A stretch of DNA of 64,000 bases from Bosea sp. Tri-49 (GTDB lineage Bacteria > Pseudomonadota > Alphaproteobacteria > Rhizobiales > Beijerinckiaceae), in contig NZ_CP017946.1 of the NCBI RefSeq assembly GCF_003952665.1, positions 4,028,501 through 4,092,500 of the forward strand, read 5' to 3'. Of the stretch, positions 1-64,000 are shown piece after piece. The translations under genes and the position numbers were made by a program. Position 1 is the stretch's first letter; each line of letters opens with the position of its first letter. A model generated the notes under the pieces. It was not told where the DNA came from. It saw nothing but the letters and a program-made list of their open reading frames with translations, and did not search any database.

Positions 1-18
1 GCGAAGCCGCGCCGATCC

Positions 19-64
19 GGGACCCATGCCTCAGCCCTATCGGAAAGGCTTAGGCATGGGTCCC
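19..64. repeat. Palindromic intergenic element at the left edge
   Basis: The arms GGGACCCATGCCT (19-31) and AGGCATGGGTCCC (52-64) are exact inverted complements. After one mismatch they extend by four more pairs, leaving a loop of about 10 bases. The following bases (CCCTGCGGTCGCCCGGGAC) resemble the mosaic palindromes near 10.4 kb and 47.2 kb. This looks like a repeated intergenic element rather than a terminator, because no T tract follows. Confidence 0.6.
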
Positions 65-141
65 AGGTCTCCCTGCGGTCGCCCGGGACGATCGAGGAGG
101 CTAAGCGACTGGGAAACAGCCGCGCAGCCAACTGGAGCACC

Positions 142-720
142 ATGAGCAACTTCGCCTTCGAGCCTCTCACCATCCCTTCCATCGTGCTGATCCGCCCGAA
201 GAAATTCGGCGATGCACGCGGCTACTTCATGGAGACTTGGAGTGCGCAGGACTTCGCGGCAGCCGGCATCGGCACCGTCTTCGTGCAGGACAACCAGTCG
301 CTCTCGGCGGCGCGCGGAGTGGTGCGTGGCCTGCACTTTCAGGCCCCGCCAGCGGCGCAGGCCAAGCTGATCCGAGTGCTGAAAGGCGCGATCTTCGACG
401 TCACGGTCGATATTCGCCGGGGATCGCCGAGCTACGGCAAATGGTGTGCGGCGACGCTCACCGCTGATGGCGCCGAACAGCTCTTCGTGCCGCGCGGCTT
501 CGCCCATGCCTTCTGCACGCTCGAGCCCGATACCGAGGTGGTCTACAAGGTCGACGCTCCCTATGCGCCGCAGGCCGAGGGTGGCATTGCCTGGGACGAC
601 CCTGAACTCGCGATCGACTGGCCGGTCTCCAAGACTGAAGCGCAGCTTTCCGGTAAGGACGCAGCCCTGCCCGGCTTTGCCGGCTTCGTCAGCCCGTTCC
701 GCTATGAGGACTTCGCGTGA
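142..720 (+). CDS. rfbC: dTDP-4-dehydrorhamnose 3,5-epimerase
   Basis: RmlC/RfbC converts dTDP-4-keto-6-deoxy-glucose to dTDP-4-keto-rhamnose in the cytoplasm, for surface polysaccharide synthesis. The 192-residue cupin has the family length. The catalytic His lies in GLHFQ (His65), the [10 protein letters not shown] strand is at about 115-124, and the conserved Tyr is in VVYKV (about 135). The ATG is preceded by GGAG at good spacing. The stop overlaps the rfbB start by four bases (GTGA), so the two are translationally coupled. rfbA and rfbD are not in view and may lie to the left. Confidence 0.95.
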
Positions 721-1772
721 AACGCTATCTCGTCACCGGCGGCGCCGGCTTCATCGGCTCGGCAGTTGTGCGCCACCTGATCCGGCAGACGCCGCATCAG
801 GTGCTGGTCGTCGACAAGCTGACCTATGCCGGCAACCGCGACAATCTCGAGCCCGTCTCGAACGATCCGCGGCTATCATTTCTTGAGGCCGATATCGGCG
901 ATGCGGCGGCGATGCGGCAGGCCTTCGCCGACTTCCGGCCCGATATCGTCATGCACCTCGCCGCCGAGAGCCATGTCGACCGTTCGATCGACGGGCCTGC
1001 CGCCTTCATCGAGACGAATATCGTCGGCTCCTTCGGGCTGCTGCAGGAGGCGCTGCGGCACTATCGCTCGCTGCCGCCGGCGGAGCAGGCCGACTTCCGC
1101 TTCCACCAGATCTCGACCGACGAGGTCTTCGGCTCGCTCGGCGAGGACGGGTTGTTCAGCGAAAGCTCACCCTACCAGCCGAACTCGCCCTATTCGGCCT
1201 CGAAAGCCGCTTCCGACCATCTGGCGCGGGCCTGGCACCATACCTACGGGCTGCCCGTCGTGCTCTCGAACTGCTCGAACAATTACGGGCCCTATCACTT
1301 CCCCGAGAAGCTGATCCCGCTGATGATCCTCAACGCGCTCGAAGGCAAGGGCCTGCCCGTCTACGGCTCCGGCGCCAATGTCCGCGACTGGCTGCATGTC
1401 GAGGACCATGCGCGGGCGCTCGCCCTGATCGCGCAGAGCGGTCGGATCGGCGAGAGCTACAATGTCGGCGGCAATGCCGAGCGCAGCAATCTTCAGGTGG
1501 TCAAGGCGATCTGCGCACTGATGGACGAGCTTGCGCCCGATGTCGCGATCGGCCCGCGCGAGAGCCTGATCCGCTTCGTCGCCGATCGGCCGGGCCATGA
1601 CCAACGCTATGCGATCGACGCTTCCAAGATCGAGCGCGAGCTCGGCTGGCGGCCGCAGGAGAGCTTCGAGAGCGGGCTGCGCAAGACGATCGCCTGGTAT
1701 CTGGAGAACCGCGACTGGTGGGGCCGGATCCGCTCCGGCGTCTATCGCGGCGAGCGGCTCGGCGCGGGCTGA
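717..1772 (+). CDS. rfbB: dTDP-glucose 4,6-dehydratase
   Basis: RmlB, an extended short-chain dehydrogenase, makes dTDP-4-keto-6-deoxy-glucose using tightly bound NAD. Visible motifs are the N-terminal GGAGFIG nucleotide-binding loop (8-14), the TDE triad near 134-136 and the YSASK catalytic pair (Tyr159, Lys163). At 351 residues it has normal family length. The start is a GTG overlapping the rfbC stop, so it is the second gene of an rfbC-rfbB operon. The order C-B without adjacent A or D is less common than rfbBDAC. Confidence 0.95.
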
Positions 1773-1844
1773 AGCCCGCGACCTCGTGCCGCTATCACCC
1801 GCTTGTCATTGGCTTTTCCCGATGGAAGAGGGCATTTGACCGGT

Positions 1845-4007
1845 ATGATCGCGACGAGCCTTCCACACCGGACCGCCAACCGGCTGTTGCAACGCGCCGC
1901 AATGGCACTGGCCCTGCTGGCGCCCGCGCCGCTGCTCGCCGCCGAATCCGCGCCCGTGACCTCGGCGCGCGTAACCGCCACGCTGCTGTCGAGCCGCGAT
2001 GCCGTCGCACCGGGCGAGCGCTTCCAGGTCGCCCTCACCCAGAAGCTCGCACCGGGCTGGCACAGCTACTGGCAGAACCCCGGCGATTCCGGCGAAGCGA
2101 CGCGAATCGAATGGACCCTGCCGGAGGGCGTGAGCGCCGGCGCGATCCAATGGCCGGCGCCGAAGGCGATCCGGGTCGAGCCGCTGGTCAATTTCGGCTT
2201 CGAGGACAATGTCCTGCTGCCGGTCGAAATCTCCGTCCCAGCCAATGCCAAGCCGGGCGAGACGCTGACGCTCTCGGCCAAGGCGACCTGGCTGGTCTGC
2301 GAGAAGATCTGCATTCCCGAAGAGGGAGCCTTCACCCTCGACCTGCCGATCGCGGCGACCAGCGCAGTCGATGCCGATGCAGAAGCTCGGATCGAGCAGG
2401 CGCGCGCTGCCCTGCCGAAACCGGCCAGCTTCACCGGCAAGCTGACGGCGAAAGGCGAGGACAAGCTCACGCTCGCTTTGCCCGGCCTCCCGGCGGGCGC
2501 CAGCAACATCCACTTCTTCCCCGTCTCCGACACACTGATCGAGCATGCCGCAACGCAGCCGGTCGAGAACGGTGTGCTCACGCTGACCCGATCAACCGCC
2601 TTCAAGGTCGGAACACCGGCAACCGATGGCGTTCTCACCTTCGACGACGGCGGCAACAAGCACGCGCTTGCGCTTAGCGCCGAGGTCGAGCCGGCCCTGC
2701 TGCAGGCGGTTGCCGCCCCGGCGCAGCCGCCGGCGAAGGTGACGCTGCCGCCGCCCCCGGCCGAGGATCTGACGCTCTGGCTGGCGCTGGCCTTCGCCTT
2801 TGCCGGTGGTTTGATCCTCAACCTGATGCCTTGCGTGTTGCCGGTGCTGTTCATCAAGGCGCTCGGCTTCGCGCAGGTGGCCCAGGCGAGCCGCAGCGAG
2901 GTCCGCCAGCAGGGCTTGCTCTTCCTCGCCGGCGTGCTCGCGACCTTCTTCGCGCTGGCCACAGCTGTGATCGCGCTCGGCGCCGGCTGGGGCTTCCAGT
3001 TGCAGTCGCCGCCGCTGGTCATCCTGCTCGCCGTGCTGATGACGCTGATCGGCTTCAACCTGATCGGCGCCTTCGAGATCGGCGGCAGGCTGCAAGGGGT
3101 CGGCGACGGCCTCGCCAGCCGCAGTGGCCCCGTCGGCGCCTTCATGACTGGCGCGCTCGCCGTCGTGGTGGCGACGCCCTGCACCGCCCCGTTCATGGGT
3201 GCGGCGATGGGCTATGCGCTGACGCAGCCGCCGGCCGCGGCAATGTCGATCTTCATGGCGCTGGCGCTCGGCTTCGCCGCGCCGGTGGTGGCGCTGTCCT
3301 TCGCGCCCGGGCTGCTACGCCTATTGCCGAAGCCGGGCCGGTGGATGCTCGTGCTGAAGCAGGCTTTCGCCTTCCCGATGTTCGCGACCGCGATCTGGCT
3401 GGTCTGGGTCGCGACCGTGCAGGCCGGCGCCGACGGCGCGCTCGCCGCGCTGGTCGCGATCCTCATCGCCGGCTTTGCGCTCTGGCTGATCGGCGTGACG
3501 CGCGGCAGCGGACGTGGCTTGCGGATCGTTGCAGCGGCTGCGGCGATCCTGCTCGTCGGCGCAACCTCGGCCTTCGTGATCGAGAGCGCGACGCCCTCGG
3601 CGCAGCCGACCGCGCAGGCCGGCACGGATGCACCCGGCGTCTGGTCACCAGCGCGGGTCGCGGAATTGCAGGTCCAGGGCAAGCCGGTCTTCGTCAACTT
3701 CACCGCCGCCTGGTGCATCACCTGCCTCGCCAATGACCGAGTCGCGCTGTCGCGGCAGGAGGTGAAGGACGCCTTCGCCAAGCTCGGCGTCGCCTATCTC
3801 AAGGCCGACTGGACCAATCGCAATGCCGAGATCGCCGCGACGCTGGCCGAGTATGGCCGCGCCGGTGTGCCGCTCTACCTGTTCTACCCGGGAACGAAGG
3901 GCGCGCAGGCCGAGGTACTGCCGCAATTGCTGACTCCCGAGACCGTGGTGAGCGCAGCCGAACGTGCCGCCGGCCGCGAGGTGAAGACCGCATCAAGCCA
4001 GAAGTGA
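1845..4007 (+). CDS. scsB: ScsB/DsbD-family membrane thiol-disulfide electron transporter
   Basis: It moves reducing power from cytoplasmic thioredoxin across the inner membrane to envelope thiol proteins. From the ATG at 1845 (720 aa) it has a signal peptide, a periplasmic alpha domain with a CEKIC motif, a multi-spanning beta domain with paired cysteines in LMPCVLP (about 326) and TPCTAPF (about 445), and a C-terminal thioredoxin domain with WCITC (about 622). The reading frame is open back to a TTG at 1803, but the ATG fits the signal peptide better. The peroxiredoxin-like gene 40 bases downstream is a known ScsB partner type in Caulobacter, which favours ScsB over classical DsbD. Confidence 0.85.
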   Translation: MIATSLPHRTANRLLQRAAMALALLAPAPLLAAESAPVTSARVTATLLSSRDAVAPGERFQVALTQKLAPGWHSYWQNPGDSGEATRIEWTLPEGVSAGAIQWPAPKAIRVEPLVNFGFEDNVLLPVEISVPANAKPGETLTLSAKATWLVCEKICIPEEGAFTLDLPIAATSAVDADAEARIEQARAALPKPASFTGKLTAKGEDKLTLALPGLPAGASNIHFFPVSDTLIEHAATQPVENGVLTLTRSTAFKVGTPATDGVLTFDDGGNKHALALSAEVEPALLQAVAAPAQPPAKVTLPPPPAEDLTLWLALAFAFAGGLILNLMPCVLPVLFIKALGFAQVAQASRSEVRQQGLLFLAGVLATFFALATAVIALGAGWGFQLQSPPLVILLAVLMTLIGFNLIGAFEIGGRLQGVGDGLASRSGPVGAFMTGALAVVVATPCTAPFMGAAMGYALTQPPAAAMSIFMALALGFAAPVVALSFAPGLLRLLPKPGRWMLVLKQAFAFPMFATAIWLVWVATVQAGADGALAALVAILIAGFALWLIGVTRGSGRGLRIVAAAAAILLVGATSAFVIESATPSAQPTAQAGTDAPGVWSPARVAELQVQGKPVFVNFTAAWCITCLANDRVALSRQEVKDAFAKLGVAYLKADWTNRNAEIAATLAEYGRAGVPLYLFYPGTKGAQAEVLPQLLTPETVVSAAERAAGREVKTASSQK

Positions 4008-4047
4008 AGCCAAGCCCCGACGTTTCAACCTCAGAAGGAGACCGACG

Positions 4048-4686
4048 ATGAAAGCCGTGAGCAGACAGACCTTCATCGCCGGTGTGGCCGCCACCGCACT
4101 GGCGCTCGCCTCTGGCGGCGCCTTCGCCCAGAGCGCGGCCAAGCCCGGCGCGAAAGCCCCCGATTTCTCGGTCATCGATGTCGACGGCAAGCTGCAGAAG
4201 CTTTCCGACTATGCCGGCAAGACGGTGGTCCTCGAATGGACCAACCATGACTGCCCCTATGTCCGGAAGCATTACAACAGCGCCACCATGCAAACGCTGC
4301 AGAAGGACATGGCCAAGGACGGCATCGTCTGGCTCTCGGTGATCTCCTCACCCGCCGGCGAGCAGGGCCATGTCGATGCGGCCAAGGCCAAGGAACTGAC
4401 CAAGACGCGCGACGCAGCTCCGGCCTCGATCCTGCTCGATCCGAAGAGCCAGCTCGCCCGCGCCTATGGCGCCCAGACGACGCCGCACATGTACATCATC
4501 GATCCCAAGGGCACGCTCGCCTATGCCGGAGCGATCGACGACAAGCCGTCGTCGAGCGCATCCAGCCTGACCGGTGCCAAGAGCTATGTCCGCCAGGCGG
4601 TGGCCGAGCTCAAGGCCGGCCAGGCGGTCTCGGAACCCGCGACCAAGGCCTATGGCTGCGTGGTGAAATACGCGCCGGTGAGTTGA
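4048..4686 (+). CDS. Envelope peroxiredoxin-like protein (PRL), probable ScsB substrate
   Basis: A 212-residue AhpC/TSA-redoxin-fold protein with a cleavable signal (ends near GGAFAQ), so it is periplasmic. It carries the PRX_like1 active-site region HDCPYVRKH with Cys at about 69, and a second conserved Cys near the C-terminus (AYGCVVKY, about 204). In Caulobacter a homologous PRL is kept reduced by ScsB and detoxifies peroxide in the envelope; the same role is inferred here from adjacency. A good ribosome site (AAGGAGACC) precedes the ATG. It forms a two-gene unit with scsB. Confidence 0.8.
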   Translation: MKAVSRQTFIAGVAATALALASGGAFAQSAAKPGAKAPDFSVIDVDGKLQKLSDYAGKTVVLEWTNHDCPYVRKHYNSATMQTLQKDMAKDGIVWLSVISSPAGEQGHVDAAKAKELTKTRDAAPASILLDPKSQLARAYGAQTTPHMYIIDPKGTLAYAGAIDDKPSSSASSLTGAKSYVRQAVAELKAGQAVSEPATKAYGCVVKYAPVS

Positions 4687-4789
4687 GGTCCGGCTCAGCC
4701 GTCGAAGGCAAGAGCGCAGAATCCCCTCGCCACCCAGGAGACATTCGGGCGCGGGTGGTTTTGCGTGGCGGTTTTCGCGCCCTTTCAAT

Positions 4790-4841
4790 GAAAAAAGCCC
4801 GCGCCCTTCGCCCTGGGGGACAGGGTGGCGAAGGGCGCGGG
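4790..4841 (-). terminator. Rho-independent terminator for the small minus-strand gene
   Basis: A perfect 15-base stem (4798-4812 with 4827-4841) is followed, on the minus strand, by a run of six T. It lies just past the stop of the gene ending at 4855 and may also block read-through from the scsB side. Confidence 0.85.
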
Positions 4842-4854
4842 TTACAGGCCGCCT

Positions 4855-5151
4855 CTACCAGCGGTCGTAGCGGTCGTGATGGCGGCGGCCATGGGCCGGG
4901 GCCCAGGGCGGGGGACCGCCACGGTGACGGCCATAGCCGTAGCCGCGATCATAGCCACGATGGTGGCCGCCATAGCGGTTCTGGCGCTCCATATTGCGCT
5001 GGATTTCCCACATCCGGTGCTCGCGGTTGTGGCGGGTATAGGTCGCCTCGACCTTGTCGAGGGCGGCAGCGCCGCTGAAGGCTTCGCTGGCGGCCGCCGG
5101 CGTGACGGCCGCGCCGAGCGCAATCGCCGCGGCGATGAGAAGGTGGCGCAT
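4855..5151 (-). CDS. Small secreted Gly/His/Arg/Tyr-rich protein, function unknown
   Basis: A 98-residue protein with a clear signal peptide (cleavage near TPAAASEA), a short helical middle with many charged residues, and a C-terminal tail rich in Gly, His, Arg and Tyr. Such tails occur in small envelope proteins of rhizobia, but no function is recognised. AAAAGGAGATGCCCT precedes the ATG and a strong terminator follows the stop, both of which support a real gene. It is monocistronic. Confidence 0.75.
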   Translation of the reverse strand: MRHLLIAAAIALGAAVTPAAASEAFSGAAALDKVEATYTRHNREHRMWEIQRNMERQNRYGGHHRGYDRGYGYGRHRGGPPPWAPAHGRRHHDRYDRW

Positions 5152-5294
5152 AGGGCATCTCCTTTTGAGTTGTCGCCATTGAAGCGCATCCGGATGGAAC
5201 CCCGCCTGAACGGCGCAGTCGGCTGCCGTTCATCTGCGCGCCATGTTTCCGCCACAGCGTTGGGAGGCCGGCATGACCTGGGTCCCGCCTGAAC

Positions 5295-5681
5295 TCAGGC
5301 GTTCGGCCCGCCCTCGATCTCGCTCGCCCAGGCGAGCGCTGCGTCGAAGGCGTCGGGCTTGAAGCTCCTGACCTCGACGAAGGGCACGAGCGGGCTCGCA
5401 ATCGCGACCAGCGTCTCGATCCAGCCCTTGTTGGTGACCACGGCCTCGCGCGGGAAGCGATGCCATTGCAGGATTTTGCCGAAACCGTAGCGCGCATCCT
5501 TGAGGCCGGCGCGGAAGGTCATGTCTTCGAAGCCGCTGAGGTCGGCGAGGATGCCGAGCTTCTCATGGCGTTCGAGCTTGCTCTCGATCTCGGCGATCAG
5601 CCTGTCGAAATCCGGCTCGGAGAGCGTACCGATGATGCGGAAGGCCGCCACATGGTCGGCGGCGGGAAGGATGTCGAGCAT
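5295..5681 (-). CDS. SpoIIAA-like (STAS-fold) protein
   Basis: A 128-residue soluble protein matching the SpoIIAA-like family. It has an N-terminal strand (HVAAFRIIGTLSEPDFD), an acidic helix, GILADLSGFEDMT in the middle, and a C-terminal helix in which the Phe- and Ala-rich segment DAFDAALAWASEIE is characteristic. The open frame reaches 5771, but ATG 5681 has AGGAG seven bases upstream and fits the family start. The specific role is unknown; members are often stress-associated. Confidence 0.75.
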   Translation of the reverse strand: MLDILPAADHVAAFRIIGTLSEPDFDRLIAEIESKLERHEKLGILADLSGFEDMTFRAGLKDARYGFGKILQWHRFPREAVVTNKGWIETLVAIASPLVPFVEVRSFKPDAFDAALAWASEIEGGPNA

Positions 5682-5801
5682 GGCGGGCTCCTGGCTTGCG
5701 CTTGAAACAACGCAGGCGTGCGGCCGAAGTTCGTGCCGAACCATCGCTGGGCCGAGGCGTTGGCAAAGCATGGGGGCTCAACGCACGCACAGGAGACGAT
5801 G

Positions 5802-6017
5802 ATGGCCAATGCTGGCGGGAAGCTCGGTCCGAGCATCAAGGGCAAGGGAGACGGCACCGGCGCGACGAGCACGCGGCCGACCTCGCTGCCCGACCACAAG
5901 GTGCTCTCCAACCGCGACAAGACGCAGCTCAACCGCGGGCGCGGTCTCGACGGCAAATGGATTGAGAACGAACAGGTCTACGAGACGCAAGCAAACCAGC
6001 GCTCGCAGGCCGAATAG
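5802..6017 (+). CDS. Small hydrophilic hypothetical protein
   Basis: A 71-residue protein starting MANAGGKLG, rich in Gly, Thr, Lys and Asn, with no membrane segment or known motif. AGGAG sits six bases before the ATG at 5802; a second ATG at 5799 is possible. It lies alone between two minus-strand genes. Short proteins of this composition are common and uncharacterised in Hyphomicrobiales. Confidence 0.6.
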   Translation: MANAGGKLGPSIKGKGDGTGATSTRPTSLPDHKVLSNRDKTQLNRGRGLDGKWIENEQVYETQANQRSQAE

Positions 6018-6019
6018 CG

Positions 6020-6745
6020 CTATTTCAGCGCGATTATCAGCATCAGGAAGGCGAGGACGATCAGGACCTGCTTCAGGCTCCAGTTGATCCGCCTGAGCTG
6101 CTCGGCGACCGGATCCTCCGGCGGCTCGGTCTCGGACGCCTGATCCGGTTGCCCGGAGAGGAAAGCAGGGCCGCCAGCGGCTTCGGTCGCGGCGGCCCGC
6201 CAGCTGATGTTCTGCACCCGGCCATGCGCCTGCGCCTTGCGGCCATCGGCCTCTGGCGCAAGATGGAAGACGGGTGGCTCCTCGTCCGGGCTGCCCTCGC
6301 GCAGCCAGAGATTGGTCGTCGCCGCAAAGGAGAGAGTGCCGGCGCGGCCTTCGGCGAGATCTTGTCGCAGGCCGGCGAACAGCGGTTGCGGCAGGAAGAG
6401 CTCGGCGGCGAGCCGGTCGTCGAGATCTCCCTGCGCCCCGGCGGAAAGGCTGAGCCGCAGCAGCGGTGCGCTCCCGCCGGGAAAGGAGCGGATCGTCAGC
6501 GACAATTCCTGCGCCGGCTCCGGCTGGCCGATCCGGGCGAGCCGCGCTCCATCCGGACGGACATGGCCTTCGATTCGCCCGGCATCGTGCAAGGCGCCGT
6601 CGCGCCAGTCATGTCCGGAGACCGCGACGAGCCCCTCCGCCGTGAAGGCGAGCGGCTTCTCGGCGTCCTGGACGAAAGCGCCGGCCACGCCCGGCAGCGT
6701 CATCCGCCCGTCCACGATGCTGGCGCCGTCCGTCCTGTCGTTCAT
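6020..6745 (-). CDS. Hypothetical protein with C-terminal membrane anchor
   Basis: A 241-residue protein with no signal peptide. It has a long beta-rich, acidic soluble part (about 1-215) ending in a single hydrophobic segment of about 17 residues (VLIVLAFLMLIIAL) at the extreme C-terminus. This topology suggests a tail-anchored protein with its bulk in the cytoplasm. No family is recognised. It converges on the small gene at 5802 with two bases between stops. Confidence 0.6.
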   Translation of the reverse strand: MNDRTDGASIVDGRMTLPGVAGAFVQDAEKPLAFTAEGLVAVSGHDWRDGALHDAGRIEGHVRPDGARLARIGQPEPAQELSLTIRSFPGGSAPLLRLSLSAGAQGDLDDRLAAELFLPQPLFAGLRQDLAEGRAGTLSFAATTNLWLREGSPDEEPPVFHLAPEADGRKAQAHGRVQNISWRAAATEAAGGPAFLSGQPDQASETEPPEDPVAEQLRRINWSLKQVLIVLAFLMLIIALK

Positions 6746-6921
6746 CCCGCCCCCGCCGTGAGTCGGTGCGGACGATAGCAGGTCGGCCCGGCGATGCCAG
6801 ATTGGCAGGTTGTTCTACGCCGAGGGTGGTACGGGCCGCGCCGGAAAAGAAAATTTCCTTCTCCGCCCGTTCGGCGAAAGGCTCTTCCTGATTGCTGCGT
6901 ACCTTTAAAAGAACGTTTGGA

Positions 6922-6950
6922 TTGACATGCAGAACGGCATTTCCTAGATT
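6922..6950 (+). promoter_or_regulatory. Sigma-70-type promoter of the methionine import locus
   Basis: A perfect -35 TTGACA (6922-6927) and a -10 TAGATT (6945-6950) are separated by 17 bases. The transcript would begin near 6957, just upstream of the SAM-II riboswitch, so the two fit as one regulatory unit. Confidence 0.75.
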
Positions 6951-6969
6951 GCAGTTGTCGTCGGTTCGC

Positions 6970-7027
6970 CGATGGCCGCGGAGATTTGAGCGAGCAGCTT
7001 GCGCCGCGTCACCAAACGCTAAAGCGC
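6970..7027 (+). promoter_or_regulatory. SAM-II riboswitch (S-adenosylmethionine sensor)
   Basis: The stretch shows hallmarks of the alphaproteobacterial SAM-II aptamer. P1 is CGCGG (6977-6981) with CCGCG (7004-7008). Its loop contains AGATTTGAGC and AGCTTGCG. Downstream are the conserved TCACCAAA and CGCTAAAGCG, where CGCT (7017-7020) can pair back with AGCG (6989-6992) in the loop to make the H-type pseudoknot. SAM-II elements turn off methionine synthesis or import genes when SAM is high, which fits metNIQ downstream. Recognised from memory of the consensus; not scored against a model. Confidence 0.8.
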
Positions 7028-7043
7028 CACGACGTGGTCGTGG
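7027..7043 (+). promoter_or_regulatory. Hairpin directly after the riboswitch
   Basis: CCACGAC (7027-7033) pairs perfectly with GTCGTGG (7037-7043) across a three-base loop. It sits between the aptamer and the ribosome site of the leader peptide. Without a T tract it is not a terminator, but it could be part of the expression platform. Confidence 0.5.
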
Positions 7044-7067
7044 GCTCCCCAGATCGAGGAGATGAAC

Positions 7068-7136
7068 ATGACCGGCTCCGTTCTCCGCCCTGTCGAACAG
7101 CTCGCTCGTTCGATGATGTGCTGTTGTCGCCGCTGA
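7068..7136 (+). CDS. Met/Cys-rich leader peptide (candidate attenuator uORF)
   Basis: A 22-codon frame with GAGGAG six bases before its ATG; an alternative ATG at 7062 is too close to that site. The peptide ends in two Met, three Cys and two Arg codons directly before the stop (MMCCCRR). Clustered codons for sulfur amino acids at the end of a short leader, between a SAM-II riboswitch and a methionine importer, suggest that ribosome stalling or charging of Met/Cys tRNA is read as a second signal. It has no sign of being a functional protein itself. Confidence 0.6.
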   Translation: MTGSVLRPVEQLARSMMCCCRR

Positions 7137-7190
7137 TCCAGCGCTGACGCCGTTCTCCGGCATCATTTCCGACATCACCGCAATACAGGG

Positions 7191-7205
7191 CGCCGCAACG
7201 CGGCG
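7191..7205 (+). promoter_or_regulatory. Hairpin before the first small ORF of the met locus
   Basis: CGCCGC and GCGGCG form a six-pair stem with a three-base loop, ending nine bases before the ATG at 7215. It could hide the ribosome site of that gene, which has no obvious Shine-Dalgarno, and so couple it to leader-peptide translation. Confidence 0.4.
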
Positions 7206-7214
7206 AAGATCATC

Positions 7215-7457
7215 ATGTCGTTCCAGTCTCACCTCAGCTCAAGTGCACCCGCTCGCCAGGCCTATGTCATCGAGGTCGGCGAGACCCAGGCCGGGCTCGT
7301 CGCCCGCGGCGCCGATGAGCGCTTTTACACCTTCATCTCCGCCTCGGCCGCCTTCGACCGGCTCGAAGGCCAGCGCTTCGCCACGCCAGTCGCGGCCGAA
7401 TTGGCGGCGCGCCAGCTTGTCCGCTCGCGGCGTCCCGGCCTGCGGCTGGCGGCCTGA
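7215..7457 (+). CDS. Small hypothetical protein of the metNIQ leader operon
   Basis: An 80-residue soluble protein with no signal or membrane segment, containing the segments AYVIEVGETQAGLVARG and RFYTFISASAAFDRLEGQRF, a compact alpha/beta pattern. No function is recognised. It is the first full-length gene behind the SAM-II element and leader peptide. The next frame starts 11 bases after its stop, so it is co-transcribed with the importer and probably sulfur-regulated. Confidence 0.6.
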   Translation: MSFQSHLSSSAPARQAYVIEVGETQAGLVARGADERFYTFISASAAFDRLEGQRFATPVAAELAARQLVRSRRPGLRLAA

Positions 7458-7468
7458 GGAGCGCGCCG

Positions 7469-7663
7469 GTGCAATTGTTCGAAGCCCTGCGCGCGCTGGT
7501 CGCGTCCTGGTTCGAGCGGGCGGTGCCTGCCGAAGCAGGCGAGCCGCGCTGGCAGGAGCGTTCTTTCGCCGAGCTCGGCGCCGAGGAGCGCCGCCGCTCG
7601 ATCCGCGAGGTCACGCTCGAGCAATTGGGCATTGCGCACTGGTCGTGCCACACGCATTTCTGA
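7469..7663 (+). CDS. Second small hypothetical protein of the metNIQ operon
   Basis: A 64-residue protein with a GTG start; GAGGA overlapping the previous stop gives a well-spaced ribosome site. It has an amphipathic helical N-terminus (MQLFEALRALVASWFERA), a charged middle, and a C-terminus containing Cys and three His or Trp residues (IAHWSCHTHF). No family is recognised. Tight packing between the upstream small gene and metN argues that it is real. Confidence 0.55.
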   Translation: MQLFEALRALVASWFERAVPAEAGEPRWQERSFAELGAEERRRSIREVTLEQLGIAHWSCHTHF

Positions 7664-7670
7664 GGACATG

Positions 7671-8780
7671 ATGAACGCCCCCGTGAAGCCCGGCGCCTTT
7701 CGCGTCGAGGACATCCTTCCAGCGCCGCCCGCCGATGCGATCATTCGCTTCGAGGGAGTCGGCAAGACCTTCGCCGGCCGTGACGGCCAGGAGCCCGTCA
7801 CTGCGCTCGCCGGCATCGACCTCGTCGTGCCGCGCGGTAGTATCGTCGGCGTGATCGGCCGTTCCGGCGCCGGCAAGTCGACGCTGATCCGCCTGGTCAA
7901 CGGGCTGGAGCGCGCCACCTCCGGCCGCATCCTGATCGAGGGTGAGGACGTCACCAATCTCACCGAGGCCGGCTGGCGCGAGCGCCGGCGCGCCACCGGC
8001 ATGATCTTCCAGCATTTCAACCTGCTGTCGTCGCGCACGGTGTTCGACAATGTCGCGCTGCCGCTGGAGATCGCCGGCGTGCCGCGGGCGAAGATCGAGG
8101 CGCAGGTCAGCCGCCTGCTCGATCTGGTCGGGCTCGCCGACAAGCGTGAGCGCTACCCGGCCGAGCTCTCCGGAGGCCAGAAGCAGCGCGTCGGCATCGC
8201 GCGTGCCTTGGCGACCGAGCCCAAGGTGCTGCTCTGCGACGAGGCGACCTCGGCGCTCGACCCCGAGACGACCCGCGCGATCCTCGCCCTGCTCAAACAG
8301 GTCAATCGCGAGCTCGGCATCACCATTCTGCTGATCACCCACGAGATTCCGGTGATCAAGGAAATCTGCGACCGCGTCGCGGTGATCGAGGGCGGTCACA
8401 TCGTCGAGGAGGGCGAGACCTTCGAGGTGATGACCCGGCCGCGGCATCCGACCACGGCGAGCTTTGTCGAGGCGGTGACCGGCGTCGAGGTGCCCGAGTA
8501 CCTCGACGGCCGCATCCATAAGCAGGCGCTGGCCGGCGACAGCGCGGTGCTGCGCATCGCCTTCACCGGCGAGAACGCGACGACGCCGGTGATCAGCCGC
8601 CTCAGCGCCGTGATCGGCGTCGACGTCAACATCCTCGCCGGCCGCATCGACGCGATCGGCGAAAAACCCTTCGGCAGCCTGCTGGTCTCGGTGCCGGCGA
8701 GCGAGCCCGAGCTTGCCGCCGTCTTCGGCGCGCTGAAATCCCTCGGTCTCAAGGCGGAGCTGGTCGGCCATGTCTCCTGA
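7671..8780 (+). CDS. metN: Methionine ABC importer, ATP-binding protein MetN
   Basis: The ATPase of the MetNIQ D/L-methionine importer. It has Walker A GRSGAGKS, signature LSGGQKQR, Walker B LLCDEATSALD and switch His in LITHEI. The C-terminal 90 or so residues form the NIL regulatory domain, in which cytoplasmic methionine inhibits transport. ATG 7671 or 7668 follows GAGGA; the frame is open further upstream, but only these fit. The 3' end overlaps metI by 11 bases. The alternative of a different amino acid importer is unlikely given NIL and MetQ. Confidence 0.93.
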   Translation: MNAPVKPGAFRVEDILPAPPADAIIRFEGVGKTFAGRDGQEPVTALAGIDLVVPRGSIVGVIGRSGAGKSTLIRLVNGLERATSGRILIEGEDVTNLTEAGWRERRRATGMIFQHFNLLSSRTVFDNVALPLEIAGVPRAKIEAQVSRLLDLVGLADKRERYPAELSGGQKQRVGIARALATEPKVLLCDEATSALDPETTRAILALLKQVNRELGITILLITHEIPVIKEICDRVAVIEGGHIVEEGETFEVMTRPRHPTTASFVEAVTGVEVPEYLDGRIHKQALAGDSAVLRIAFTGENATTPVISRLSAVIGVDVNILAGRIDAIGEKPFGSLLVSVPASEPELAAVFGALKSLGLKAELVGHVS

Positions 8781-9435
8781 ACTCATCCGTCTGATCATCG
8801 AGGCGACCGGCGACACGCTGCTGATGGTCGCGATCGCCGCTGGGCTGGGCACCGCGCTCGGCCTGCCGCTCGGCGTCTTCCTTGCCACCAGCAAGAAGGG
8901 CGAGCTCTTCGCCGCGCCTGCGGTGAATGCCGTGCTTGGCGCTCTGGTCAATGCGACGCGCTCGACGCCCTTCATCATCCTGGTCGTCGCGATCATCCCC
9001 TTCACCCGGCTGATCGCCGGTACCTCGATCGGCACCTTCGCCGCGACCGTGCCGCTGACGGTGGCCGCGACGCCCTTCATCGCGCGCCTGATCGAGGGCG
9101 CCATCCGCGAGGTCGACCAGGGCTTGGTCGAGGCGGCCCGCTCGATGGGCGCGACCCCGCTGCAGATCGTCCGCAAGGTGCTGGTGCCCGAGGCGCTGCC
9201 GGCGATCGTGCTCGGACTGACGCTGGCGCTGGTCAGTCTGCTCGGCTTCTCGGCCATGGTCGGCGCGGTCGGCGGCGGCGGACTCGGCGATCTCGGCATC
9301 CGCTATGGCTATCAGCGCTTCATGCCGGATGTGATGGCGATCGTCGTCGCCGTGCTGATCGTCCTCGTCCAGACCGTGCAGAGCGTCGGCGACCGCCTCT
9401 CGCGCCGCCTCAACAAGCGCCTGCGCCACGCCTGA
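8770..9435 (+). CDS. metI: Methionine ABC importer, permease MetI
   Basis: A 221-residue inner-membrane protein with about five hydrophobic segments and the EAA loop (LVEAARSMGATPLQIVRKVLVPEALP) that docks onto MetN. The length is normal for MetI. The start lies inside the metN 3' end, so translation is coupled. Together with metN and metQ it forms the complete importer. Confidence 0.93.
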   Translation: MSPELIRLIIEATGDTLLMVAIAAGLGTALGLPLGVFLATSKKGELFAAPAVNAVLGALVNATRSTPFIILVVAIIPFTRLIAGTSIGTFAATVPLTVAATPFIARLIEGAIREVDQGLVEAARSMGATPLQIVRKVLVPEALPAIVLGLTLALVSLLGFSAMVGAVGGGGLGDLGIRYGYQRFMPDVMAIVVAVLIVLVQTVQSVGDRLSRRLNKRLRHA

Positions 9436-9479
9436 TCGATCTTTCGTTTCCAACCCGTTCAGTTCAGCAAGGAGCCATC

Positions 9480-10277
9480 ATGTCTGTTCTCTTCAGCCGT
9501 CGCCTCGCGCTCGGCTTTGCCGCCTCGCTCGTCCTCGTCGCCCCGGCGCTCGCCCAGCAGAACCAGGTCGTCCGCATCGGCGCCTCGCCCGGCCCGCATG
9601 CCGAGATCCTCGAGAAGGTGAAGCCGATCGCCGCCAAGAACGGGCTCGACCTCAAGATCATCGAGTTCTCCGACTATGTCGTGCCAAACCAGGCGCTGGC
9701 CGCCGGCGAGCTCGAGGCGAACTCCTTCCAGAACCAGCCCTATCTCGACAACCAGGTGAAGGATCGCGGCTTCAAGCTGGTCAGCGTCGGCCTGACCGTG
9801 AACTTCCCGCTCGGCATCTACTCGTCGAAGTACAAGAGCTGGACCGAGGTGCCTGATGGCGCCACCGTCGCGATCCAGAATGACCCGACCAATGGCGGCC
9901 GCTCGCTGCTGCTGCTGCAGGACAAGGGCGCGATCAAGCTCAAGGACGGCGTCGGCTTCAAGCCGACCGTCGCCGATATCGTCAGCAACCCGAAGAAGTT
10001 GAAGATCATCGAGATCGAGGCTGCCCAGACGCCGCGTTCGCTCGCCGACGTCGCCGCGGCTGCGATCAACACCAACTACGCCGTCGACGCCAAGATCGAG
10101 CCGACCTCGGCGATCCTGCGCGAAGATCCGAAGGGCCCCTATGTCAACCTGATCGCCGTGCGCGAGGCCGACAAGGACAAGCCCTGGGTCAAGGCGCTGC
10201 TCGCCTCCTATCACACCCCCGAGATCAAGGCCTTCGTCGCCGAGCGCTTCAAGGGCTCGGTCCTCGCCGGCTGGTAA
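9480..10277 (+). CDS. metQ: Methionine-binding protein MetQ
   Basis: A 265-residue NlpA/MetQ-family periplasmic binding protein. Its signal peptide ends APALAQ with no lipobox Cys, so it is a free periplasmic protein rather than the usual lipoprotein. Family signatures include ASPGPHAEILEKVKP, YVVPNQALAAGELEANSFQ and the NDPTNGGRSLLLLQ ligand-site region. AAGGAG precedes the ATG. It is the last gene of the riboswitch-controlled operon and is followed by a strong terminator. Confidence 0.92.
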   Translation: MSVLFSRRLALGFAASLVLVAPALAQQNQVVRIGASPGPHAEILEKVKPIAAKNGLDLKIIEFSDYVVPNQALAAGELEANSFQNQPYLDNQVKDRGFKLVSVGLTVNFPLGIYSSKYKSWTEVPDGATVAIQNDPTNGGRSLLLLQDKGAIKLKDGVGFKPTVADIVSNPKKLKIIEIEAAQTPRSLADVAAAAINTNYAVDAKIEPTSAILREDPKGPYVNLIAVREADKDKPWVKALLASYHTPEIKAFVAERFKGSVLAGW

Positions 10278-10315
10278 GGCTCCTCCCCCTGGCCGTGATC
10301 ACGGCTGGGCACCTG

Positions 10316-10344
10316 CCCCGGAAGCGCAAGCTTCCGGGGTTTTT
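10316..10344 (+). terminator. Rho-independent terminator of the metNIQ operon
   Basis: CCCCGGAAGC (10316-10325) and GCTTCCGGGG (10330-10339) form a perfect 10-pair stem with loop GCAA, followed by TTTTT. It is located 39 bases after metQ. Confidence 0.9.
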
Positions 10345-10384
10345 CGTTTGGGCTTGCCGTCTTTCCAGGGCTTCGCGAAGCGAA

Positions 10385-10580
10385 GAGCCCGGAACCCATG
10401 AACGCCCACTACCGTCATGGTCGGGCTTGTCCCGACCATCCACGTCTTCGCTGGTCGAGGGTTGTGTTCAAGGCGTGGGTGCTCGCCACAAGGGCGAGCA
10501 TGACGAACTGGAACGACGTCGTGTTCATGGGTTCCGGGCTCGCTGCTGCGCAGCGCCCCGGAATGACGGCGTGGCTCCGC
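10385..10580. repeat. Mosaic palindromic intergenic repeat
   Basis: An exact 19-base inverted repeat (10385-10403 and 10523-10541) encloses smaller hairpins: ATGGTCGGG/CCCGACCAT near 10417-10440, and GTGCTCGCC/GGCGAGCAT near 10479-10502. Similar modules (GTCATGxTCGGGCTTG and GCCCGAGAATGAC) recur at 47.14-47.24 kb. No gene is visible in the 310 bases between metQ and livF. It is probably a repeated extragenic element family. Confidence 0.65.
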
Positions 10581-10590
10581 GATCAGCCGC

Positions 10591-11292
10591 TCACACCGAC
10601 AGATACTGCGCCCTCACCGCCTCGTCGGCCTTGAGCTCGTCCATCGTGCCGGTGAAGCGGATCAAGCCCTTCTCGATGATGGTGGCGCGGTCAGCGACCG
10701 AGCCGGCGAAGTGCAGGTTCTGCTCGGAGATCAGCACCGAGAGCCCTTCGCTTTTCAGCGCCAGGATGGTCTTGGCCATCTCCTCGACGATCACCGGCGC
10801 GAGGCCTTCCGAAGGCTCGTCGAGCAGGACGAGCTTGGGATTGCCCATCAGCGTGCGGGCGATCGTCAGCATCTGCTGTTCGCCGCCCGACATCGCCCCG
10901 CCTGGCCGATCGCGCATGCGGCCGAGATTGGGAAAGAGCTGGAACAGGCGCTCCGGCGTCCAGTGCGGCGCGCCCTCGCGCTTCGGTCGTTGCGCCACGG
11001 AGAGGTTCTCCATCACGCTGAGCTCAGAGAAGACGCGGCGCTCCTCCGGCACATAGCCGATGCCGAGGCGGGCGATCTCGAACGGCTCGCGGCCGACGAT
11101 GGTGTGCCCCTCGAAGGTGACGCGGCCGGCCTGCGGCGGCACCAGCCCCATCACCGCCTTCATCGTCGTCGACTTGCCGGCGCCGTTGCGGCCCATCAGC
11201 GCCAGCACCTCGCCGCGCCCCATCGAGAAGCCGACGCCGTGCAGGATATGGGCGCGGCCGTAATAGGCGTTGAGGCCTTCGATCTCCAGCAT
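10591..11292 (-). CDS. livF: Branched-chain-type ABC importer ATPase LivF
   Basis: A 233-residue ATPase of the HAAT/Liv family with Walker A GRNGAGKS, signature MSGGEQQM and Walker B LVLLDEPSEGLAP typical of LivF. It is the last gene of an SBP-permease-LivG-LivF operon. Its ATG overlaps the livG stop by one base (TGATG). The substrate cannot be read from the ATPase; the family carries amino acids, amides, urea or aromatic acids. Confidence 0.88.
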   Translation of the reverse strand: MLEIEGLNAYYGRAHILHGVGFSMGRGEVLALMGRNGAGKSTTMKAVMGLVPPQAGRVTFEGHTIVGREPFEIARLGIGYVPEERRVFSELSVMENLSVAQRPKREGAPHWTPERLFQLFPNLGRMRDRPGGAMSGGEQQMLTIARTLMGNPKLVLLDEPSEGLAPVIVEEMAKTILALKSEGLSVLISEQNLHFAGSVADRATIIEKGLIRFTGTMDELKADEAVRAQYLSV

Positions 11293-12053
11293 CAGTGGCC
11301 TCCCGAGGTCGCGCCGGAGCCGAGATAGACGGCGCGCACGGCCGGATCGTTGCGGACCTCCTCGGCCCGGCCCTTGGCGATCAGCTTGCCGCGGTCGAGC
11401 ACCAGGATCGCGTCGGAATGGGCGAAGACCACGTCCATGTCGTGCTCGGTGAACAGCACGGCGATGCCGCGCTCCCGGGCGATCTCGGCGGTCAGCGCCA
11501 TCAGCGCGATGCGCTCGCGCGGCGCCATGCCGGCGGTCGGCTCGTCCATCAGCAGGAGCTTGGGCTTATTGGCGATTGCCACAGCAAGCTCGACCCGCTT
11601 CAGGTCGCCATAGGCGAGCACGCCGCAGGCGCGCTCGGCCTGGTCGAGCATGCCGACCTGCTTCAGCAGCGCGTCGGCCTCTGCGAGATGGCGGTCCTTG
11701 GCGCGGCCGAAGAGCGTCCAGGTCTCGCCGGCATGCGAGATCAGCGCCATCTGCACGTTCTCGCGCACGCTCATCGAGGCGAAGGTCGCCGTGATCTGGA
11801 AGGTGCGCCCGACCCCGAGCCGCCAGACCTCGCGCGGCTTGAGGCCGGTGATCGTCCTGCCGTCGAAGATCACCTCGCCGCGGTCGGACGGGAGCTGGCC
11901 GTTCAGCATGTTGAAGCAGGTGGTCTTGCCGGCGCCGTTGGGGCCGATCAGCGCCAAGAGCTTGCCGGCCTCGACCGAGAAGCTGACATCGTCGACGGCG
12001 CGCACGCCGCCGAAGGACTTTCCGAGATTGCGAACTTCGAGGACCGGGGTCAT
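11292..12053 (-). CDS. livG: Branched-chain-type ABC importer ATPase LivG
   Basis: A 253-residue ATPase starting MTPVLEVRNLGKSF. It has Walker A GPNGAGKT, the LivG-type signature LAYGDLKRVELA in place of LSGGQ, Walker B LLLMDEPTAGM and switch His in FTEHDMD. The frame is open far upstream, but the ATG at 12053 overlaps the permease stop by four bases (ATGA) and fits the family N-terminus. It pairs with LivF as the heterodimeric ATPase. Confidence 0.9.
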   Translation of the reverse strand: MTPVLEVRNLGKSFGGVRAVDDVSFSVEAGKLLALIGPNGAGKTTCFNMLNGQLPSDRGEVIFDGRTITGLKPREVWRLGVGRTFQITATFASMSVRENVQMALISHAGETWTLFGRAKDRHLAEADALLKQVGMLDQAERACGVLAYGDLKRVELAVAIANKPKLLLMDEPTAGMAPRERIALMALTAEIARERGIAVLFTEHDMDVVFAHSDAILVLDRGKLIAKGRAEEVRNDPAVRAVYLGSGATSGGH

Positions 12054-13942
12054 CGGGCGGGCTCCGGCGTGGCGACGACGGGAGGAGCGGGCTTCGCCTC
12101 GCGGCGTCGTTCGGCGAAGGCCAGCGCCGTACCGACCAGCCCGCGCGGGAACAGGATGACGAGCAGGACGATCGAAGCGCCCATGAAGAAGCGCCAGTAC
12201 ATCGTCGCCTTCATCAGCTGCTCCTGCAGGCCCATGAAAGCGAAGGCGCCGACGATCGGACCCGACACCGTCTGGACGCCGCCGAGCAACACCATCAGGA
12301 GCCCGTCGACCGAGCGCGGGATCGCCATATAGGTCGGGAAGACCGAGCCCTTGAAGAAGGCGAACAGGGCGCCGGCGATGCCGGCGGCGAAGGCGGCGAT
12401 GATGAAGGCGATCCACTGGATGCGCATCACCGGCAGGCCGATCGCTTCGGCCCGCAGCGGGCTGTCGCGCCCGGCCCGCAGTGCATAGCCGAATGGCGCG
12501 AAGACGACGACACGCAGAGCGAGGATCGCCGCGACGCAGACCGCCAGGGCGAGATAGTAGTAGACCAGCTTAGAGCTCGCCCAGGCCGCCGGCCAGACGC
12601 CGAGAATGCCGTTGTCGCCGCCGGTGACGTCGACCCATTGGAAGGCGGTCGCCCAGGCGATCTGGGCGAAGGCGAGCGTCAGCATAGCCAGATAGACGCC
12701 GGACAGTCGCACGCAGAACCAGCCGAAGACGAAGCCGGCGATGCCGGCGAGAAAGGGCGCGAAAGCGAGCGCCGGCAGCATCGGCATGCCCAGCCATTTT
12801 ACCGCCAGCGCCGCGCCATAGGCGCCGAGGCCGAAATAGGCGGCGTGGCCGAAGGAGGCCATGCCGCCAGGCCCCATCATGAAGTGCAGCGATGCCGCAA
12901 AGAGCGCGAAGATCGAGAGCTCGGTCAGCGTCAGGAGCCAATGATCGGCAACGATGAAGGGGGCAAACAGCAGCACGGCGAGCGCCGCGAGACCGATCAG
13001 CTTGACGTTCGCGCTGGCCGGCAGCAGCAGAGGCTCGACCGGGCCGTGGGCATGGGCGCTGCCGACCGGGCGCTTGCCCATCAGCCCATAGGGCTTGATC
13101 ACGAGAACGACGGCCATCACCAGGAAGACCAGCACCAGCGTGATCTTCGGGAAGGCCAGGATGCCGAAGGCGTGGATGATGCCGATCAGCACGGCGGCGA
13201 GATAGGCGCCGGTGACGCTGCCGAGCCCTCCGACGACCACGACGACGAAGGCCTCCGAAATCATCGACAGGTCCATGTGCAGGTTCACCGCCTCGCGCGG
13301 GAGCTGCAGCGCGCCACCGAGGGCGGCAAGGCCGGCACCGAAGGCGAAGACCGAAGTGAAGAGCAGGCGCTGGTTGACGCCGAGCGCACCGACCATCTCG
13401 CGGTCCTGCGTCGCGGCGCGCACCAAAGTGCCCCAGCGCGTCTTCTGGAACAGGAACCAGAGCAGGCCGAGCATCAGCGGCCCGACCACGATCAGGAATA
13501 GCTCGTAGGTCGGGAAGCGGCTGCCCATCAGCACGACGAAGCTCTTGAACCCGGGCGCGCGCGGGCCGAGCTTGTCCTCCGGCCCCCAGATGCCGAGCGC
13601 GATGTCCTGCACCATCAGCACGAGGCCGAAGGTGGCGAGCAGCTGGAACAGCTCGGGCGCCTGATAGATCCGGCGCAGGATCACGATCTCGACGATGGCC
13701 CCGAGCGCCGCGACGATCAGCGCCGCCACCAGCACCCCGCCCCAGAAGCCGAGCACGTCGGCAGGACCGAAGCGGGTGACCAGCGTGAAGGCGAGATAGG
13801 CGCCCAGCATGTAGAAGGAGCCGTGCGCGAAGTTCACGATCCGCGTCACGCCGAAGATGATCGACAGCCCGCAGGCGACGAGGAAGAGCGACGAGGCCGA
13901 GGCCAGGCCGTTGAGCGTCTGCGCGAAGATCAGATCGATCAT
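12050..13942 (-). CDS. Fused LivH-LivM permease of a Liv-type ABC importer
   Basis: A 630-residue inner-membrane protein. The N-terminal half (about 1-290) is a LivH permease (GLSIIFGVTRIVNFAHGSFYMLGAY). After a linker near HAHGPVEP, the C-terminal half (about 325-610) is a LivM permease (MMGPGGMASFGHAAYFGLGAYGAALA). In E. coli these are separate proteins; one chain here supplies both halves of the channel. The first in-frame Met of the open frame is at 13987, but MIDLIFAQ at 13942 matches LivH N-termini. It lies downstream of the binding-protein gene across a 107-base gap with a hairpin. Confidence 0.88.
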   Translation of the reverse strand: MIDLIFAQTLNGLASASSLFLVACGLSIIFGVTRIVNFAHGSFYMLGAYLAFTLVTRFGPADVLGFWGGVLVAALIVAALGAIVEIVILRRIYQAPELFQLLATFGLVLMVQDIALGIWGPEDKLGPRAPGFKSFVVLMGSRFPTYELFLIVVGPLMLGLLWFLFQKTRWGTLVRAATQDREMVGALGVNQRLLFTSVFAFGAGLAALGGALQLPREAVNLHMDLSMISEAFVVVVVGGLGSVTGAYLAAVLIGIIHAFGILAFPKITLVLVFLVMAVVLVIKPYGLMGKRPVGSAHAHGPVEPLLLPASANVKLIGLAALAVLLFAPFIVADHWLLTLTELSIFALFAASLHFMMGPGGMASFGHAAYFGLGAYGAALAVKWLGMPMLPALAFAPFLAGIAGFVFGWFCVRLSGVYLAMLTLAFAQIAWATAFQWVDVTGGDNGILGVWPAAWASSKLVYYYLALAVCVAAILALRVVVFAPFGYALRAGRDSPLRAEAIGLPVMRIQWIAFIIAAFAAGIAGALFAFFKGSVFPTYMAIPRSVDGLLMVLLGGVQTVSGPIVGAFAFMGLQEQLMKATMYWRFFMGASIVLLVILFPRGLVGTALAFAERRREAKPAPPVVATPEPAR

Positions 13943-13984
13943 GCCGGATTCCATCGAAACAGGCGAAAAAGGGCGCAATTCTCC

Positions 13985-14013
13985 CACGGCCGCAGCGTTC
14001 AGCCGCGGCCGTG
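13985..14013 (-). promoter_or_regulatory. Intercistronic hairpin between binding-protein and permease genes
   Basis: CACGGCCGC (13985-13993) pairs with GCGGCCGTG (14005-14013), nine pairs with an 11-base loop. Hairpins here typically protect the 3' end of the binding-protein message and so raise its level above that of the permease. That role is inferred. Confidence 0.5.
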
Positions 14014-14049
14014 TCAGCCATAGTCTAGATCAGGTCGAAGCCTGGCGCT

Positions 14050-15258
14050 TCAGCCCGCCGGGCGAAGCGTCTTCACCTCTGCATCGGACGGCAGGTATTT
14101 GGCGCCGTCGGCATAGCGCCAGTCGACCATCACGCCCTTGCCGTCCTTGACCGCGGTCTTGCCGACATAGGCGCCGAGCGTCGCCTGGTGGTCGGAGGCG
14201 CGGAACTCGACCGGGCCGAAGGCCGACGAGAATTTCAGCCCCTTCAGCGCATCGACCAGCTTCTCGGTGTCGGTCGTGCCCGCCTTGGCGAGGCCCGCCG
14301 CGATGGCGTTCATGGTGTCATAGCCGACCACGGAGCCAAGGCGCGGATAGTCGTTGTACTTCGCCTTGTAGGCATCGCGGAACTTGACGTGCTCGGGCGT
14401 CTGGATCTCGGCATGCGGATAGCCGGTGACGATCCAGCCGACCGGCGTCTCGGCGCCGAGCGGGTCGAGATACTCCGGCTCGCCGGTCAACATCGAGACC
14501 ACGGTGCGCCCTTCGAAGAGTCCGCGGGTGTTACCCTGGCGGACGAAGTTCGAGAGGTCGGCGGCGAAGGTGACGTTGAAGATCGCATCGGGCTTGGCCG
14601 CCTCGAGCGCCTGCACGGTCGCGCCGGCATCGATGCGGCCGAGCGCCGGGAACTGCTCGGCGACGAACTCGACGTCGGGCTTGGCCTTCTTCAGCAGCTC
14701 CTTGAACCACTTCACCGCCGACTGGCCGTATTCGTAGTTCGGCGCCACGGTCGCCCATTTCTTAGCCGGGAGCTTGGCCGCTTCCTCCACCAGCATCGCC
14801 GCCTGCATGTAGGTCGAGGGCCGCAGGCGGAAGGTGTAGCGGTTGCCCTTGGCCCAGACGATCGCGTCCGAAAGCGGCTCGGAGGCGACGTAGAGCCGCT
14901 TGTTCTGCAGGGCATAGTCGGCGATGGCGAGGCCGACATTGGAGAGGAAGCCGCCCGAGAGCAGGTCGACCTTCTCGGCGTTGATGAGTTCGCCGGCGAG
15001 GCGCACCGAATCCTCGGGCTTGCCGGCATCGTCGCGGAACAGCGTCTCGACCTTGCGGCCGAGCACGCCGCCGGCGGCGTTGACCTGCTCCAGCGCCAGC
15101 TCCCAGCCCTGGCGATAGGGCTTCAGGAAGGCCGGCTGCGAGGTGTAGCTGTTGATCTCGCCGATCTTGATTGGCGCGCTTTGGGCGCGCAACAGCGACG
15201 GCGTGGCCAGCGTGACGGCGCCGAGCGCAGCTCCGCTGACGAATTGGCGACGGTCCAT
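14050..15258 (-). CDS. Liv-type ABC importer substrate-binding protein
   Basis: A 403-residue periplasmic binding protein of the peripla_BP_6 (leucine-binding/amide) family. It begins MDRRQFVSGAALG, a twin-arginine-type signal, cleaved after LLRAQS. The middle shows family features (YRQGWELALEQVNAAGGVLGRKVE, RDDAGKPEDSVRLAGELI). A GGGAGAG site precedes ATG 15258. The ligand is unknown. The gene is adjacent to phosphonate genes but has its own promoter, so a phosphonate ligand is only a possibility. Confidence 0.85.
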   Translation of the reverse strand: MDRRQFVSGAALGAVTLATPSLLRAQSAPIKIGEINSYTSQPAFLKPYRQGWELALEQVNAAGGVLGRKVETLFRDDAGKPEDSVRLAGELINAEKVDLLSGGFLSNVGLAIADYALQNKRLYVASEPLSDAIVWAKGNRYTFRLRPSTYMQAAMLVEEAAKLPAKKWATVAPNYEYGQSAVKWFKELLKKAKPDVEFVAEQFPALGRIDAGATVQALEAAKPDAIFNVTFAADLSNFVRQGNTRGLFEGRTVVSMLTGEPEYLDPLGAETPVGWIVTGYPHAEIQTPEHVKFRDAYKAKYNDYPRLGSVVGYDTMNAIAAGLAKAGTTDTEKLVDALKGLKFSSAFGPVEFRASDHQATLGAYVGKTAVKDGKGVMVDWRYADGAKYLPSDAEVKTLRPAG

Positions 15259-15383
15259 TCGATGGCTCTCCCGTTGATCGCTCGACTTACGCATTCACAG
15301 CCCCTCGCTGCGCGATTCCCTACCGTAGGCTGGCCGGACGCGGGGCGCCAAGCCGAGGTGGAAATTCGTTTGTATGCGTATGA

Positions 15384-15412
15384 ATTGTCAGCCGCGGATT
15401 TTTGTTTGTCAA
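15384..15412 (-). promoter_or_regulatory. Promoter of the Liv-type importer operon
   Basis: On the minus strand, TTGACA (15412-15407) and GACAAT (15389-15384) are 17 bases apart. The region is clearly more AT-rich than its surroundings. Just downstream, the near-palindrome CATACGCATAC could be an operator. The promoter separates the importer operon from phnX. Confidence 0.6.
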
Positions 15413-15472
15413 TCATTCAAAATTAGGCGCGGCCTGTCGCATCCGGCGGCAGCGCGAAGACGGAAGAATCCG

Positions 15473-16312
15473 TCAGGCGGACTGCTTTACGCCCTGCCGG
15501 GCCGCCAGCGTCGCCTCGATCGCCTCGACCACGCCGACGAGCTCGGCGATGCTGTCGATGACATAGTCGGCGCCGGCTGCACGCAGGCGCGCCGCCGCCT
15601 CGCCGCGCAGCTTCTGCTGCTCAAGCAGGGGCAATTCGTTCCACTCGGCCAAAGAGAGACCGACGCAATTGCCGGAGACGGCCAGGCCGACCGTCCAGGT
15701 GCCGGCAGCGGCGCCTTCGGCGATGCCGGGCTCGGTGTCGTCGACCTTGATCACGCTGGAGGGCGGATAGACGCCGAGATCGGCGAAGCAGCGATACATC
15801 ATCAGCGGGCTCGGGCGGCCCTCGGCGAGATCGCCGGCGCAGACGAGGTTGTCGGGCTCATAACCCTGCGCCGCCGCGACCGGCAGCAGCCGCTCCATGA
15901 TCTCGCGGGTATAGCCGGTGGTCGAGCCGATCTTCAGCCCGCGTCGGCGCAAATTGGCGATGTTGTCGGCCGCGCCGGGAATGAGGTCGGCATAGTCGGT
16001 GACGACCGCGGCGTTCAGCGGCACGAATTGTTCGTAGACCGCATCGATCGCGGCCTCACCCGGTGCCTCGCCATGGGCGGTACGCCAGGCCTGCGCGATC
16101 GCCGGCACGGCCATCAGCGCTGCGATATGGGCGCGCTTCGGCAGGCCCATCGGGCCGCGCGCCTGGGGAATCGTGATCGTGACGCCGAAGCGGGCGAAGA
16201 CCTCGACGAAGGCGCCCATCGGGGCGCGCGAGCCGAAGTCGACGACGGTGCCGGCCCAGTCGAGCACCACAGCCTTGACGGCGTGGAAGGGAAGCAAGGA
16301 CTGCGCGCTCAT
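15473..16312 (-). CDS. phnX: Phosphonoacetaldehyde hydrolase (phosphonatase)
   Basis: PhnX splits phosphonoacetaldehyde into acetaldehyde and phosphate, the last step of 2-aminoethylphosphonate breakdown. It is a 279-residue HAD-superfamily protein with the nucleophile motif DWAGT (Asp18) and the Schiff-base lysine in GPMGLPKR (Lys59), which separates PhnX from other HAD enzymes. Later motifs are STTGYTREIM and KVDDTEPGIAEG. The start overlaps the FAD oxidase stop by four bases. No phnW transaminase is nearby; the oxidase probably supplies the aldehyde. Confidence 0.93.
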   Translation of the reverse strand: MSAQSLLPFHAVKAVVLDWAGTVVDFGSRAPMGAFVEVFARFGVTITIPQARGPMGLPKRAHIAALMAVPAIAQAWRTAHGEAPGEAAIDAVYEQFVPLNAAVVTDYADLIPGAADNIANLRRRGLKIGSTTGYTREIMERLLPVAAAQGYEPDNLVCAGDLAEGRPSPLMMYRCFADLGVYPPSSVIKVDDTEPGIAEGAAAGTWTVGLAVSGNCVGLSLAEWNELPLLEQQKLRGEAAARLRAAGADYVIDSIAELVGVVEAIEATLAARQGVKQSA

Positions 16313-17433
16313 CCGAACATCTCCGCAATGGTCTCCTCGCCGATGGCGAAGGAGGTGGACGCTCCCGTCCCCGAGGTGACGATGACGAGGCTGACGCGAT
16401 CGGAGACCGTTTCGCGCAGCATCGGCCGGTCGGGCAGGCTGGCATAGGTGCCGAGCCAGCGCGCCTCGACCGGCGGGCGCGCGCCGAACACCGCCTCGTA
16501 CTCGTCGAGGATCAGTTCGTCGACGTCGGTGTCGCCGAACGGGTCCGGCGTCGCGGCATAGTGATGGGAATCGCCAACGACGCGCGTGCCGTCGGCCGAG
16601 GCGACGGTGATCAGGTGGATGCCGTTGGCGAGCTGCTCGGGCTGCTCGCGCTCAAGCCGGGCGCGCAACGCTGTGGCCTCCGGCAATTCGGCATAACCGA
16701 GATAGCGCACCAGCGAGAGGTCCGACATCACGGCGCAAGGCAAATCGGGGCCGGTGGCCGCGGTCCGGACCCGCAGCATCTGCAGCTTGCAGCGTGTCAG
16801 CTCGGGATAGGCGGCCTTGAGCTCGTCGGCATAGAGGCCGGTGAAATCGTCGCCAGGGCAGATGATCGCGGCATCGGCCCGAAAGGTGCCGGCCGAGGTC
16901 TCGATCACCGGCAGCGCGACGCCGTGAACTGTGGTCCGGCGCAGGATCGTGACACCCCAGTCGCGTTCGAGATGGGCGGCGAGCAGCGGGATCGCCTCGC
17001 GCGATTCGACGCGCAGATCATGCGGACTCCACAGCGCCACCTCCTGGCCGGCGAGGAAGGGGAAGCGCTCGCCGAGCGCAGAGCCGGTAACGAGTTCGCA
17101 ACCCTCGCCCATCTCGGTCTTCAGGAAGGCTTCGAGCACTGCCGTCGCTTCTGGCCGGCGCGAAGTCGTGCACAGTCCGGGATGGGCGATAGCGATGCCA
17201 GCCTTGGGCGCGATCTCGGCCCAGACATCGCGCGAGCGCTTCGCCCGCCGCCAGGTCTCGCCGGCCTGCTGGCCGGTCACGGTGATGAAGCCGAAATTGC
17301 GGATCGAGGCGCCGTTCGCCTGCGCGTCGCGGTCGATCACCACGACCTTCAGCCCGCGCCGCGCCGCCGCGAGCGCATGGGCAAGGCCGACAATGCCGGC
17401 GCCGACGATGGCGAGATCGAAACTGCGCTCCAA
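16309..17433 (-). CDS. FAD-dependent aminophosphonate oxidase (TIGR03364/PbfC-PbfD type)
   Basis: A 374-residue DAO-family flavoprotein with an N-terminal GAGIVG dinucleotide loop (11-16) and the family segment SIRNFGFITVTGQQ. This clade sits beside phosphonatase-like genes, and members have been shown to oxidise N-methyl-AEP and sometimes AEP directly to phosphonoacetaldehyde, releasing amine and H2O2. The frame opens with an ATG at 17475, but a TTG at 17433 has a near-perfect GGGAGGAATAACG site and gives the usual N-terminus, so it is preferred. It is coupled to phnX by ATGA overlap. Confidence 0.82.
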   Translation of the reverse strand: MERSFDLAIVGAGIVGLAHALAAARRGLKVVVIDRDAQANGASIRNFGFITVTGQQAGETWRRAKRSRDVWAEIAPKAGIAIAHPGLCTTSRRPEATAVLEAFLKTEMGEGCELVTGSALGERFPFLAGQEVALWSPHDLRVESREAIPLLAAHLERDWGVTILRRTTVHGVALPVIETSAGTFRADAAIICPGDDFTGLYADELKAAYPELTRCKLQMLRVRTAATGPDLPCAVMSDLSLVRYLGYAELPEATALRARLEREQPEQLANGIHLITVASADGTRVVGDSHHYAATPDPFGDTDVDELILDEYEAVFGARPPVEARWLGTYASLPDRPMLRETVSDRVSLVIVTSGTGASTSFAIGEETIAEMFG

Positions 17434-17566
17434 CGTTATTCCTCCCGGCGCATTGCGATTCGCGCCCTTGCCCATCGGGGCGACTTAAGGTGCGCTCAAT
17501 GCAGAACTGTGACGAAGCGCGGTTCGCAGCCGGCTCACTGCACGTCAGGCGTGCAGCAAGGTGTGC

Positions 17567-18322
17567 TCAGGAGCGACCACCGTCGACCGAAAGGATCTGG
17601 CCTGTGATCCAGCCTGCCTGCTCGGAGAGGAAGAACAGGCTGGCATGGGCGATGTCCTCGGGCGTACCGAGCTTTCGGGTATGGATGCCCTCGATCAGCC
17701 GCTTCTGGCCGTCCGGCCCATAGGATTCCCATTGCCGCTCGGTCGCCGGATTGGAGCGAACGAAGCCGGGCGCGACCGAATTCACGGTGATGCCATGCGG
17801 GCCGAACTCCCAGGCGAGCTGCCTGGTCAAGCCGACCAAAGCGTGTTTGGCGCTGGCATAGGCCTGGATGCCGGTCAGGCTCGGCCGCAGGCCGGCGCCC
17901 GAGGAGATATTGACGATGCGCCCGTAGCCGGCCTGCTTCATCGCCGGGGCGGCCGCCTGCGACAGGAAGAAGGCGGCATCGACATTGGCGGCGAAGACGG
18001 CGCGCCAGTCGCTCTCGGAGATCTCCTCGATCGGCCGGCCGACCTGTCCGCGCACACCGCCGGCGGCATTGACCAGGAGATCGAGCCGGCCCTCGGCGGC
18101 GAGGATCGCGTCGACCAGCTCCCGCGTCGCCTCCGGGCTGCCGAGATCGACGACATGGGCGCTCGCGCCGAGCGCCTTTGCGCTGTTGGCGACGCCGTCT
18201 GCATCGAGATCGGCGAGATGGACGCGGGCGCCGGTCTCGGCCAGTGCTGCGGCGATGGCGCGGCCGATCCCCTGCGCGGCGCCGGTGACGAGGGCTACGC
18301 GGTTGTCGAAGCGGATCTGCAT
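17567..18322 (-). CDS. Short-chain dehydrogenase/reductase
   Basis: A 251-residue classical SDR with cofactor loop TGAAQGIG (13-20), NAAG structural motif, catalytic Ser in NISSGAG and the YASAK pair, and the C-terminal SVDGG signature. An Asp after the second strand (LADLDADG) suggests NAD rather than NADP. Its 5' end overlaps the PanE-like gene by 28 bases, so the two are coupled. The substrate is unknown; it is separated by 134 bases from the FAD oxidase downstream. Confidence 0.85.
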   Translation of the reverse strand: MQIRFDNRVALVTGAAQGIGRAIAAALAETGARVHLADLDADGVANSAKALGASAHVVDLGSPEATRELVDAILAAEGRLDLLVNAAGGVRGQVGRPIEEISESDWRAVFAANVDAAFFLSQAAAPAMKQAGYGRIVNISSGAGLRPSLTGIQAYASAKHALVGLTRQLAWEFGPHGITVNSVAPGFVRSNPATERQWESYGPDGQKRLIEGIHTRKLGTPEDIAHASLFFLSEQAGWITGQILSVDGGRS

Positions 18323-19335
18323 TGCTCGATCAATACCTTCAGCGTGTCTGATGACATCGGGCGGCGTCCGTCCTCGATGTCGCGGATCAGGGCGACCAGC
18401 AGCTCCAATGCCGGCGTGGCGACACCGACCTCGCGGCCGAGCGTCGAGATGATGCCGATCTGCGGCTGGCCTTCCGTCTTGCGCTTGCGCACGGCAAGAT
18501 CACGCCAGATGCCGGAATGAGTCTTGGCCGTCTTGGAGGTGTAGTCGGCGAGCCAAGCGATGGTGTCGACCTGTGGTCCTTCGGGTGCGCCCGGCGCGAA
18601 GACCAACGGATCAAAACTGCCGAAGCCGAGTGATTTCACCCCGCGTGCCGCCGCGACCGCACCGACCTCGCGCCCGAGCGCGAGCCAGACCGGCAAGCGC
18701 TCCGGATCGGCGAAATTTGCCGACATCGAGTCATTGGTCAGGGCTGTCCCGAACAGCATCGCGCCGTACGCGAGCTTGCCCCAGAGATAGCCGTAGATGT
18801 TGTCGGTCAGGATGGCATCCGGCTCGAACAATGCGAGCAGCCGGTGCATCTCGCGCACGCGCGGGGTCTCGACACCATCGAGCTCGCCGACGACCACGGC
18901 ACCGCGATTGCCGTAGAGGATCTCGCCCGGCCCGTGCCAGTCGGCGCCGAAATTGACGAAGCAGCCCATGGTCCGCTGCTCGCCGACAGCCTTGGCGATG
19001 ACGATCTCGTTGAGCCCGTTCTGGGCTGAGAGCACGAAGCCATCGGCGGTGAGATGCGGCTTCAGGGCAGCGAGTGCGGCTTCCGTCGCGCCGGCCTTCA
19101 CCGCCAGCACGATGCGCGAATAGCTGCCGGTCAGTTCGTCCGGCGTCACCGCCGGAACGACCTGGCGGAACTCCTCGACCGGGCCGGTGATCGAGAGCCC
19201 CGATGTCCGGCAGGCCTCGACATGCTCGGGCACGATGTCGACCATCAGTACCGGCACGCCAGCCCTTGCCCAATAGGCGCCGAGCGTGCCGCCGATCGCG
19301 CCGGCGCCCCAGATCAGGATGGGTTCGCTGCTCAT
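18295..19335 (-). CDS. PanE/ApbA-family ketopantoate-reductase-like protein
   Basis: A 346-residue 6-phosphogluconate-dehydrogenase-fold protein with GAGAIGG (10-16), the VKAG region and the catalytic-lysine helix (NIYGYLWGKLAYGAMLF). It is somewhat longer than housekeeping PanE (about 300) and sits between an isoaspartyl peptidase and an SDR. It is therefore more likely a catabolic 2-hydroxyacid or related dehydrogenase than the pantothenate enzyme. The start overlaps the upstream stop by four bases. Confidence 0.75.
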   Translation of the reverse strand: MSSEPILIWGAGAIGGTLGAYWARAGVPVLMVDIVPEHVEACRTSGLSITGPVEEFRQVVPAVTPDELTGSYSRIVLAVKAGATEAALAALKPHLTADGFVLSAQNGLNEIVIAKAVGEQRTMGCFVNFGADWHGPGEILYGNRGAVVVGELDGVETPRVREMHRLLALFEPDAILTDNIYGYLWGKLAYGAMLFGTALTNDSMSANFADPERLPVWLALGREVGAVAAARGVKSLGFGSFDPLVFAPGAPEGPQVDTIAWLADYTSKTAKTHSGIWRDLAVRKRKTEGQPQIGIISTLGREVGVATPALELLVALIRDIEDGRRPMSSDTLKVLIEQCRSASTTA

Positions 19336-20279
19336 GCCTGCCCCATCACCTCGATATCGGCATGGGTCGCGACATGAACGAGCCCGTCCGGCGTCACCCA
19401 GCCACGATACATGCCCTCGGAATTATAAGGCGCGACGATCGCACCATCGACGCCAACGGCGACGAGGCCCGCCCCGATCCTATGCGTCGTCAACTCGGCG
19501 ATGGCGCGATCGGCCGCCTCCTTCAGGGAGAGGCCGGCATAGCCGATCAGCGACGCGATCTCGTGGCCGATGCAATAGCGGATGAAGAACTCGCCCTTGC
19601 CGGTGCCCGATACGGCGCAGCGCCCGTCGCGGGCATAGGTGCCGGCGCCGATGATCGGGGAATCGCCGACGCGCCCTGGCGGCTTGTTGGTGTAGCCGCC
19701 GGTCGAGGTCGCGGCGGCGAGATGGCCGTTGGCGTCGAGCGCGACGGCACCGACGGTACCGTGCTTCTCGGCCTCGCTCGCCTCGTCGGCCGTACCGACG
19801 AGCTCGCGGATCTTCATCGAGGCGAGGTTCTTGCGTCGCCTTTCGGTCGAGAAATACTCGTTCTCGACGATGTCGAGCCCCTCGGCCTGGGCGAAGGCGT
19901 CGCCGGCCGGACCGGTCAGCAGCAGCGGGTCGCCGCGGTGCATCAGCGCCTTGGCGGCGCTGACCGGATTGCGGATGCGCTTGACCGCGCAGAGCGCGCC
20001 GGCGGCCAGCGTCGAGCCGTCCATGATCGAGGCATCGAGCTCATGCTCGCCATCGGCATTGAAGGCAGCGCCATGGCCGGCGTTGAAATGGACCGAATCC
20101 TCCATCACCAGCACGGCGGCCTCGACCGCGTCGACCGCGCCGCCGCCCTTGGTCAGGATCGCCCAGCCGGCCCGCAGCGACTTGGCAAGATGGGCCTTGG
20201 CCTCGGCCCATTCGGCGTCGGACATCTCGGCCTTGGGCAAGGTGCCGCAGCCGCCGTGGATGGCGAGGGCGATGGTCAT
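19332..20279 (-). CDS. Isoaspartyl peptidase / plant-type L-asparaginase
   Basis: A 315-residue Ntn-hydrolase that self-cleaves before its catalytic Thr in HGTVGAVALD (about residue 174). Other signatures are AIHGGCGTL at the N-terminus, ASIMDGSTLAAGALCAV and GGYTNKPPGRVGDSPIIGAGTYA. The Met at 20279 has GAGGA seven bases upstream; the longer frame to 20354 lies in a repeat. It is first of a three-gene overlapping set with the PanE-like and SDR genes, suggesting breakdown of an amidated or beta-aspartyl compound. Confidence 0.88.
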   Translation of the reverse strand: MTIALAIHGGCGTLPKAEMSDAEWAEAKAHLAKSLRAGWAILTKGGGAVDAVEAAVLVMEDSVHFNAGHGAAFNADGEHELDASIMDGSTLAAGALCAVKRIRNPVSAAKALMHRGDPLLLTGPAGDAFAQAEGLDIVENEYFSTERRRKNLASMKIRELVGTADEASEAEKHGTVGAVALDANGHLAAATSTGGYTNKPPGRVGDSPIIGAGTYARDGRCAVSGTGKGEFFIRYCIGHEIASLIGYAGLSLKEAADRAIAELTTHRIGAGLVAVGVDGAIVAPYNSEGMYRGWVTPDGLVHVATHADIEVMGQA

Positions 20280-20300
20280 GATGAAATCCTCGACATGAAT

Positions 20301-20442
20301 CCTTCTCCCCTCGGGGGAGAAGGTGTCTGCGAAGCAGACGGATGAGGGCCGCACGACTGGGTGAGCGGAAGACAGGCTGCACCCGTTCTTCCCTCATCCG
20401 TCAGCGCTTCGCGCTGCCACCTTCTCCCCCGAGGGGAGAAGG
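20301..20442. repeat. RIME-like long inverted intergenic repeat
   Basis: A 25-base arm at 20301-20325 (CCTTCTCCCCTCGGGGGAG...) has its exact reverse complement at 20418-20442. Each arm is itself a hairpin, and inside them CGGATGAGGG (from 20339) pairs with CCCTCATCCG (near 20392). The modules match the rhizobial RIME style and the repeats at 47.76-48.91 kb. It separates the convergent-looking ends of two transport and catabolic sets. Confidence 0.8.
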
Positions 20443-20453
20443 AAGAACAGGCC

Positions 20454-22058
20454 TCACTTCGCCGGCTTGATGTCCATCGCCAGCGTGTCCTCGTCGACGC
20501 GCGGACGGATCGTCACCTTGGCCTTCTGCATCGCCCAGGCCGAGCCGACGGCGAGGATCGGCAGCCGCGGCCGGTCCTTGGCGACAATGGCATTGGCCTG
20601 CGCCAGGAGGTCGTTGCGCTTGGCCTCGTCCATCTCGATCGCGGCGTCCTCGATCAACTTGTCGAGATCGGCGTTCTTGTAGCCGAGCACGTTGAAGGCG
20701 CCGAGCTTCTTGGCCGGATCGTTCGAATGCACCACCGAGGAAAGCGTGTAGTTCGCCTCGCCGGTCAGCGTGCCCCAGCCCGACATCGACAGCGAGAACT
20801 CGCCGCGCAGGCGCGCCGGGAAGAAGACAGCGCCCGGCTGGGCGTTGGCATTCACGTCGATCCCGATGCGCGCCAGCATCTGCGCGATCGAGGTGCCGAC
20901 CTGGCGGTCGCCCGGCAGGCGATCGTTGGTAAAGGAGAAGGAGACCTTGAAGCCATTGGGATAGCCGGCCTCTTCCATCAGCTTCTTCGCCTTGGCGAGA
21001 TCGGGCTTCAGCGGCGGCAGGCTCTTGTTGTAGCCGGCGATATCGGGTGTCACCAGCTGGCTGACGGCCGAGCCGAGCCCTTCCATCGCGATCTCCACCA
21101 GCGCCGGCCGGTCGATGGCGAGGTCGATCGCCTCGCGCACCTTGACGTCCTGCAGCGGATTCTTCGGCAGCGGCGAGCCGTCCTTGGCGCTGACCTGCGG
21201 GGACTTGTCCCGCATGTCGAGCTCCATGTTGAAGACATAGACCGTGTCGATGGTGGTGACCGAGAGCTTGGTGTCGCGCTTCAGCGTCGGCACGTCCGAG
21301 GCCGGGGCACGCACGATGATGTCGACCTGGCCGGCCTTGAGCTGGGCGACACGGGCGGCGTCGTTCGGCAATTCCTTGCGCAGTACGCGCTGCCACGGCT
21401 CCTTCTCGCCCCAGTAGCCGTCGAAGCGCTCGAGCACGAGCTGGTCCTTTGGCGTCCACGACACGAACTTGTAGGGGCCGGTGCCGATCGCCGCCTTGCC
21501 GGTGTTGAAGGCGTCGTTGGCATTGTCCTTGGTCAGCCCGGCCGCCGCCTTGTGCGAGACGATGAACAGGCGGATGAAATCATTGGGCAGGTTCGGCGCC
21601 GGTCCGTCGGTGACGATGTGGACGGTGAGCGGATCGACGATCTTCACCTCCTTGACGCGCCGGACATAGATCGTCGTTGGGTTGGGGCCGGCGACGACAG
21701 GGATGCGCTCGATCGAGAACTTGACGTCCTCGGCGGTGAAGTCGGAGCCGTCATGGAACTTGACGCCGGGGCGCAGCTTGAACTCCCAGACGCTCGGCTC
21801 GATCGCCTTCCAGCTCGTGGCGAGGCGCGGCTCGATCTGCAGCTTGTCGCCCGACCAGGTCAGGGTGTCGAAGACATGCTTCAGCGCCTCGGCATGGGTG
21901 CCGGTCGCGGTGAAATGCGGGTCGATCGATTCAGGTCCGGCGCGGACGCCGATCGTCAGGGTCTGCGCCAGGGCGGCGCCGGAGAGCGGCAGTCCGATCA
22001 GGGCGGCGAGTGCGGCGGTCCGCCAGAGCGGGGACCGGTGCGACAAGGGCTTGGTCAT
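20454..22058 (-). CDS. Peptide-type ABC importer substrate-binding protein (family 5)
   Basis: A 534-residue SBP_bac_5/DppA-like protein. From MTKPLSHRS it has a signal peptide ending AALAQ, then the family motif IEPRLATSWKAIEPSVWEFKLRPGVKFHDG and an SFSFTNDRLPGDRQ region. The same frame is open to 22700, but that is the shadow of the MarR gene. ATG 22058 overlaps the MarR stop by four bases. It is transcribed away from the dppBC-like permeases at 23.4 kb, yet probably serves them, since no other binding protein is nearby. Confidence 0.88.
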   Translation of the reverse strand: MTKPLSHRSPLWRTAALAALIGLPLSGAALAQTLTIGVRAGPESIDPHFTATGTHAEALKHVFDTLTWSGDKLQIEPRLATSWKAIEPSVWEFKLRPGVKFHDGSDFTAEDVKFSIERIPVVAGPNPTTIYVRRVKEVKIVDPLTVHIVTDGPAPNLPNDFIRLFIVSHKAAAGLTKDNANDAFNTGKAAIGTGPYKFVSWTPKDQLVLERFDGYWGEKEPWQRVLRKELPNDAARVAQLKAGQVDIIVRAPASDVPTLKRDTKLSVTTIDTVYVFNMELDMRDKSPQVSAKDGSPLPKNPLQDVKVREAIDLAIDRPALVEIAMEGLGSAVSQLVTPDIAGYNKSLPPLKPDLAKAKKLMEEAGYPNGFKVSFSFTNDRLPGDRQVGTSIAQMLARIGIDVNANAQPGAVFFPARLRGEFSLSMSGWGTLTGEANYTLSSVVHSNDPAKKLGAFNVLGYKNADLDKLIEDAAIEMDEAKRNDLLAQANAIVAKDRPRLPILAVGSAWAMQKAKVTIRPRVDEDTLAMDIKPAK

Positions 22059-22615
22059 ATTGAGGTCCCTTCGGGTTCGAGATCGGCAGGCCAGGTCGGG
22101 GAGGCGATCACCATCTTGTCCATCAGCTCGCAGAGCTGCTTCTGCTCGGCCTCGGTGAGTGCGGAGAGCATCGCGGTCTGCTGGTCCACCATCATCGGCA
22201 TGGTCTCGTCGAAGATGGCGCGTCCGGCCGGGGTCAGCGCCAGCACATAGCTGCGCAGATCGTCCGGATCGGTCTCGCGCTTGAGCAGCCGCCGCTGCAG
22301 CAGCTTCTGGATTGCGCGCGAGAGCGTGTTCTTCGGCAGGCCGGAGGAGGAGACGATGTTCTTGGCCGCGACGCCGCCCCTGAGCCCGACGGCGTAAAGC
22401 GCAACGAATTCCGGCCGCACTAGGCCGTAGCGCGTCTCGATCCAGCGATAGACCGGGTCGTTGAAGCGGAAGGCGATGAAATTGAGCCGGAAGGACAGCC
22501 AACAGGGGTTGTCCCAGAGCTTGGTGACAGTCAGCGGATCGAGCTCGCGCAGCGCCGCCTCCCGGTCGCGATCGAGTTTGGACAAGGAAGTCGGGGCGCG
22601 TGCCATCTCGGACAT
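22055..22615 (-). CDS. MarR-family transcriptional regulator
   Basis: A winged-helix regulator of about 186 residues: helices around VYRWIETRYGLVRPEFVALYAVG, recognition region SSSGLPKNTLSRAIQKLLQRRLLKRETDPDDLRSYVLALTPAG, then the dimer helix. An upstream ATG at 22630 lies inside a perfect palindrome, so MSEMARAP at 22615 is preferred. It is divergent from the creatininase-dpp-deacetylase operon and co-transcribed with the binding-protein gene, so it likely controls both and itself through the shared operator. Confidence 0.8.
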   Translation of the reverse strand: MSEMARAPTSLSKLDRDREAALRELDPLTVTKLWDNPCWLSFRLNFIAFRFNDPVYRWIETRYGLVRPEFVALYAVGLRGGVAAKNIVSSSGLPKNTLSRAIQKLLQRRLLKRETDPDDLRSYVLALTPAGRAIFDETMPMMVDQQTAMLSALTEAEQKQLCELMDKMVIASPTWPADLEPEGTSI

Positions 22616-22622
22616 CCCATTT

Positions 22623-22638
22623 AGTTCCATATGGAACT
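22623..22638. promoter_or_regulatory. Perfect palindromic operator, probable MarR binding site
   Basis: AGTTCCATATGGAACT is an exact 16-base palindrome in the 86-base gap between the MarR gene and the divergent creatininase gene. TTCCATATGGAA-type sites are typical of MarR regulators of aromatic or amide catabolism. It lies just upstream of the regulator start, so binding would block transcription in that direction at least. Confidence 0.75.
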
Positions 22639-22701
22639 TGACGGTCTCTTATACCGCTGTCAAGGATGACGCGGTCTCGCCGAAACGCAAGGATCAGCAC
22701 C

Positions 22702-23403
22702 GTGCTCGTCGCCCGGATGAACTGGATGCAGATCGAAGAGCAGGCGAAGCGCGACGATCGCTGCGTGCTGCCGCTCGGCTGCGTCGAGCAGCATGCCTAT
22801 CTGAGCCTCGCCACCGACGCGATTCTGTCCGAGCGCGTCGCCGCCGAGGCGGCCGAGCCGCTCGGCATTCCGGTCTTCCCGGTGCAGGCCTATGGCATGA
22901 CGCCGGGCTTCACCGCCTATCCTGGCACGATCTCGCTCAGGATGACCACTTATATCGCCTTGATCGAGGATCTGCTCGAAGGCGTCTACCGCTCCGGTTT
23001 CCGCCGCATCGTCCTGGTCAACGGCCATGGTGGCAATTCACCGGTGATGACGGCGGTGATCGAGTGGATGGGCAAGCGTCCCGACGCCAGCGTCAAGATG
23101 CACAATTGGTGGGCCGGCCCGCGCTTCCAGGCGGCGGTGAAGGCGGTCGATCCGGCCGCCTCGCATGCCTCCTGGATGGAGAACTTCCCCTGGACTCGCC
23201 TCGAGGGCGTGACCCTGCCGGATGCGGCAAAACCGCCCTTCAACGCTGCGCTTTATCACGCTGCCAATCCGCAGCGGAAACGCGAGATCCTCGGCGACGG
23301 CAATTTCCACGGCCGCTATCAGCGTCCGGACGAGGAGATGCTGGCGCTCTGGGCGGTCGGGGTCGAGGAGACGCGCGCCGCCATGGTCGAGACCTGGCCG
23401 TGA
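22702..23403 (+). CDS. Creatininase-family amidohydrolase (first copy)
   Basis: A 233-residue metal-dependent hydrolase. It has the family metal ligands in GCVEQHAYLSLATD (Glu, His, Asp) and VNGHGGNSP, and a second glycine-rich motif. Family members open cyclic amides such as creatinine or act on formamides in cofactor pathways. The chosen GTG at 22702 has AAGGA eight bases upstream; an ATG at 22666 has a poor site. It heads an operon with a peptide-type importer and a deacetylase-family enzyme, so an imported cyclic amide or imide is a reasonable substrate guess. Confidence 0.8.
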   Translation: MLVARMNWMQIEEQAKRDDRCVLPLGCVEQHAYLSLATDAILSERVAAEAAEPLGIPVFPVQAYGMTPGFTAYPGTISLRMTTYIALIEDLLEGVYRSGFRRIVLVNGHGGNSPVMTAVIEWMGKRPDASVKMHNWWAGPRFQAAVKAVDPAASHASWMENFPWTRLEGVTLPDAAKPPFNAALYHAANPQRKREILGDGNFHGRYQRPDEEMLALWAVGVEETRAAMVETWP

Positions 23404-23425
23404 ATTTCTCAATGGGACGGCATGG

Positions 23426-24397
23426 ATGCTGACCCACATCGCCGAACGCATCCTGCAAGCCCTCGTCGTCATGCTGGTCATGTCGGCGCTGGTCTTCATC
23501 GGCGTTTATGCGATCGGCAACCCGATCGACGTGCTGATCGGCCCCGATGTCAGCCAGGACATCAGGCTCGAAACCATTGCCCGCTACGGGCTCGATAGAC
23601 CGCTCTGGGAGCAGTATTTCACCTTCCTCGGCCGCGTCCTGCACGGCGATTTCGGCCGCTCCTTCGTCTTCGGGATGCCGGTGCTCCAGCTCATCCTGTC
23701 GCGCCTGCCGGCGACGCTGGAACTGACCCTCGCGGCCGTGCTGAGCGCGGCGCTGATCGGCATTCCCGCTGGCATCTATGCCGGCTACCGGCCGGAGAGC
23801 GTCCTCTCCAAGGCAATCATGGCGCTCTCGATCCTCGGCTTCTCGGTGCCGACCTTCTGGATCGGCCTCGTCCTGATCATGACCTTCGCCGTCGAGCTGC
23901 AATGGCTTCCGGCGGGCGGGCGCGGCGAGACCGCTTCGCTTTTCGGCGTCGAATGGAGCTTCCTGACGCTCAACGGGCTCTCGCACCTCTTTCTGCCGGC
24001 GCTGAACCTCGCCTTCTTCAAGCTCGCTCTGATGACGCGCCTGGCGCGGGCCGGCACGCGCGAGATCATGCTGACCGACACGGTGAAATTCGCCCGCGCC
24101 GCAGGGATCTCGGAAGGCGTCATCCTGCGCCGGCATGTGCTGCGCCTGATCTCGATCCCGCTCGTTACCGTCTTCGGGCTCGAATTCGCCTCGACGCTCG
24201 CCTTCGCGGTGGTGACCGAGACGATCTTCTCCTGGCCTGGCATCGGCAAGCTGATCATCGACTCGATCCAGTCGCTCGACCGGCCAGTGATGGTCGCCTA
24301 TCTGATGCTGGTCGCCTTCGTCTTCATCATGATCAACTTCCTGGTCGACCTGACCTATTTCGCGCTCGACCCGCGCTTGCGGAAGGGACGGGCATGA
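23426..24397 (+). CDS. Peptide-type ABC importer permease (DppB-like)
   Basis: A 323-residue permease with the N-terminal ERILQALVVMLVMSALVFIG segment, six membrane helices and the EAA loop near KFARAAGISEGVILRRHVLR. The ATG at 23426 has GGGA upstream; the frame extends to 23222 only as a shadow of the previous gene. Its stop overlaps the next permease start. Confidence 0.9.
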   Translation: MLTHIAERILQALVVMLVMSALVFIGVYAIGNPIDVLIGPDVSQDIRLETIARYGLDRPLWEQYFTFLGRVLHGDFGRSFVFGMPVLQLILSRLPATLELTLAAVLSAALIGIPAGIYAGYRPESVLSKAIMALSILGFSVPTFWIGLVLIMTFAVELQWLPAGGRGETASLFGVEWSFLTLNGLSHLFLPALNLAFFKLALMTRLARAGTREIMLTDTVKFARAAGISEGVILRRHVLRLISIPLVTVFGLEFASTLAFAVVTETIFSWPGIGKLIIDSIQSLDRPVMVAYLMLVAFVFIMINFLVDLTYFALDPRLRKGRA

Positions 24398-25275
24398 TGC
24401 GGACGGAAACGCCGATCGCCCGCTTCTGGAGCGAGTTCCGCGAGAGCCGGGTTGCGGTCGCGGCGCTTGTCGTCGTCGTCCTGATGATCGGCGTTGCCCT
24501 GCTCGCCCCGCTGATCGCGCCGCAGAATCCTTACGACCTCGCCAATCTCGTCCTGTCCGATGCCCGCCGCCCGCCGGGCTATGTCGGCTCCAGCGGCTAC
24601 ACCCATTGGCTCGGTACCGACGCGCAGGGGCGTGACCTCCTCTCCGCCATTCTCTACGGCCTGCGCATCTCCCTGCAGATGGGGCTGGTCGCCGGCGCTA
24701 TCGCCTTCGCCATCGGTGTCACGCTCGGCATTTCCGCCGCCTATGTCGGCGGGCGGCGTGAGGCCTTCATCATGCGCGTCATCGACCTGCAGCTCGCCTT
24801 CCCGGCGATCCTGCTCGCTTTGGTGATCTCGGCCCTGCTCGGCCAGGGCAAGGCGCAGCTGATCGCCGCGCTGGTCGCGGCGCAATACGCCTATTTCGCC
24901 CGCACCGCCCATGGCGCGGCCTCGGCCGAGCGCGGCAAGGACTATGTCGAGGCAGCGCTCTCGACGCCGCTGCCGGCGCGGCAGGTGATCTGGCGCCATA
25001 TCCTGCCGAACTGCCTGCCACCCCTGATCGTGGTCGCGACCGTGCAGGTTGCCAGCGCCATCGCGCTCGAGGCGACGCTCTCCTTCCTCGGCGTCGGCCT
25101 GCCGGTGACCGAGCCCTCGCTGGGATCGCTGATCGCCAACGGCTTCCAGTACATGCTGTCGGGCCGCTACTGGATCTCGATCTATCCGGGCCTCGCTTTG
25201 ATCCTGCTGATCGTCGCGATCAACCTGGTCGGCGACCAGATCCGCGACCAGGTCAATCCGAGGCTGAAGCGATGA
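24394..25275 (+). CDS. Peptide-type ABC importer permease (DppC-like)
   Basis: A 293-residue partner permease. It has an N-terminal helix (VAVAALVVVVLMIGVALLAPLIAPQNPYD), the HWLGTDAQGRDLLSAILYGLRISL motif typical of DppC/OppC, and the EAA loop KDYVEAALSTPLPARQVIWRHILPN. The start overlaps the DppB-like stop by four bases; ATG 24397 is an alternative. It forms the heteromeric channel with the preceding gene. Confidence 0.9.
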   Translation: MMRTETPIARFWSEFRESRVAVAALVVVVLMIGVALLAPLIAPQNPYDLANLVLSDARRPPGYVGSSGYTHWLGTDAQGRDLLSAILYGLRISLQMGLVAGAIAFAIGVTLGISAAYVGGRREAFIMRVIDLQLAFPAILLALVISALLGQGKAQLIAALVAAQYAYFARTAHGAASAERGKDYVEAALSTPLPARQVIWRHILPNCLPPLIVVATVQVASAIALEATLSFLGVGLPVTEPSLGSLIANGFQYMLSGRYWISIYPGLALILLIVAINLVGDQIRDQVNPRLKR

Positions 25276-26993
25276 AGGCTGGCGTGGCCGCAGCGCCGCT
25301 GCTCGAGATCACCGACCTCACCACGCAGTTCTTCACCCGCGCCGGCGTCGTGAAAGCGGTAGACGGCGTCTCTTTCTCGCTGCGTCGCGGCGAGGTGATG
25401 GGGCTCGTCGGCGAATCCGGCTCTGGCAAGAGCGTCACCGGCTTCTCGATCATCGGCCTGATCGACCCACCTGGCCGCGTCGCCAGCGGCTCGGTCAAGC
25501 TGGACGGTCGCGAGCTGGTCGGCCTCCCGCCGGACGAGTTGCGCAAGCTGCGCGGCCGTGTCGTCTCGATGGTCTTCCAGGATCCGCTGATGACGCTGAA
25601 CCCGGTTCTGACCATCGGCGAGCAGATCAGGCTGGCGCTGGAGGCGCATGAGACGGTTTCGAGTGCCGAGGCGCGCCGGCGCGCCATTGCCGGCCTCGCG
25701 CAAGTCCGCATCCCGCGGCCCGAGGACACGGTCGACTATTACCCACACCAGCTCTCGGGCGGCATGCGCCAACGCGTCGCCATAGCGATCGCGCTCCTAC
25801 ACCACCCAAAGCTCATCATCTGCGACGAGCCGACGACCGCGCTCGACGTCTCGATCCAGGCAGAGATACTCGTCGAGATGAAGGAACTCGTCGCCGAGCT
25901 CGGGACGGCGCTGATCTGGATCAGCCATGACCTCGCCACGGTCGCCTCGATCGCCCAGCACGTCGCGGTGATGCGGCTCGGCAAGATCGTCGAGGCGGGC
26001 CCGACGCTCGACGTACTGACGCGCCCGCAGCACGCCTATACCCGCGCCCTGCTCGATGCGCTGCCCTCGCGCGCCAAACCCGGCGAATTCCTGCTGCGCG
26101 GAGGCGGCGTGCCCGATGCTTCCCCGCCCGCCCGCAAGCCGGCAGCAGCCGCTGCAGCGCCGGTGCTCGGCGCGCCCTATTTCGTCGCTGATCGCGTCAG
26201 CAAGCGTTTCGAGACCCGGCCCGGCGCGCTGCGCGGGCTCGGCGTGAAACTTGGCCTGGTGCAGCCGCTTCCCGCCGTGATGGCCGTCGACGAGGTCACC
26301 TTGACCGTGCCGCGCGGCGAGGCACTCGGGCTGGTCGGCGAATCCGGCTCGGGCAAGTCCACGCTCGGGCGCATGGCCGCCGGCATCTATGCGCCGTCAT
26401 CGGGCACGGTCCGCTTCGAAGGCTGGCCAGTGATGAGCGAGGGGCAGGAGCCGCGCAAGCTCACCACCCGCATCCAGACCATCTTCCAGGACCCGTTCGC
26501 CTCGCTCGATCCGCGCATGCGCATCGGCGACGGCATCGCCGAGGGCCCGCTCGCCCATGGATTGGTCGGCAAGGCCGGCGCTCGCGACTATGTCCGCGAC
26601 TGGCTTGCGGCTGTCGGGCTCGATCCGGCTTTCGCCGATCGCTATCCGCATCAATTCTCCGGCGGGCAGCGCCAGCGCGTCGCCATCGCCCGCGCGCTCG
26701 CCATGCAGCCCGACCTCGTCGTCTGCGACGAGCCGGTCGCCTCGCTCGACGTCTCGATCCAGGCGCAGATCATCAACCTGCTGATGCGCTTGCGGGCCGA
26801 GCTCGGCCTGACCCTGATCTTCATCTCGCACGACCTCTCGGTGGTCCGGCATCTCTGCGACCGGGTCGCGGTGATGTACCGCGGCCGCATCGTCGAGGAG
26901 GGGTCGGCGGCCGAGGTCTACGACAACCCACAGCATAACTACACCAAGCGGCTGCTCGCGGCCGTGCCGATGCTGCCCGAAGCGGCGGCGTGA
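25272..26993 (+). CDS. Peptide-type ABC importer, fused double ATPase (DppD-DppF-like)
   Basis: A 573-residue protein with two complete nucleotide-binding domains. Domain 1 (about 10-265) has GESGSGKS, LSGGMRQR and LIICDEPTTALD. Domain 2 (about 305-560) has GESGSGKS, FSGGQRQR and LVVCDEPVASLD. Each ends in the oligopeptide-family C-terminal extension, and an Ala/Pro linker near 280-295 joins them. The family also exists as two separate proteins. The ATG overlaps the permease stop by four bases. It powers the importer made by the two genes upstream. Confidence 0.92.
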   Translation: MKAGVAAAPLLEITDLTTQFFTRAGVVKAVDGVSFSLRRGEVMGLVGESGSGKSVTGFSIIGLIDPPGRVASGSVKLDGRELVGLPPDELRKLRGRVVSMVFQDPLMTLNPVLTIGEQIRLALEAHETVSSAEARRRAIAGLAQVRIPRPEDTVDYYPHQLSGGMRQRVAIAIALLHHPKLIICDEPTTALDVSIQAEILVEMKELVAELGTALIWISHDLATVASIAQHVAVMRLGKIVEAGPTLDVLTRPQHAYTRALLDALPSRAKPGEFLLRGGGVPDASPPARKPAAAAAAPVLGAPYFVADRVSKRFETRPGALRGLGVKLGLVQPLPAVMAVDEVTLTVPRGEALGLVGESGSGKSTLGRMAAGIYAPSSGTVRFEGWPVMSEGQEPRKLTTRIQTIFQDPFASLDPRMRIGDGIAEGPLAHGLVGKAGARDYVRDWLAAVGLDPAFADRYPHQFSGGQRQRVAIARALAMQPDLVVCDEPVASLDVSIQAQIINLLMRLRAELGLTLIFISHDLSVVRHLCDRVAVMYRGRIVEEGSAAEVYDNPQHNYTKRLLAAVPMLPEAAA

Positions 26994-27013
26994 GCGAGGA
27001 CAGGAGGAACGCC

Positions 27014-27907
27014 ATGACCGAATTGAAGCCGTGGCAATGGCCGGAGGAGACCTGGCGCGGCAAGGTCGAGCAGGTCCGTGCCGGTCGCAATCTCAAGCCC
27101 AAGGCCTGGCCCGGCGGGGCGCGTTGCGCCGTGGCGCTCTCCTTCGATGTCGACCACGAGACCAACGAATTGCGCGACGGCGGCAAGTCGGTTGGTCGGC
27201 TCTCCTGGGGCCAGTACGGCAACCGTGTCGGCATGCCGCGCATCCTCTCCATGCTGGCGCGCGAGGAGATCAAAGCGAGCTTCTTCGTGCCGGCCGTGAC
27301 CGCGCTGCTCTATCCCGACGAGCAGCGCCGCGTCGTCGCGGAAGGCCACGAGATCGGCCTGCATGGCTGGATCCACGAGGTCAACACCGCCGTGCCGCCC
27401 GAGCAGGAGCGCGAACTGCATCTGCGCTCGGCCGACACGCTGGAAAAGGTCACGGGTGTCCGGCCCGTCGGCATGCGTACGCCGTCCTGGGATTTTTCCG
27501 AGGTGACGCTCGCCATCGAGCGGGAGCTTGGCCTGATCTACGATTCCTCGCTCTTCGCCGATGACGATCCCTACGAGCTAATCGAGAAGGGCGAGCCGAC
27601 CGGCATGGTCGAATTGCCGGTCGAGTGGATTCGCGACGATGCGGTCTATTTCAACATGAACCGCTTCCAGGCGCTGCGGCCCTATACGGCGCCCGAGGCG
27701 GTGTTCGACATCTTCAAGCGCGAATTCGACGGCGCCTACGCCGAAGGCGGGCTCTTCCTGCTCACCATGCATCCGCACATCATCACTTATCGCTCGCGCT
27801 TCTGGATTCTCGAGGAACTGGTGCGCCACGCCAAGGCGAAGGGCGACGTCTGGTTCGCGACGCATGCCGAGATCGCGGCCTATGTGAAGGCGCAGGCGGG
27901 GCTCTGA
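27014..27907 (+). CDS. Polysaccharide-deacetylase-family (NodB-fold) hydrolase
   Basis: A 297-residue CE4-fold protein. It has the metal-site Asp-Asp motif in SFDVDHE, the His pair in IGLHGWIHE, and the later motifs RTPSWDFSE and LTMHPHIITYRSR. This branch (PuuE/PgdA-like, no signal peptide) is cytoplasmic and usually hydrolyses small imides or allantoin-like compounds rather than polymers. AGGAGG lies six bases before ATG 27014, which decides the start. As last gene of the creatininase-importer operon it may act with the creatininase on the same imported amide. Confidence 0.8.
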   Translation: MTELKPWQWPEETWRGKVEQVRAGRNLKPKAWPGGARCAVALSFDVDHETNELRDGGKSVGRLSWGQYGNRVGMPRILSMLAREEIKASFFVPAVTALLYPDEQRRVVAEGHEIGLHGWIHEVNTAVPPEQERELHLRSADTLEKVTGVRPVGMRTPSWDFSEVTLAIERELGLIYDSSLFADDDPYELIEKGEPTGMVELPVEWIRDDAVYFNMNRFQALRPYTAPEAVFDIFKREFDGAYAEGGLFLLTMHPHIITYRSRFWILEELVRHAKAKGDVWFATHAEIAAYVKAQAGL

Positions 27908-28036
27908 CAGACACAAAATATCGGCCGGTTGCCGCTGGGTCAGCGGAACCGTGCCCGATTTCGGCCGTTTTCGGTTCATTCGGAATTCAGGGCGCGGGGG
28001 CGTTCATCTCCGGAAGAACAACTGGAAACGGATGTC

Positions 28037-30259
28037 ATGATGCGCACGAAAAACCTGCTCCTGCTCGGCACCCTCATCCCCGCCATCACACTGTCGCAGG
28101 GCAGTTTCGCCGCTCCATCGCTCCAGCTTGCCCAGGCTCAGTCGGGCGATGACGAGCGGCCTGATCCGCGCCGCCAGCGCCCTGGCGGGCAGGAGCGTCC
28201 CGCCCCCGGCGGACAGGAACGCCCCGGCGCTCGCCCTGCACCGGGTCAGCCGCCGGCGGCCCGCCCCGCTGTGCCGGAACGTCCGTCCGGGGTGGCCCCG
28301 AGCGCCCCGCGTCCGCCATCCGCGCCGCAAGCGGCGCCTCCGGCCGGCCGGGCCGAGCCCGAGCAGCCGCGCCGTCCCGCGCCGCCTCCGGTCCCCGCGC
28401 CGGGTCAAGTCGCGCCGCCCGCTCCGCAGGGCGCCCCGCGCGTTCCCTCGGTCGCGCCGACCACACCGCCGCGTCCCGCTCCGGGCCAGATCGCCCCGCA
28501 GCCGGCGCCCGCCCGGCCGGCCGCGCCATCGGCCCAGCCTCCCGCGCCGGGAGCGCCGGCGGGTGACGGCACTCAGCGCCGCCCTGCGTCGCCGCAGACG
28601 GCCCCGACCATGCCGCCCGCAGCTACTCCGTCGTCGCCGGCCGCGCCTGCGCGCCCCGCGCCGGGCCAGCTCGCTCCCAGTGGTAGCACTCAGCCGCAGC
28701 CCGGCCAGCCCGCGCCCGGCGCCGGCCGGCCGCCGGGAGTTCCGCCGCAGCCCGGAGCGGCTCCGTCACAACCCACCCCGCCGCAACCATCGCCGGGGCC
28801 GGCCCGCCAGCCCGGCCAAGCGGCTCCGGGCCAGCCCGCGCCGGGACAGATGGTTCCCGCCCCAGGGGCTGCGCCGAGGGCCGGCCAGCCTCAGCCGGGA
28901 CAGCCTTCAGCCGTACCGCCGGTCGGCCGCACCCCGGTAGCCCCGGCGCAGCCCGGCACTGTACCTTCGCAGCCTGGCACTGCTGCACCCACGCAGACGG
29001 CTCCGTCCCAACCACCGGCCGGACCCGGCCGCCAGCCCGGCCAGGCCGCTCCGGCTCAGGCCGTGCCTGGACAGGCCGTTCCCGGCCAGCCGCCTGTCGC
29101 CCCGAATGCCGCAAGTGCGCCGAGCGTTCCTGCCCAGCCGGGAACGGTGCCGTCGCAAGCGGCGCCCGGCGTCGGCCAGCCCGGCGCGCCCTTGCGGCCG
29201 GGCGTTGCTCCCGGACAGGTGCAGCCTCCCCAAGGTCAGGCGCCGGCCGGCCAACCCGCGCCTGACCGGCAGGGCCGCCGCGGCGGCATCGGCCTTGGCG
29301 GCGCGGCTGCGATCGGACTCGGCGCCGCCGCGATCGGCGGCATCATGGCGACGCAAGGCGCGACGCGGCTCGATGATGTCCGCGGCCGGCGCGAGGAGCG
29401 CCGCGAGGGCGATGTCACCATCATCCGCGAGCCCGGCCGCACCATCATCCGCGGCGACGACGACCGCGCCGTCATCCGCTACGACGAGACCCAGCGCTTC
29501 CGCGATCTCGGCCTCGACACCCGCAGCGAGCGCCGCGGCGAGGAGAATGTGACGATCTATAATCGCCCCGATGGCACGCAGATCGTCACGGTGACCGACA
29601 CCGAAGGCCGGCTGCTGCGTCGGTCGCGGCGCGAACGCGACGGCGCCGAGTTCGTGATGATCGACAACGTTCGCCGTGACGGGCCGCAAGCCCGCTTCGC
29701 CGAGGAGGTGGTGGTGCTGCCGCCGCCAGAGCTGCGCATCCCGCGCGAACGCTACATCGTCGATGCCGAGCGCGCCGACGAGCGGCTGATCTACGAGACG
29801 ATCACCGCCCCGCCGGTCGCGCCGGTGCCGCGCCGCTACACGCTCGACGAGGTCCGCTACTCGCCCGATCTGCGCGCTCATATGCGCAGCGTCGACGTCG
29901 ACACGATCAATTTCGACTCCGGTTCCTGGACCATCACGCAGGATCAAGCCGGGCGCCTGCGGGTGATCGCGCAAGCAGTGCGCCAGGCAGTCGAGCACGC
30001 GCCGAACGAGGTCTTCATGGTCGAGGGCCATACCGACGCGGTCGGATCGGATGTCGACAATCTCTCGCTGTCGGATCGGCGGGCGCAGTCGGTCGCCGAG
30101 ATCCTGACCCGCGACTTCGGTGTTCCCGCCGAGAACCTGACGACGCAGGGCTATGGCGAGCAGTACCCGAAGGTCCAGACGCAAGGCGATTCGCGTGAGA
30201 ACCGCCGCGTGACCCTGCGCCGGATCACGCCGTTGCTGACTGGCCAGAACCAGCAGTGA
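28037..30259 (+). CDS. OmpA-family envelope protein with very long Pro/Ala/Gln-rich region
   Basis: About 740 residues. It has a signal peptide (TLSQGSFAAP), then about 370 residues of low-complexity sequence dominated by Pro, Ala, Gly and Gln with recurring PGQ, APGQ and QPG units. A glycine-rich hydrophobic stretch (IGLGGAAAIGLGAAAIGG) follows, then an RxxRREG-type charged region, and a C-terminal OmpA peptidoglycan-binding domain (VEGHTDAVGSDVDNLSLSDRRAQSVAEIL). It probably tethers the outer membrane or periplasm to peptidoglycan; the Pro-rich arm would span distance. The ATG at 28037 follows GGAAACGG. Confidence 0.85.
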   Translation: MMRTKNLLLLGTLIPAITLSQGSFAAPSLQLAQAQSGDDERPDPRRQRPGGQERPAPGGQERPGARPAPGQPPAARPAVPERPSGVAPSAPRPPSAPQAAPPAGRAEPEQPRRPAPPPVPAPGQVAPPAPQGAPRVPSVAPTTPPRPAPGQIAPQPAPARPAAPSAQPPAPGAPAGDGTQRRPASPQTAPTMPPAATPSSPAAPARPAPGQLAPSGSTQPQPGQPAPGAGRPPGVPPQPGAAPSQPTPPQPSPGPARQPGQAAPGQPAPGQMVPAPGAAPRAGQPQPGQPSAVPPVGRTPVAPAQPGTVPSQPGTAAPTQTAPSQPPAGPGRQPGQAAPAQAVPGQAVPGQPPVAPNAASAPSVPAQPGTVPSQAAPGVGQPGAPLRPGVAPGQVQPPQGQAPAGQPAPDRQGRRGGIGLGGAAAIGLGAAAIGGIMATQGATRLDDVRGRREERREGDVTIIREPGRTIIRGDDDRAVIRYDETQRFRDLGLDTRSERRGEENVTIYNRPDGTQIVTVTDTEGRLLRRSRRERDGAEFVMIDNVRRDGPQARFAEEVVVLPPPELRIPRERYIVDAERADERLIYETITAPPVAPVPRRYTLDEVRYSPDLRAHMRSVDVDTINFDSGSWTITQDQAGRLRVIAQAVRQAVEHAPNEVFMVEGHTDAVGSDVDNLSLSDRRAQSVAEILTRDFGVPAENLTTQGYGEQYPKVQTQGDSRENRRVTLRRITPLLTGQNQQ

Positions 30260-30382
30260 GATGAAGAGCGGCGGCGTGCGAGCCGCCCCGCCTTTCTCGT
30301 CGGGCCATGGAACAATCCCGGCCTGCCTGGCGTTCCTTCTTGGGGCAGGCTGGTCTTGCGCCTGCCCGACTGGAGCAATGCC

Positions 30383-30664
30383 ATGCGCAAGAACCCATGG
30401 GTCCTCCTCGGACTGATCGCCGCCGGGCTGATCGTGGCGGACGCCGCCGCCGCGCAGTCCTCCCCGCCGCAACTCCAGCGTCAGCGCGCCCCCGGTGTGC
30501 CGATCGCGCCGAATGCGAGCGAGGTGCAGAAGCTCGAGCTACGCTCCGATCGCGTCGAGGCAAGGCGCGAGCGTGAGCGGCTGGCGCGAGACCGTTCGGG
30601 GCCGCCGGAGCCGAACCGCGAGATTCCGATGCCGAAGCCGGTGCCGTCGATCATCGCGCCTTGA
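30383..30664 (+). CDS. Small exported hypothetical protein
   Basis: A 93-residue protein with a signal peptide (WVLLGLIAAGLIVADAAAAQ) and a short mature part rich in Arg, Glu and Pro (LRSDRVEARRERERLARDR), ending in a Pro-rich tail. No family is recognised. GGAG lies seven bases before the ATG. It follows the OmpA-like gene by 123 bases and shares its Pro-rich, secreted character. Confidence 0.6.
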   Translation: MRKNPWVLLGLIAAGLIVADAAAAQSSPPQLQRQRAPGVPIAPNASEVQKLELRSDRVEARRERERLARDRSGPPEPNREIPMPKPVPSIIAP

Positions 30665-30746
30665 TCGGAGCTGGCCTTAAAGGTCGCCATTCCGGATTCA
30701 GATTCGGGTAAGGCTCGCCACCTATGGTCGTGGCGAGGAGCCTGCC

Positions 30747-30947
30747 ATGAGCGAAATGTCGGTCGCGATCGCGCAAAGCCTGGTCAGCATGAAGTCGGCT
30801 GCGACGCAGCAGGCGCTGCAGCTCGAAATGGTCAAGCAGAACGCCGATTCGGATCAAGCTCTGGTCGCCATGCTCCAGCAGGCTGCCGAGCAGCAACAGG
30901 CGACGCTCCCCGCCGGCCAGGGCGGCAATCTCGACATCACTGCCTGA
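30747..30947 (+). CDS. YjfB-family putative motility protein
   Basis: A 66-residue all-helical protein resembling the YjfB family: N-terminal SVAIAQSLVSMKSAATQQALQLEMVKQNADSDQALVAMLQQAAEQ. Gln, Ala and Met content is high and there is no membrane segment. GAGGAG lies upstream of the ATG. The family name reflects sigma-D-linked expression in Bacillus; the role here is unknown, and no flagellar genes are in the window. Confidence 0.6.
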   Translation: MSEMSVAIAQSLVSMKSAATQQALQLEMVKQNADSDQALVAMLQQAAEQQQATLPAGQGGNLDITA

Positions 30948-31044
30948 TTTTCCGACGTCTCCACGTGTAATGCTCACCGCGCATGGCCGCGCGGCGCAAA
31001 GCCGTGGTCCTTTGCCAGTTGCGCAGAGATCGGGACAGTTCTAA

Positions 31045-31136
<92 letters not shown>

Positions 31137-31213
31137 CTGGAACGCGGCTGCGCCACAAGTGCATCCGCAGACAGCGACTGGACCGTCAGACGCCCCGGAT
31201 CTCCTGAACCTGA

Positions 31214-33109
<1,896 letters not shown>

Positions 33110-33114
33110 AGGCC

Positions 33115-34116
33115 ATGCGCGTCGCTGTGATCGGGGCCGGCGTCGCCGGCCTCGTGACGGCGCTCGAGCTGGCCGAGCGGGGCATCGCGGTCGAAGTGTT
33201 CGAACGTAGTGCAGCGCTCGGCCAGCAGGCCTGCTCCTGGGCCGCGGGCGGCATGCTCGCGCCCTGGTGCGAGCGCGAGAGCGCCGAGGAGGCTGTCGTG
33301 ATCCTGGGCCGGCAGGCGCTCGACTGGTGGCCGCGCCATTATCCCGGCACGCGCGTCCACGGCACGCTCGTGCTCGCCCCGGTCCGCGATGCCGGCGAGC
33401 TGACGCGTTTTTCAGCGCGCACGAGCGGCTTCGAGCGGCTCGATGCCGACGGCGTCGCCGCGCTGGCGCCCGACCTCGCCGGCCGCTTCCGGCAAGGCCT
33501 GTTCTTCGAGCAGGAGGCTCACCTCGATCCGCGCCTGGCCATTGCGGCGTTGGCTGAGGCGCTTCGGGCGGCCGGCGTGCCGATCCATTATGGCGTCGAG
33601 GCTAACGAGACGGCGCTCGATGCCGATCGCATCGTCGATTGCCGAGGCCTTGCCGCCCGCGACCAGATCGGCGAGTTGCGCGGCGTGCGTGGCGAGATGC
33701 TGGTGCTGCGTACCGACGAGATCAGCCTCAGCCGCCCGGTGCGGCTGCTGCATCCGCGCATTCCGCTCTATGTCGTGCCGCGCTCCAACGGGCATTTCAT
33801 GATCGGCGCGACGATGATCGAGAGCGATGATCGCAGCCGTGTCAGCGCTCGCTCGGCGATCGAGCTCTTGAGCGCCGCCTATGCGCTGCACCCGGCCTTC
33901 GGCGAGGCAGAGATCGTCGAGCTGCGCGCCGATGTCCGCCCGGCCTTTCCCGATAATCTGCCCCGCATCGTCGAGGATGGCCGGGTTCTGCGTTTCAACG
34001 GCCTTTTCCGCCACGGCTTCCTGCTCTCGCCGGCCTTGGCTCGGCAGGTCGCCGATCGTCTCCTCGCACCCCAGGAGCTGTCCCATGCAGATCATCGTCA
34101 ACGGCGACACGCGTGA
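33115..34116 (+). CDS. thiO: Glycine oxidase ThiO
   Basis: A 333-residue DAO-family flavoprotein with an N-terminal GAGVAG (8-13) FAD loop and C-terminal GLFRHGFLLSPALA. In aerobes ThiO makes dehydroglycine (iminoglycine) for the thiazole. The start at 33115 follows GTAGAGG five bases after the thiC stop; the frame upstream is a shadow of thiC. The 3' end overlaps thiS by 32 bases. The order C-O-S-G supports the thiamin role over a general amino-acid oxidase. Confidence 0.9.
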   Translation: MRVAVIGAGVAGLVTALELAERGIAVEVFERSAALGQQACSWAAGGMLAPWCERESAEEAVVILGRQALDWWPRHYPGTRVHGTLVLAPVRDAGELTRFSARTSGFERLDADGVAALAPDLAGRFRQGLFFEQEAHLDPRLAIAALAEALRAAGVPIHYGVEANETALDADRIVDCRGLAARDQIGELRGVRGEMLVLRTDEISLSRPVRLLHPRIPLYVVPRSNGHFMIGATMIESDDRSRVSARSAIELLSAAYALHPAFGEAEIVELRADVRPAFPDNLPRIVEDGRVLRFNGLFRHGFLLSPALARQVADRLLAPQELSHADHRQRRHA

Positions 34117-34282
34117 GGTCGCCGCCCCGGTCCTGGCCGAGACGCTGGCCGAATTGGGCTATGCCGGCGCGGTCGTCGCCACGGCCGTGAACGAGGCTTT
34201 CGTCTCCGCCGCCGCGCGGGCGCAGACGATCCTCACCGAGGGCGATCGGCTCGAGATCCTCGCGCCGATGCAGGGAGGCTAA
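34085..34282 (+). CDS. thiS: Thiamin sulfur-carrier protein ThiS
   Basis: A 65-residue ubiquitin-like protein starting MQIIVNGD and ending in Gly-Gly (MQGG), the site adenylated and thiocarboxylated to deliver sulfur to the thiazole. The start lies inside the thiO 3' end, and thiG begins five bases after the stop. Confidence 0.92.
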
Positions 34283-34286
34283 GGCG

Positions 34287-35057
34287 ATGGATTTCTATGG
34301 CTTCGCCCCGCGCTCGCGCCTCTTCCTCGGCACGGCGCAATATCCCTCACCGGCCGTGCTGCAGCGGGCGGTCGAAGTGGCCGGCGTCGATGTCGTCACG
34401 GTCTCGCTGCGCCGCGAGGCCGGCCGGCTCGGCGGCGGCCAGGATTTCTGGGCGCTGATCCGGGGCCTTGGCGTCAAAGTGCTGCCGAATACGGCCGGCT
34501 GCCATTCGGTCAAGGAAGCGGTGACGACGGCGCAGATGGCGCGCGAGGTCTTCGGCACACCCTGGATCAAGCTGGAGGTAATCGGCGAGGCCGATACGCT
34601 TCAGCCCGATGTGTTCGGCCTCACCGAGGCGGCGCGCATCCTCTGCGCCGAGGGCTTCGAGGTCTTTCCCTATATGACCGAGGACCTTGTCGTCGCCGAG
34701 CGGCTGGTCGAGGCCGGCTGCCGGGTGCTAATGCCCTGGGGCGCGCCGATCGGCACAGGCAAGGGCCTGAACAACCCTTACGGCCTGCGGGCTCTGCGGG
34801 CGCATTTCCCCGATATCCCGCTCGTCGTCGATGCTGGCATCGGCCTGCCCTCACATGCGGCCGCGGCGATGGAGCTCGGCTATGACGCCGTCCTCCTGAA
34901 CACCGCGGTGGCGAAAGCCGGCGATCCCGCTGCGATGGCGGCCGCTTTCGCCCGGGCGGTCGAAGCCGGGCGCCTCGCCTTCGAAGCCGGGCCGATGGAG
35001 CCGCGCGACATGGCCGCACCGTCGACCCCGGTGCTCGGCCGGGCCCTGCTCGGCTGA
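34287..35057 (+). CDS. thiG: Thiazole synthase ThiG
   Basis: A 256-residue TIM-barrel protein that condenses deoxyxylulose phosphate, dehydroglycine and ThiS thiocarboxylate. It shows the imine-forming lysine region ([11 protein letters not shown]), [25 protein letters not shown] and [12 protein letters not shown]. Length is normal. It sits between thiS and the ThiF-like gene. Confidence 0.95.
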
Positions 35058-35071
35058 CGAGGGAGAGAACC

Positions 35072-36043
35072 ATGACCGATCGCTATGCCCGCCAGATCGT
35101 GCTGCCGGAGGTCGGCCCCGAAGGGCAGGCGCGGCTGGCCCGCGCCAGGGTCCTCGTCGTCGGGGCCGGCGGGCTGGGCTGTCCGGTATCGTCCTATCTC
35201 GTCGGCGCCGGCATCGGCCGGGTGCTGCTGGTCGATCCCGACCGGGTCGAGGAAAGCAATCTGCATCGTCAGCCGCTCTACCGGATGGGCGATGTCGGGC
35301 GGTTGAAGGTCGAGGCGGCGCGGGCAGCGCTCGTTGCCTATAATCCCGGCGTAGAGGTCGAGGCGGTGGCGCTCAGGCTCGCGCCAGACAATGTCGCGGA
35401 GCTGGTGGCGCGAGCCGATATCGTCGTCGACGCCGCCGACAGTTTTGCCGCGACCTATGTTCTGAGCGATGCCTGCCATGACGCCGGCAAGCCGCTGGTC
35501 AGCGCATCGATCGTCGGCCTTGCCGGCTATGTCGGCGCCTTCTGCGGCGGCGGGCCGAGCTATCGCGCGGTCTTCCCCGAAATGCCGGCGCGCGCCGGCG
35601 ATTGCGCCACGGCCGGCGTGCTCGGTCCGGCGGTCGCCACACTCGGCCTGCTCCAGGCGCAAATGACGTTGCTGCTGGCACTGGGCCTGGAGCCATCGCC
35701 GCTCGGCCGGCTGATAAGCTTCGACGCGCGTCGCCTCGCCTTCGGCGGTTTTTCCTTTGCCGGAGCCCCGGAACCGCTTGCAGGTTCTTTTCCCTTCATC
35801 GCGTCCTCGCAACTCGCCGCCAGCGATATCGTGGTCGAGCTGCGCGGGCTCGAGGAGGCACCGATCGCGGCTTCTCCGGACGCCATCAGACTCACGGTCG
35901 AGGAGATCGATCGCTTGTCGCTGGATGACGCTGACGGCCGGCGCATCGTGCTCTGCTGTCGCAGTGGTATCAGGGCGGCGCGTGCCGCCGGCCGGCTCAG
36001 CGCACGTGGGGCCACCGACCTTGCGCTGATGGCGCTGGGCTAG
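35072..36043 (+). CDS. thiF: ThiF/MoeB-family adenylyltransferase with rhodanese-like tail
   Basis: A 323-residue E1-like enzyme that should adenylate the ThiS C-terminus. It has GAGGLGCP (31-38), the ATP-site RQPLYR region and the Cys of GDCATAGVLGP (about 178). The zinc-binding CxxC of E. coli ThiF (PCYRC) is replaced by PSYRA here, and the C-terminal CxxC is absent, so the zinc site is lost. After about residue 255 comes a short rhodanese-like segment with VLCCRSGIRAA that could carry the sulfur. This fits a known divergent HesA/MoeB/ThiF clade. Confidence 0.82.
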   Translation: MTDRYARQIVLPEVGPEGQARLARARVLVVGAGGLGCPVSSYLVGAGIGRVLLVDPDRVEESNLHRQPLYRMGDVGRLKVEAARAALVAYNPGVEVEAVALRLAPDNVAELVARADIVVDAADSFAATYVLSDACHDAGKPLVSASIVGLAGYVGAFCGGGPSYRAVFPEMPARAGDCATAGVLGPAVATLGLLQAQMTLLLALGLEPSPLGRLISFDARRLAFGGFSFAGAPEPLAGSFPFIASSQLAASDIVVELRGLEEAPIAASPDAIRLTVEEIDRLSLDDADGRRIVLCCRSGIRAARAAGRLSARGATDLALMALG

Positions 36044-36083
36044 ACCCGTTCCCATATCCCTTGGTGAAACCGACGGAAGCGAG

Positions 36084-36848
36084 ATGACGAGCACCACCTT
36101 GAAGGCGTCGATGCGGACTTTGGGGCCTGAGGAGGTCGCCGATGTTCTCGCCCGTGTGGCGCAGACCCGTCCACGGGTGCAATGCCTCACCAACACCGTG
36201 GCGCAGAACATCACCGCCAATATGCTGCTGGCCTTCGGCGCGATCCCCTCGATGGCGATCCATGTCGACGAGGTCGCGGCGATGGCGGAGGGCGCCGGCG
36301 CGATCCTGATCAATATCGGCACGATCAATGCTGAGAGCGAGCTCGCCATCCCCAAGCTGCTCGAAGTGGCGCGCGATCGCGGCAAGCCTGTCGTCTTCGA
36401 CCCGGTCTTCGTCGAGCTCTCACCGCTGCGCCGACATATCGCCGGACAGGTGCTGCGCCTGCCGGACATTCTCGTGCGCGGCAACGCCACCGAGATGGCG
36501 GCGCTTTCCTTCGATCTCGCGGCTGCGGAGGGCGTCACCCGGGTCACCACCGGCAAGGTCGACCGCATCGAGAGCGGCACGGCGAACTTCTCCGTCGCGC
36601 ATGGCCACCCGCTGATGACGAAGGTCACCGGCATCGGCTGCGCCGCCGGCGCGTTGATCGCGGCCTGCTGTGCCGTCGAGGCCGACAAGGCAGTCGCGGC
36701 GGCGGCGGCCTTGACCGCATATGGCATTGCCGGCGAAATCGCTGCCGAACGTTGCCGCGGGCCGGGCAGCTTCGAAGTCGAGTTGATCGACGCGGTCGCA
36801 GCGATGGATGCGGCGACGCTAGCTGCACGAATGGAAACCGGACGATGA
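36084..36848 (+). CDS. thiM: Hydroxyethylthiazole kinase ThiM
   Basis: A 254-residue ribokinase-fold salvage enzyme that phosphorylates thiazole alcohol. It has QCLTNTVAQNITAN at the substrate site, NIGTIN, VFDPVF and the catalytic GIGCAAGAL loop, in which the usual GTGC is GIGC. It is linked to thiE by ATGA overlap, placing salvage in the same riboswitch-controlled operon as de novo synthesis. Confidence 0.92.
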   Translation: MTSTTLKASMRTLGPEEVADVLARVAQTRPRVQCLTNTVAQNITANMLLAFGAIPSMAIHVDEVAAMAEGAGAILINIGTINAESELAIPKLLEVARDRGKPVVFDPVFVELSPLRRHIAGQVLRLPDILVRGNATEMAALSFDLAAAEGVTRVTTGKVDRIESGTANFSVAHGHPLMTKVTGIGCAAGALIAACCAVEADKAVAAAAALTAYGIAGEIAAERCRGPGSFEVELIDAVAAMDAATLAARMETGR

Positions 36849-37513
36849 GCGTCGACATCACCCTCTACGGCATCGTCGATCCTCAGATCGCCAATGGCCG
36901 TTCCATGGCCGACATGGCGCGCGCGGCGGTCGAGGGCGGCGCGACATTGATCCAGTTGCGCGCCAAGACCGAGACGACGCGCGAAATGGTGCGCGAGGCG
37001 CGCGCCATCCGCTCGGCCCTGCACGGCACCAATGTACCGCTGCTGATCAACGACCGCGTCGACGTCGCACTCGCCTCCGGCGCCGACGGCGTCCATCTCG
37101 GCGCCGACGACATGAAGCTGGTCGATGCCCGCCGCCTGCTCGGGCCGCGCGCCATCATCGGCGCGACGCTGAAGCATGCGGGGGAGCTGCCCGAACTCGC
37201 TTCCGCGAAGATCGACTATGCCTGCATCGGCGGTGTCTTCCCGACAGCGCACAAGGATAATACCGACGCGCCGCTCGGGCTGGACGGGCTTTTGAGCCTA
37301 CGCCAGGCGGCCGCGCGCGTCCTCGGTGCCTTGCCGGTCGGCGCCATCGCCGGCATCACCGCCGCCAATGCGGGCTCGGTCATTGCGGCGGGAGCCGATG
37401 GCGTTGCCGTGATCGGCGCGCTGTTCGGTGGTGACGACATCGCAGCTGCGGCGCGAGACCTCCGGCTTTCGGTCGAGACCGCCCTGTCGCAGCGGGTTGC
37501 CGCGAGCGCCTGA
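36845..37513 (+). CDS. thiE: Thiamin-phosphate synthase ThiE
   Basis: A 222-residue TIM-barrel enzyme joining HMP pyrophosphate and thiazole phosphate. Motifs are LIQLRAKTET, LLINDRVDVALASGADGVHLGADD, and PTAHKDNTDAPLGLDGL in place of the common PTxTK; the phosphate loop is GADGVAVIGALFG. The start overlaps thiM. No thiD is present in the window, so HMP phosphate kinase must be elsewhere. It ends directly against the convergent membrane-protein gene. Confidence 0.9.
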   Translation: MSVDITLYGIVDPQIANGRSMADMARAAVEGGATLIQLRAKTETTREMVREARAIRSALHGTNVPLLINDRVDVALASGADGVHLGADDMKLVDARRLLGPRAIIGATLKHAGELPELASAKIDYACIGGVFPTAHKDNTDAPLGLDGLLSLRQAAARVLGALPVGAIAGITAANAGSVIAAGADGVAVIGALFGGDDIAAAARDLRLSVETALSQRVAASA

Positions 37514-39220
37514 TCAGGGCTTTACGTACAGGTCCCAGCAAGGCGCCAGCGCGACCTTGTTGCGGCCCTCGAGCGCCCGGGCGAAGTGCTTGAGGATCGC
37601 CGCGCGGATCGAGGTCAGCGGACATTTTGGCGCCAGGATCGCATCAGTCTGGCGCAAGCTCTCGATCATTTCCGTATCGAGCTTCGGATTGCTCCGGGTC
37701 GGATCGATGCCGATCGGGAGATGGCGCGGCGGCCGACGGTCGAGGAGGTAATTGAGCACATCGACGAAATCGAGCGTAAAGATGCCGTTGAACATGCGCT
37801 GGTTGGCATGCTCCCAGGCTTCGATTGCGACGATGGCCTGCTCGATCTCGAGCAGCCAGATCGCGTGGTGGTCGATCTCGGAGTAAAGGGTCAGCGAGGG
37901 CTGCTGGCCCGTCGCGGCGAGATCAGCATAGGCCGATTGATGGCTGGCGTAATGCTGCAGCATGATCGGCGCCCGCTCCGCGATATCGGGCTTGACGCTG
38001 ACCCGTCCGAGCTTGCCGACATCGTCGACTTCAAGTGGGAGATAGGTCGGCGCACCGAGCGTGGCGCGGGCGCTGCGTTCGATGAAGTTCACGGCCGAGG
38101 GCGCCGCAATGACGCAGATCAGAAGCAGCACGGCGCGCCGCAGGCTGTCGTTGCGCCGGCGCCAGTCGAGCAGGAGGGCGAGCAGGATCGGCCAGAGCCC
38201 GATGAATTCGAGGCTGCCGGTGTTCTGCGTCTCGAAGAAGGTGAGCGCCAGCAAAGCAATGGCGAGCCAGCCCGCCGGTGAGATCGCGAACTCCCGCAGC
38301 CAGGCCGCCAGGCCCGCCAACCGCGTCCGCCAGGCGGCATAGGCGAGCAGGCAGATGAGGACGAGCGTTGGCCCGATCACCTCGAACTTGAATGAGGCGA
38401 CCGTCAGGAAGCGCGGCAGCAGTGCGTCGGTGTTGAGCTTGAGCAGGGTCAGGATGTCGTCGATATAGGCTCGGGTCAGCCCGCCGGTCGCAAGATCGAT
38501 GAAAGCGAGGGCCCCGATCGTTGCGGCGGCGGCAAGGCAGGCATCGCGAAGGCGCATCCGCCCGGTCAGGACGGCATAGCCGACAAACATCGCCCCGGCG
38601 ACGGCGCCGGTGACCTTGACCAGGAACAGCGTCAGCATCAGCGCCGCGACGAGCCAGATCGTCAGCGACCGATTGCGCGCGAACATCAGCACGGCGACGA
38701 GGACATAGAGCAGCAGCGCGACATGCCGGTTGTAATGGCCGTAGCCGTCGAAGCCCGGCAGCGGATAGACCTCGTGCAGGTTGATCGGCAGCGAGGCGAA
38801 AAGCAGGAAGGGCAGCAGCAGCGCCAGCGCGAGCCCGCGTGAGGATCGTGCGACATGGAAGACGAGGATCGCCAGCAGCGGCAGCGTGATCGGCAGCAGA
38901 CCCCAGTTCGCGGTCAGCAACGGATGGGCGTTCGGGAACAGCCGGTCGAGACCCGCGACGAGATAATAGCCGAGCGGGCCGACCGGGGCGAAGAAGTCGA
39001 TGTTGGGGACTTGGCCCTCGCGAATGCGCTGGGCGGCGTCGAAATAGACCGCCGTGTCCCAGTAATACGACCCGAGCGGCAGGCGCAGCGGCAGCAGGAG
39101 GCCGACGAAGACGAAGGCAACGAAGGCCGCGAGCCAGATCGCGGGACTGGCCCAAAGGCGCGTGGCGACGAGCGCCTTCGCGGCTCCCGTGGCGACCGGC
39201 TGGTCCGTACTCGCGCTCAT
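37514..39220 (-). CDS. GT-C-like multi-spanning membrane protein
   Basis: A 568-residue inner-membrane protein with about ten hydrophobic helices, then a soluble C-terminal domain of about 150 residues. The first periplasmic loop (SYYWDTAVYFDAAQRIREGQVPNIDFFAPVGPLGYYLVAG) resembles the acidic catalytic loop of family-39/ArnT glycosyltransferases, which use polyprenyl-linked sugars. The acceptor is unknown. ATG 39220 follows GGAACGACC; the longer frame to 39340 overlaps the divergent promoter region. It is convergent with thiE, the stop codons directly abutting. Confidence 0.6.
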   Translation of the reverse strand: MSASTDQPVATGAAKALVATRLWASPAIWLAAFVAFVFVGLLLPLRLPLGSYYWDTAVYFDAAQRIREGQVPNIDFFAPVGPLGYYLVAGLDRLFPNAHPLLTANWGLLPITLPLLAILVFHVARSSRGLALALLLPFLLFASLPINLHEVYPLPGFDGYGHYNRHVALLLYVLVAVLMFARNRSLTIWLVAALMLTLFLVKVTGAVAGAMFVGYAVLTGRMRLRDACLAAAATIGALAFIDLATGGLTRAYIDDILTLLKLNTDALLPRFLTVASFKFEVIGPTLVLICLLAYAAWRTRLAGLAAWLREFAISPAGWLAIALLALTFFETQNTGSLEFIGLWPILLALLLDWRRRNDSLRRAVLLLICVIAAPSAVNFIERSARATLGAPTYLPLEVDDVGKLGRVSVKPDIAERAPIMLQHYASHQSAYADLAATGQQPSLTLYSEIDHHAIWLLEIEQAIVAIEAWEHANQRMFNGIFTLDFVDVLNYLLDRRPPRHLPIGIDPTRSNPKLDTEMIESLRQTDAILAPKCPLTSIRAAILKHFARALEGRNKVALAPCWDLYVKP

Positions 39221-39343
39221 GGTCGTTCCACCGTCACGCACGGCAAGGTAGCGACAAAATCTTACCACGCTCCTTCCCGACAAGATGAAAAGCGGGTTTA
39301 CCTCCAACAGGCTGGCTGTTTCCGGGGTTTGCGAGGTCATTCG

Positions 39344-39739
39344 GTGGCAAGACAGTTCGCACGCTCGCCGCTACTCCGGACCATGCTCCTTGGCTTTGCC
39401 TTGGTGTTGGCCGTAACGACTCCCGTCGTGGCGCAGGACCGCGCCTTTGCGGATGCCGTTCGCTACGTGCACGACAAGGTCACCGCGTGCTGGAACGTTC
39501 CGCCGGCAGCAGCGCCGACGGGCACGATCGTGCGTATTCGGTTCGAGCTCGACCGCGATGGTGGGTTGATTGGTGCGCCGGTCGTACTCGATCAGCCCTT
39601 GAAGGCGGGTGTGGCGCTTCTGGCCGAGAGCGCAAGGCGGGCGGTCATCCGCTGCGCGCCCTATGACGGGCTGAAGCGGCACGGTGCGCTCTATCCGCGC
39701 TGGCGCGAGATCGTCCTGAACTTTCGCCAACCGGATTGA
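39344..39739 (+). CDS. TonB/TolA C-terminal-domain-like exported protein
   Basis: A 131-residue protein with an N-terminal signal or anchor (LLGFALVLAVTTPVVAQ) and a domain resembling TonB/TolA C-terminal folds: VTACWNVPPAAAPTGTIVRIRFELDRDGGLIGAPVVL, then AESARRAVIRCAPYDGL. The GTG at 39344 has GAGGT six bases upstream; an ATG at 39383 would cut into the signal. It stands alone and is divergent from the membrane protein. It might contribute to envelope integrity, but without the long TolA helix. Confidence 0.65.
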   Translation: MARQFARSPLLRTMLLGFALVLAVTTPVVAQDRAFADAVRYVHDKVTACWNVPPAAAPTGTIVRIRFELDRDGGLIGAPVVLDQPLKAGVALLAESARRAVIRCAPYDGLKRHGALYPRWREIVLNFRQPD

Positions 39740-39745
39740 GCCGGC

Positions 39746-40768
39746 TCAGGAGCCTGCGATCTCCGCGAAGTGTCTCGGCAGTGTGAAGCCGTGACCGAGC
39801 GGATCGTCGGCCTCGATGACGAAGTTTCCTTCGCCGGAAAGATGACTGCGGCCACCGACCTCGACCTTAACCGCACCCGCGGCCGGAAAGTCGACTGGGC
39901 CGATCACCCTTCCGGTGAAGGTGCCGCCGGTGATGCTGCGGATCCTGCGGCTCTGGCCGGCAGGGATCAGCCCCTTGGCATGATCGAGCGCCATCCGGGC
40001 GGTGACGCCCGATCCGGTCGGCGAACGATCGATCTGGCGCTCGGCGAAGACGCAGAGATTGAAGCTGTCCTGATCCGGCCCGGCCTCGTCGGTGACGATC
40101 GTGCCATAGAGGAAGCCGAGATCCGGCTCGGTCGGGTGCGTGATGTTGAGCGTCGCGCGGACCTGGTCGGTCAGCGCGCCTGCCGCCGCGACGATCTCCT
40201 CCACCGGTGTCTGCATCAGGTCGAGCCCGAAGCGAGCGGCCGGCAGGATGCAATAATAGGCGCCGCCATAGGCGATGTCGGTGCTGACATCGCCATAGCC
40301 GGGCACCGGGACAACGAGATCGCGTGCCTCGACGAAGGCCGGCACGCTCTCGAAGCTGACGTCGCCGACCTTGCCATCCTCGACCTCGCAGGCAAGGCGC
40401 AGCAGGCCGCAGGGAGCCTCGATGGCAAAGCGGGTCACCGGTTCGACGGCCTTCACCAATCCCTGCTCGATCACATAGCGGCCAAGCGCGATGGTCGCGT
40501 GGCCGCACATGGTCGAATAGCCCTCGTTGTGCGTGAACAGCACGCCGAAGGCCGCTTCCGGATGGCTCGCCGCGACCGGGATGACGCCATACATGCCGTC
40601 ATGTCCGCGCGGCTCCAGCATCATTGCGCGACGCAAATGATCGTAGCGCTCGCGGGCCTGCCGGCGCTTGTCGAGGATCGCCGCGCCAGTGAGCGTGGGA
40701 TACCCACCGGTGACGATACGCACCGGCTCACCGCAGGTGTGGTAGTCGATGTAGGCGAGCCGCGTCAC
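39746..40768 (-). CDS. trans-3-Hydroxy-L-proline dehydratase (proline racemase family)
   Basis: A 340-residue proline-racemase-fold enzyme. The first catalytic Cys is present in MCGHATIAL (Cys88), but the second is Thr in RSPTGSGVTARMA (Thr251). The Cys/Thr pair marks trans-3-hydroxy-L-proline dehydratases, which make a pyrroline-2-carboxylate, rather than Cys/Cys racemases or epimerases. The GTG start overlaps the upstream FAH-family stop by four bases (GTGA), which decides it over an ATG at 40831. Confidence 0.8.
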   Translation of the reverse strand: MTRLAYIDYHTCGEPVRIVTGGYPTLTGAAILDKRRQARERYDHLRRAMMLEPRGHDGMYGVIPVAASHPEAAFGVLFTHNEGYSTMCGHATIALGRYVIEQGLVKAVEPVTRFAIEAPCGLLRLACEVEDGKVGDVSFESVPAFVEARDLVVPVPGYGDVSTDIAYGGAYYCILPAARFGLDLMQTPVEEIVAAAGALTDQVRATLNITHPTEPDLGFLYGTIVTDEAGPDQDSFNLCVFAERQIDRSPTGSGVTARMALDHAKGLIPAGQSRRIRSITGGTFTGRVIGPVDFPAAGAVKVEVGGRSHLSGEGNFVIEADDPLGHGFTLPRHFAEIAGS

Positions 40769-41943
40769 AGCAGCCCGCGCTTGGCGAGGTTGCGCATCAG
40801 ATGCGAGGCGCCGAAGCGCCAGGGCTCGCACTCGTCGGTGCGGCGCATCCGGTTCACCAGCGCGCCGAGCTCGGGGGCAGCGATCGTGACGATGTCGCCG
40901 TATTTGTGGGTGAAGCCACCGCCAACCGAGTCGCGATCCTTGATCGGCGCGAACATGGTGCCGAGATAGAGCACCGCCCCGTCCGGATATTGGTGGTGCG
41001 GGCCGAGCATCTGCGCGGCGAGATCGGCCGGGTCGCGGCTGATCATGGCGATCGAGGACGAGCCTTCCAGCGTGAAGCCATCCTCGCCCTCGACGGTGAG
41101 GCTCACTGTCGTCCTGCGGACATGGTCGAGCGAGAAGTCGCCGTCGAAGAAGCGGATAAACGGGCCGATCGCGGCGGCCGCATTGTTGTCCTTGGCCTTG
41201 CCCAGAAGCAGCGCCGAGCGGCCCTCGAAATCGCGCAGATTGACGTCGTTGCCGAGGCTGGCGCCGACAATACGGCCATCCGAGGCGACGACGAGCACGA
41301 TCTCCGGCTCGGGATTGTTCCAGCTCGAACCCGGATGCAGGCCGGCATCGGCGCCGGTGCCGACCGCCGACATCGGCGGCGCCTTGGTGAAGATCTCGGC
41401 GTCCGGCCCGATGCCGACCTCGAGATACTGGCTCCAGCTGTTCTGGGCGATCAGCACCTCCTTCAGCTTCATCGCTTCGGGCGAGCCGGGCTTGAGCTTG
41501 GAGAGATCGTCGCCGATGAGCTTGCCGATCTCGGCACGGATCTCGGCGGCGGCCGCCGGGTTGCCGCGGGCCTTCTCCTCGATGACGCGCTCGAGCATCG
41601 AGACGGCGAAGGTGACGCCGGCGGCCTTGACCGCCTGCAGGTCGACCGGAGCGAGCAGCCAGGGCTTGCCGTCATTGCGGGCGGTCACCGAACTGTTGGC
41701 GAGAAGATCGGCAAGCGAGCCCAAGCTTTCGCCGTCTGCTGCGCGCAAAGCTACTGCCGGATCGGCCGTCTCGCAGAGATCGCGCATGGTTGGGAAGGTC
41801 GCGGTGACGTCGATGACCTCGTCGCCCTTCAGCTTAACCACCGACGGCCCGGCGAGATCCGGCCGCCAGATCCGGCCCGCCAGCGCGGCGCGGCCGGCAT
41901 CGGCCGGCAATGTGTTGGCGGGCGTGAGCGAGAGCGAGGGCAT
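40765..41943 (-). CDS. Fumarylacetoacetate-hydrolase-family protein
   Basis: A 392-residue protein whose C-terminal two thirds carry the FAH metal-binding pattern (SSWNNPEPEIVLVVASDGRIVG, LGNDVNLRDFEGRSALLLGKAKDNN, and the later PHHQYPDGAVLYLGTMFAP). Relatives dehydrate or cleave 2-keto-3-deoxy sugar acids and related keto acids. Coupling to a 3-hydroxyproline dehydratase suggests a hydroxyproline or sugar-acid catabolic pair. Its promoter region lies in the gap shared with the ugp operon. Confidence 0.7.
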   Translation of the reverse strand: MPSLSLTPANTLPADAGRAALAGRIWRPDLAGPSVVKLKGDEVIDVTATFPTMRDLCETADPAVALRAADGESLGSLADLLANSSVTARNDGKPWLLAPVDLQAVKAAGVTFAVSMLERVIEEKARGNPAAAAEIRAEIGKLIGDDLSKLKPGSPEAMKLKEVLIAQNSWSQYLEVGIGPDAEIFTKAPPMSAVGTGADAGLHPGSSWNNPEPEIVLVVASDGRIVGASLGNDVNLRDFEGRSALLLGKAKDNNAAAAIGPFIRFFDGDFSLDHVRRTTVSLTVEGEDGFTLEGSSSIAMISRDPADLAAQMLGPHHQYPDGAVLYLGTMFAPIKDRDSVGGGFTHKYGDIVTIAAPELGALVNRMRRTDECEPWRFGASHLMRNLAKRGLL

Positions 41944-42044
41944 GGCTGATCCGACTGTGTGCAGTGTACAGAAAGGGCGGGAAGAACAGCCGCTTCCGCG
42001 GAAAATCGCAAGTGCGCGGATGCGCGTCCACAGCGGGGCGGAAA

Positions 42045-42073
42045 TGTCATCGTTTTGTCATTGAACTGTCGCC
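42045..42073 (+). promoter_or_regulatory. Pho box upstream of the ugp operon
   Basis: Three direct repeats, TGTCATC (42045), TGTCATT (42056) and TGTCGCC (42067), are spaced exactly 11 bases apart with AT-rich spacers GTTT and GAAC. This is the PhoB-binding pattern of phosphate-starvation promoters. ugp is a classical Pho-regulon operon. The box ends 72 bases before the ugpB ATG. Confidence 0.85.
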
Positions 42074-42145
42074 CCGGCTTCATGCTAGCTTGCGCACCAA
42101 CGACAAGAACGCCCGCGCATATCGGGGGCTTAGAGGGAGCTGATC

Positions 42146-43462
42146 ATGACCTTCAAATTGAAGACCCTGACCGCGGTCGGCGCGTTCGCGCTCGCCGCTG
42201 CTTCGCCGGCTCTGGCGCAGACCGAAATCCAGTGGTGGCACGCCATGACCGGCGCCAACAACGACGTCGTCGTCAAGCTGGCCGAGGAGTTCAACGCCTC
42301 GCAGAAGGACTACAAGGTCGTCGTCGCCTATAAGGGTTCCTACCCCGACACGCTGAACGCCGGCATCGCCGCCTTCCGTGCCGGTAATGCGCCGCACATC
42401 ATGCAGGTCTTCGAAGTCGGCACCGCGACGATGATGTCGGCTAAGGGTGCGATCAAGCCTGTCGCCGACGTGATGAAGGACGCCGGCGAAAGCTTCGACC
42501 CGAAGAGCTATCTGCCAGCGATCACCGGCTACTATTCGACGACGAAGGGCGAGATGCTCTCCTTCCCGTTCAACTCGTCCTCGATGGTGATGTGGTACAA
42601 CAAGGACGCGCTGAAGAAGGCCGGCCTGCCGGAAGCCCCGCCGAAGACCTGGCCGGAAGTCTTCGAGGCCGCCAAGAAGCTGAAGGCCGCCGGCTTCGAC
42701 AAGTGCGGCTTCTCGACCGCCTGGACGACCTGGGCGAACATCGAGCAGCTCGGCGCCTGGCACAACGTGCCGGTCGGCACCAAGGCCAACGGCTTCGACG
42801 GCTTCGACACCGAGTTCCGCATCAATAGCGATCTCTTCGTCAAGCACCTGACCAATCTCGCCAACCTGCAGAAGGAAGGCGTGTTCTCCTATTCCGGCCG
42901 CACCAACACCGGCGAGGGCCGCTTCACGTCGGGCGAATGCCCGCTCTTCCTGACCTCCTCGGCCTTCTTCGGCAACGTCAAGGCCAACGCCAAGTTCGAC
43001 TGGTCGAACGCGCCGATGCCCTATTATCCGGATGTCGCCGGCGCGCCGCAGAACTCGATCATCGGCGGCGCCTCGCTCTGGGTCATGGGCGGCAAGAAGG
43101 CCGACGAGTACAAGGGCGTCGCCAAGTTCTTCACCTTCCTCTCGGATGTCGACCGGCAGGTGAAGCTGCACACCGAGTCGGGCTATCTGCCGATCACCAA
43201 GGCGGCCTATGAGAAGGTCAAGGCTTCGGGCTTCTACAAGCAGAACCCCTATCTCGAGACCCCGCTGCTCGAGCTCAACAACAAGGAGCCGACCGATAAC
43301 TCGCGCGGCGTCCGCTTCGGCGGCCTGGTCCAGATCCGCGACATCTGGTCGGAGGAGATCGAGGCTGCGCTGAACGGCCAGAAGACGCCGAAGGCGGCGC
43401 TCGACGCGGCCAATGACCGCGGCAACCAGGCGCTGCGCCAGTTCGAGCGCACCGCCAAGTAA
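42146..43462 (+). CDS. ugpB: sn-Glycerol-3-phosphate-binding protein UgpB
   Basis: A 438-residue family-1 periplasmic binding protein with signal peptide (AAASPALAQ). The conserved start [16 protein letters not shown], and later [21 protein letters not shown] and [18 protein letters not shown], match UgpB. It captures glycerol-3-phosphate and glycerophosphodiesters for uptake as phosphorus source. AGAGGGAGCTGATC precedes the ATG. A hairpin terminator follows, as usual for highly made binding proteins. Confidence 0.92.
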
Positions 43463-43475
43463 AGAGACGATCGAG

Positions 43476-43506
43476 GGCCGGGACGTTTCGTCCCGGCCTT
43501 TCTTTC
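43476..43506 (+). terminator. Leaky intercistronic terminator after ugpB
   Basis: GGCCGGGACG (43476-43485) pairs perfectly with CGTCCCGGCC (43489-43498), followed by TTTCTTTCC. Its position, before ugpA, fits partial termination that keeps ugpB mRNA in excess. Confidence 0.8.
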
Positions 43507-43521
43507 CCGCCGGGCTGGCCG

Positions 43522-44403
43522 ATGCAGAAATATGCTCACTTCAAGGGGCTGACGATCCCGCTGCTGCTGCTCCTGCCGCAGCTTGCGATCACGGTCGTCT
43601 TCTTCTACTGGCCGGCGAGCCAGGCCGTCTGGCAGAGCTTCCTGCTGCAGGACGCCTTCGGCATCTCGACCGAGTTCGTCTGGTTCGAGAACTATCGCGA
43701 CCTGTTCTCGAAGCCGGAATATTACAAGGCGCTGATCAACACCGGCATCTTCTCGGTCTTCGTCGCGCTGCTCTCGCTCTCGCTGGCGCTGCTCTTTGCG
43801 GTGATGGCCGACCGGCAGATCCGCGGCGCCGAGATCTACAAGACGCTGCTGATCTGGCCTTATGCGGTCGCGCCCGCCATCGCCGGGGTGCTCTGGATCT
43901 TCATGTTCGATCCCTCGCTCGGCATGCTGGCACGCGGGCTGCAATCGCTCGGCGTCGCCTGGAACCCACGCCTCAACGGCAATGACGCGATGACGCTGGT
44001 CATCCTTGCCGCGACCTGGAAGCAGATCTCCTACAATTTCCTGTTCTTCCTCGCCGGCCTGCAGTCGATCCCGAAGAGCGTGATCGAGGCGGCGGTGATC
44101 GATGGCGCCCGGCCGATGCGGCGCTTCTGGACCATCGTCTTCCCGCTGCTCTCTCCGACGACCTTCTTCCTGCTCGTCGTCAACCTCGTCTATGTCTTCT
44201 TCGACACCTTCGGCATCATCGACACCATCAGCGGCGGCGGGCCTTCGGGCGCGACCGAGACGCTGGTCTACAAGGTTTATTCCGACGGCAAGGGCGGCAC
44301 CAATCTCGGCGGCTCGGCGGCGCAATCGGTGATCCTGCTGATCATGGTGATCGGCATGACCGCCTTCCAGTTCCGCTTCATCGAGCGGAAGGTGAACTAC
44401 TGA
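43522..44403 (+). CDS. ugpA: Glycerol-3-phosphate ABC importer permease UgpA
   Basis: A 293-residue permease with six membrane segments, N-terminal [27 protein letters not shown] and the EAA loop [27 protein letters not shown]. Length is normal. The stop shares one base with the start of the next gene (TGATG). Confidence 0.92.
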
Positions 44404-45161
44404 TGGGCTCCGTACTCTGGCAGGAGCTCACCGCCGAGGAGTTGCGCGAGAAGGCGGCGAAAGATGCCGTCGTCGTGCTGCCGGTCGCCTCGATGGAGCA
44501 GCACGGCCCGCATCTGCCGGTTGGCGTCGACACCATCCTGTGCGGCGGCGTCTGCAAGCTGGCAGCCGAGCGCGCCGACGATGTCGAGGTCGTCGTCGCG
44601 CCGACCTTGTGGTGCGGCATGGCCGAGCACCATATGGCCTTCGGCGGCACCTTCACCTTCGACATCCCGACCTATCGCGCCGTCCTCCTCGCTTTGCTGA
44701 AGAGCATCGAGCGCCACGGCTTCCACCGCGTGGTTATCGTCAACGGCCATGGCGGCAACATCGCCGCGCTCGCCGCCTTCCTGCCGGACTTTGCCCGCGA
44801 GACCTCGCTCTCGATCCGCGCCACCACCTATTTCCTGCTGGCGCAGGAGGCGATGGCGCCCTTCATGGACGACCAGGTCAGCGTGCTGCATGCCTGCGAG
44901 GTCGAGACCTCGATGATGATGGTGCTGGCGCCGGAGACTGTCCGCAGCGAGCGACTCGCCGAGGCGTTCGGCATGCTGGATGCCGACCTGACGGCGCTGA
45001 CCCGCCCGACCGTCGGCCGTTACCAGCCCTTCCGCGAGATGACGCAGACCGGCGTGATCGGCGATGCCCGCAAGGCGACGCCGGCGAAGGGCACCGCCTT
45101 CCTCGACGCGGCGGCGGATGCGCTGGCGAAGCTTTTGAATGACCGCGGAGGACAGGGCTGA
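44403..45161 (+). CDS. Creatininase-family hydrolase inside the ugp operon (second copy)
   Basis: A 252-residue metal-dependent amidohydrolase. It has the ligand motif ASMEQHGPHLPVGVDT (Glu, His, His, Asp) and VNGHGGN, followed by CEVETSMMMVLAPE. It lies between ugpA and ugpE with one-base overlaps on both sides, so it is an integral operon member and should be induced with the Pho regulon. Classical ugp operons carry ugpQ, a glycerophosphodiesterase, not this enzyme. It shares the VNGHGGN and EQH motifs with the copy at 22.7 kb but is otherwise diverged. Substrate unknown. Confidence 0.8.
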   Translation: MGSVLWQELTAEELREKAAKDAVVVLPVASMEQHGPHLPVGVDTILCGGVCKLAAERADDVEVVVAPTLWCGMAEHHMAFGGTFTFDIPTYRAVLLALLKSIERHGFHRVVIVNGHGGNIAALAAFLPDFARETSLSIRATTYFLLAQEAMAPFMDDQVSVLHACEVETSMMMVLAPETVRSERLAEAFGMLDADLTALTRPTVGRYQPFREMTQTGVIGDARKATPAKGTAFLDAAADALAKLLNDRGGQG

Positions 45162-46009
45162 TGGTCGAGGACCGCCGTCTTGGCGACGCGATCGCCTATG
45201 TGATCCTGACGATCGGCGTGCTCATCTGCGCCTTTCCGGTCTGGCTGACCTTCGTCGCCTCGACCTGGGACAACGCCACCATCATCAACGGGCAATTGCC
45301 GCTCTATCCCGGCCCGCACTTCTTCGAGAACTACTACCGCATCCTCTTCGTCGGCACCTCCGGCTCGACCCGCGAACCGGTGGCGAGCATGATGTTCAAC
45401 TCCTTCGTGATGGCGATGACGATCGCGCTCGGCAAGATCTTCATCTCGGTGCTCTCGGCCTACGCCATCGTCTATTACCGCTTCCCGTTCCGGATGGCGG
45501 CGTTCTGGATCATCTTCGTCACGCTGATGCTGCCGGTCGAGGTTCGCATCTTCCCGACCTTCAAGGTCGTCTCCGATCTCGGCATGCTCGACAGCTATCA
45601 GGGCCTCGCCGTGCCGCTGATCGCTTCAGCCACCGGCACGCTGCTGTTCCGGCAGTTCTTCATGACCATCCCGGACGAGCTGCTGGAGGCGTCGAAGATC
45701 GATGGCGCCGGCCCGTTCAAGTTCTTCAAGGACACGGTGCTGCCGCTGTCGCTGACCACGATCGCGGCGCTGTTCGTCATCCAGTTCATCTATGGCTGGA
45801 ACCAGTATCTCTGGCCGCTGCTGATCACGACCAAGGACTCGATGCAGACCATCGTGATCGGCATCCGCAAGATGATCACCACCTCCGACGCCCTGACCGA
45901 ATGGCAGATGGCCATGGCGACCGCCATGCTCGCCATGTTGCCGCCGGTCCTCGTCGTCATCGCCATGCAGAGGCTCTTCGTGAAGGGCCTCGTCGAGACA
46001 GAGAAGTAG
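45161..46009 (+). CDS. ugpE: Glycerol-3-phosphate ABC importer permease UgpE
   Basis: A 282-residue partner permease with N-terminal [25 protein letters not shown], UgpE-typical [16 protein letters not shown] and the EAA loop [26 protein letters not shown]. The start overlaps the creatininase-family stop by one base. Confidence 0.92.
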
Positions 46010-46016
46010 CCCGCTT

Positions 46017-47096
46017 ATGGCTCAGGTCACGCTCAACAACGTCAAGAAGATCTATGCCGGCGGCGTCGAGGCGGTGAAGGGCGTCTCCTTCGACATCCCC
46101 GATGGCGGCTTCTGCGTCCTCGTCGGCCCCTCCGGCTGCGGCAAGTCGACCCTCCTGCGCATGGTCGCCGGGCTCGAGACGATCTCGGCCGGCGAGGTCG
46201 CGATCGGCAGCCGTGTCGTCAACCAGGTCGAGCCGGCCGACCGCGACATTGCCATGGTCTTCCAGAACTACGCGCTCTATCCGCATATGAGCGTCTACGA
46301 CAACATGGCCTACGGTCTGCGCAACCGCGGCACGCCCAAGGACGAGATCGACAAGCGCGTGCAGGAAGCCGCGCGCATCCTCGCCATCGAGCCCTTCCTG
46401 CAGCGCCGCCCGCGCCAGCTCTCCGGCGGCCAGCGCCAGCGCGTCGCCATGGGCCGCGCCATCGTGCGCAAGCCGCAGGTCTTCCTGTTCGACGAGCCGC
46501 TCTCCAATCTCGACGCCAAGCTGCGCGTGCAGATGCGCGTCGAGATCAAGAAATTGCAGCGCGCCCTCGGCGTCACCGCGATCTACGTCACCCACGACCA
46601 GGTCGAGGCGATGACGCTCTCCGACAAGCTCGTGGTGATGAATGGCGGCCAGGTCGAGCAGATCGGCGTGCCCTCGGAAGTCTACCGCAAGCCGGCGAGC
46701 CGCTTCGTCGCCACCTTCATCGGCTCGCCGCCGATGAACCTGCTGGCGGCCAAGGTCGACGGCGCCGGCATCATCGCGCTCGGCGATGCCCTGCTGCAAG
46801 CGCGCGACCTGCGCGAGGATTTAGCCGTAGGCACCGCCGTCGAGGTCGGCCTGCGACCAGAGGACATCGAGATCGCCTCGGAGGGCGCCGCCGGCTCGCT
46901 GCCCTTCGACGTCGAGTTCATCGAGGAGCTCGGCGCGACCCAGCTCTTCCACGGCCAGCTCGCCGGCAAGCCCTTCGTGATGCAGGCGGCGACCGGCGAG
47001 GTCGCGGCCCAGCCCGGGCGGCTCTGGATCTCCGTCGACCCCGACAAGGTCCACGTCTTCGACGCGGAAAGCGGCGTGCGGCTCGGGCGGAGCTGA
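46017..47096 (+). CDS. ugpC: Glycerol-3-phosphate ABC importer ATPase UgpC
   Basis: A 359-residue MalK-family ATPase with Walker A GPSGCGKS (about 37-44), signature LSGGQRQR, Walker [15 protein letters not shown] and switch His in VTHDQ. A C-terminal OB-fold regulatory domain (about 235-359) carries the GLRPEDIE motif. It is last in the operon, starting seven bases after ugpE. Confidence 0.92.
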
Positions 47097-47140
47097 CAGC
47101 GGAGCGCGGGAGCCTCTTCTTCAAAGAGCTGATACGCGCG

Positions 47141-47245
47141 TCATGCTCGGGCTTGACCCGAGCATCTCAGGCTGGAAGAGGCGCTAATGCCTTCTGGTCC
47201 TGAGATTCTCGGGTCTGCGCTGCGCTCCGCCCGAGAATGACGCAT
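47141..47245. repeat. Mosaic palindromic repeats after ugpC
   Basis: Two adjacent hairpins are present: ATGCTCGGG/CCCGAGCAT with a five-base loop, and ATTCTCGGG/CCCGAGAAT with a longer loop. They are flanked by GTCATG and TGAC ends like those at 10.4-10.58 kb. No gene is visible. Confidence 0.6.
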
Positions 47246-47255
47246 GGGGTTTCCC

Positions 47256-47284
47256 CGCCCGCAGGCTGATCCTGCGGGCGTTTT
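47256..47284 (+). terminator. Rho-independent terminator downstream of the ugp operon
   Basis: CGCCCGCAGG (47256-47265) and CCTGCGGGCG (47271-47280) form a perfect 10-pair stem with a five-base loop, followed by TTTT. It is 160 bases after ugpC, with only repeats in between. Confidence 0.8.
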
Positions 47285-47756
47285 GCATGAGAGGGGCAGC
47301 GGAGCGCCGCGAGGCGCTGGTTTAGTGATCCGCTTCCGTGAGCTACGGAAGCGGCGCGGATGGATTGAGCCACCACCCGCACGCCCCGTGGCGCTCCGCC
47401 ATCGGCGATTTTTAAGCTCCGGGCCGCGCTTCATTCGGACACACCGCCGATCCCGCCCGCCGCCTTCGCCAGTGCCCCTCATCGGGTCGTCGCGTCGGCG
47501 GCCGGGCGGTTGGTCATCGGCAGGCCGTCCAGCTAGCGAGCTCCTCGCGCAGGGGCCGTAGTACCCCCAGGTCGGTTCCCGAAGCCTCCCGGGAGCGAGG
47601 CGCAACCCTCGCCCGCAGGCGCCGCACCCACCCCGCCAAACGACATGCCTCCGGTTGGCCGCCCCTCGGGGATGGGATGCGCGCGATCATACGGGAGGTT
47701 CGGAGGGCGGGGATAAGATTGCGGTCTATCCCCGTTGGACGCGGGAGCCGCAACGG
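47285..47756. other. Gene-less stretch with one strong hairpin
   Basis: About 470 bases with no convincing protein gene. The perfect 10-pair hairpin CCGCTTCCGT/ACGGAAGCGG (47330-47354) is the clearest element. A minus-strand open frame (47141-47605) is Arg/Pro/Gly-rich, crosses the repeats, and looks like a GC artefact. A structured RNA cannot be excluded, but no tmRNA, RNase P RNA or SRP RNA signature was found. Confidence 0.4.
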
Positions 47757-47896
47757 AGAACCCCTCTCCCGGATGGGAGAGGGGCAGGGGTGAGGGGCCG
47801 CCGCTGATTACTGAAACGCAACGGCGCCGCTGCGACTTATTTCGGATAGGGTAGGCCCTCATCCCTGCCCTTCTCCCATCCGGGAGAAGGGTTCCC
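47757..47896 (-). repeat. RIME-like element, inverted relative to the array at 48.3 kb
   Basis: The reverse complement of this stretch matches one unit of the tandem array to the right, including both palindromes (CCCCTCTCCCGGATGGGAG- and CCTTCTCCC-type) and the core GTCGCAGCGGCGCCGTTGC. With the array it brackets the DUF559 gene. Confidence 0.8.
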
Positions 47897-47910
47897 CGCG
47901 GTTCACCCGC

Positions 47911-48249
47911 CTAAACCCGCAACGTTGCCCTGATCGCCGCTATCACCGCATCGCGATCATCGAGCACCTGCCAATTGGCGTAGCGCAGCACAGTAAAGCC
48001 GTGCCGCTCGATCTCTTCGGTCCGCGCCGCGTCGTAGTTCCGCTCGTGATCATGCTGGACGCCATCCAGCTCGACGATCAGCCGGCGCTCGATGCAGACG
48101 AAATCAACCGTGTAGCCGAGCAGCGGCACCTGCCGCCGGAACCGGAGGCCGTCGAGCCGGCGATTGCGCAGCAGTTCCCACGCGACCTCCTCGGCCGGCG
48201 TCGCACGCCGGCGCAGCCTGCGGGCGAAGCTGCGTTGCTCGGTGGTCAT
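47911..48249 (-). CDS. DUF559 (Vsr-like) putative endonuclease
   Basis: A 112-residue protein of the DUF559 family, related to very-short-patch-repair and PD-(D/E)xK nucleases. It shows RRRATPAEEVAWELLRNRRLDGLRFRRQ, GYTVDFVCIERRLIVELDGVQH (Asp, Glu, Asp of the nuclease core) and a C-terminal FTVLRYANWQV. The frame can begin at a TTG at 48285, but ATG 48249 fits the family start. It is bracketed by inverted RIME-like repeats. The biological target is unknown. Confidence 0.78.
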   Translation of the reverse strand: MTTEQRSFARRLRRRATPAEEVAWELLRNRRLDGLRFRRQVPLLGYTVDFVCIERRLIVELDGVQHDHERNYDAARTEEIERHGFTVLRYANWQVLDDRDAVIAAIRATLRV

Positions 48250-48306
48250 AAGGTGAGGATGCCTCGGCGAGCGCCAGAACCGCAACGGCCTCGCTGTGAC
48301 AGGGGT

Positions 48307-48907
48307 CGCCGGAACCTCAACCTTGCCTTCTCCCGGATGGGAGAAGGTGGCGCGAAGCGCCGGATGAGGGCCTGCCCTCGCCGCAGAAGGCCGTAGCGGC
48401 GCCGTTGCGTTCAGACGATCAGCGGCGGGCCCTCACCCCTGCCCCTCTCCCATCCGGGAGAGGGGCTCCCCGCGCGCTTCGCCGCCGGGGTTCGTCTGAT
48501 ACGAATGGCGAGACTGCATCGAGGCGCCGGAACCTCGTCCCTTCCTTCTCCCGGATGGGAGAAGGTGGCGCGGAGCGCCGGATGAGGGCCTGCCCTTGCC
48601 GCAGAAGGTCGCAGCGGCGCCGTTGCATTCAGATAATCAGCGGCGGTCCCTCACCCCTGCCCCTCTCCCATCCGGGAGAGGGGTTCCCCGCGCGCTTCGC
48701 CGCTGGGGCTCTTCGGGTACGAATGGCGAGACTGCATCGAGGCGCCGGAACCTCGCCCCAGCCTTCTCCCGGATGGGAGAAGGTGGCGCGGAGCGCCGGA
48801 TGAGGGCCTGCCCTCACCGATTGGGGCCGCAGCGGCTCCGTTGCATTCAAGTAATCAGCGGCAGGCCCTCACCCCTGCCCCTCTCCCATCCGGGAGAGGG
48901 GTTCCCC
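48307..48907. repeat. Tandem array of RIME-like units, 218-base period
   Basis: Three copies, the last partial. The palindrome CCTTCTCCCGGATGGGAG... starts at 48326, 48544 and 48762, and the second palindrome (CCCCTCTCCCATCCGGGAG...) at 48442, 48660 and 48878, so the period is exactly 218. Between them are shared GGATGAGGGCCTGCCC and CGAGACTGCATCGAGGCGCC segments. It is not a CRISPR: the repeats are long and contiguous, with no unique spacers. Open frames inside it are repeat artefacts. Confidence 0.88.
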
Positions 48908-49144
48908 ACGCCTTTCTTTCATCTCATGCATCGAGCGTGAATCGTTCGAAATCGGGTAATGGGTAAACGAAGGTGGAGCGGGCGGTCATTGCGGGAGGAT
49001 AGAACCGACATGTCTATGGGAGAGCCGATAGGAGCGCCTCACCACCAGCGCAAGAGTAGCACTTCGCACTATCATCCCCTCACTTTGACCGCTCGCAACG
49101 ATGCAAAAATGAAGGCAGTTAGTTCGCGAAAGACAAATTTCCCG

Positions 49145-49846
49145 TCATCCAGAGCTCTCCACATCATCGACTTCATAGTACCCCGCGTCATTACGGCCTA
49201 GCTGTCCGCGCTTGACCATTCGAGCGAGCACCGTATATCCGTATTGAGGGTTTCGTTGTATTTTTTGCCCTAAAGTATGATGAGCACGTATAGCTTGCGT
49301 CATATCTGAAGTGCTCATCTCATTTCCCACAGATCGACCTGCTATAATCTTTTTTACGATGTCAGGCGCAGCTTCTTCTTCCTCATACCCCGCGAACGGA
49401 TCGACGCCTTTCGTCATCAACCGGTCATAAACGTCGGTCGCTATCAAGGCTTTACCCTGCCGCTTAATCTCCCCCCGATCGACCATACGTGAGACAGTGT
49501 TGTAAACAGAATTGGCGTTGCGCCGTACGCGATCGCCAAATTCGGAACGCTCCGCAGCGATCATCAGATCTCGATACGCAACTATTTCATTAGCTGCGAT
49601 CAGGAAACTTCGAATCCACGAAGGTAAATCAATCTTCGATGGCTCACCCGACTTTTCATCTCGCGCAACACCAGCAAGCACCTCGGGCGGCAGAATAAGT
49701 TCAATCGCTGCTATTAGGCGATTGAGCTCGTCGAGCCGCGCTTCGATCTTTTTGCGCTCCTCGATCCATCTGCGCACGTCACCAATGGTAAGAAGGACGT
49801 CTGTTTCAGGCGGCATTGCACACCCCATTTCCCATGACAGCGACAT
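49145..49846 (-). CDS. Hypothetical protein with winged-helix-like half, lower GC
   Basis: A 233-residue soluble protein. It has an acidic helical N-terminus (IGDVRRWIEERKKIEARLDELNRLIAAIELIL), then a region like a winged helix (RRNANSVYNTVSRMVDRGEIKRQGKALIATDVYDRL) and a second similar segment (YGYTVLARMVKRGQLGRND). It may bind DNA, but no family is recognised. GGAGAGGGG lies upstream of ATG 49846; the frame runs open to 50029. Codon use and base composition are clearly less GC-rich than the neighbours, suggesting recent acquisition. Confidence 0.65.
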   Translation of the reverse strand: MSLSWEMGCAMPPETDVLLTIGDVRRWIEERKKIEARLDELNRLIAAIELILPPEVLAGVARDEKSGEPSKIDLPSWIRSFLIAANEIVAYRDLMIAAERSEFGDRVRRNANSVYNTVSRMVDRGEIKRQGKALIATDVYDRLMTKGVDPFAGYEEEEAAPDIVKKIIAGRSVGNEMSTSDMTQAIRAHHTLGQKIQRNPQYGYTVLARMVKRGQLGRNDAGYYEVDDVESSG

Positions 49847-50005
49847 ATCACATACCCCTCTCCACAGGAAGCCCTCCAGACGACTGAGGGCGGGGGATTG
49901 ACGACCTTCCTCCGATGAGCCAGAGATACGGCGAAGGAGACTCAGATGCGAATCAGGAGGGTCGCTCTTGCCGTTGTCATGCTCACGGACGCGGCACGGG
50001 CAAAA

Positions 50006-50043
50006 TGAGAAAGCCGCCGACCCATGCACGGGTGCGGCGGCTT
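50006..50043 (-). terminator. Probable terminator of uvrB
   Basis: AAGCCGCC and GGCGGCTT close a hairpin (50011-50043) with an inner ACCC/GGGT stem. On the minus strand it is followed by TCTCATTTTG. It lies about 100 bases past the uvrB stop. Confidence 0.6.
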
Positions 50044-50145
50044 AGCGTGGGCGTCTAGCGAGAGAAGACCAGCGGCGGTGTGAATAACACTGCCGCTGTG
50101 ATTTGTGAATCCCATTTCGCGGCGATTGTAAGAGATGGTTGGGAG

Positions 50146-52818
<2,673 letters not shown>

Positions 52819-52892
52819 GGCCGGAATATGGGCGCGATTTGCGGCCGATGCGAGAGGGCGAGGTGCCGAAAGCACCATTCTGGTGACAGGAG

Positions 52893-52921
52893 TTGACAGC
52901 AACCGCGCTGCCCGCATTAAT
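52893..52921 (+). promoter_or_regulatory. Promoter of the type IIG/IIL restriction-modification gene
   Basis: TTGACA (52893-52898) and ATTAAT (52916-52921) are separated by 17 bases, in the most AT-rich stretch of the neighbourhood. The R-M start codon is 38 bases downstream. Confidence 0.6.
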
Positions 52922-52959
52922 TGTATTATTAACTAATAATCAACCATAAGGCGGCGACC

Positions 52960-55900
52960 ATGTCGGGGGGCGAGGTCGGAGGGGGCGGCGACGATGTCGA
53001 AGCCTTCATTACGCGCTGGCGCGCCTCGGAAGGGGCCGAGCGCGCGGCCTACGCGCAGTTCCTGACCGAATTCTGCCGGCTGATCGGCGTCGAGACGCCG
53101 CTGCCACCGACCAGCGATGCCGAGGCGGTGACCTATCGCTTCGAGTATCCGGTAAAGTTCCGCGACCCGTCAGGTGTGGCCACGACCGGGCGGATCGACC
53201 TCTACAAGAAATCCTGCTTCGTGCTCGAGGCCAAGCAGAGCCGGCTGAAGGGCCAGACCAAGGAAATCCTGCCGGCGCAGGGCAGCCTCGTCCCGGCCGA
53301 GCCCTGCGGCCCTCGCGGGCGGCGTGGTGCCGATCGCGGCTGGGACGTGCTGATGCTCAACGCCCGCCGCCAAGCCGAGGACTATGCCAAGGCGCTGCCG
53401 GCGGCGCATGGCTGGCCGCCCTTCCTGATCATCTGCGATGTCGGGCACTGCTTCGAGCTCTATGCCGATTTCACTGGCCAGGGAAAGAACTACGTCCAGT
53501 TCCCGGACCGGCAGCGCTACCGGGTCTATCTCGACGATCTGCGCGAGCCGGAGGTGCGCCGGCGTATGGCCGCGATCTGGCGGGAGCCGCTGACGCTCGA
53601 TCCGAACCGGTATGCGGCGCGCGTGACGCGCAAGATCGCCGAGCGGCTCGCAGCGGTCTCCAAGGCCTTGGAGCGCGAACATGATCCGGAAGAGGTCGCG
53701 CTGTTCCTGATGCGCTGCGTCTTCACGATGTTCGCCGAGGACGCCGAACTGATCCCGAAGGATTCGTTCAAGGCGCTGCTGCGCGATTGCCGCGACAATC
53801 CGAGCGCCTTCCGGCCGCTGGTCGAGGAGCTCTGGCGGGTGATGGACAAGGGCGGCTACTCGATCACGCTGCGCACGACGATGCGGCGCTTCAACGGCAA
53901 GCTGTTCGAGGACGCCCGCGTCTTCGCGCTGGAGAAGGCCGAGATCGGCGAATTGCTGGCCGCCGCCGAGCACGATTGGAAAGGAGTCGAGCCCTCGATC
54001 TTCGGCACCATGCTGGAACAGGCGCTCGATCCTGCCGAGCGCGCCCGGCTCGGGGCGCACTATACACCGCGTGCCTATGTCGAGCGGCTGGTGGTCGAGA
54101 CGGTGATCGCGCCCCTGCGCGAGGACTGGCGCCATGTGCTCGGCGCCGCCCAGCAGGCGCGCGATTCCAGAGACCATCGGCGGGCGCTCGCGTTGATCGA
54201 GGAGTTCCATCGCACGCTCTGCGAGACGCGCGTGCTCGACCCCGGCTGCGGCACCGGCAACTTCCTGCATGTCGCGCAGGAGTTGAAGAAGAAGCTCGAA
54301 GGCGAGGTGCTCGATGCCGCCGGCGAGCTCGGCAGCCGCGAGCGACTCGGCGGCATCGCCGATCGCCATGTCGGCCCGCACCAGTTCCTCGGCATGGACA
54401 CCAACCGCCGCGCCGTCGCGATCGCCGACCTCGTCCTCTGGATCGGCCATCTGCAATGGCATTTCCGGACGCGCGGTTACGCTCCGCGCGAGCCGATCCT
54501 GGAGCGGCTCGACCATATCTACCGGCGCGACGCCGTGCTCGAATGGGATGGCTGGCCGGTACCGCAATGGCGCGACGGCAAGGAGGTACTGCCCAATCCA
54601 CGCCGACCGGCCTGGCCAGAGGCCGAGTTCATCGTCGGCAACCCGCCCTTCATCGGTGGCAAGGACATCCGCGCGCGGCTCGGCGGTCTCTATGCCGAGG
54701 CGCTATGGGCGGCGCATCCCCAGATGAACGAAAGCGCCGACTATGTGATGTATTGGTGGGATCGGGCAGCGGAATTGCTGACGCGCCCTGGTACCAGGCT
54801 GAGGCGCTTCGGCCTGGTGACGACGAACTCGATCACCCAGGTCTTCCAGCGCCGCGTGGTTCAACGCCATCTCGACGGCAAGAAGCCGATCTCTCTGCTG
54901 CTGGCGATCCCCGACCATCCCTGGACCAAGGTCGGCAAGGATACGGCGGCGGTGCGTATCGCCATGACCGTCGCCGAGGCCGGCCGGTATGAGGGGCGGC
55001 TACGCAAGGTGATCTTCGAAGCGGCGCTCGACAGCGACCAGCCGCAGATCGCGCTGGGCGAACGGCAGGGGCGGATCAATGCCGACCTGACGATCGGAAC
55101 CGACGTCTCCTCGGCGCAGGAACTTTTGGCGAATGGCGGGCTCTGCTCGCCGGGCGTCAAGCTCCACGGCTCCGGCTTCCTCGTCACGCTCGCCGAAGCG
55201 CAGGCTCTGGGCCTCGGCCGGCGACCCGGATTGGAAAGCCATATCCGCTGTTATCGCAACGGCCGCGACCTCACTGCGCGCCCGCGCCACGTCATGACGA
55301 TCGACCTGTTCGGACTGACGGCGAACGAGGTGCGCGATCAATTTCCGGAGGTCTATCAACACGTCAAGCTTACCGTGAAGGAAGCAAAGGACGCTCATGG
55401 CAAGTCGATCGGCCGGGATGCCAACAACCGCCAATCTTATCGCGATCTCTGGTGGGTTTTTGGAGAACCGCGCAAGGAGCTGCGCCCAGCTCTCGACGGT
55501 CTCCAGCGCTATATCGCCACCGTCGAGACGGCCAAGCACCGCGTCTTCCAGTTTCTCGATGCCAGCATCCTGCCGGACAACATGCTGGTCGCAGTCGCGC
55601 TGTCCGACGCCTTCCATCTCGGCGTGTTGTCATCGCGCGTCCACTGCGCCTGGGCCGTGCGCGCCGGGGGCTGGCTCGGCATCAGCAACGACCCACGCTA
55701 CTCAAAATCCCGCTGCTTCGATCCCTTCCCTTTTCCCGATGCAAGCGAGGCCCAGAAGGAAGCCATCCGTGCTCCGGCCGAGGCGCTCGATGCGTTGCGC
55801 AAGCAGGTGTTGGTCGAGTATCCCGACCTGACGTTGACCAAGCTTTACAATGTCCGTCAGACGATCCTGTCCGGCGCACCGCTCTCGCCTGCTGAAACCG

Positions 55901-56403
55901 ACATCCGCGATCGCGGCCTGGTGTTGATCCTGAACGAGCATCACGACGCGATCGATGCCGCGGTCGCGGCAGCCTACGGGCTGCCGGCCTATGCCAGCGA
56001 GGAGGCGGTCCTGGAGGCCTTCGTCGGGCTGAACCGCCAAAGGACCCGTGAGGAGAGGCACGGCGAGGTGCGCTGGCTCAGACCAGACTATCAGCGGCCA
56101 CGCTTTGGCCGGGACGCAGCGGCGGGCGAGCAGATCGCAGCCGCGGAATTGCTGGTCATGCCGACGCCGGCCGTCAAGCCAAGCTTTCCAACCCAACCGG
56201 TCGAGCGTGTTGCAACCGTCCTCGCGATTCTGGCCGCCTCGGATTCACCGCTCGACGCAGGGGCGATCGCCCTGCGCTTTCACCAAGGGCTCCGGATCAA
56301 GCCGGCCGTGCATGGAATTCTCGTTTCGCTCAACCGTGTCGGCGAGGTCTCGACCGGCGATGGCGGCGGGAGCTTCGCGCGGCGGCTGCTGGCGACCGGC
56401 TGA
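52960..56403 (+). CDS. Type IIG/IIL (MmeI-like) restriction-modification protein
   Basis: A 1147-residue single-chain enzyme. The N-terminal PD-(D/E)xK nuclease has Asp80 in TGRID and Glu90-x-Lys92 in LEAKQ. A helical connector follows (about 220-400). The N6-adenine methyltransferase has motif I DPGCGTGNF (about 427) and motif IV NPPF (about 561). The target-recognition domain is at about 720-930 (PGVKLHGSGFLVT to ISNDPRYS), then the C-terminal domain. In MmeI-type systems the same TRD guides cutting and protection, so no separate methylase is needed. All catalytic motifs look intact. It is divergent from uvrB. Confidence 0.88.
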   Translation: MSGGEVGGGGDDVEAFITRWRASEGAERAAYAQFLTEFCRLIGVETPLPPTSDAEAVTYRFEYPVKFRDPSGVATTGRIDLYKKSCFVLEAKQSRLKGQTKEILPAQGSLVPAEPCGPRGRRGADRGWDVLMLNARRQAEDYAKALPAAHGWPPFLIICDVGHCFELYADFTGQGKNYVQFPDRQRYRVYLDDLREPEVRRRMAAIWREPLTLDPNRYAARVTRKIAERLAAVSKALEREHDPEEVALFLMRCVFTMFAEDAELIPKDSFKALLRDCRDNPSAFRPLVEELWRVMDKGGYSITLRTTMRRFNGKLFEDARVFALEKAEIGELLAAAEHDWKGVEPSIFGTMLEQALDPAERARLGAHYTPRAYVERLVVETVIAPLREDWRHVLGAAQQARDSRDHRRALALIEEFHRTLCETRVLDPGCGTGNFLHVAQELKKKLEGEVLDAAGELGSRERLGGIADRHVGPHQFLGMDTNRRAVAIADLVLWIGHLQWHFRTRGYAPREPILERLDHIYRRDAVLEWDGWPVPQWRDGKEVLPNPRRPAWPEAEFIVGNPPFIGGKDIRARLGGLYAEALWAAHPQMNESADYVMYWWDRAAELLTRPGTRLRRFGLVTTNSITQVFQRRVVQRHLDGKKPISLLLAIPDHPWTKVGKDTAAVRIAMTVAEAGRYEGRLRKVIFEAALDSDQPQIALGERQGRINADLTIGTDVSSAQELLANGGLCSPGVKLHGSGFLVTLAEAQALGLGRRPGLESHIRCYRNGRDLTARPRHVMTIDLFGLTANEVRDQFPEVYQHVKLTVKEAKDAHGKSIGRDANNRQSYRDLWWVFGEPRKELRPALDGLQRYIATVETAKHRVFQFLDASILPDNMLVAVALSDAFHLGVLSSRVHCAWAVRAGGWLGISNDPRYSKSRCFDPFPFPDASEAQKEAIRAPAEALDALRKQVLVEYPDLTLTKLYNVRQTILSGAPLSPAETDIRDRGLVLILNEHHDAIDAAVAAAYGLPAYASEEAVLEAFVGLNRQRTREERHGEVRWLRPDYQRPRFGRDAAAGEQIAAAELLVMPTPAVKPSFPTQPVERVATVLAILAASDSPLDAGAIALRFHQGLRIKPAVHGILVSLNRVGEVSTGDGGGSFARRLLATG

Positions 56404-56406
56404 CCC

Positions 56407-56746
56407 TCACGCCCGTTTGCGCTCGCCCTGCCCGGCGATCTCGGCCATCTTGCGCCTGGCCCGCAGCCTTCGTCGCCGCCCCAGAGCAGCCAGGCGATGT
56501 AGCCGGCCGAAGGCGCCTTGCCGTCGCCGAAGCCCTTGCCTGCTTGTCGAGAGCGTGGCGGGCGAAATAGCTGACCATGCGCTCGATCGTCTCGGCGCTG
56601 AGCCGGCGGCGGTTGCTGAGGTCGCGGGCCCGGGCGGCACCGATCACGGTGCCGCCGCGATTGAAGTCCCGGCGCAGGCGCAGGCCCTTGCCGGCGTTCT
56701 CGGCGACACGCAGCGGTGGCGTCAGGTCGACATGGGCGATGCTCAT
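56407..56746 (-). pseudogene. Frameshifted phage-type small protein remnant
   Basis: On the minus strand from ATG 56746 the frame reads a conserved small protein (LTPPLRVAENAGKGLRLRR, GGTVIGAARARDLSNRR, ETIERMVSYFARHALDKQ). The next conserved block (GKGFGDGKAPSAGYIAWLLWGGDEG) is in another frame, and the tail (ARRKMAEIAGQGERKRA) in a third. Joining the three gives a normal protein resembling the RMVSFFARHEVDK...SAGRIAWLLWGGDAG family seen in phage-type loci. Two single-base indels would explain it. Sequencing error is possible, since the codons remain well kept. Confidence 0.7.
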
Positions 56747-56849
56747 CTTACGTCCTTGGGCGCAACGTCTTCGTCATGGAAACGGAGGATGCTCTGCTGG
56801 TTGAAACGCCGGGGCCATGCTTTGGTTTCGGCAGATCAGGGAGGAGAGG

Positions 56850-57296
56850 ATGCGGAGCGGCTTTTTCGGCGGCGCGCTGGCGCTGCTCGTCTGCGCGGGC
56901 GCAGCACAAGCGGTCGGCCCCGACTGGACCTATCTCGACGAGGATCCCGATTATCGCCAGGCGCGGCGCTGGATCGAGGAGAAGAATTACGCGCCGGCGA
57001 TCGAGAGGCTGATGACCCTGCTGAAGCATCAGCCGGATTCGCCAGTGCTGCTCAACTGGATAGCCTTCTCACAACGCAAATTGAAGAACTATCCGGTCTC
57101 GAAGCAGTTCTACGACGCGGCGCTGCTGCGCGATCCGACCTATCTGCCGGCGCTGGAATATCAGGGCGAATGGTTCATCGAGACCGGCGACATGGCCTCG
57201 GCCAAGGCCAATCTTGAGAAGCTGACCAAACTCTGCGGACGCTGCCATGAGTGGCAGGATCTCGACCAGGCGATCCGGGCGGCAGAGGCGAAGTAA
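56850..57296 (+). CDS. Exported TPR-like protein
   Basis: A 148-residue protein with signal peptide (ALALLVCAGAAQA) and two or three TPR-like helical hairpins: DYRQARRWIEEKNYAPAIERLMTLLKHQPDSPVLLNWIAFSQRKLKNY, then YDAALLRDPTYLPALEYQGEWFIETGD. A Cys pair LCGRC is near the C-terminus. It is a periplasmic scaffold of unknown partner. GAGGAGAGG directly precedes the ATG. Confidence 0.75.
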   Translation: MRSGFFGGALALLVCAGAAQAVGPDWTYLDEDPDYRQARRWIEEKNYAPAIERLMTLLKHQPDSPVLLNWIAFSQRKLKNYPVSKQFYDAALLRDPTYLPALEYQGEWFIETGDMASAKANLEKLTKLCGRCHEWQDLDQAIRAAEAK

Positions 57297-57392
57297 GCCC
57301 CGTCACGCAAGCGTCACGACGTTGTCGCGCGACTGCAAGATGCGGACGCGAAGCGGGGTCGTCCCGCTTTTCCGCAACCGGAGCTCCACGCC

Positions 57393-58751
57393 ATGCGTCT
57401 GCGCCTCGCCGCCGCCCTCCTGCTTTCATCGACCATGCTCGCTGGCGCACAGGATGCGCCGAAGGAGTTCCCGGCCAAGCTGGTCGGGCATGCCCTGCTG
57501 CCGGCCAACACCATCATCCCGGCACCGGCCGATGCGCCAGCCGACCTCAAGGTCTCCGGCAAGTTCACCACGCCGGGCAAGCGCATCGAGCAGGTCGGCA
57601 CGGTGATGGGCACCTCGGGCGGCCGCCCGACCGGCCTCTCCACCCCCTTCGCCGGCCAGCCGGTGCAAGGCTTTTCCGGCATCCGCTCGCTGGGGAATGG
57701 CGAGTTCCTGGTGCTGACCGATAACGGTTTCGGTGCCAAGGCGAACTCGCCTGACGCGATGCTGTTCTTCCATAAGCTCAAGGCCGATTTTGCCGGCGGC
57801 AAGATCGAGCGCACCGCGACCACCTTCCTGCACGATCCCGACAAGAAGGTGCCGTTCCGCATCGCCAACGAGGGCACCGAAAAGCGCTACCTGACCGGCG
57901 CCGATTTCGATCCGGAATCGATCCAGCCGATCGGCGGCAAATACTGGATCGGCGACGAGTTCGGCCCCTACCTGATCCGCGTCGACGCCAACGGCAAGGT
58001 CGAGGCCGTGTTCGAGACGACCGTCGACGGCAAGCCGGCCCGCTCGCCCGACCATTACGCCGTGACGACGCCCGGCGCGCCGAACCTGCCGGTCGAGTTC
58101 AATGTCCGCCGCTCTAAGGGCTATGAGGGCATGGCGCAGTCGCCGGACGGCCGCTTCCTCTATCCGCTGCTGGAAGGCCCACTCTGGAACGCCGAGACCA
58201 AGGGCAATGAAGAGGTCGACGGCAAGGAAGTGCTGCGCATCCTCGAATTCGACGTCCAGGCCGAGAAGTGGACCGGCCGCTCCTGGTTCTTCCCGCTCGA
58301 GCAGAAGGGCCTCGCCATCGGCGACTTCAACATGATCGACGCCACCACCGCGCTGATCATCGAGCGTGATAACGGCGAAGGCACTGCCGACCGCGCCTGC
58401 GCCGCCGGCCAGAAGGGCCCGGATTGCTTCCACGACCTCGCCAAGTTTAAGCGCATCGTGAAGATCGAGATGACCGACGCCAATGTCGGCAAGCCCGTCC
58501 GCAAGGTCGGCTATATCGACCTGATGAAGATCGCCGACCCCGACAAGAAGGCGAAGCAGGGCGCGATCGACGGCGTGCTGCCCTTCCCGTTCTTCACCAT
58601 CGAGAACGTCGATGTGGTCGATCTCGCGGGTGGCATCATCGTCGTCGGCAACGACAACAACCTGCCGTTCTCGTCGTCGCGCGACCCGAAGAAGGCGGAC
58701 GACAACGAACTGGTGCTGCTCTCGGTCAAGGAACTGCTCGCGGCCAAGTGA
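57393..58751 (+). CDS. Esterase-like phytase-family exported protein
   Basis: A 452-residue protein with signal peptide (STMLAGAQ) and a beta-propeller of the esterase-like activity of phytase family (PF13449). Segments GFSGIRSLGNGEFLVLTDNGFGAKANS, FDPESIQPIGGKYWIGDEFGPYLIRVDANG and GLAIGDFNMIDATTALIIERDNGEG are typical. It may hydrolyse phosphate esters outside the cytoplasm, but the activity is inferred from the family only. It is monocistronic. Confidence 0.8.
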   Translation: MRLRLAAALLLSSTMLAGAQDAPKEFPAKLVGHALLPANTIIPAPADAPADLKVSGKFTTPGKRIEQVGTVMGTSGGRPTGLSTPFAGQPVQGFSGIRSLGNGEFLVLTDNGFGAKANSPDAMLFFHKLKADFAGGKIERTATTFLHDPDKKVPFRIANEGTEKRYLTGADFDPESIQPIGGKYWIGDEFGPYLIRVDANGKVEAVFETTVDGKPARSPDHYAVTTPGAPNLPVEFNVRRSKGYEGMAQSPDGRFLYPLLEGPLWNAETKGNEEVDGKEVLRILEFDVQAEKWTGRSWFFPLEQKGLAIGDFNMIDATTALIIERDNGEGTADRACAAGQKGPDCFHDLAKFKRIVKIEMTDANVGKPVRKVGYIDLMKIADPDKKAKQGAIDGVLPFPFFTIENVDVVDLAGGIIVVGNDNNLPFSSSRDPKKADDNELVLLSVKELLAAK

Positions 58752-58815
58752 GCCGCTCGGCTCGCCAAAGTCACGGCGAAGTCGAAACTCACCTGCGTCA
58801 AGTCGTCAGGTACCC

Positions 58816-58839
58816 CATGGCCGGCTCACGCCGGCCATG
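58816..58839. terminator. Possible terminator hairpin after the phytase-like gene
   Basis: CATGGCCGGC and GCCGGCCATG form a perfect 10-pair stem with loop TCAC, followed on the plus strand by TCCATTTATT. The T tract is weak. Confidence 0.5.
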
Positions 58840-58858
58840 TCCATTTATTGGCCAGTCC

Positions 58859-58887
58859 TTGAGCTGTTTCGGCGACAGGCGTATAAT
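58859..58887 (+). promoter_or_regulatory. Promoter of the SPW protein gene
   Basis: TTGAGC (58859-58864) and a perfect TATAAT (58882-58887) are 17 bases apart. The expected transcript begins near 58895 and carries a seven-pair hairpin (58900-58919) before the gene. Confidence 0.75.
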
Positions 58888-58953
58888 GTGCTGGACCAAG
58901 CGCCTCGTGCGTGAGGCGCCGTGGTTGGATGATCTTCACCGATGGAGGTGATC

Positions 58954-59316
58954 ATGTTGACCGCGAATATGAATGGAAAACGTCCGCAGGACTGGCTCAA
59001 CCTGATCCTCGGCGCACTCCTGTTCATCTCGCCCTGGATGATGGGCTTCCTGGCCGACACCGCGCCGACCCGCAATGCCTGGCTGGTCGGCGCCGTTCTC
59101 GCCGTGATCGCGATCGCGGCGCTCGCCGCCTTCGCCGAATGGGAGGAATGGGTGAACCTGGCGCTCGGCCTCTGGCTGATCGCCGCGCCCTGGATGCTCG
59201 GCTTCACCGGCAACTTCGCCGCGTTCTGGACGCATCTGACGCTCGGCCTGCTGACGGCCGCCGTCTCGGCCTGGGCGGTCTGGGACTACCGGCACGAGCC
59301 GCACGCCACGGCCTGA
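58954..59316 (+). CDS. SPW-repeat membrane protein
   Basis: A 120-residue membrane protein with four hydrophobic segments and two SPW-type repeats: WLNLILGALLFISPWMMGF and WVNLALGLWLIAAPWMLGF. The family is widespread in rhizobia, with no settled function. A near-ideal GGAGGTGATC site precedes ATG 58954, and the promoter has a consensus -10, suggesting strong expression. Confidence 0.85.
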   Translation: MLTANMNGKRPQDWLNLILGALLFISPWMMGFLADTAPTRNAWLVGAVLAVIAIAALAAFAEWEEWVNLALGLWLIAAPWMLGFTGNFAAFWTHLTLGLLTAAVSAWAVWDYRHEPHATA

Positions 59317-59322
59317 ACGACC

Positions 59323-59353
59323 GGCCGGGTCCGCCAGGCCCGCGGACCCGGCC
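59323..59353. terminator. Hairpin after the SPW gene
   Basis: GGCCGGGTCCGC and GCGGACCCGGCC form a perfect 12-pair stem with a seven-base loop. There is no T tract on either side, so it may act only as an mRNA 3' stabiliser. Confidence 0.5.
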
Positions 59354-59403
59354 ACACGATCCTAAATCCGCAGCGCCCCTGGCCCGGCGACGGCGCCGGG
59401 CGG

Positions 59404-59543
59404 TCATTTGCCCGAGATGATCATGCCCAGGATCTCGTCCTGGGTGACGTCGCGGACATGGGCAGTGCCGACCACCTTGCCGTTCTTCATCACGCTGACG
59501 CGATCGGCCAGATCGAAGACGTCGTGCAGCATGGCTGATCTGC
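59404..59543 (-). pseudogene. C-terminal remnant of a sugar-type ABC ATPase
   Basis: On the minus strand the last 42 codons read [20 protein letters not shown] and [15 protein letters not shown], the usual end of an RbsA/XylG-like ATPase after its switch-His motif. Just upstream an ISH triplet is visible in another frame, suggesting a two-base loss, and nothing of the nucleotide-binding domain precedes it. It is a decayed fragment. Confidence 0.7.
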
Positions 59544-59586
59544 TGGGTACCGTTTGGTTCCAGGCGGAATTTGATCGCCGGCTATT

Positions 59587-60819
59587 CTAGCGGCAGAGAG
59601 CGGCACGCATGGCGGGCAGGCGCAGCACCTCGGCGGCAGTCCCGGTGCGCTGCCAGCTGGCAGGACTGCTCTCCTCGGCCGGCGGATCGACACGCAGGAA
59701 GACCGAGCTCCGATCCGTCAGACGGCACAGGAATTCGCGCTGAATCTCGGCCGTCATCGGTCCATCGGGCGCGGTACCATCCTCGTTGGAGGCGACGATC
59801 AGCGGGCTCCCCGGCAGGGTGATCGTGACGGTCCGCAGCCGTGTCGGAAGAGCGGCCTGGCCGATGAAGAGATGGAACTGCAGGGCTGCCGTCTGCTGGT
59901 AGCGCCCTTCGGCGACGGCGAGTGCCAGTCGCAAGGTGCCGCCGCGATGCGGACCAAGCTCGACCGAACCGATCGGGGTCGCCGGCGCGGTGAGTGTCGC
60001 AGGAACCACCGGCGCAGCGTTCAAGCCGGCAGGCGCGCCAGGCGCCAATCCGGAGCGCAGGCTGGAGAAGGCGAGCGCCGCCGAGCCGAGTTCCGTCGCG
60101 ATCGTGGTCGCGAGCATCTCATCGGGCTTGAGGTAGCGCATCGTGTCGGCCGGCGTCGACACCGTCACCTCGATGAAGGAGCGGTCGAGACCCATGGTGT
60201 CGAGATAGCGTCTCATCTTGGCGTCGATTTCGCCGGTCGCCTGCTCCTGCTTGACCGTCCGCGTCTCCGTCCTCTCGTCGACCAGCTCCCTGCGCCCGCG
60301 CACGACCCTGTAGTCGCGCACCGTCGTCGTCTCGGTCTCGACGATGGTCTGCTGGTGCACGCCGATGCGCGATTGCGACGGGATGATCCGGCGTTGCCCT
60401 CCGGCGAGGAAGAGCGTGCAGGCGGAGGCGCAGAGCGGGCTGCGCTCGTCGATCGTGCCGAGCGCCGGATCACGCTGGGTGAAGACGGTGCGGGCGACCG
60501 CAATGTCGAGACCGCTCTTGCGGATGAGTTCGCCCATGGCGATCGCAATCTCGACCGTACCGCCGGTCGAGTAGACCAGCACCGGCAGCTTGCGCCCGTT
60601 GAGCTCGGCGATCGCACGGCGTAGCTCAGCGAGCGTGTCCTTGGTGATCGCGCCCTGGGCGGCAAGCCATTCGCGGCAATCGGGCTCGCAGGGTTCGGCG
60701 CTGCGCGTCACTACGATGCGCATCGGCTCCGGCTGCGGCGCCGCGGCAGGCTTGTCCTGCGCCACCGCCGGCAGGGCGAGCAGCGAAAGAGCCAGAGCCA
60801 GAAGGGAAACGATACGCAT
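59587..60819 (-). CDS. COG3904-like periplasmic ClpP-fold protein
   Basis: A 410-residue exported protein (signal ending LPAVAQ). The N-terminal domain (about 30-200) has the ClpP/crotonase-like pattern [20 protein letters not shown] and [19 protein letters not shown], where the second Ser of SACT may be the nucleophile. The C-terminal half is beta-rich, without a known family. Relatives are common in rhizobia but uncharacterised. MRIVSLLAL at 60819 is the chosen start; the frame extends to 60855. Confidence 0.7.
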
Positions 60820-60974
60820 CACGAAACCAGCGTTCTCCGGCGCAGTTCGACGCAAGGAAGCCCTAGGCGCGAGGATTTGACAACAGCCTCCCTGCCCCGT
60901 CGCATGGGCAGGGGGATAGGGTTAACGATCTCGCTTGGCCGTTGGGCTTCTTTGAGGCGCTCTCGCGGCGGATT

Positions 60975-61913
60975 TCAGCCTGTGATCGCGTCGATCTCGG
61001 CCAGCTCCTCCGGGGTCAGCGCCCAGTCGGCTGCCTTGACGTTGGCAGCGATCTGCTCCGGCTTGGTCGCGCCGGCGATGACGCTGGAGACGACCGGCTG
61101 GGCGACCAGCCAGGAGAAGGCGAGCTCCAGTAGCGTCCGGCCGCGCGCTTCGCAGAAAGCGGCGAGCTTCTCGGTCTTACCCCAGTTCGCCTCGGTCAGC
61201 ACCTCGCCGGCGCGCTGCGCCTCGCGGGTCATGCGCGCGCCCTCCGGCATCGGGGCGCCACGCTGGTACTTGCCGGTGAGGAGGCCGTTGGCCAGCGGGA
61301 AATAAGGGAGCAGGCCCATGCCGAAATGGCTGGCAGCCGGGATTAGCTCCTTCTCGGCGCCGCGCACCAGCAGGCTGTACTCGTCCTGCGCCGAGGCGAA
61401 GGCCTCGATGCCGAGCGTCTTGGCCGTCCAATAGGCGTCGGCGACTTGCCAGGACGGCAGGTTCGAGCAGCCGATATAGCGGATCTTGCCCTGGCGGATC
61501 AGGTCCTCGAGCGCGCGCAGCGTCTCGGCGATCGGGGTGAGCGGGTCAGGCCGGTGCAACTGGTAAAGGTCGATCCAGTCGGTCTTCATTCGCTTCAGCG
61601 AGGCCTCGACCGCCTCGATGATGTAGCGCCGCGAGCCGCCCTTCTTCACGCCCTCCTCATCCATGTTCATGCCGAACTTGCTGGCGAGCACGATGTCCTT
61701 GCGGCGGGCGCCCAGCAGTTCGCCCAGCGCGAGCTCCGAGCCGCCGCGATTGCCGTAGATGTCGGCGGTGTCGAACAGGGTGATGCCATGTTCGATCGCC
61801 GCGTCGACGACCTTGCGCGCCGCATCCAGATCAATCCGGCCGCCGAAATTGTTGCAACCGAGGCCGATGAGCGAGACGCGCAGGCCGGAGCGGCCGAGAT
61901 TGCGGAACTGCAT
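60975..61913 (-). CDS. Aldo/keto reductase
   Basis: A 312-residue NADPH-dependent oxidoreductase of the AKR (YajO/IolS-like) group. It has the catalytic tetrad Asp and Tyr in LFDTADIYGNRG, Lys in VLASKFG and His in YQLHRPD, and the cofactor site SSVIAGATKPEQI near the C-terminus. GGAAGGATGTCACC precedes ATG 61913, which excludes the long upstream frame. Substrate unknown. Confidence 0.88.
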   Translation of the reverse strand: MQFRNLGRSGLRVSLIGLGCNNFGGRIDLDAARKVVDAAIEHGITLFDTADIYGNRGGSELALGELLGARRKDIVLASKFGMNMDEEGVKKGGSRRYIIEAVEASLKRMKTDWIDLYQLHRPDPLTPIAETLRALEDLIRQGKIRYIGCSNLPSWQVADAYWTAKTLGIEAFASAQDEYSLLVRGAEKELIPAASHFGMGLLPYFPLANGLLTGKYQRGAPMPEGARMTREAQRAGEVLTEANWGKTEKLAAFCEARGRTLLELAFSWLVAQPVVSSVIAGATKPEQIAANVKAADWALTPEELAEIDAITG

Positions 61914-62022
61914 GGTGACATCCTTCCCCTTGATAGCGGAGCGCAAGGGAGCAGAGCCGAGAGCGAGAGACAATCGCGCCTGCTGCAGGGCGGGTGCGCG
62001 ATGACCGAACAGTGCGGTCTTG

Positions 62023-62592
62023 TCAGCCAGAGCTTCCCAGCCAGCCGACCTTGTCGAGCACCTCGCGCGCCAGCTCTGTCGGAGAGCGGCCGTCGGTGTC
62101 GACGACCACGAAACCGTCCGTTGCTTGGGCCGCCATGCGCTTCGCCTGCCGCAGCGAGCGTTCAACCTGGGCCTCGCGGCTCGCGCCCGCCTCGCGGCGG
62201 TCGAGCCGTTCGAGCAAGCTTGCTTCGCTCCCCCGCAAACGCACCACGGTGATCCGAGCCTCCGGGATGGCTGCGAGGATCCAGCTTTTGTCGAAACCGA
62301 CATGGAGCATCACGCCCGACATGATCAGGCGGGTGTGGCCAAGCGCGCGATAAGTGCCCCAGAGCGCGGCGAGATTAAGCTGGCTGACGTCGCGGGCGCC
62401 GGGCGCCAGGGGAGCGAGGTCCTCCGCACCGGGCTTGGGGAAGACGCGGTCGAGCTCATCGCTCTCAATCGCGGCATGGGCGATGCCGGCCTCAGCCAGC
62501 ACATCGCCCATCTCCCAGCACAAGGTCGACTTGCCGATCCCGGCCGGGCCGGTGATCAGCAGGATCTCGACCGGGGCGTCGGCCCCAGCCAA
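62023..62592 (-). CDS. P-loop kinase-like protein
   Basis: A 189-residue AAA-type nucleotide kinase fold. It has Walker A GPAGIGKST near residue 15, an acidic IESDELDRVFPKPG after strand 2, and a lid-like Arg-rich helix (RREAGASREAQVERSLRQAKR). It resembles gluconate or shikimate-kinase-like predicted kinases without a known substrate. It starts two bases after the typA stop, so it is probably co-transcribed with it. Confidence 0.7.
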   Translation of the reverse strand: MAGADAPVEILLITGPAGIGKSTLCWEMGDVLAEAGIAHAAIESDELDRVFPKPGAEDLAPLAPGARDVSQLNLAALWGTYRALGHTRLIMSGVMLHVGFDKSWILAAIPEARITVVRLRGSEASLLERLDRREAGASREAQVERSLRQAKRMAAQATDGFVVVDTDGRSPTELAREVLDKVGWLGSSG

Positions 62593-62594
62593 AC

Positions 62595-64000
62595 TCAGGC
62601 GACCTCGGCCTTCTGCTTCTGCGAGCGCTTGCGCTCGTTGGGATCGAGAATGCCCTTGCGCAGGCGGATCGACTTCGGCGTGACCTCGACCAGCTCGTCG
62701 TCGTCGATCCAGGCGAGCGAACGCTCCAGCGTCATCCGGATCGGCGGCGTCAGGCGGACGGCCTCGTCCTTCGACGTCGTACGGATGTTGGTGAGCTTCT
62801 TGCCCTTGAGCACGTTCACCTCGAGATCGTTCTCGCGGGTGTGCTCGCCGACGATCATGCCCTGATAGACCTTCCAGCCCGGCTCGATCATCATCGGGCC
62901 ACGGTCTTCGAGGTTCCAGAGCGCGTAGGCGACGGCCTCGCCGGTCTCCATCGCGATTAGCACGCCGTTGCGGCGTCCGCCGATCTCGCCCTTGTAGGGA
63001 AGATAGTCGTGGAACAGCCGGTTCATGATCGCCGTGCCGCGCGTGTCGGTGAGCAATTCGCCCTGGTAGCCGATCAGGCCGCGGGTCGGAGCGTGGAAGA
63101 CGAGGCGCAGGCGATTGCCGCCAGAGGGGCGCATCTCCAGCATGTCGGCCTTGCGCTCGGACATCTTCTGCACGACGACGCCGGAATGCTCCTCGTCGAC
63201 GTCGATCACGACCTCCTCGATCGGCTCCAGCAGCTGGCCTGATTCATCGCGCTTCAGCACGACGCGCGGACGCGAGACGCCGAGCTCGAAGCCCTCGCGG
63301 CGCATGGTCTCGATCAGGATGGCGAGCTGCAGTTCGCCGCGGCCGGAGACGATGTAGCTGTCCTTGTCCGAGGCTTCCTCGATCTTCAGCGCGACATTGC
63401 CCTCGGCCTCCTTGAATAGGCGGTCGCGGATGACGCGGGTGGTGACCTTGTCGCCCTCGGTGCCGGCGAGCGGGGAATCGTTGACCATGAAGGTCATCGA
63501 CACCGTCGGCGGATCGATCGGCTGGGCCTTGATCGGGGTGTCGACACTGGGGTCGCAGAAGGTGTCGGCGACCGAGCCTTTGACCAGGCCGGCGATCGAG
63601 ACGATGTCGCCGGGAATGGCTTCCTCGATCGGCGTGCGCTCAAGCCCGCGGAACGCCAGGATCTTGGTGATGCGGCCGGTCTCGACGGTGCTGCCGTCGC
63701 CCGAGAGAACCTTGATGGTCTGGTTCGGCTTGGCCGTGCCCGAGACGACGCGACCGGTGATGATCCGGCCGAGATAGGGATTGGCCTCGAGCAAGGTACC
63801 GATCATCCGGAACGGCCCCTCCTCGATGCGCGGCTCCGGCACATGCTTCAGGATCAGGTCGTACATCGGCGCCAGGCCCTGGTCCTGCGGACCTTCCGGC
63901 GAGGGCGCCATCCAGCCCTGCTTGCCCGAGCCGTAGAGGATCGGAAAATCTAGCTGCTCGTCGCTGGCGTCGAGCGCGGCGAAGAGGTCGAAGACCTCGT
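62595..64000 (-). CDS. typA: Ribosome-associated GTPase TypA/BipA (5' part beyond the window)
   Basis: The 3' 468 codons of TypA/BipA are in view. Reading starts in the end of the GTP-binding domain ([23 protein letters not shown]), then domain II ([22 protein letters not shown]), domain III ([26 protein letters not shown]), domain V and the C-terminal domain ([34 protein letters not shown]). It ends in a short Lys-rich tail. The start codon and Walker motifs lie to the right of base 64000. BipA aids 50S assembly and stress growth. Confidence 0.95.

Follow-up and report, generated by a model that had tools for sequence, protein, structure and literature searches.

A SAM-II-like aptamer in series with a cysteine-codon leader peptide ahead of metNIQ in Bosea: a candidate two-stage RNA regulator of sulfur genes

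SAM-II riboswitches (RF00521), such as those of metA and metZ in S. meliloti, combine a conserved core, a stem P1, and a pseudoknot P2a in the 5' leader of sulfur genes (PMC9373788), all of which are shared by the element described here. In S. meliloti metA, the riboswitch SD serves AUG2, which shares the frame of AUG1 and lies 74 nt downstream, and the accessible text of that report describes no separate leader peptide for this riboswitch, the term occurring in its reference list only (PMC9373788). The SAM_alpha regulon of Alphaproteobacteria, which our locus resembles in its apparent SAM-II-type control of methionine genes, is described with metY, metA, metX, metW, metC, and hom named; metNIQ is not named under it and a leader peptide is absent from the accessible text (PMC4239095). 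Leaders with cysteine codons are known as well. In Rhodobacterales, uORFC-8-2 is a tandem-Cys upstream open reading frame (uORF) before cysS for which ribosome-mediated attenuation by Cys-tRNA has been proposed; it resembles the leader of our locus in being a short ORF with adjacent Cys codons (two in uORFC-8-2) but, according to the accessible part of that work, has no described aptamer in front, ends in an intrinsic terminator, and belongs to a different gene in a different order (PMC8632094). In Bacillota, T-box and SAM riboswitches are paired before ssuA, ssuB, and ssuC in a minority of the contiguous-riboswitch cases (for ssuA, T-box plus SAM makes up 8% of the listed contiguous pairs), and the accessible part of the source lists no such mixed pair for metN (PMC12452182). 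These pairs, which put tRNA charging and SAM in series before transporter genes, represent the nearest known logic, although tRNA charging is sensed there by a T-box RNA, whereas here the sensor would be the translating ribosome. The mgtA leader couples an RNA sensor to a leader peptide, MgtL, with the ribosome reading the peptide's codons. Mg2+ and Pro codons take these roles there, and our locus would share the architecture, but the RNA is unrelated. Tandem SAM aptamers, one of them SAM-II, likewise place two devices in series, the second device here being an ORF. Thus, SAM-II, Cys-codon uORFs, and riboswitch-plus-peptide leaders are each known. The tandem of a SAM-II element and a Cys leader appears to be new, as the first-pass annotation of this DNA had surmised: we found no description of it among the open-access papers that our searches listed.

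The window analyzed here is a stretch of 64,000 nucleotides from Bosea sp. Tri-49, in which a promoter, a SAM-II-like aptamer, a P3 hairpin, an SD, a 22-codon ORF, ORF2, ORF3, and metN follow each other from 5' to 3' (Table 1). The first-pass annotation had placed promoter, aptamer, and leader peptide in series ahead of metNIQ. The observed arrangement is real and unusual and the series stands, but metN is not the next gene, since ORF2 and ORF3 intervene; a Pfam and NCBIfam profile search returned no match to either of them. ORF2-like proteins also occur 3' of the element at eight loci without a MetN match (L133, L175, L177, L179, L185, L187, L192, and L205). The window's metN scores 389.6 bits against TIGR02314, which is under the curated cut-off of 499.7 and yet the top match, and its closest named relatives, in a comparison that may omit records very near its own genome, are from Bosea (77 to 78% identity). 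The promoter is the sole promoter-like match in positions 6700 to 7700, where shuffled sequences average 0.1, and TTGAC lies at most 95 nt upstream of the element in 66 of 77 copies. The TTTAAAAGAACG block in front of it, which is common to many same-genus metN copies, may be a transcription factor site. At the same upstream place, AAAAGAAC is found in L172, L180, L209, L211, L212, and L215, and related TTCTTTTTAG...GAACG stretches occur upstream in other genera. Elsewhere in the window, a TPP riboswitch lies at 31051 to 31154 (70 bits, above cut-off).

Table 1. Features of the metNIQ leader and operon (window coordinates)
Feature	Position	Strand	Basis or remark
Conserved block TTTAAAAGAACG, just 5' of the -35 box, possible regulator site	6904..6915	+	Sequence comparison
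Sigma-70-like promoter, TTGACA-17-TAGATT	6922..6950	+	10/12 consensus matches
SAM-II-like aptamer plus P3 hairpin	6976..7049	+	Rfam SAM_alpha match, model R1
P1 5' strand CGCGG, pairs 7004-7008	6977..6981	+	Invariant in alignment
Pseudoknot P2a 5' strand GCG, pairs 7017-7019	7001..7003	+	Covariation of last pair
P1 3' strand CCGCG, pairs 6977-6981	7004..7008	+	Invariant in alignment
Pseudoknot P2a 3' strand CGC of CGCTAAAG	7017..7019	+	Covariation of last pair
P3 5' strand CCACGAC, pairs 7037-7043	7027..7033	+	3/7 pairs change on both sides
P3 3' strand GTCGTGG, pairs 7027-7033	7037..7043	+	Covariation
GCTCC, candidate anti-SD for 7056-7061	7044..7048	+	Sequence, putative
Leader SD GAGGAG	7056..7061	+	Sequence, relatives
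Leader peptide ORF MTGSVLRPVEQLARSMMCCCRR, 22 codons, ends MMCCCRR	7068..7136	+	ORF translation, relatives
GATGAT, overlaps Met-Met codons, complementary to 7209-7214	7112..7117	+	Not in window's predicted ensemble
Three Cys codons TGC TGT TGT	7119..7127	+	ORF translation
Hairpin CGCCGC-AAC-GCGGCG just 5' of ORF2 SD	7191..7205	+	Fold prediction
ATCATC between ORF2 SD and start	7209..7214	+	Complementary to 7112-7117
ORF2, 80 aa	7215..7457	+	ORF translation; no Pfam or NCBIfam match
ORF3, 64 aa, ends HWSCHTHF	7469..7663	+	No Pfam or NCBIfam match
metN (alternative ATG at 7668)	7671..8780	+	TIGR02314 best match, NIL domain
metI	8770..9435	+	NF008049 above cut-off
metQ	9480..10277	+	TIGR00363 above cut-off, PF03180

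When the element was scored with Rfam, no family passed its gathering cut-off. SAM_alpha (RF00521) matched positions 6968 to 7042 of the forward strand with 28.9 bits against a gathering cut-off of 36 (E = 2.4e-4 for a 951-base query and 8.5e-5 for a 341-base query covering 6900 to 7240), and the SAM-II model RF01726 reached 17.2 bits (E = 2.4). Another Rfam family, such as sul1, was rejected: none was found at the element at E ≤ 10 in the region from 6750 to 7700, weak matches lying elsewhere or at chance level, and in 15 relatives no family other than SAM_alpha overlapped the element at E ≤ 1. The conserved core motifs GATTTG, CTTGC, and GCTAAAG agree with the Rfam SAM_alpha consensus. P1 and a P2 pairing of its loop with the 3' strand together form an H-type pseudoknot. 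The last P2a pair, with the register checked by motif, is GC in 54, AU in 12, and CG in 1 of 77 aligned copies and unpaired in the other 10 (GC 46, AU 9, CG 1, and other 12 among the 68 distinct rows). Standard pairs make up 97.0% of the paired cells in these 68 rows, versus 92.7% after shuffling, and 38 cells changed on both sides, versus 12.1 in shuffles, in an alignment that was fitted to P1 and P3 and hence favors both, P2a being outside the model. P1 never varies and so adds no covariation support, which is provided by the last P2a pair and P3. A further helix, P2b as GCG:CGC, was dropped, its 3' side being fixed while the loop side varies. Although the Rfam score itself fell short of what the assignment of a SAM-II riboswitch would call for, the conserved core, the covarying pseudoknot and P3, and the broad distribution described below outweigh it in our view and argue for an aptamer of SAM-II type, whose ligand would be SAM. 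At the cut-offs used, Rfam contains no family dedicated to this element.

The 341-base query matched 53 of the 61 genus genomes searched, the window's own included. Fifteen copies served to build a covariance model, R1, which gives the window, part of its training set, 107 bits. At E ≤ 0.001, R1 found the element in 86 of 397 genomes (26 of 141 genera) of the order, 63 of 199 genomes (20 of 43 genera) of the family, and 60 of 289 genomes (46 of 224 genera) of the class, these samples overlapping and including the window's genome. From a subset of the order and family matches, 56 loci were inspected, and 76 sources yielded the 77 aligned copies. A MetN-like gene was present 3' of the element in 45 of the 77 downstream stretches (tblastn E < 1e-50, counted from the table), including L173, which is 34.5% identical and maybe another ATPase, and L214, which represents two copies before one gene. 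In other contexts, judged by eye from translated ORFs rather than by family search, the neighbors resembled sulfonate-type binding proteins, monooxygenases, a flavin reductase, a rhodanese-like protein, and metY-like genes. The combination of aptamer and short Cys-ending frame recurs in many Alphaproteobacteria. The window's own genome (6.45 Mb) holds four more SAM-II-like copies, near 3404719, 3400904, 1751598, and 3733831; two of these were found via RF00521 only, with transporter-like genes next and without P3, and two via R1.

At canonical SAM_alpha loci, by contrast, the element mostly leads into a long gene: among the 30 best-scoring loci, one (L147) lacked a motif match and one more lacked a qualifying start, and 26 of the remaining 28 run into a frame of 395 to 405 aa, in a set that covers few genera and genes because the best-scoring loci were taken. 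The window departs from this in its sub-threshold element, in the extra conserved P3 with its putative anti-SD, and in the Cys-ending ORF before the gene. Many copies carry P3 plus GCTCC or a variant able to pair with the leader SD. Four relatives of the same genus (L114, L126, L129, and L130) are without the P3 segment and have a CGGAG SD right after GCTAAAG while keeping the Cys leader. Since this is the classic SAM-II layout, the leader start is what the aptamer adjoins, and the earlier claim that the first start codon after the aptamer is that of the leader peptide holds in both layouts. It is tempting to speculate about how the P3 layout works: lengthened by AGC:GCT, P3 would be in competition with the pseudoknot for its 3' strand, which offers a way in which SAM could free the anti-SD. 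Folding of 74 copies with a masked aptamer did not tell the two states apart; the mean unpaired probability of the leader SD was 0.33 in both, with 14 copies lower and 8 higher by more than 0.1.

Leader peptides were called as the first ATG with an SD-like motif 8 to 110 nt past the aptamer. This rule gave an ORF in 74 of 77 copies (no qualifying ATG in L206, L132, and L127), 72 of them distinct after removal of two duplicate peptides. In the window, an in-frame ATG also exists at 7062, but in most relatives the leader begins at the position equivalent to 7068, a few nucleotides past the SD; the SD test of the ORF scan missed the leader because it took the ATG at 7062, which lies directly against the SD, as the start. 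Sixty-seven of the 72 distinct first ORFs are at most 60 aa long. Among these short leaders, 63 contain Cys, 49 contain at least two, and 62 have Cys within the last eight residues (an earlier and cruder rule, two Cys in the last nine residues, had flagged 24 of 56 loci and was later replaced). With the five ORFs longer than 60 aa excluded, Cys accounts for 10.4% of the in-frame leader residues, versus 6.0% in the +1 frame and 2.2% in the remaining frame, and for 24.6% of the last eight. Within the window, only 2 of 331 ATG ORFs of 10 to 60 aa have at least three Cys in their last eight residues, the leader included. At or near the end, each of the 22 distinct leaders of the genus has a run of two or three Cys codons or a Cys-Arg-Cys stretch and then an Arg codon, whereas their N-terminal half varies widely. 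Leaders from other genera include MIVVSGMDIEKPDGKMCCGCCCC, MMSHCCCP, MPKTVATLRKPFHPFEICRCRRNSR, and MTMTTFGNAFASCRSMPGRCCRRAA. Hence, the Cys codons that the first-pass annotation had noted are conserved across genera, and the leader combines a short ORF, an SD, and clustered same-residue codons near its end, as expected of a ribosome-mediated Cys leader. In 21 of the 22 genus leaders and in 36 of 41 other leaders with Cys (57 of 63 overall, in GC-rich genomes), the final Cys codon is TGT, earlier Cys codons of the genus leaders being TGC or TGT. Together with the raised Cys content of the +1 frame, this hints that the RNA is constrained as well as the residue; RNA pairing or decoding may underlie the TGT preference.

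Class loci that were fetched later and are independent of the rule gave short ORFs in 14 of 18 cases, 8 of them with Cys in the last eight residues; L221 of this set had no motif match. A long first ORF follows the element in 5 of 72 cases in the main set and 4 of 18 in the class set, and the element may thus work also without a leader. In L225, L226, L231, and L232, the first qualifying start opens a long ORF, which by eye is binding-protein-like in L225 and L226 and metY-like in L232. Genus copies that we label sulfonate type have weaker Cys content (RCS, TRC, or none). L115, L117, L121, and L124, which lie in other gene contexts, share a Cys-poor conserved leader around RxLxRxSAFLxxTR.

The stretch from leader to ORF2 was read in 40 same-genus loci (L127, L131, and L132 being outside this list). 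Across the genus, the RNA separating the SD of ORF2 from its start codon shows complementarity to the Cys-codon stretch, and changes on one side are matched on the other: GGCUGC/GCAGCC in L100, CUCUGCU/GGCAGAG in L113, GGCUGCCU/AGGCAAGCC in L102, GCGG/CCGC in L134, and GAUGAU/AUCAUC in the window. When partners were permuted among 31 distinct pairs, native partners averaged -10.08 kcal/mol versus -8.43 for permuted ones, and none of 20,000 permutations was as low, in narrow pairing windows whose choice was post hoc, made after the folds had been seen; for these tests and the shift scan below, L129 and L130, whose leaders are longer, were moved by four codons to bring them into register. Thinning the relatives gave 7 (n = 20), 3 (n = 13), 114 (n = 9), and 384 (n = 7) of 20,000 permutations as low with the same window size, and 1 (n = 16), 69 (n = 9), 624 (n = 6), and 1,738 (n = 4) with another, so that with 4 to 7 representatives 1.9 to 8.7% of permutations were as low. 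Of nine window combinations in the control, Cys codons against ORF2 start reached a z of -5.2, six lay between -1.1 and 1.7, and two others also gave signals, at -2.6 and -3.8; a shift scan again placed the strongest z (-5.2) at this pair of segments and gave weaker signals, down to -3.7, elsewhere. A broader duplex test on 34 pairs, dominated by the GC-rich hairpin arm before ORF2, found 269 of 5,000 permutations as low.

When a ribosome was masked at the first Cys codon in the folding of 39 loci, the ORF2 start opened by more than 0.1 in 16 and closed by as much in none; when it was masked at the stop codon, the start opened to that extent in 7. However, in 15 of the 39 loci, namely the window, its nine close relatives L086 to L094, and L098, L114, L126, L130, and L134, the predicted free ensemble gives the helix between Cys codons and ORF2 start a density of 0.00, and leader regions fold no better than their shuffles. 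In the fold predicted for the window, the partner of the Cys codons is RNA closer by. The pairing mechanism is therefore fairly supported for the genus but weakly supported for the window's own sequence.

From the conserved element, the covarying pseudoknot and hairpin, the Cys-ending leader, and the matched changes within the genus, we infer a two-stage RNA regulator that probably, in our estimate, acts as a gate for low SAM AND low Cys-tRNA. In the first stage, aptamer, P3, and anti-SD would govern ribosome start on the leader, with SAM blocking leader translation. In the second, scarce Cys-tRNA would stall the ribosome at the Cys codons near the leader end, where it would cover RNA otherwise paired with the ORF2 start region, so that ORF2 would be translated and metNIQ too, by coupling. 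If Cys were plentiful, or if leader translation were shut by SAM, the sequestering pairing would form and the operon would be off; it would be on only if SAM and charged Cys-tRNA were both low. The identity of the ligand as SAM, the direction of the switch, the stalling, and control at translation rather than by Rho are the conjectural steps of this scheme. The AND gate is the best-supported reading of the locus, and the interpretation given in the first-pass annotation, which had the operon sensing SAM through RNA and charged Met- or Cys-tRNA through translation, is as a whole partly supported.

Alternatively, the same parts could serve Rho-dependent transcription attenuation, in which an untranslated or fully terminated leader would expose a rut site that a stalled ribosome hides. 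A scan of positions 6950 to 7671, between promoter and metN, found no intrinsic terminator, and 78 nt separate the leader stop from the ORF2 start, both in line with such a scheme; the matched changes of Cys codons and ORF2 start, however, point to the start site as the target, and we regard Rho control as unlikely. It is still less probable that the leader serves as a spacer, translated under SAM-II control and sensing no amino acid, in which Cys codons are kept only for pairing with the ORF2 start. The complementarity within the genus and the nearly invariant TGT of the last Cys codon would fit this, but other genera keep Cys in very different RNA (MCCGCCCC, SHCCCP, MCRRCRNSG, and TCCCRT), and outside the genus it is kept without detectable pairing to the next start: 3,183 of 20,000 permutations were as low (n = 23) in a test in which L006, L201, L200, L007, L015, L218, and L219 received no start under the rule and others had no identified next gene. 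We likewise give little credence to the idea that the aptamer is a SAM-II relative with a changed ligand, such as SAH or another sulfur metabolite. In its favor, RF00521 scores stay below gathering, at 23 to 30 bits, in the window and 7 of 15 relatives, the other 8 having no match at E ≤ 1, loop L3 departs from the SAM_alpha consensus, and the element precedes sulfur-source genes as well as met genes; against it stands the core, which matches that consensus in all three motifs. Least probable is joint sensing of Met and Cys, as first proposed from the window's MMCCC, of which the Cys part holds but the Met part is weakly supported: Met is mildly raised in leaders (3.9% of internal residues and 5.1% of the last eight, versus 0.9% in other frames) and precedes the first C-terminal Cys by at most three residues in 23 of 62, but its position is not fixed, adjacent Met pairs occur in 4 of 67 distinct short leaders, and the ATG codons of the window's clade are complementary to the ORF2 start region, which gives another reason for their presence.

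For the most part, riboswitches and attenuators based on leader peptides are known as devices of their own, whereas under the two-stage AND gate the riboswitch appears to decide whether the leader attenuator can act. If so, a single mRNA leader integrates SAM, the end product of sulfur metabolism, with Cys, its entry amino acid, and the arrangement offers a test system for logic in natural RNA regulators. Whether this extends to an Alphaproteobacteria-wide class of sulfur-starvation RNAs, in which SAM-II licenses a Cys leader whose Cys codons are themselves the anti-start strand of an AND gate, is in our judgment an evenly balanced question. Such a regulator may account for part of the control of metNIQ and sulfur-source genes in Alphaproteobacteria.
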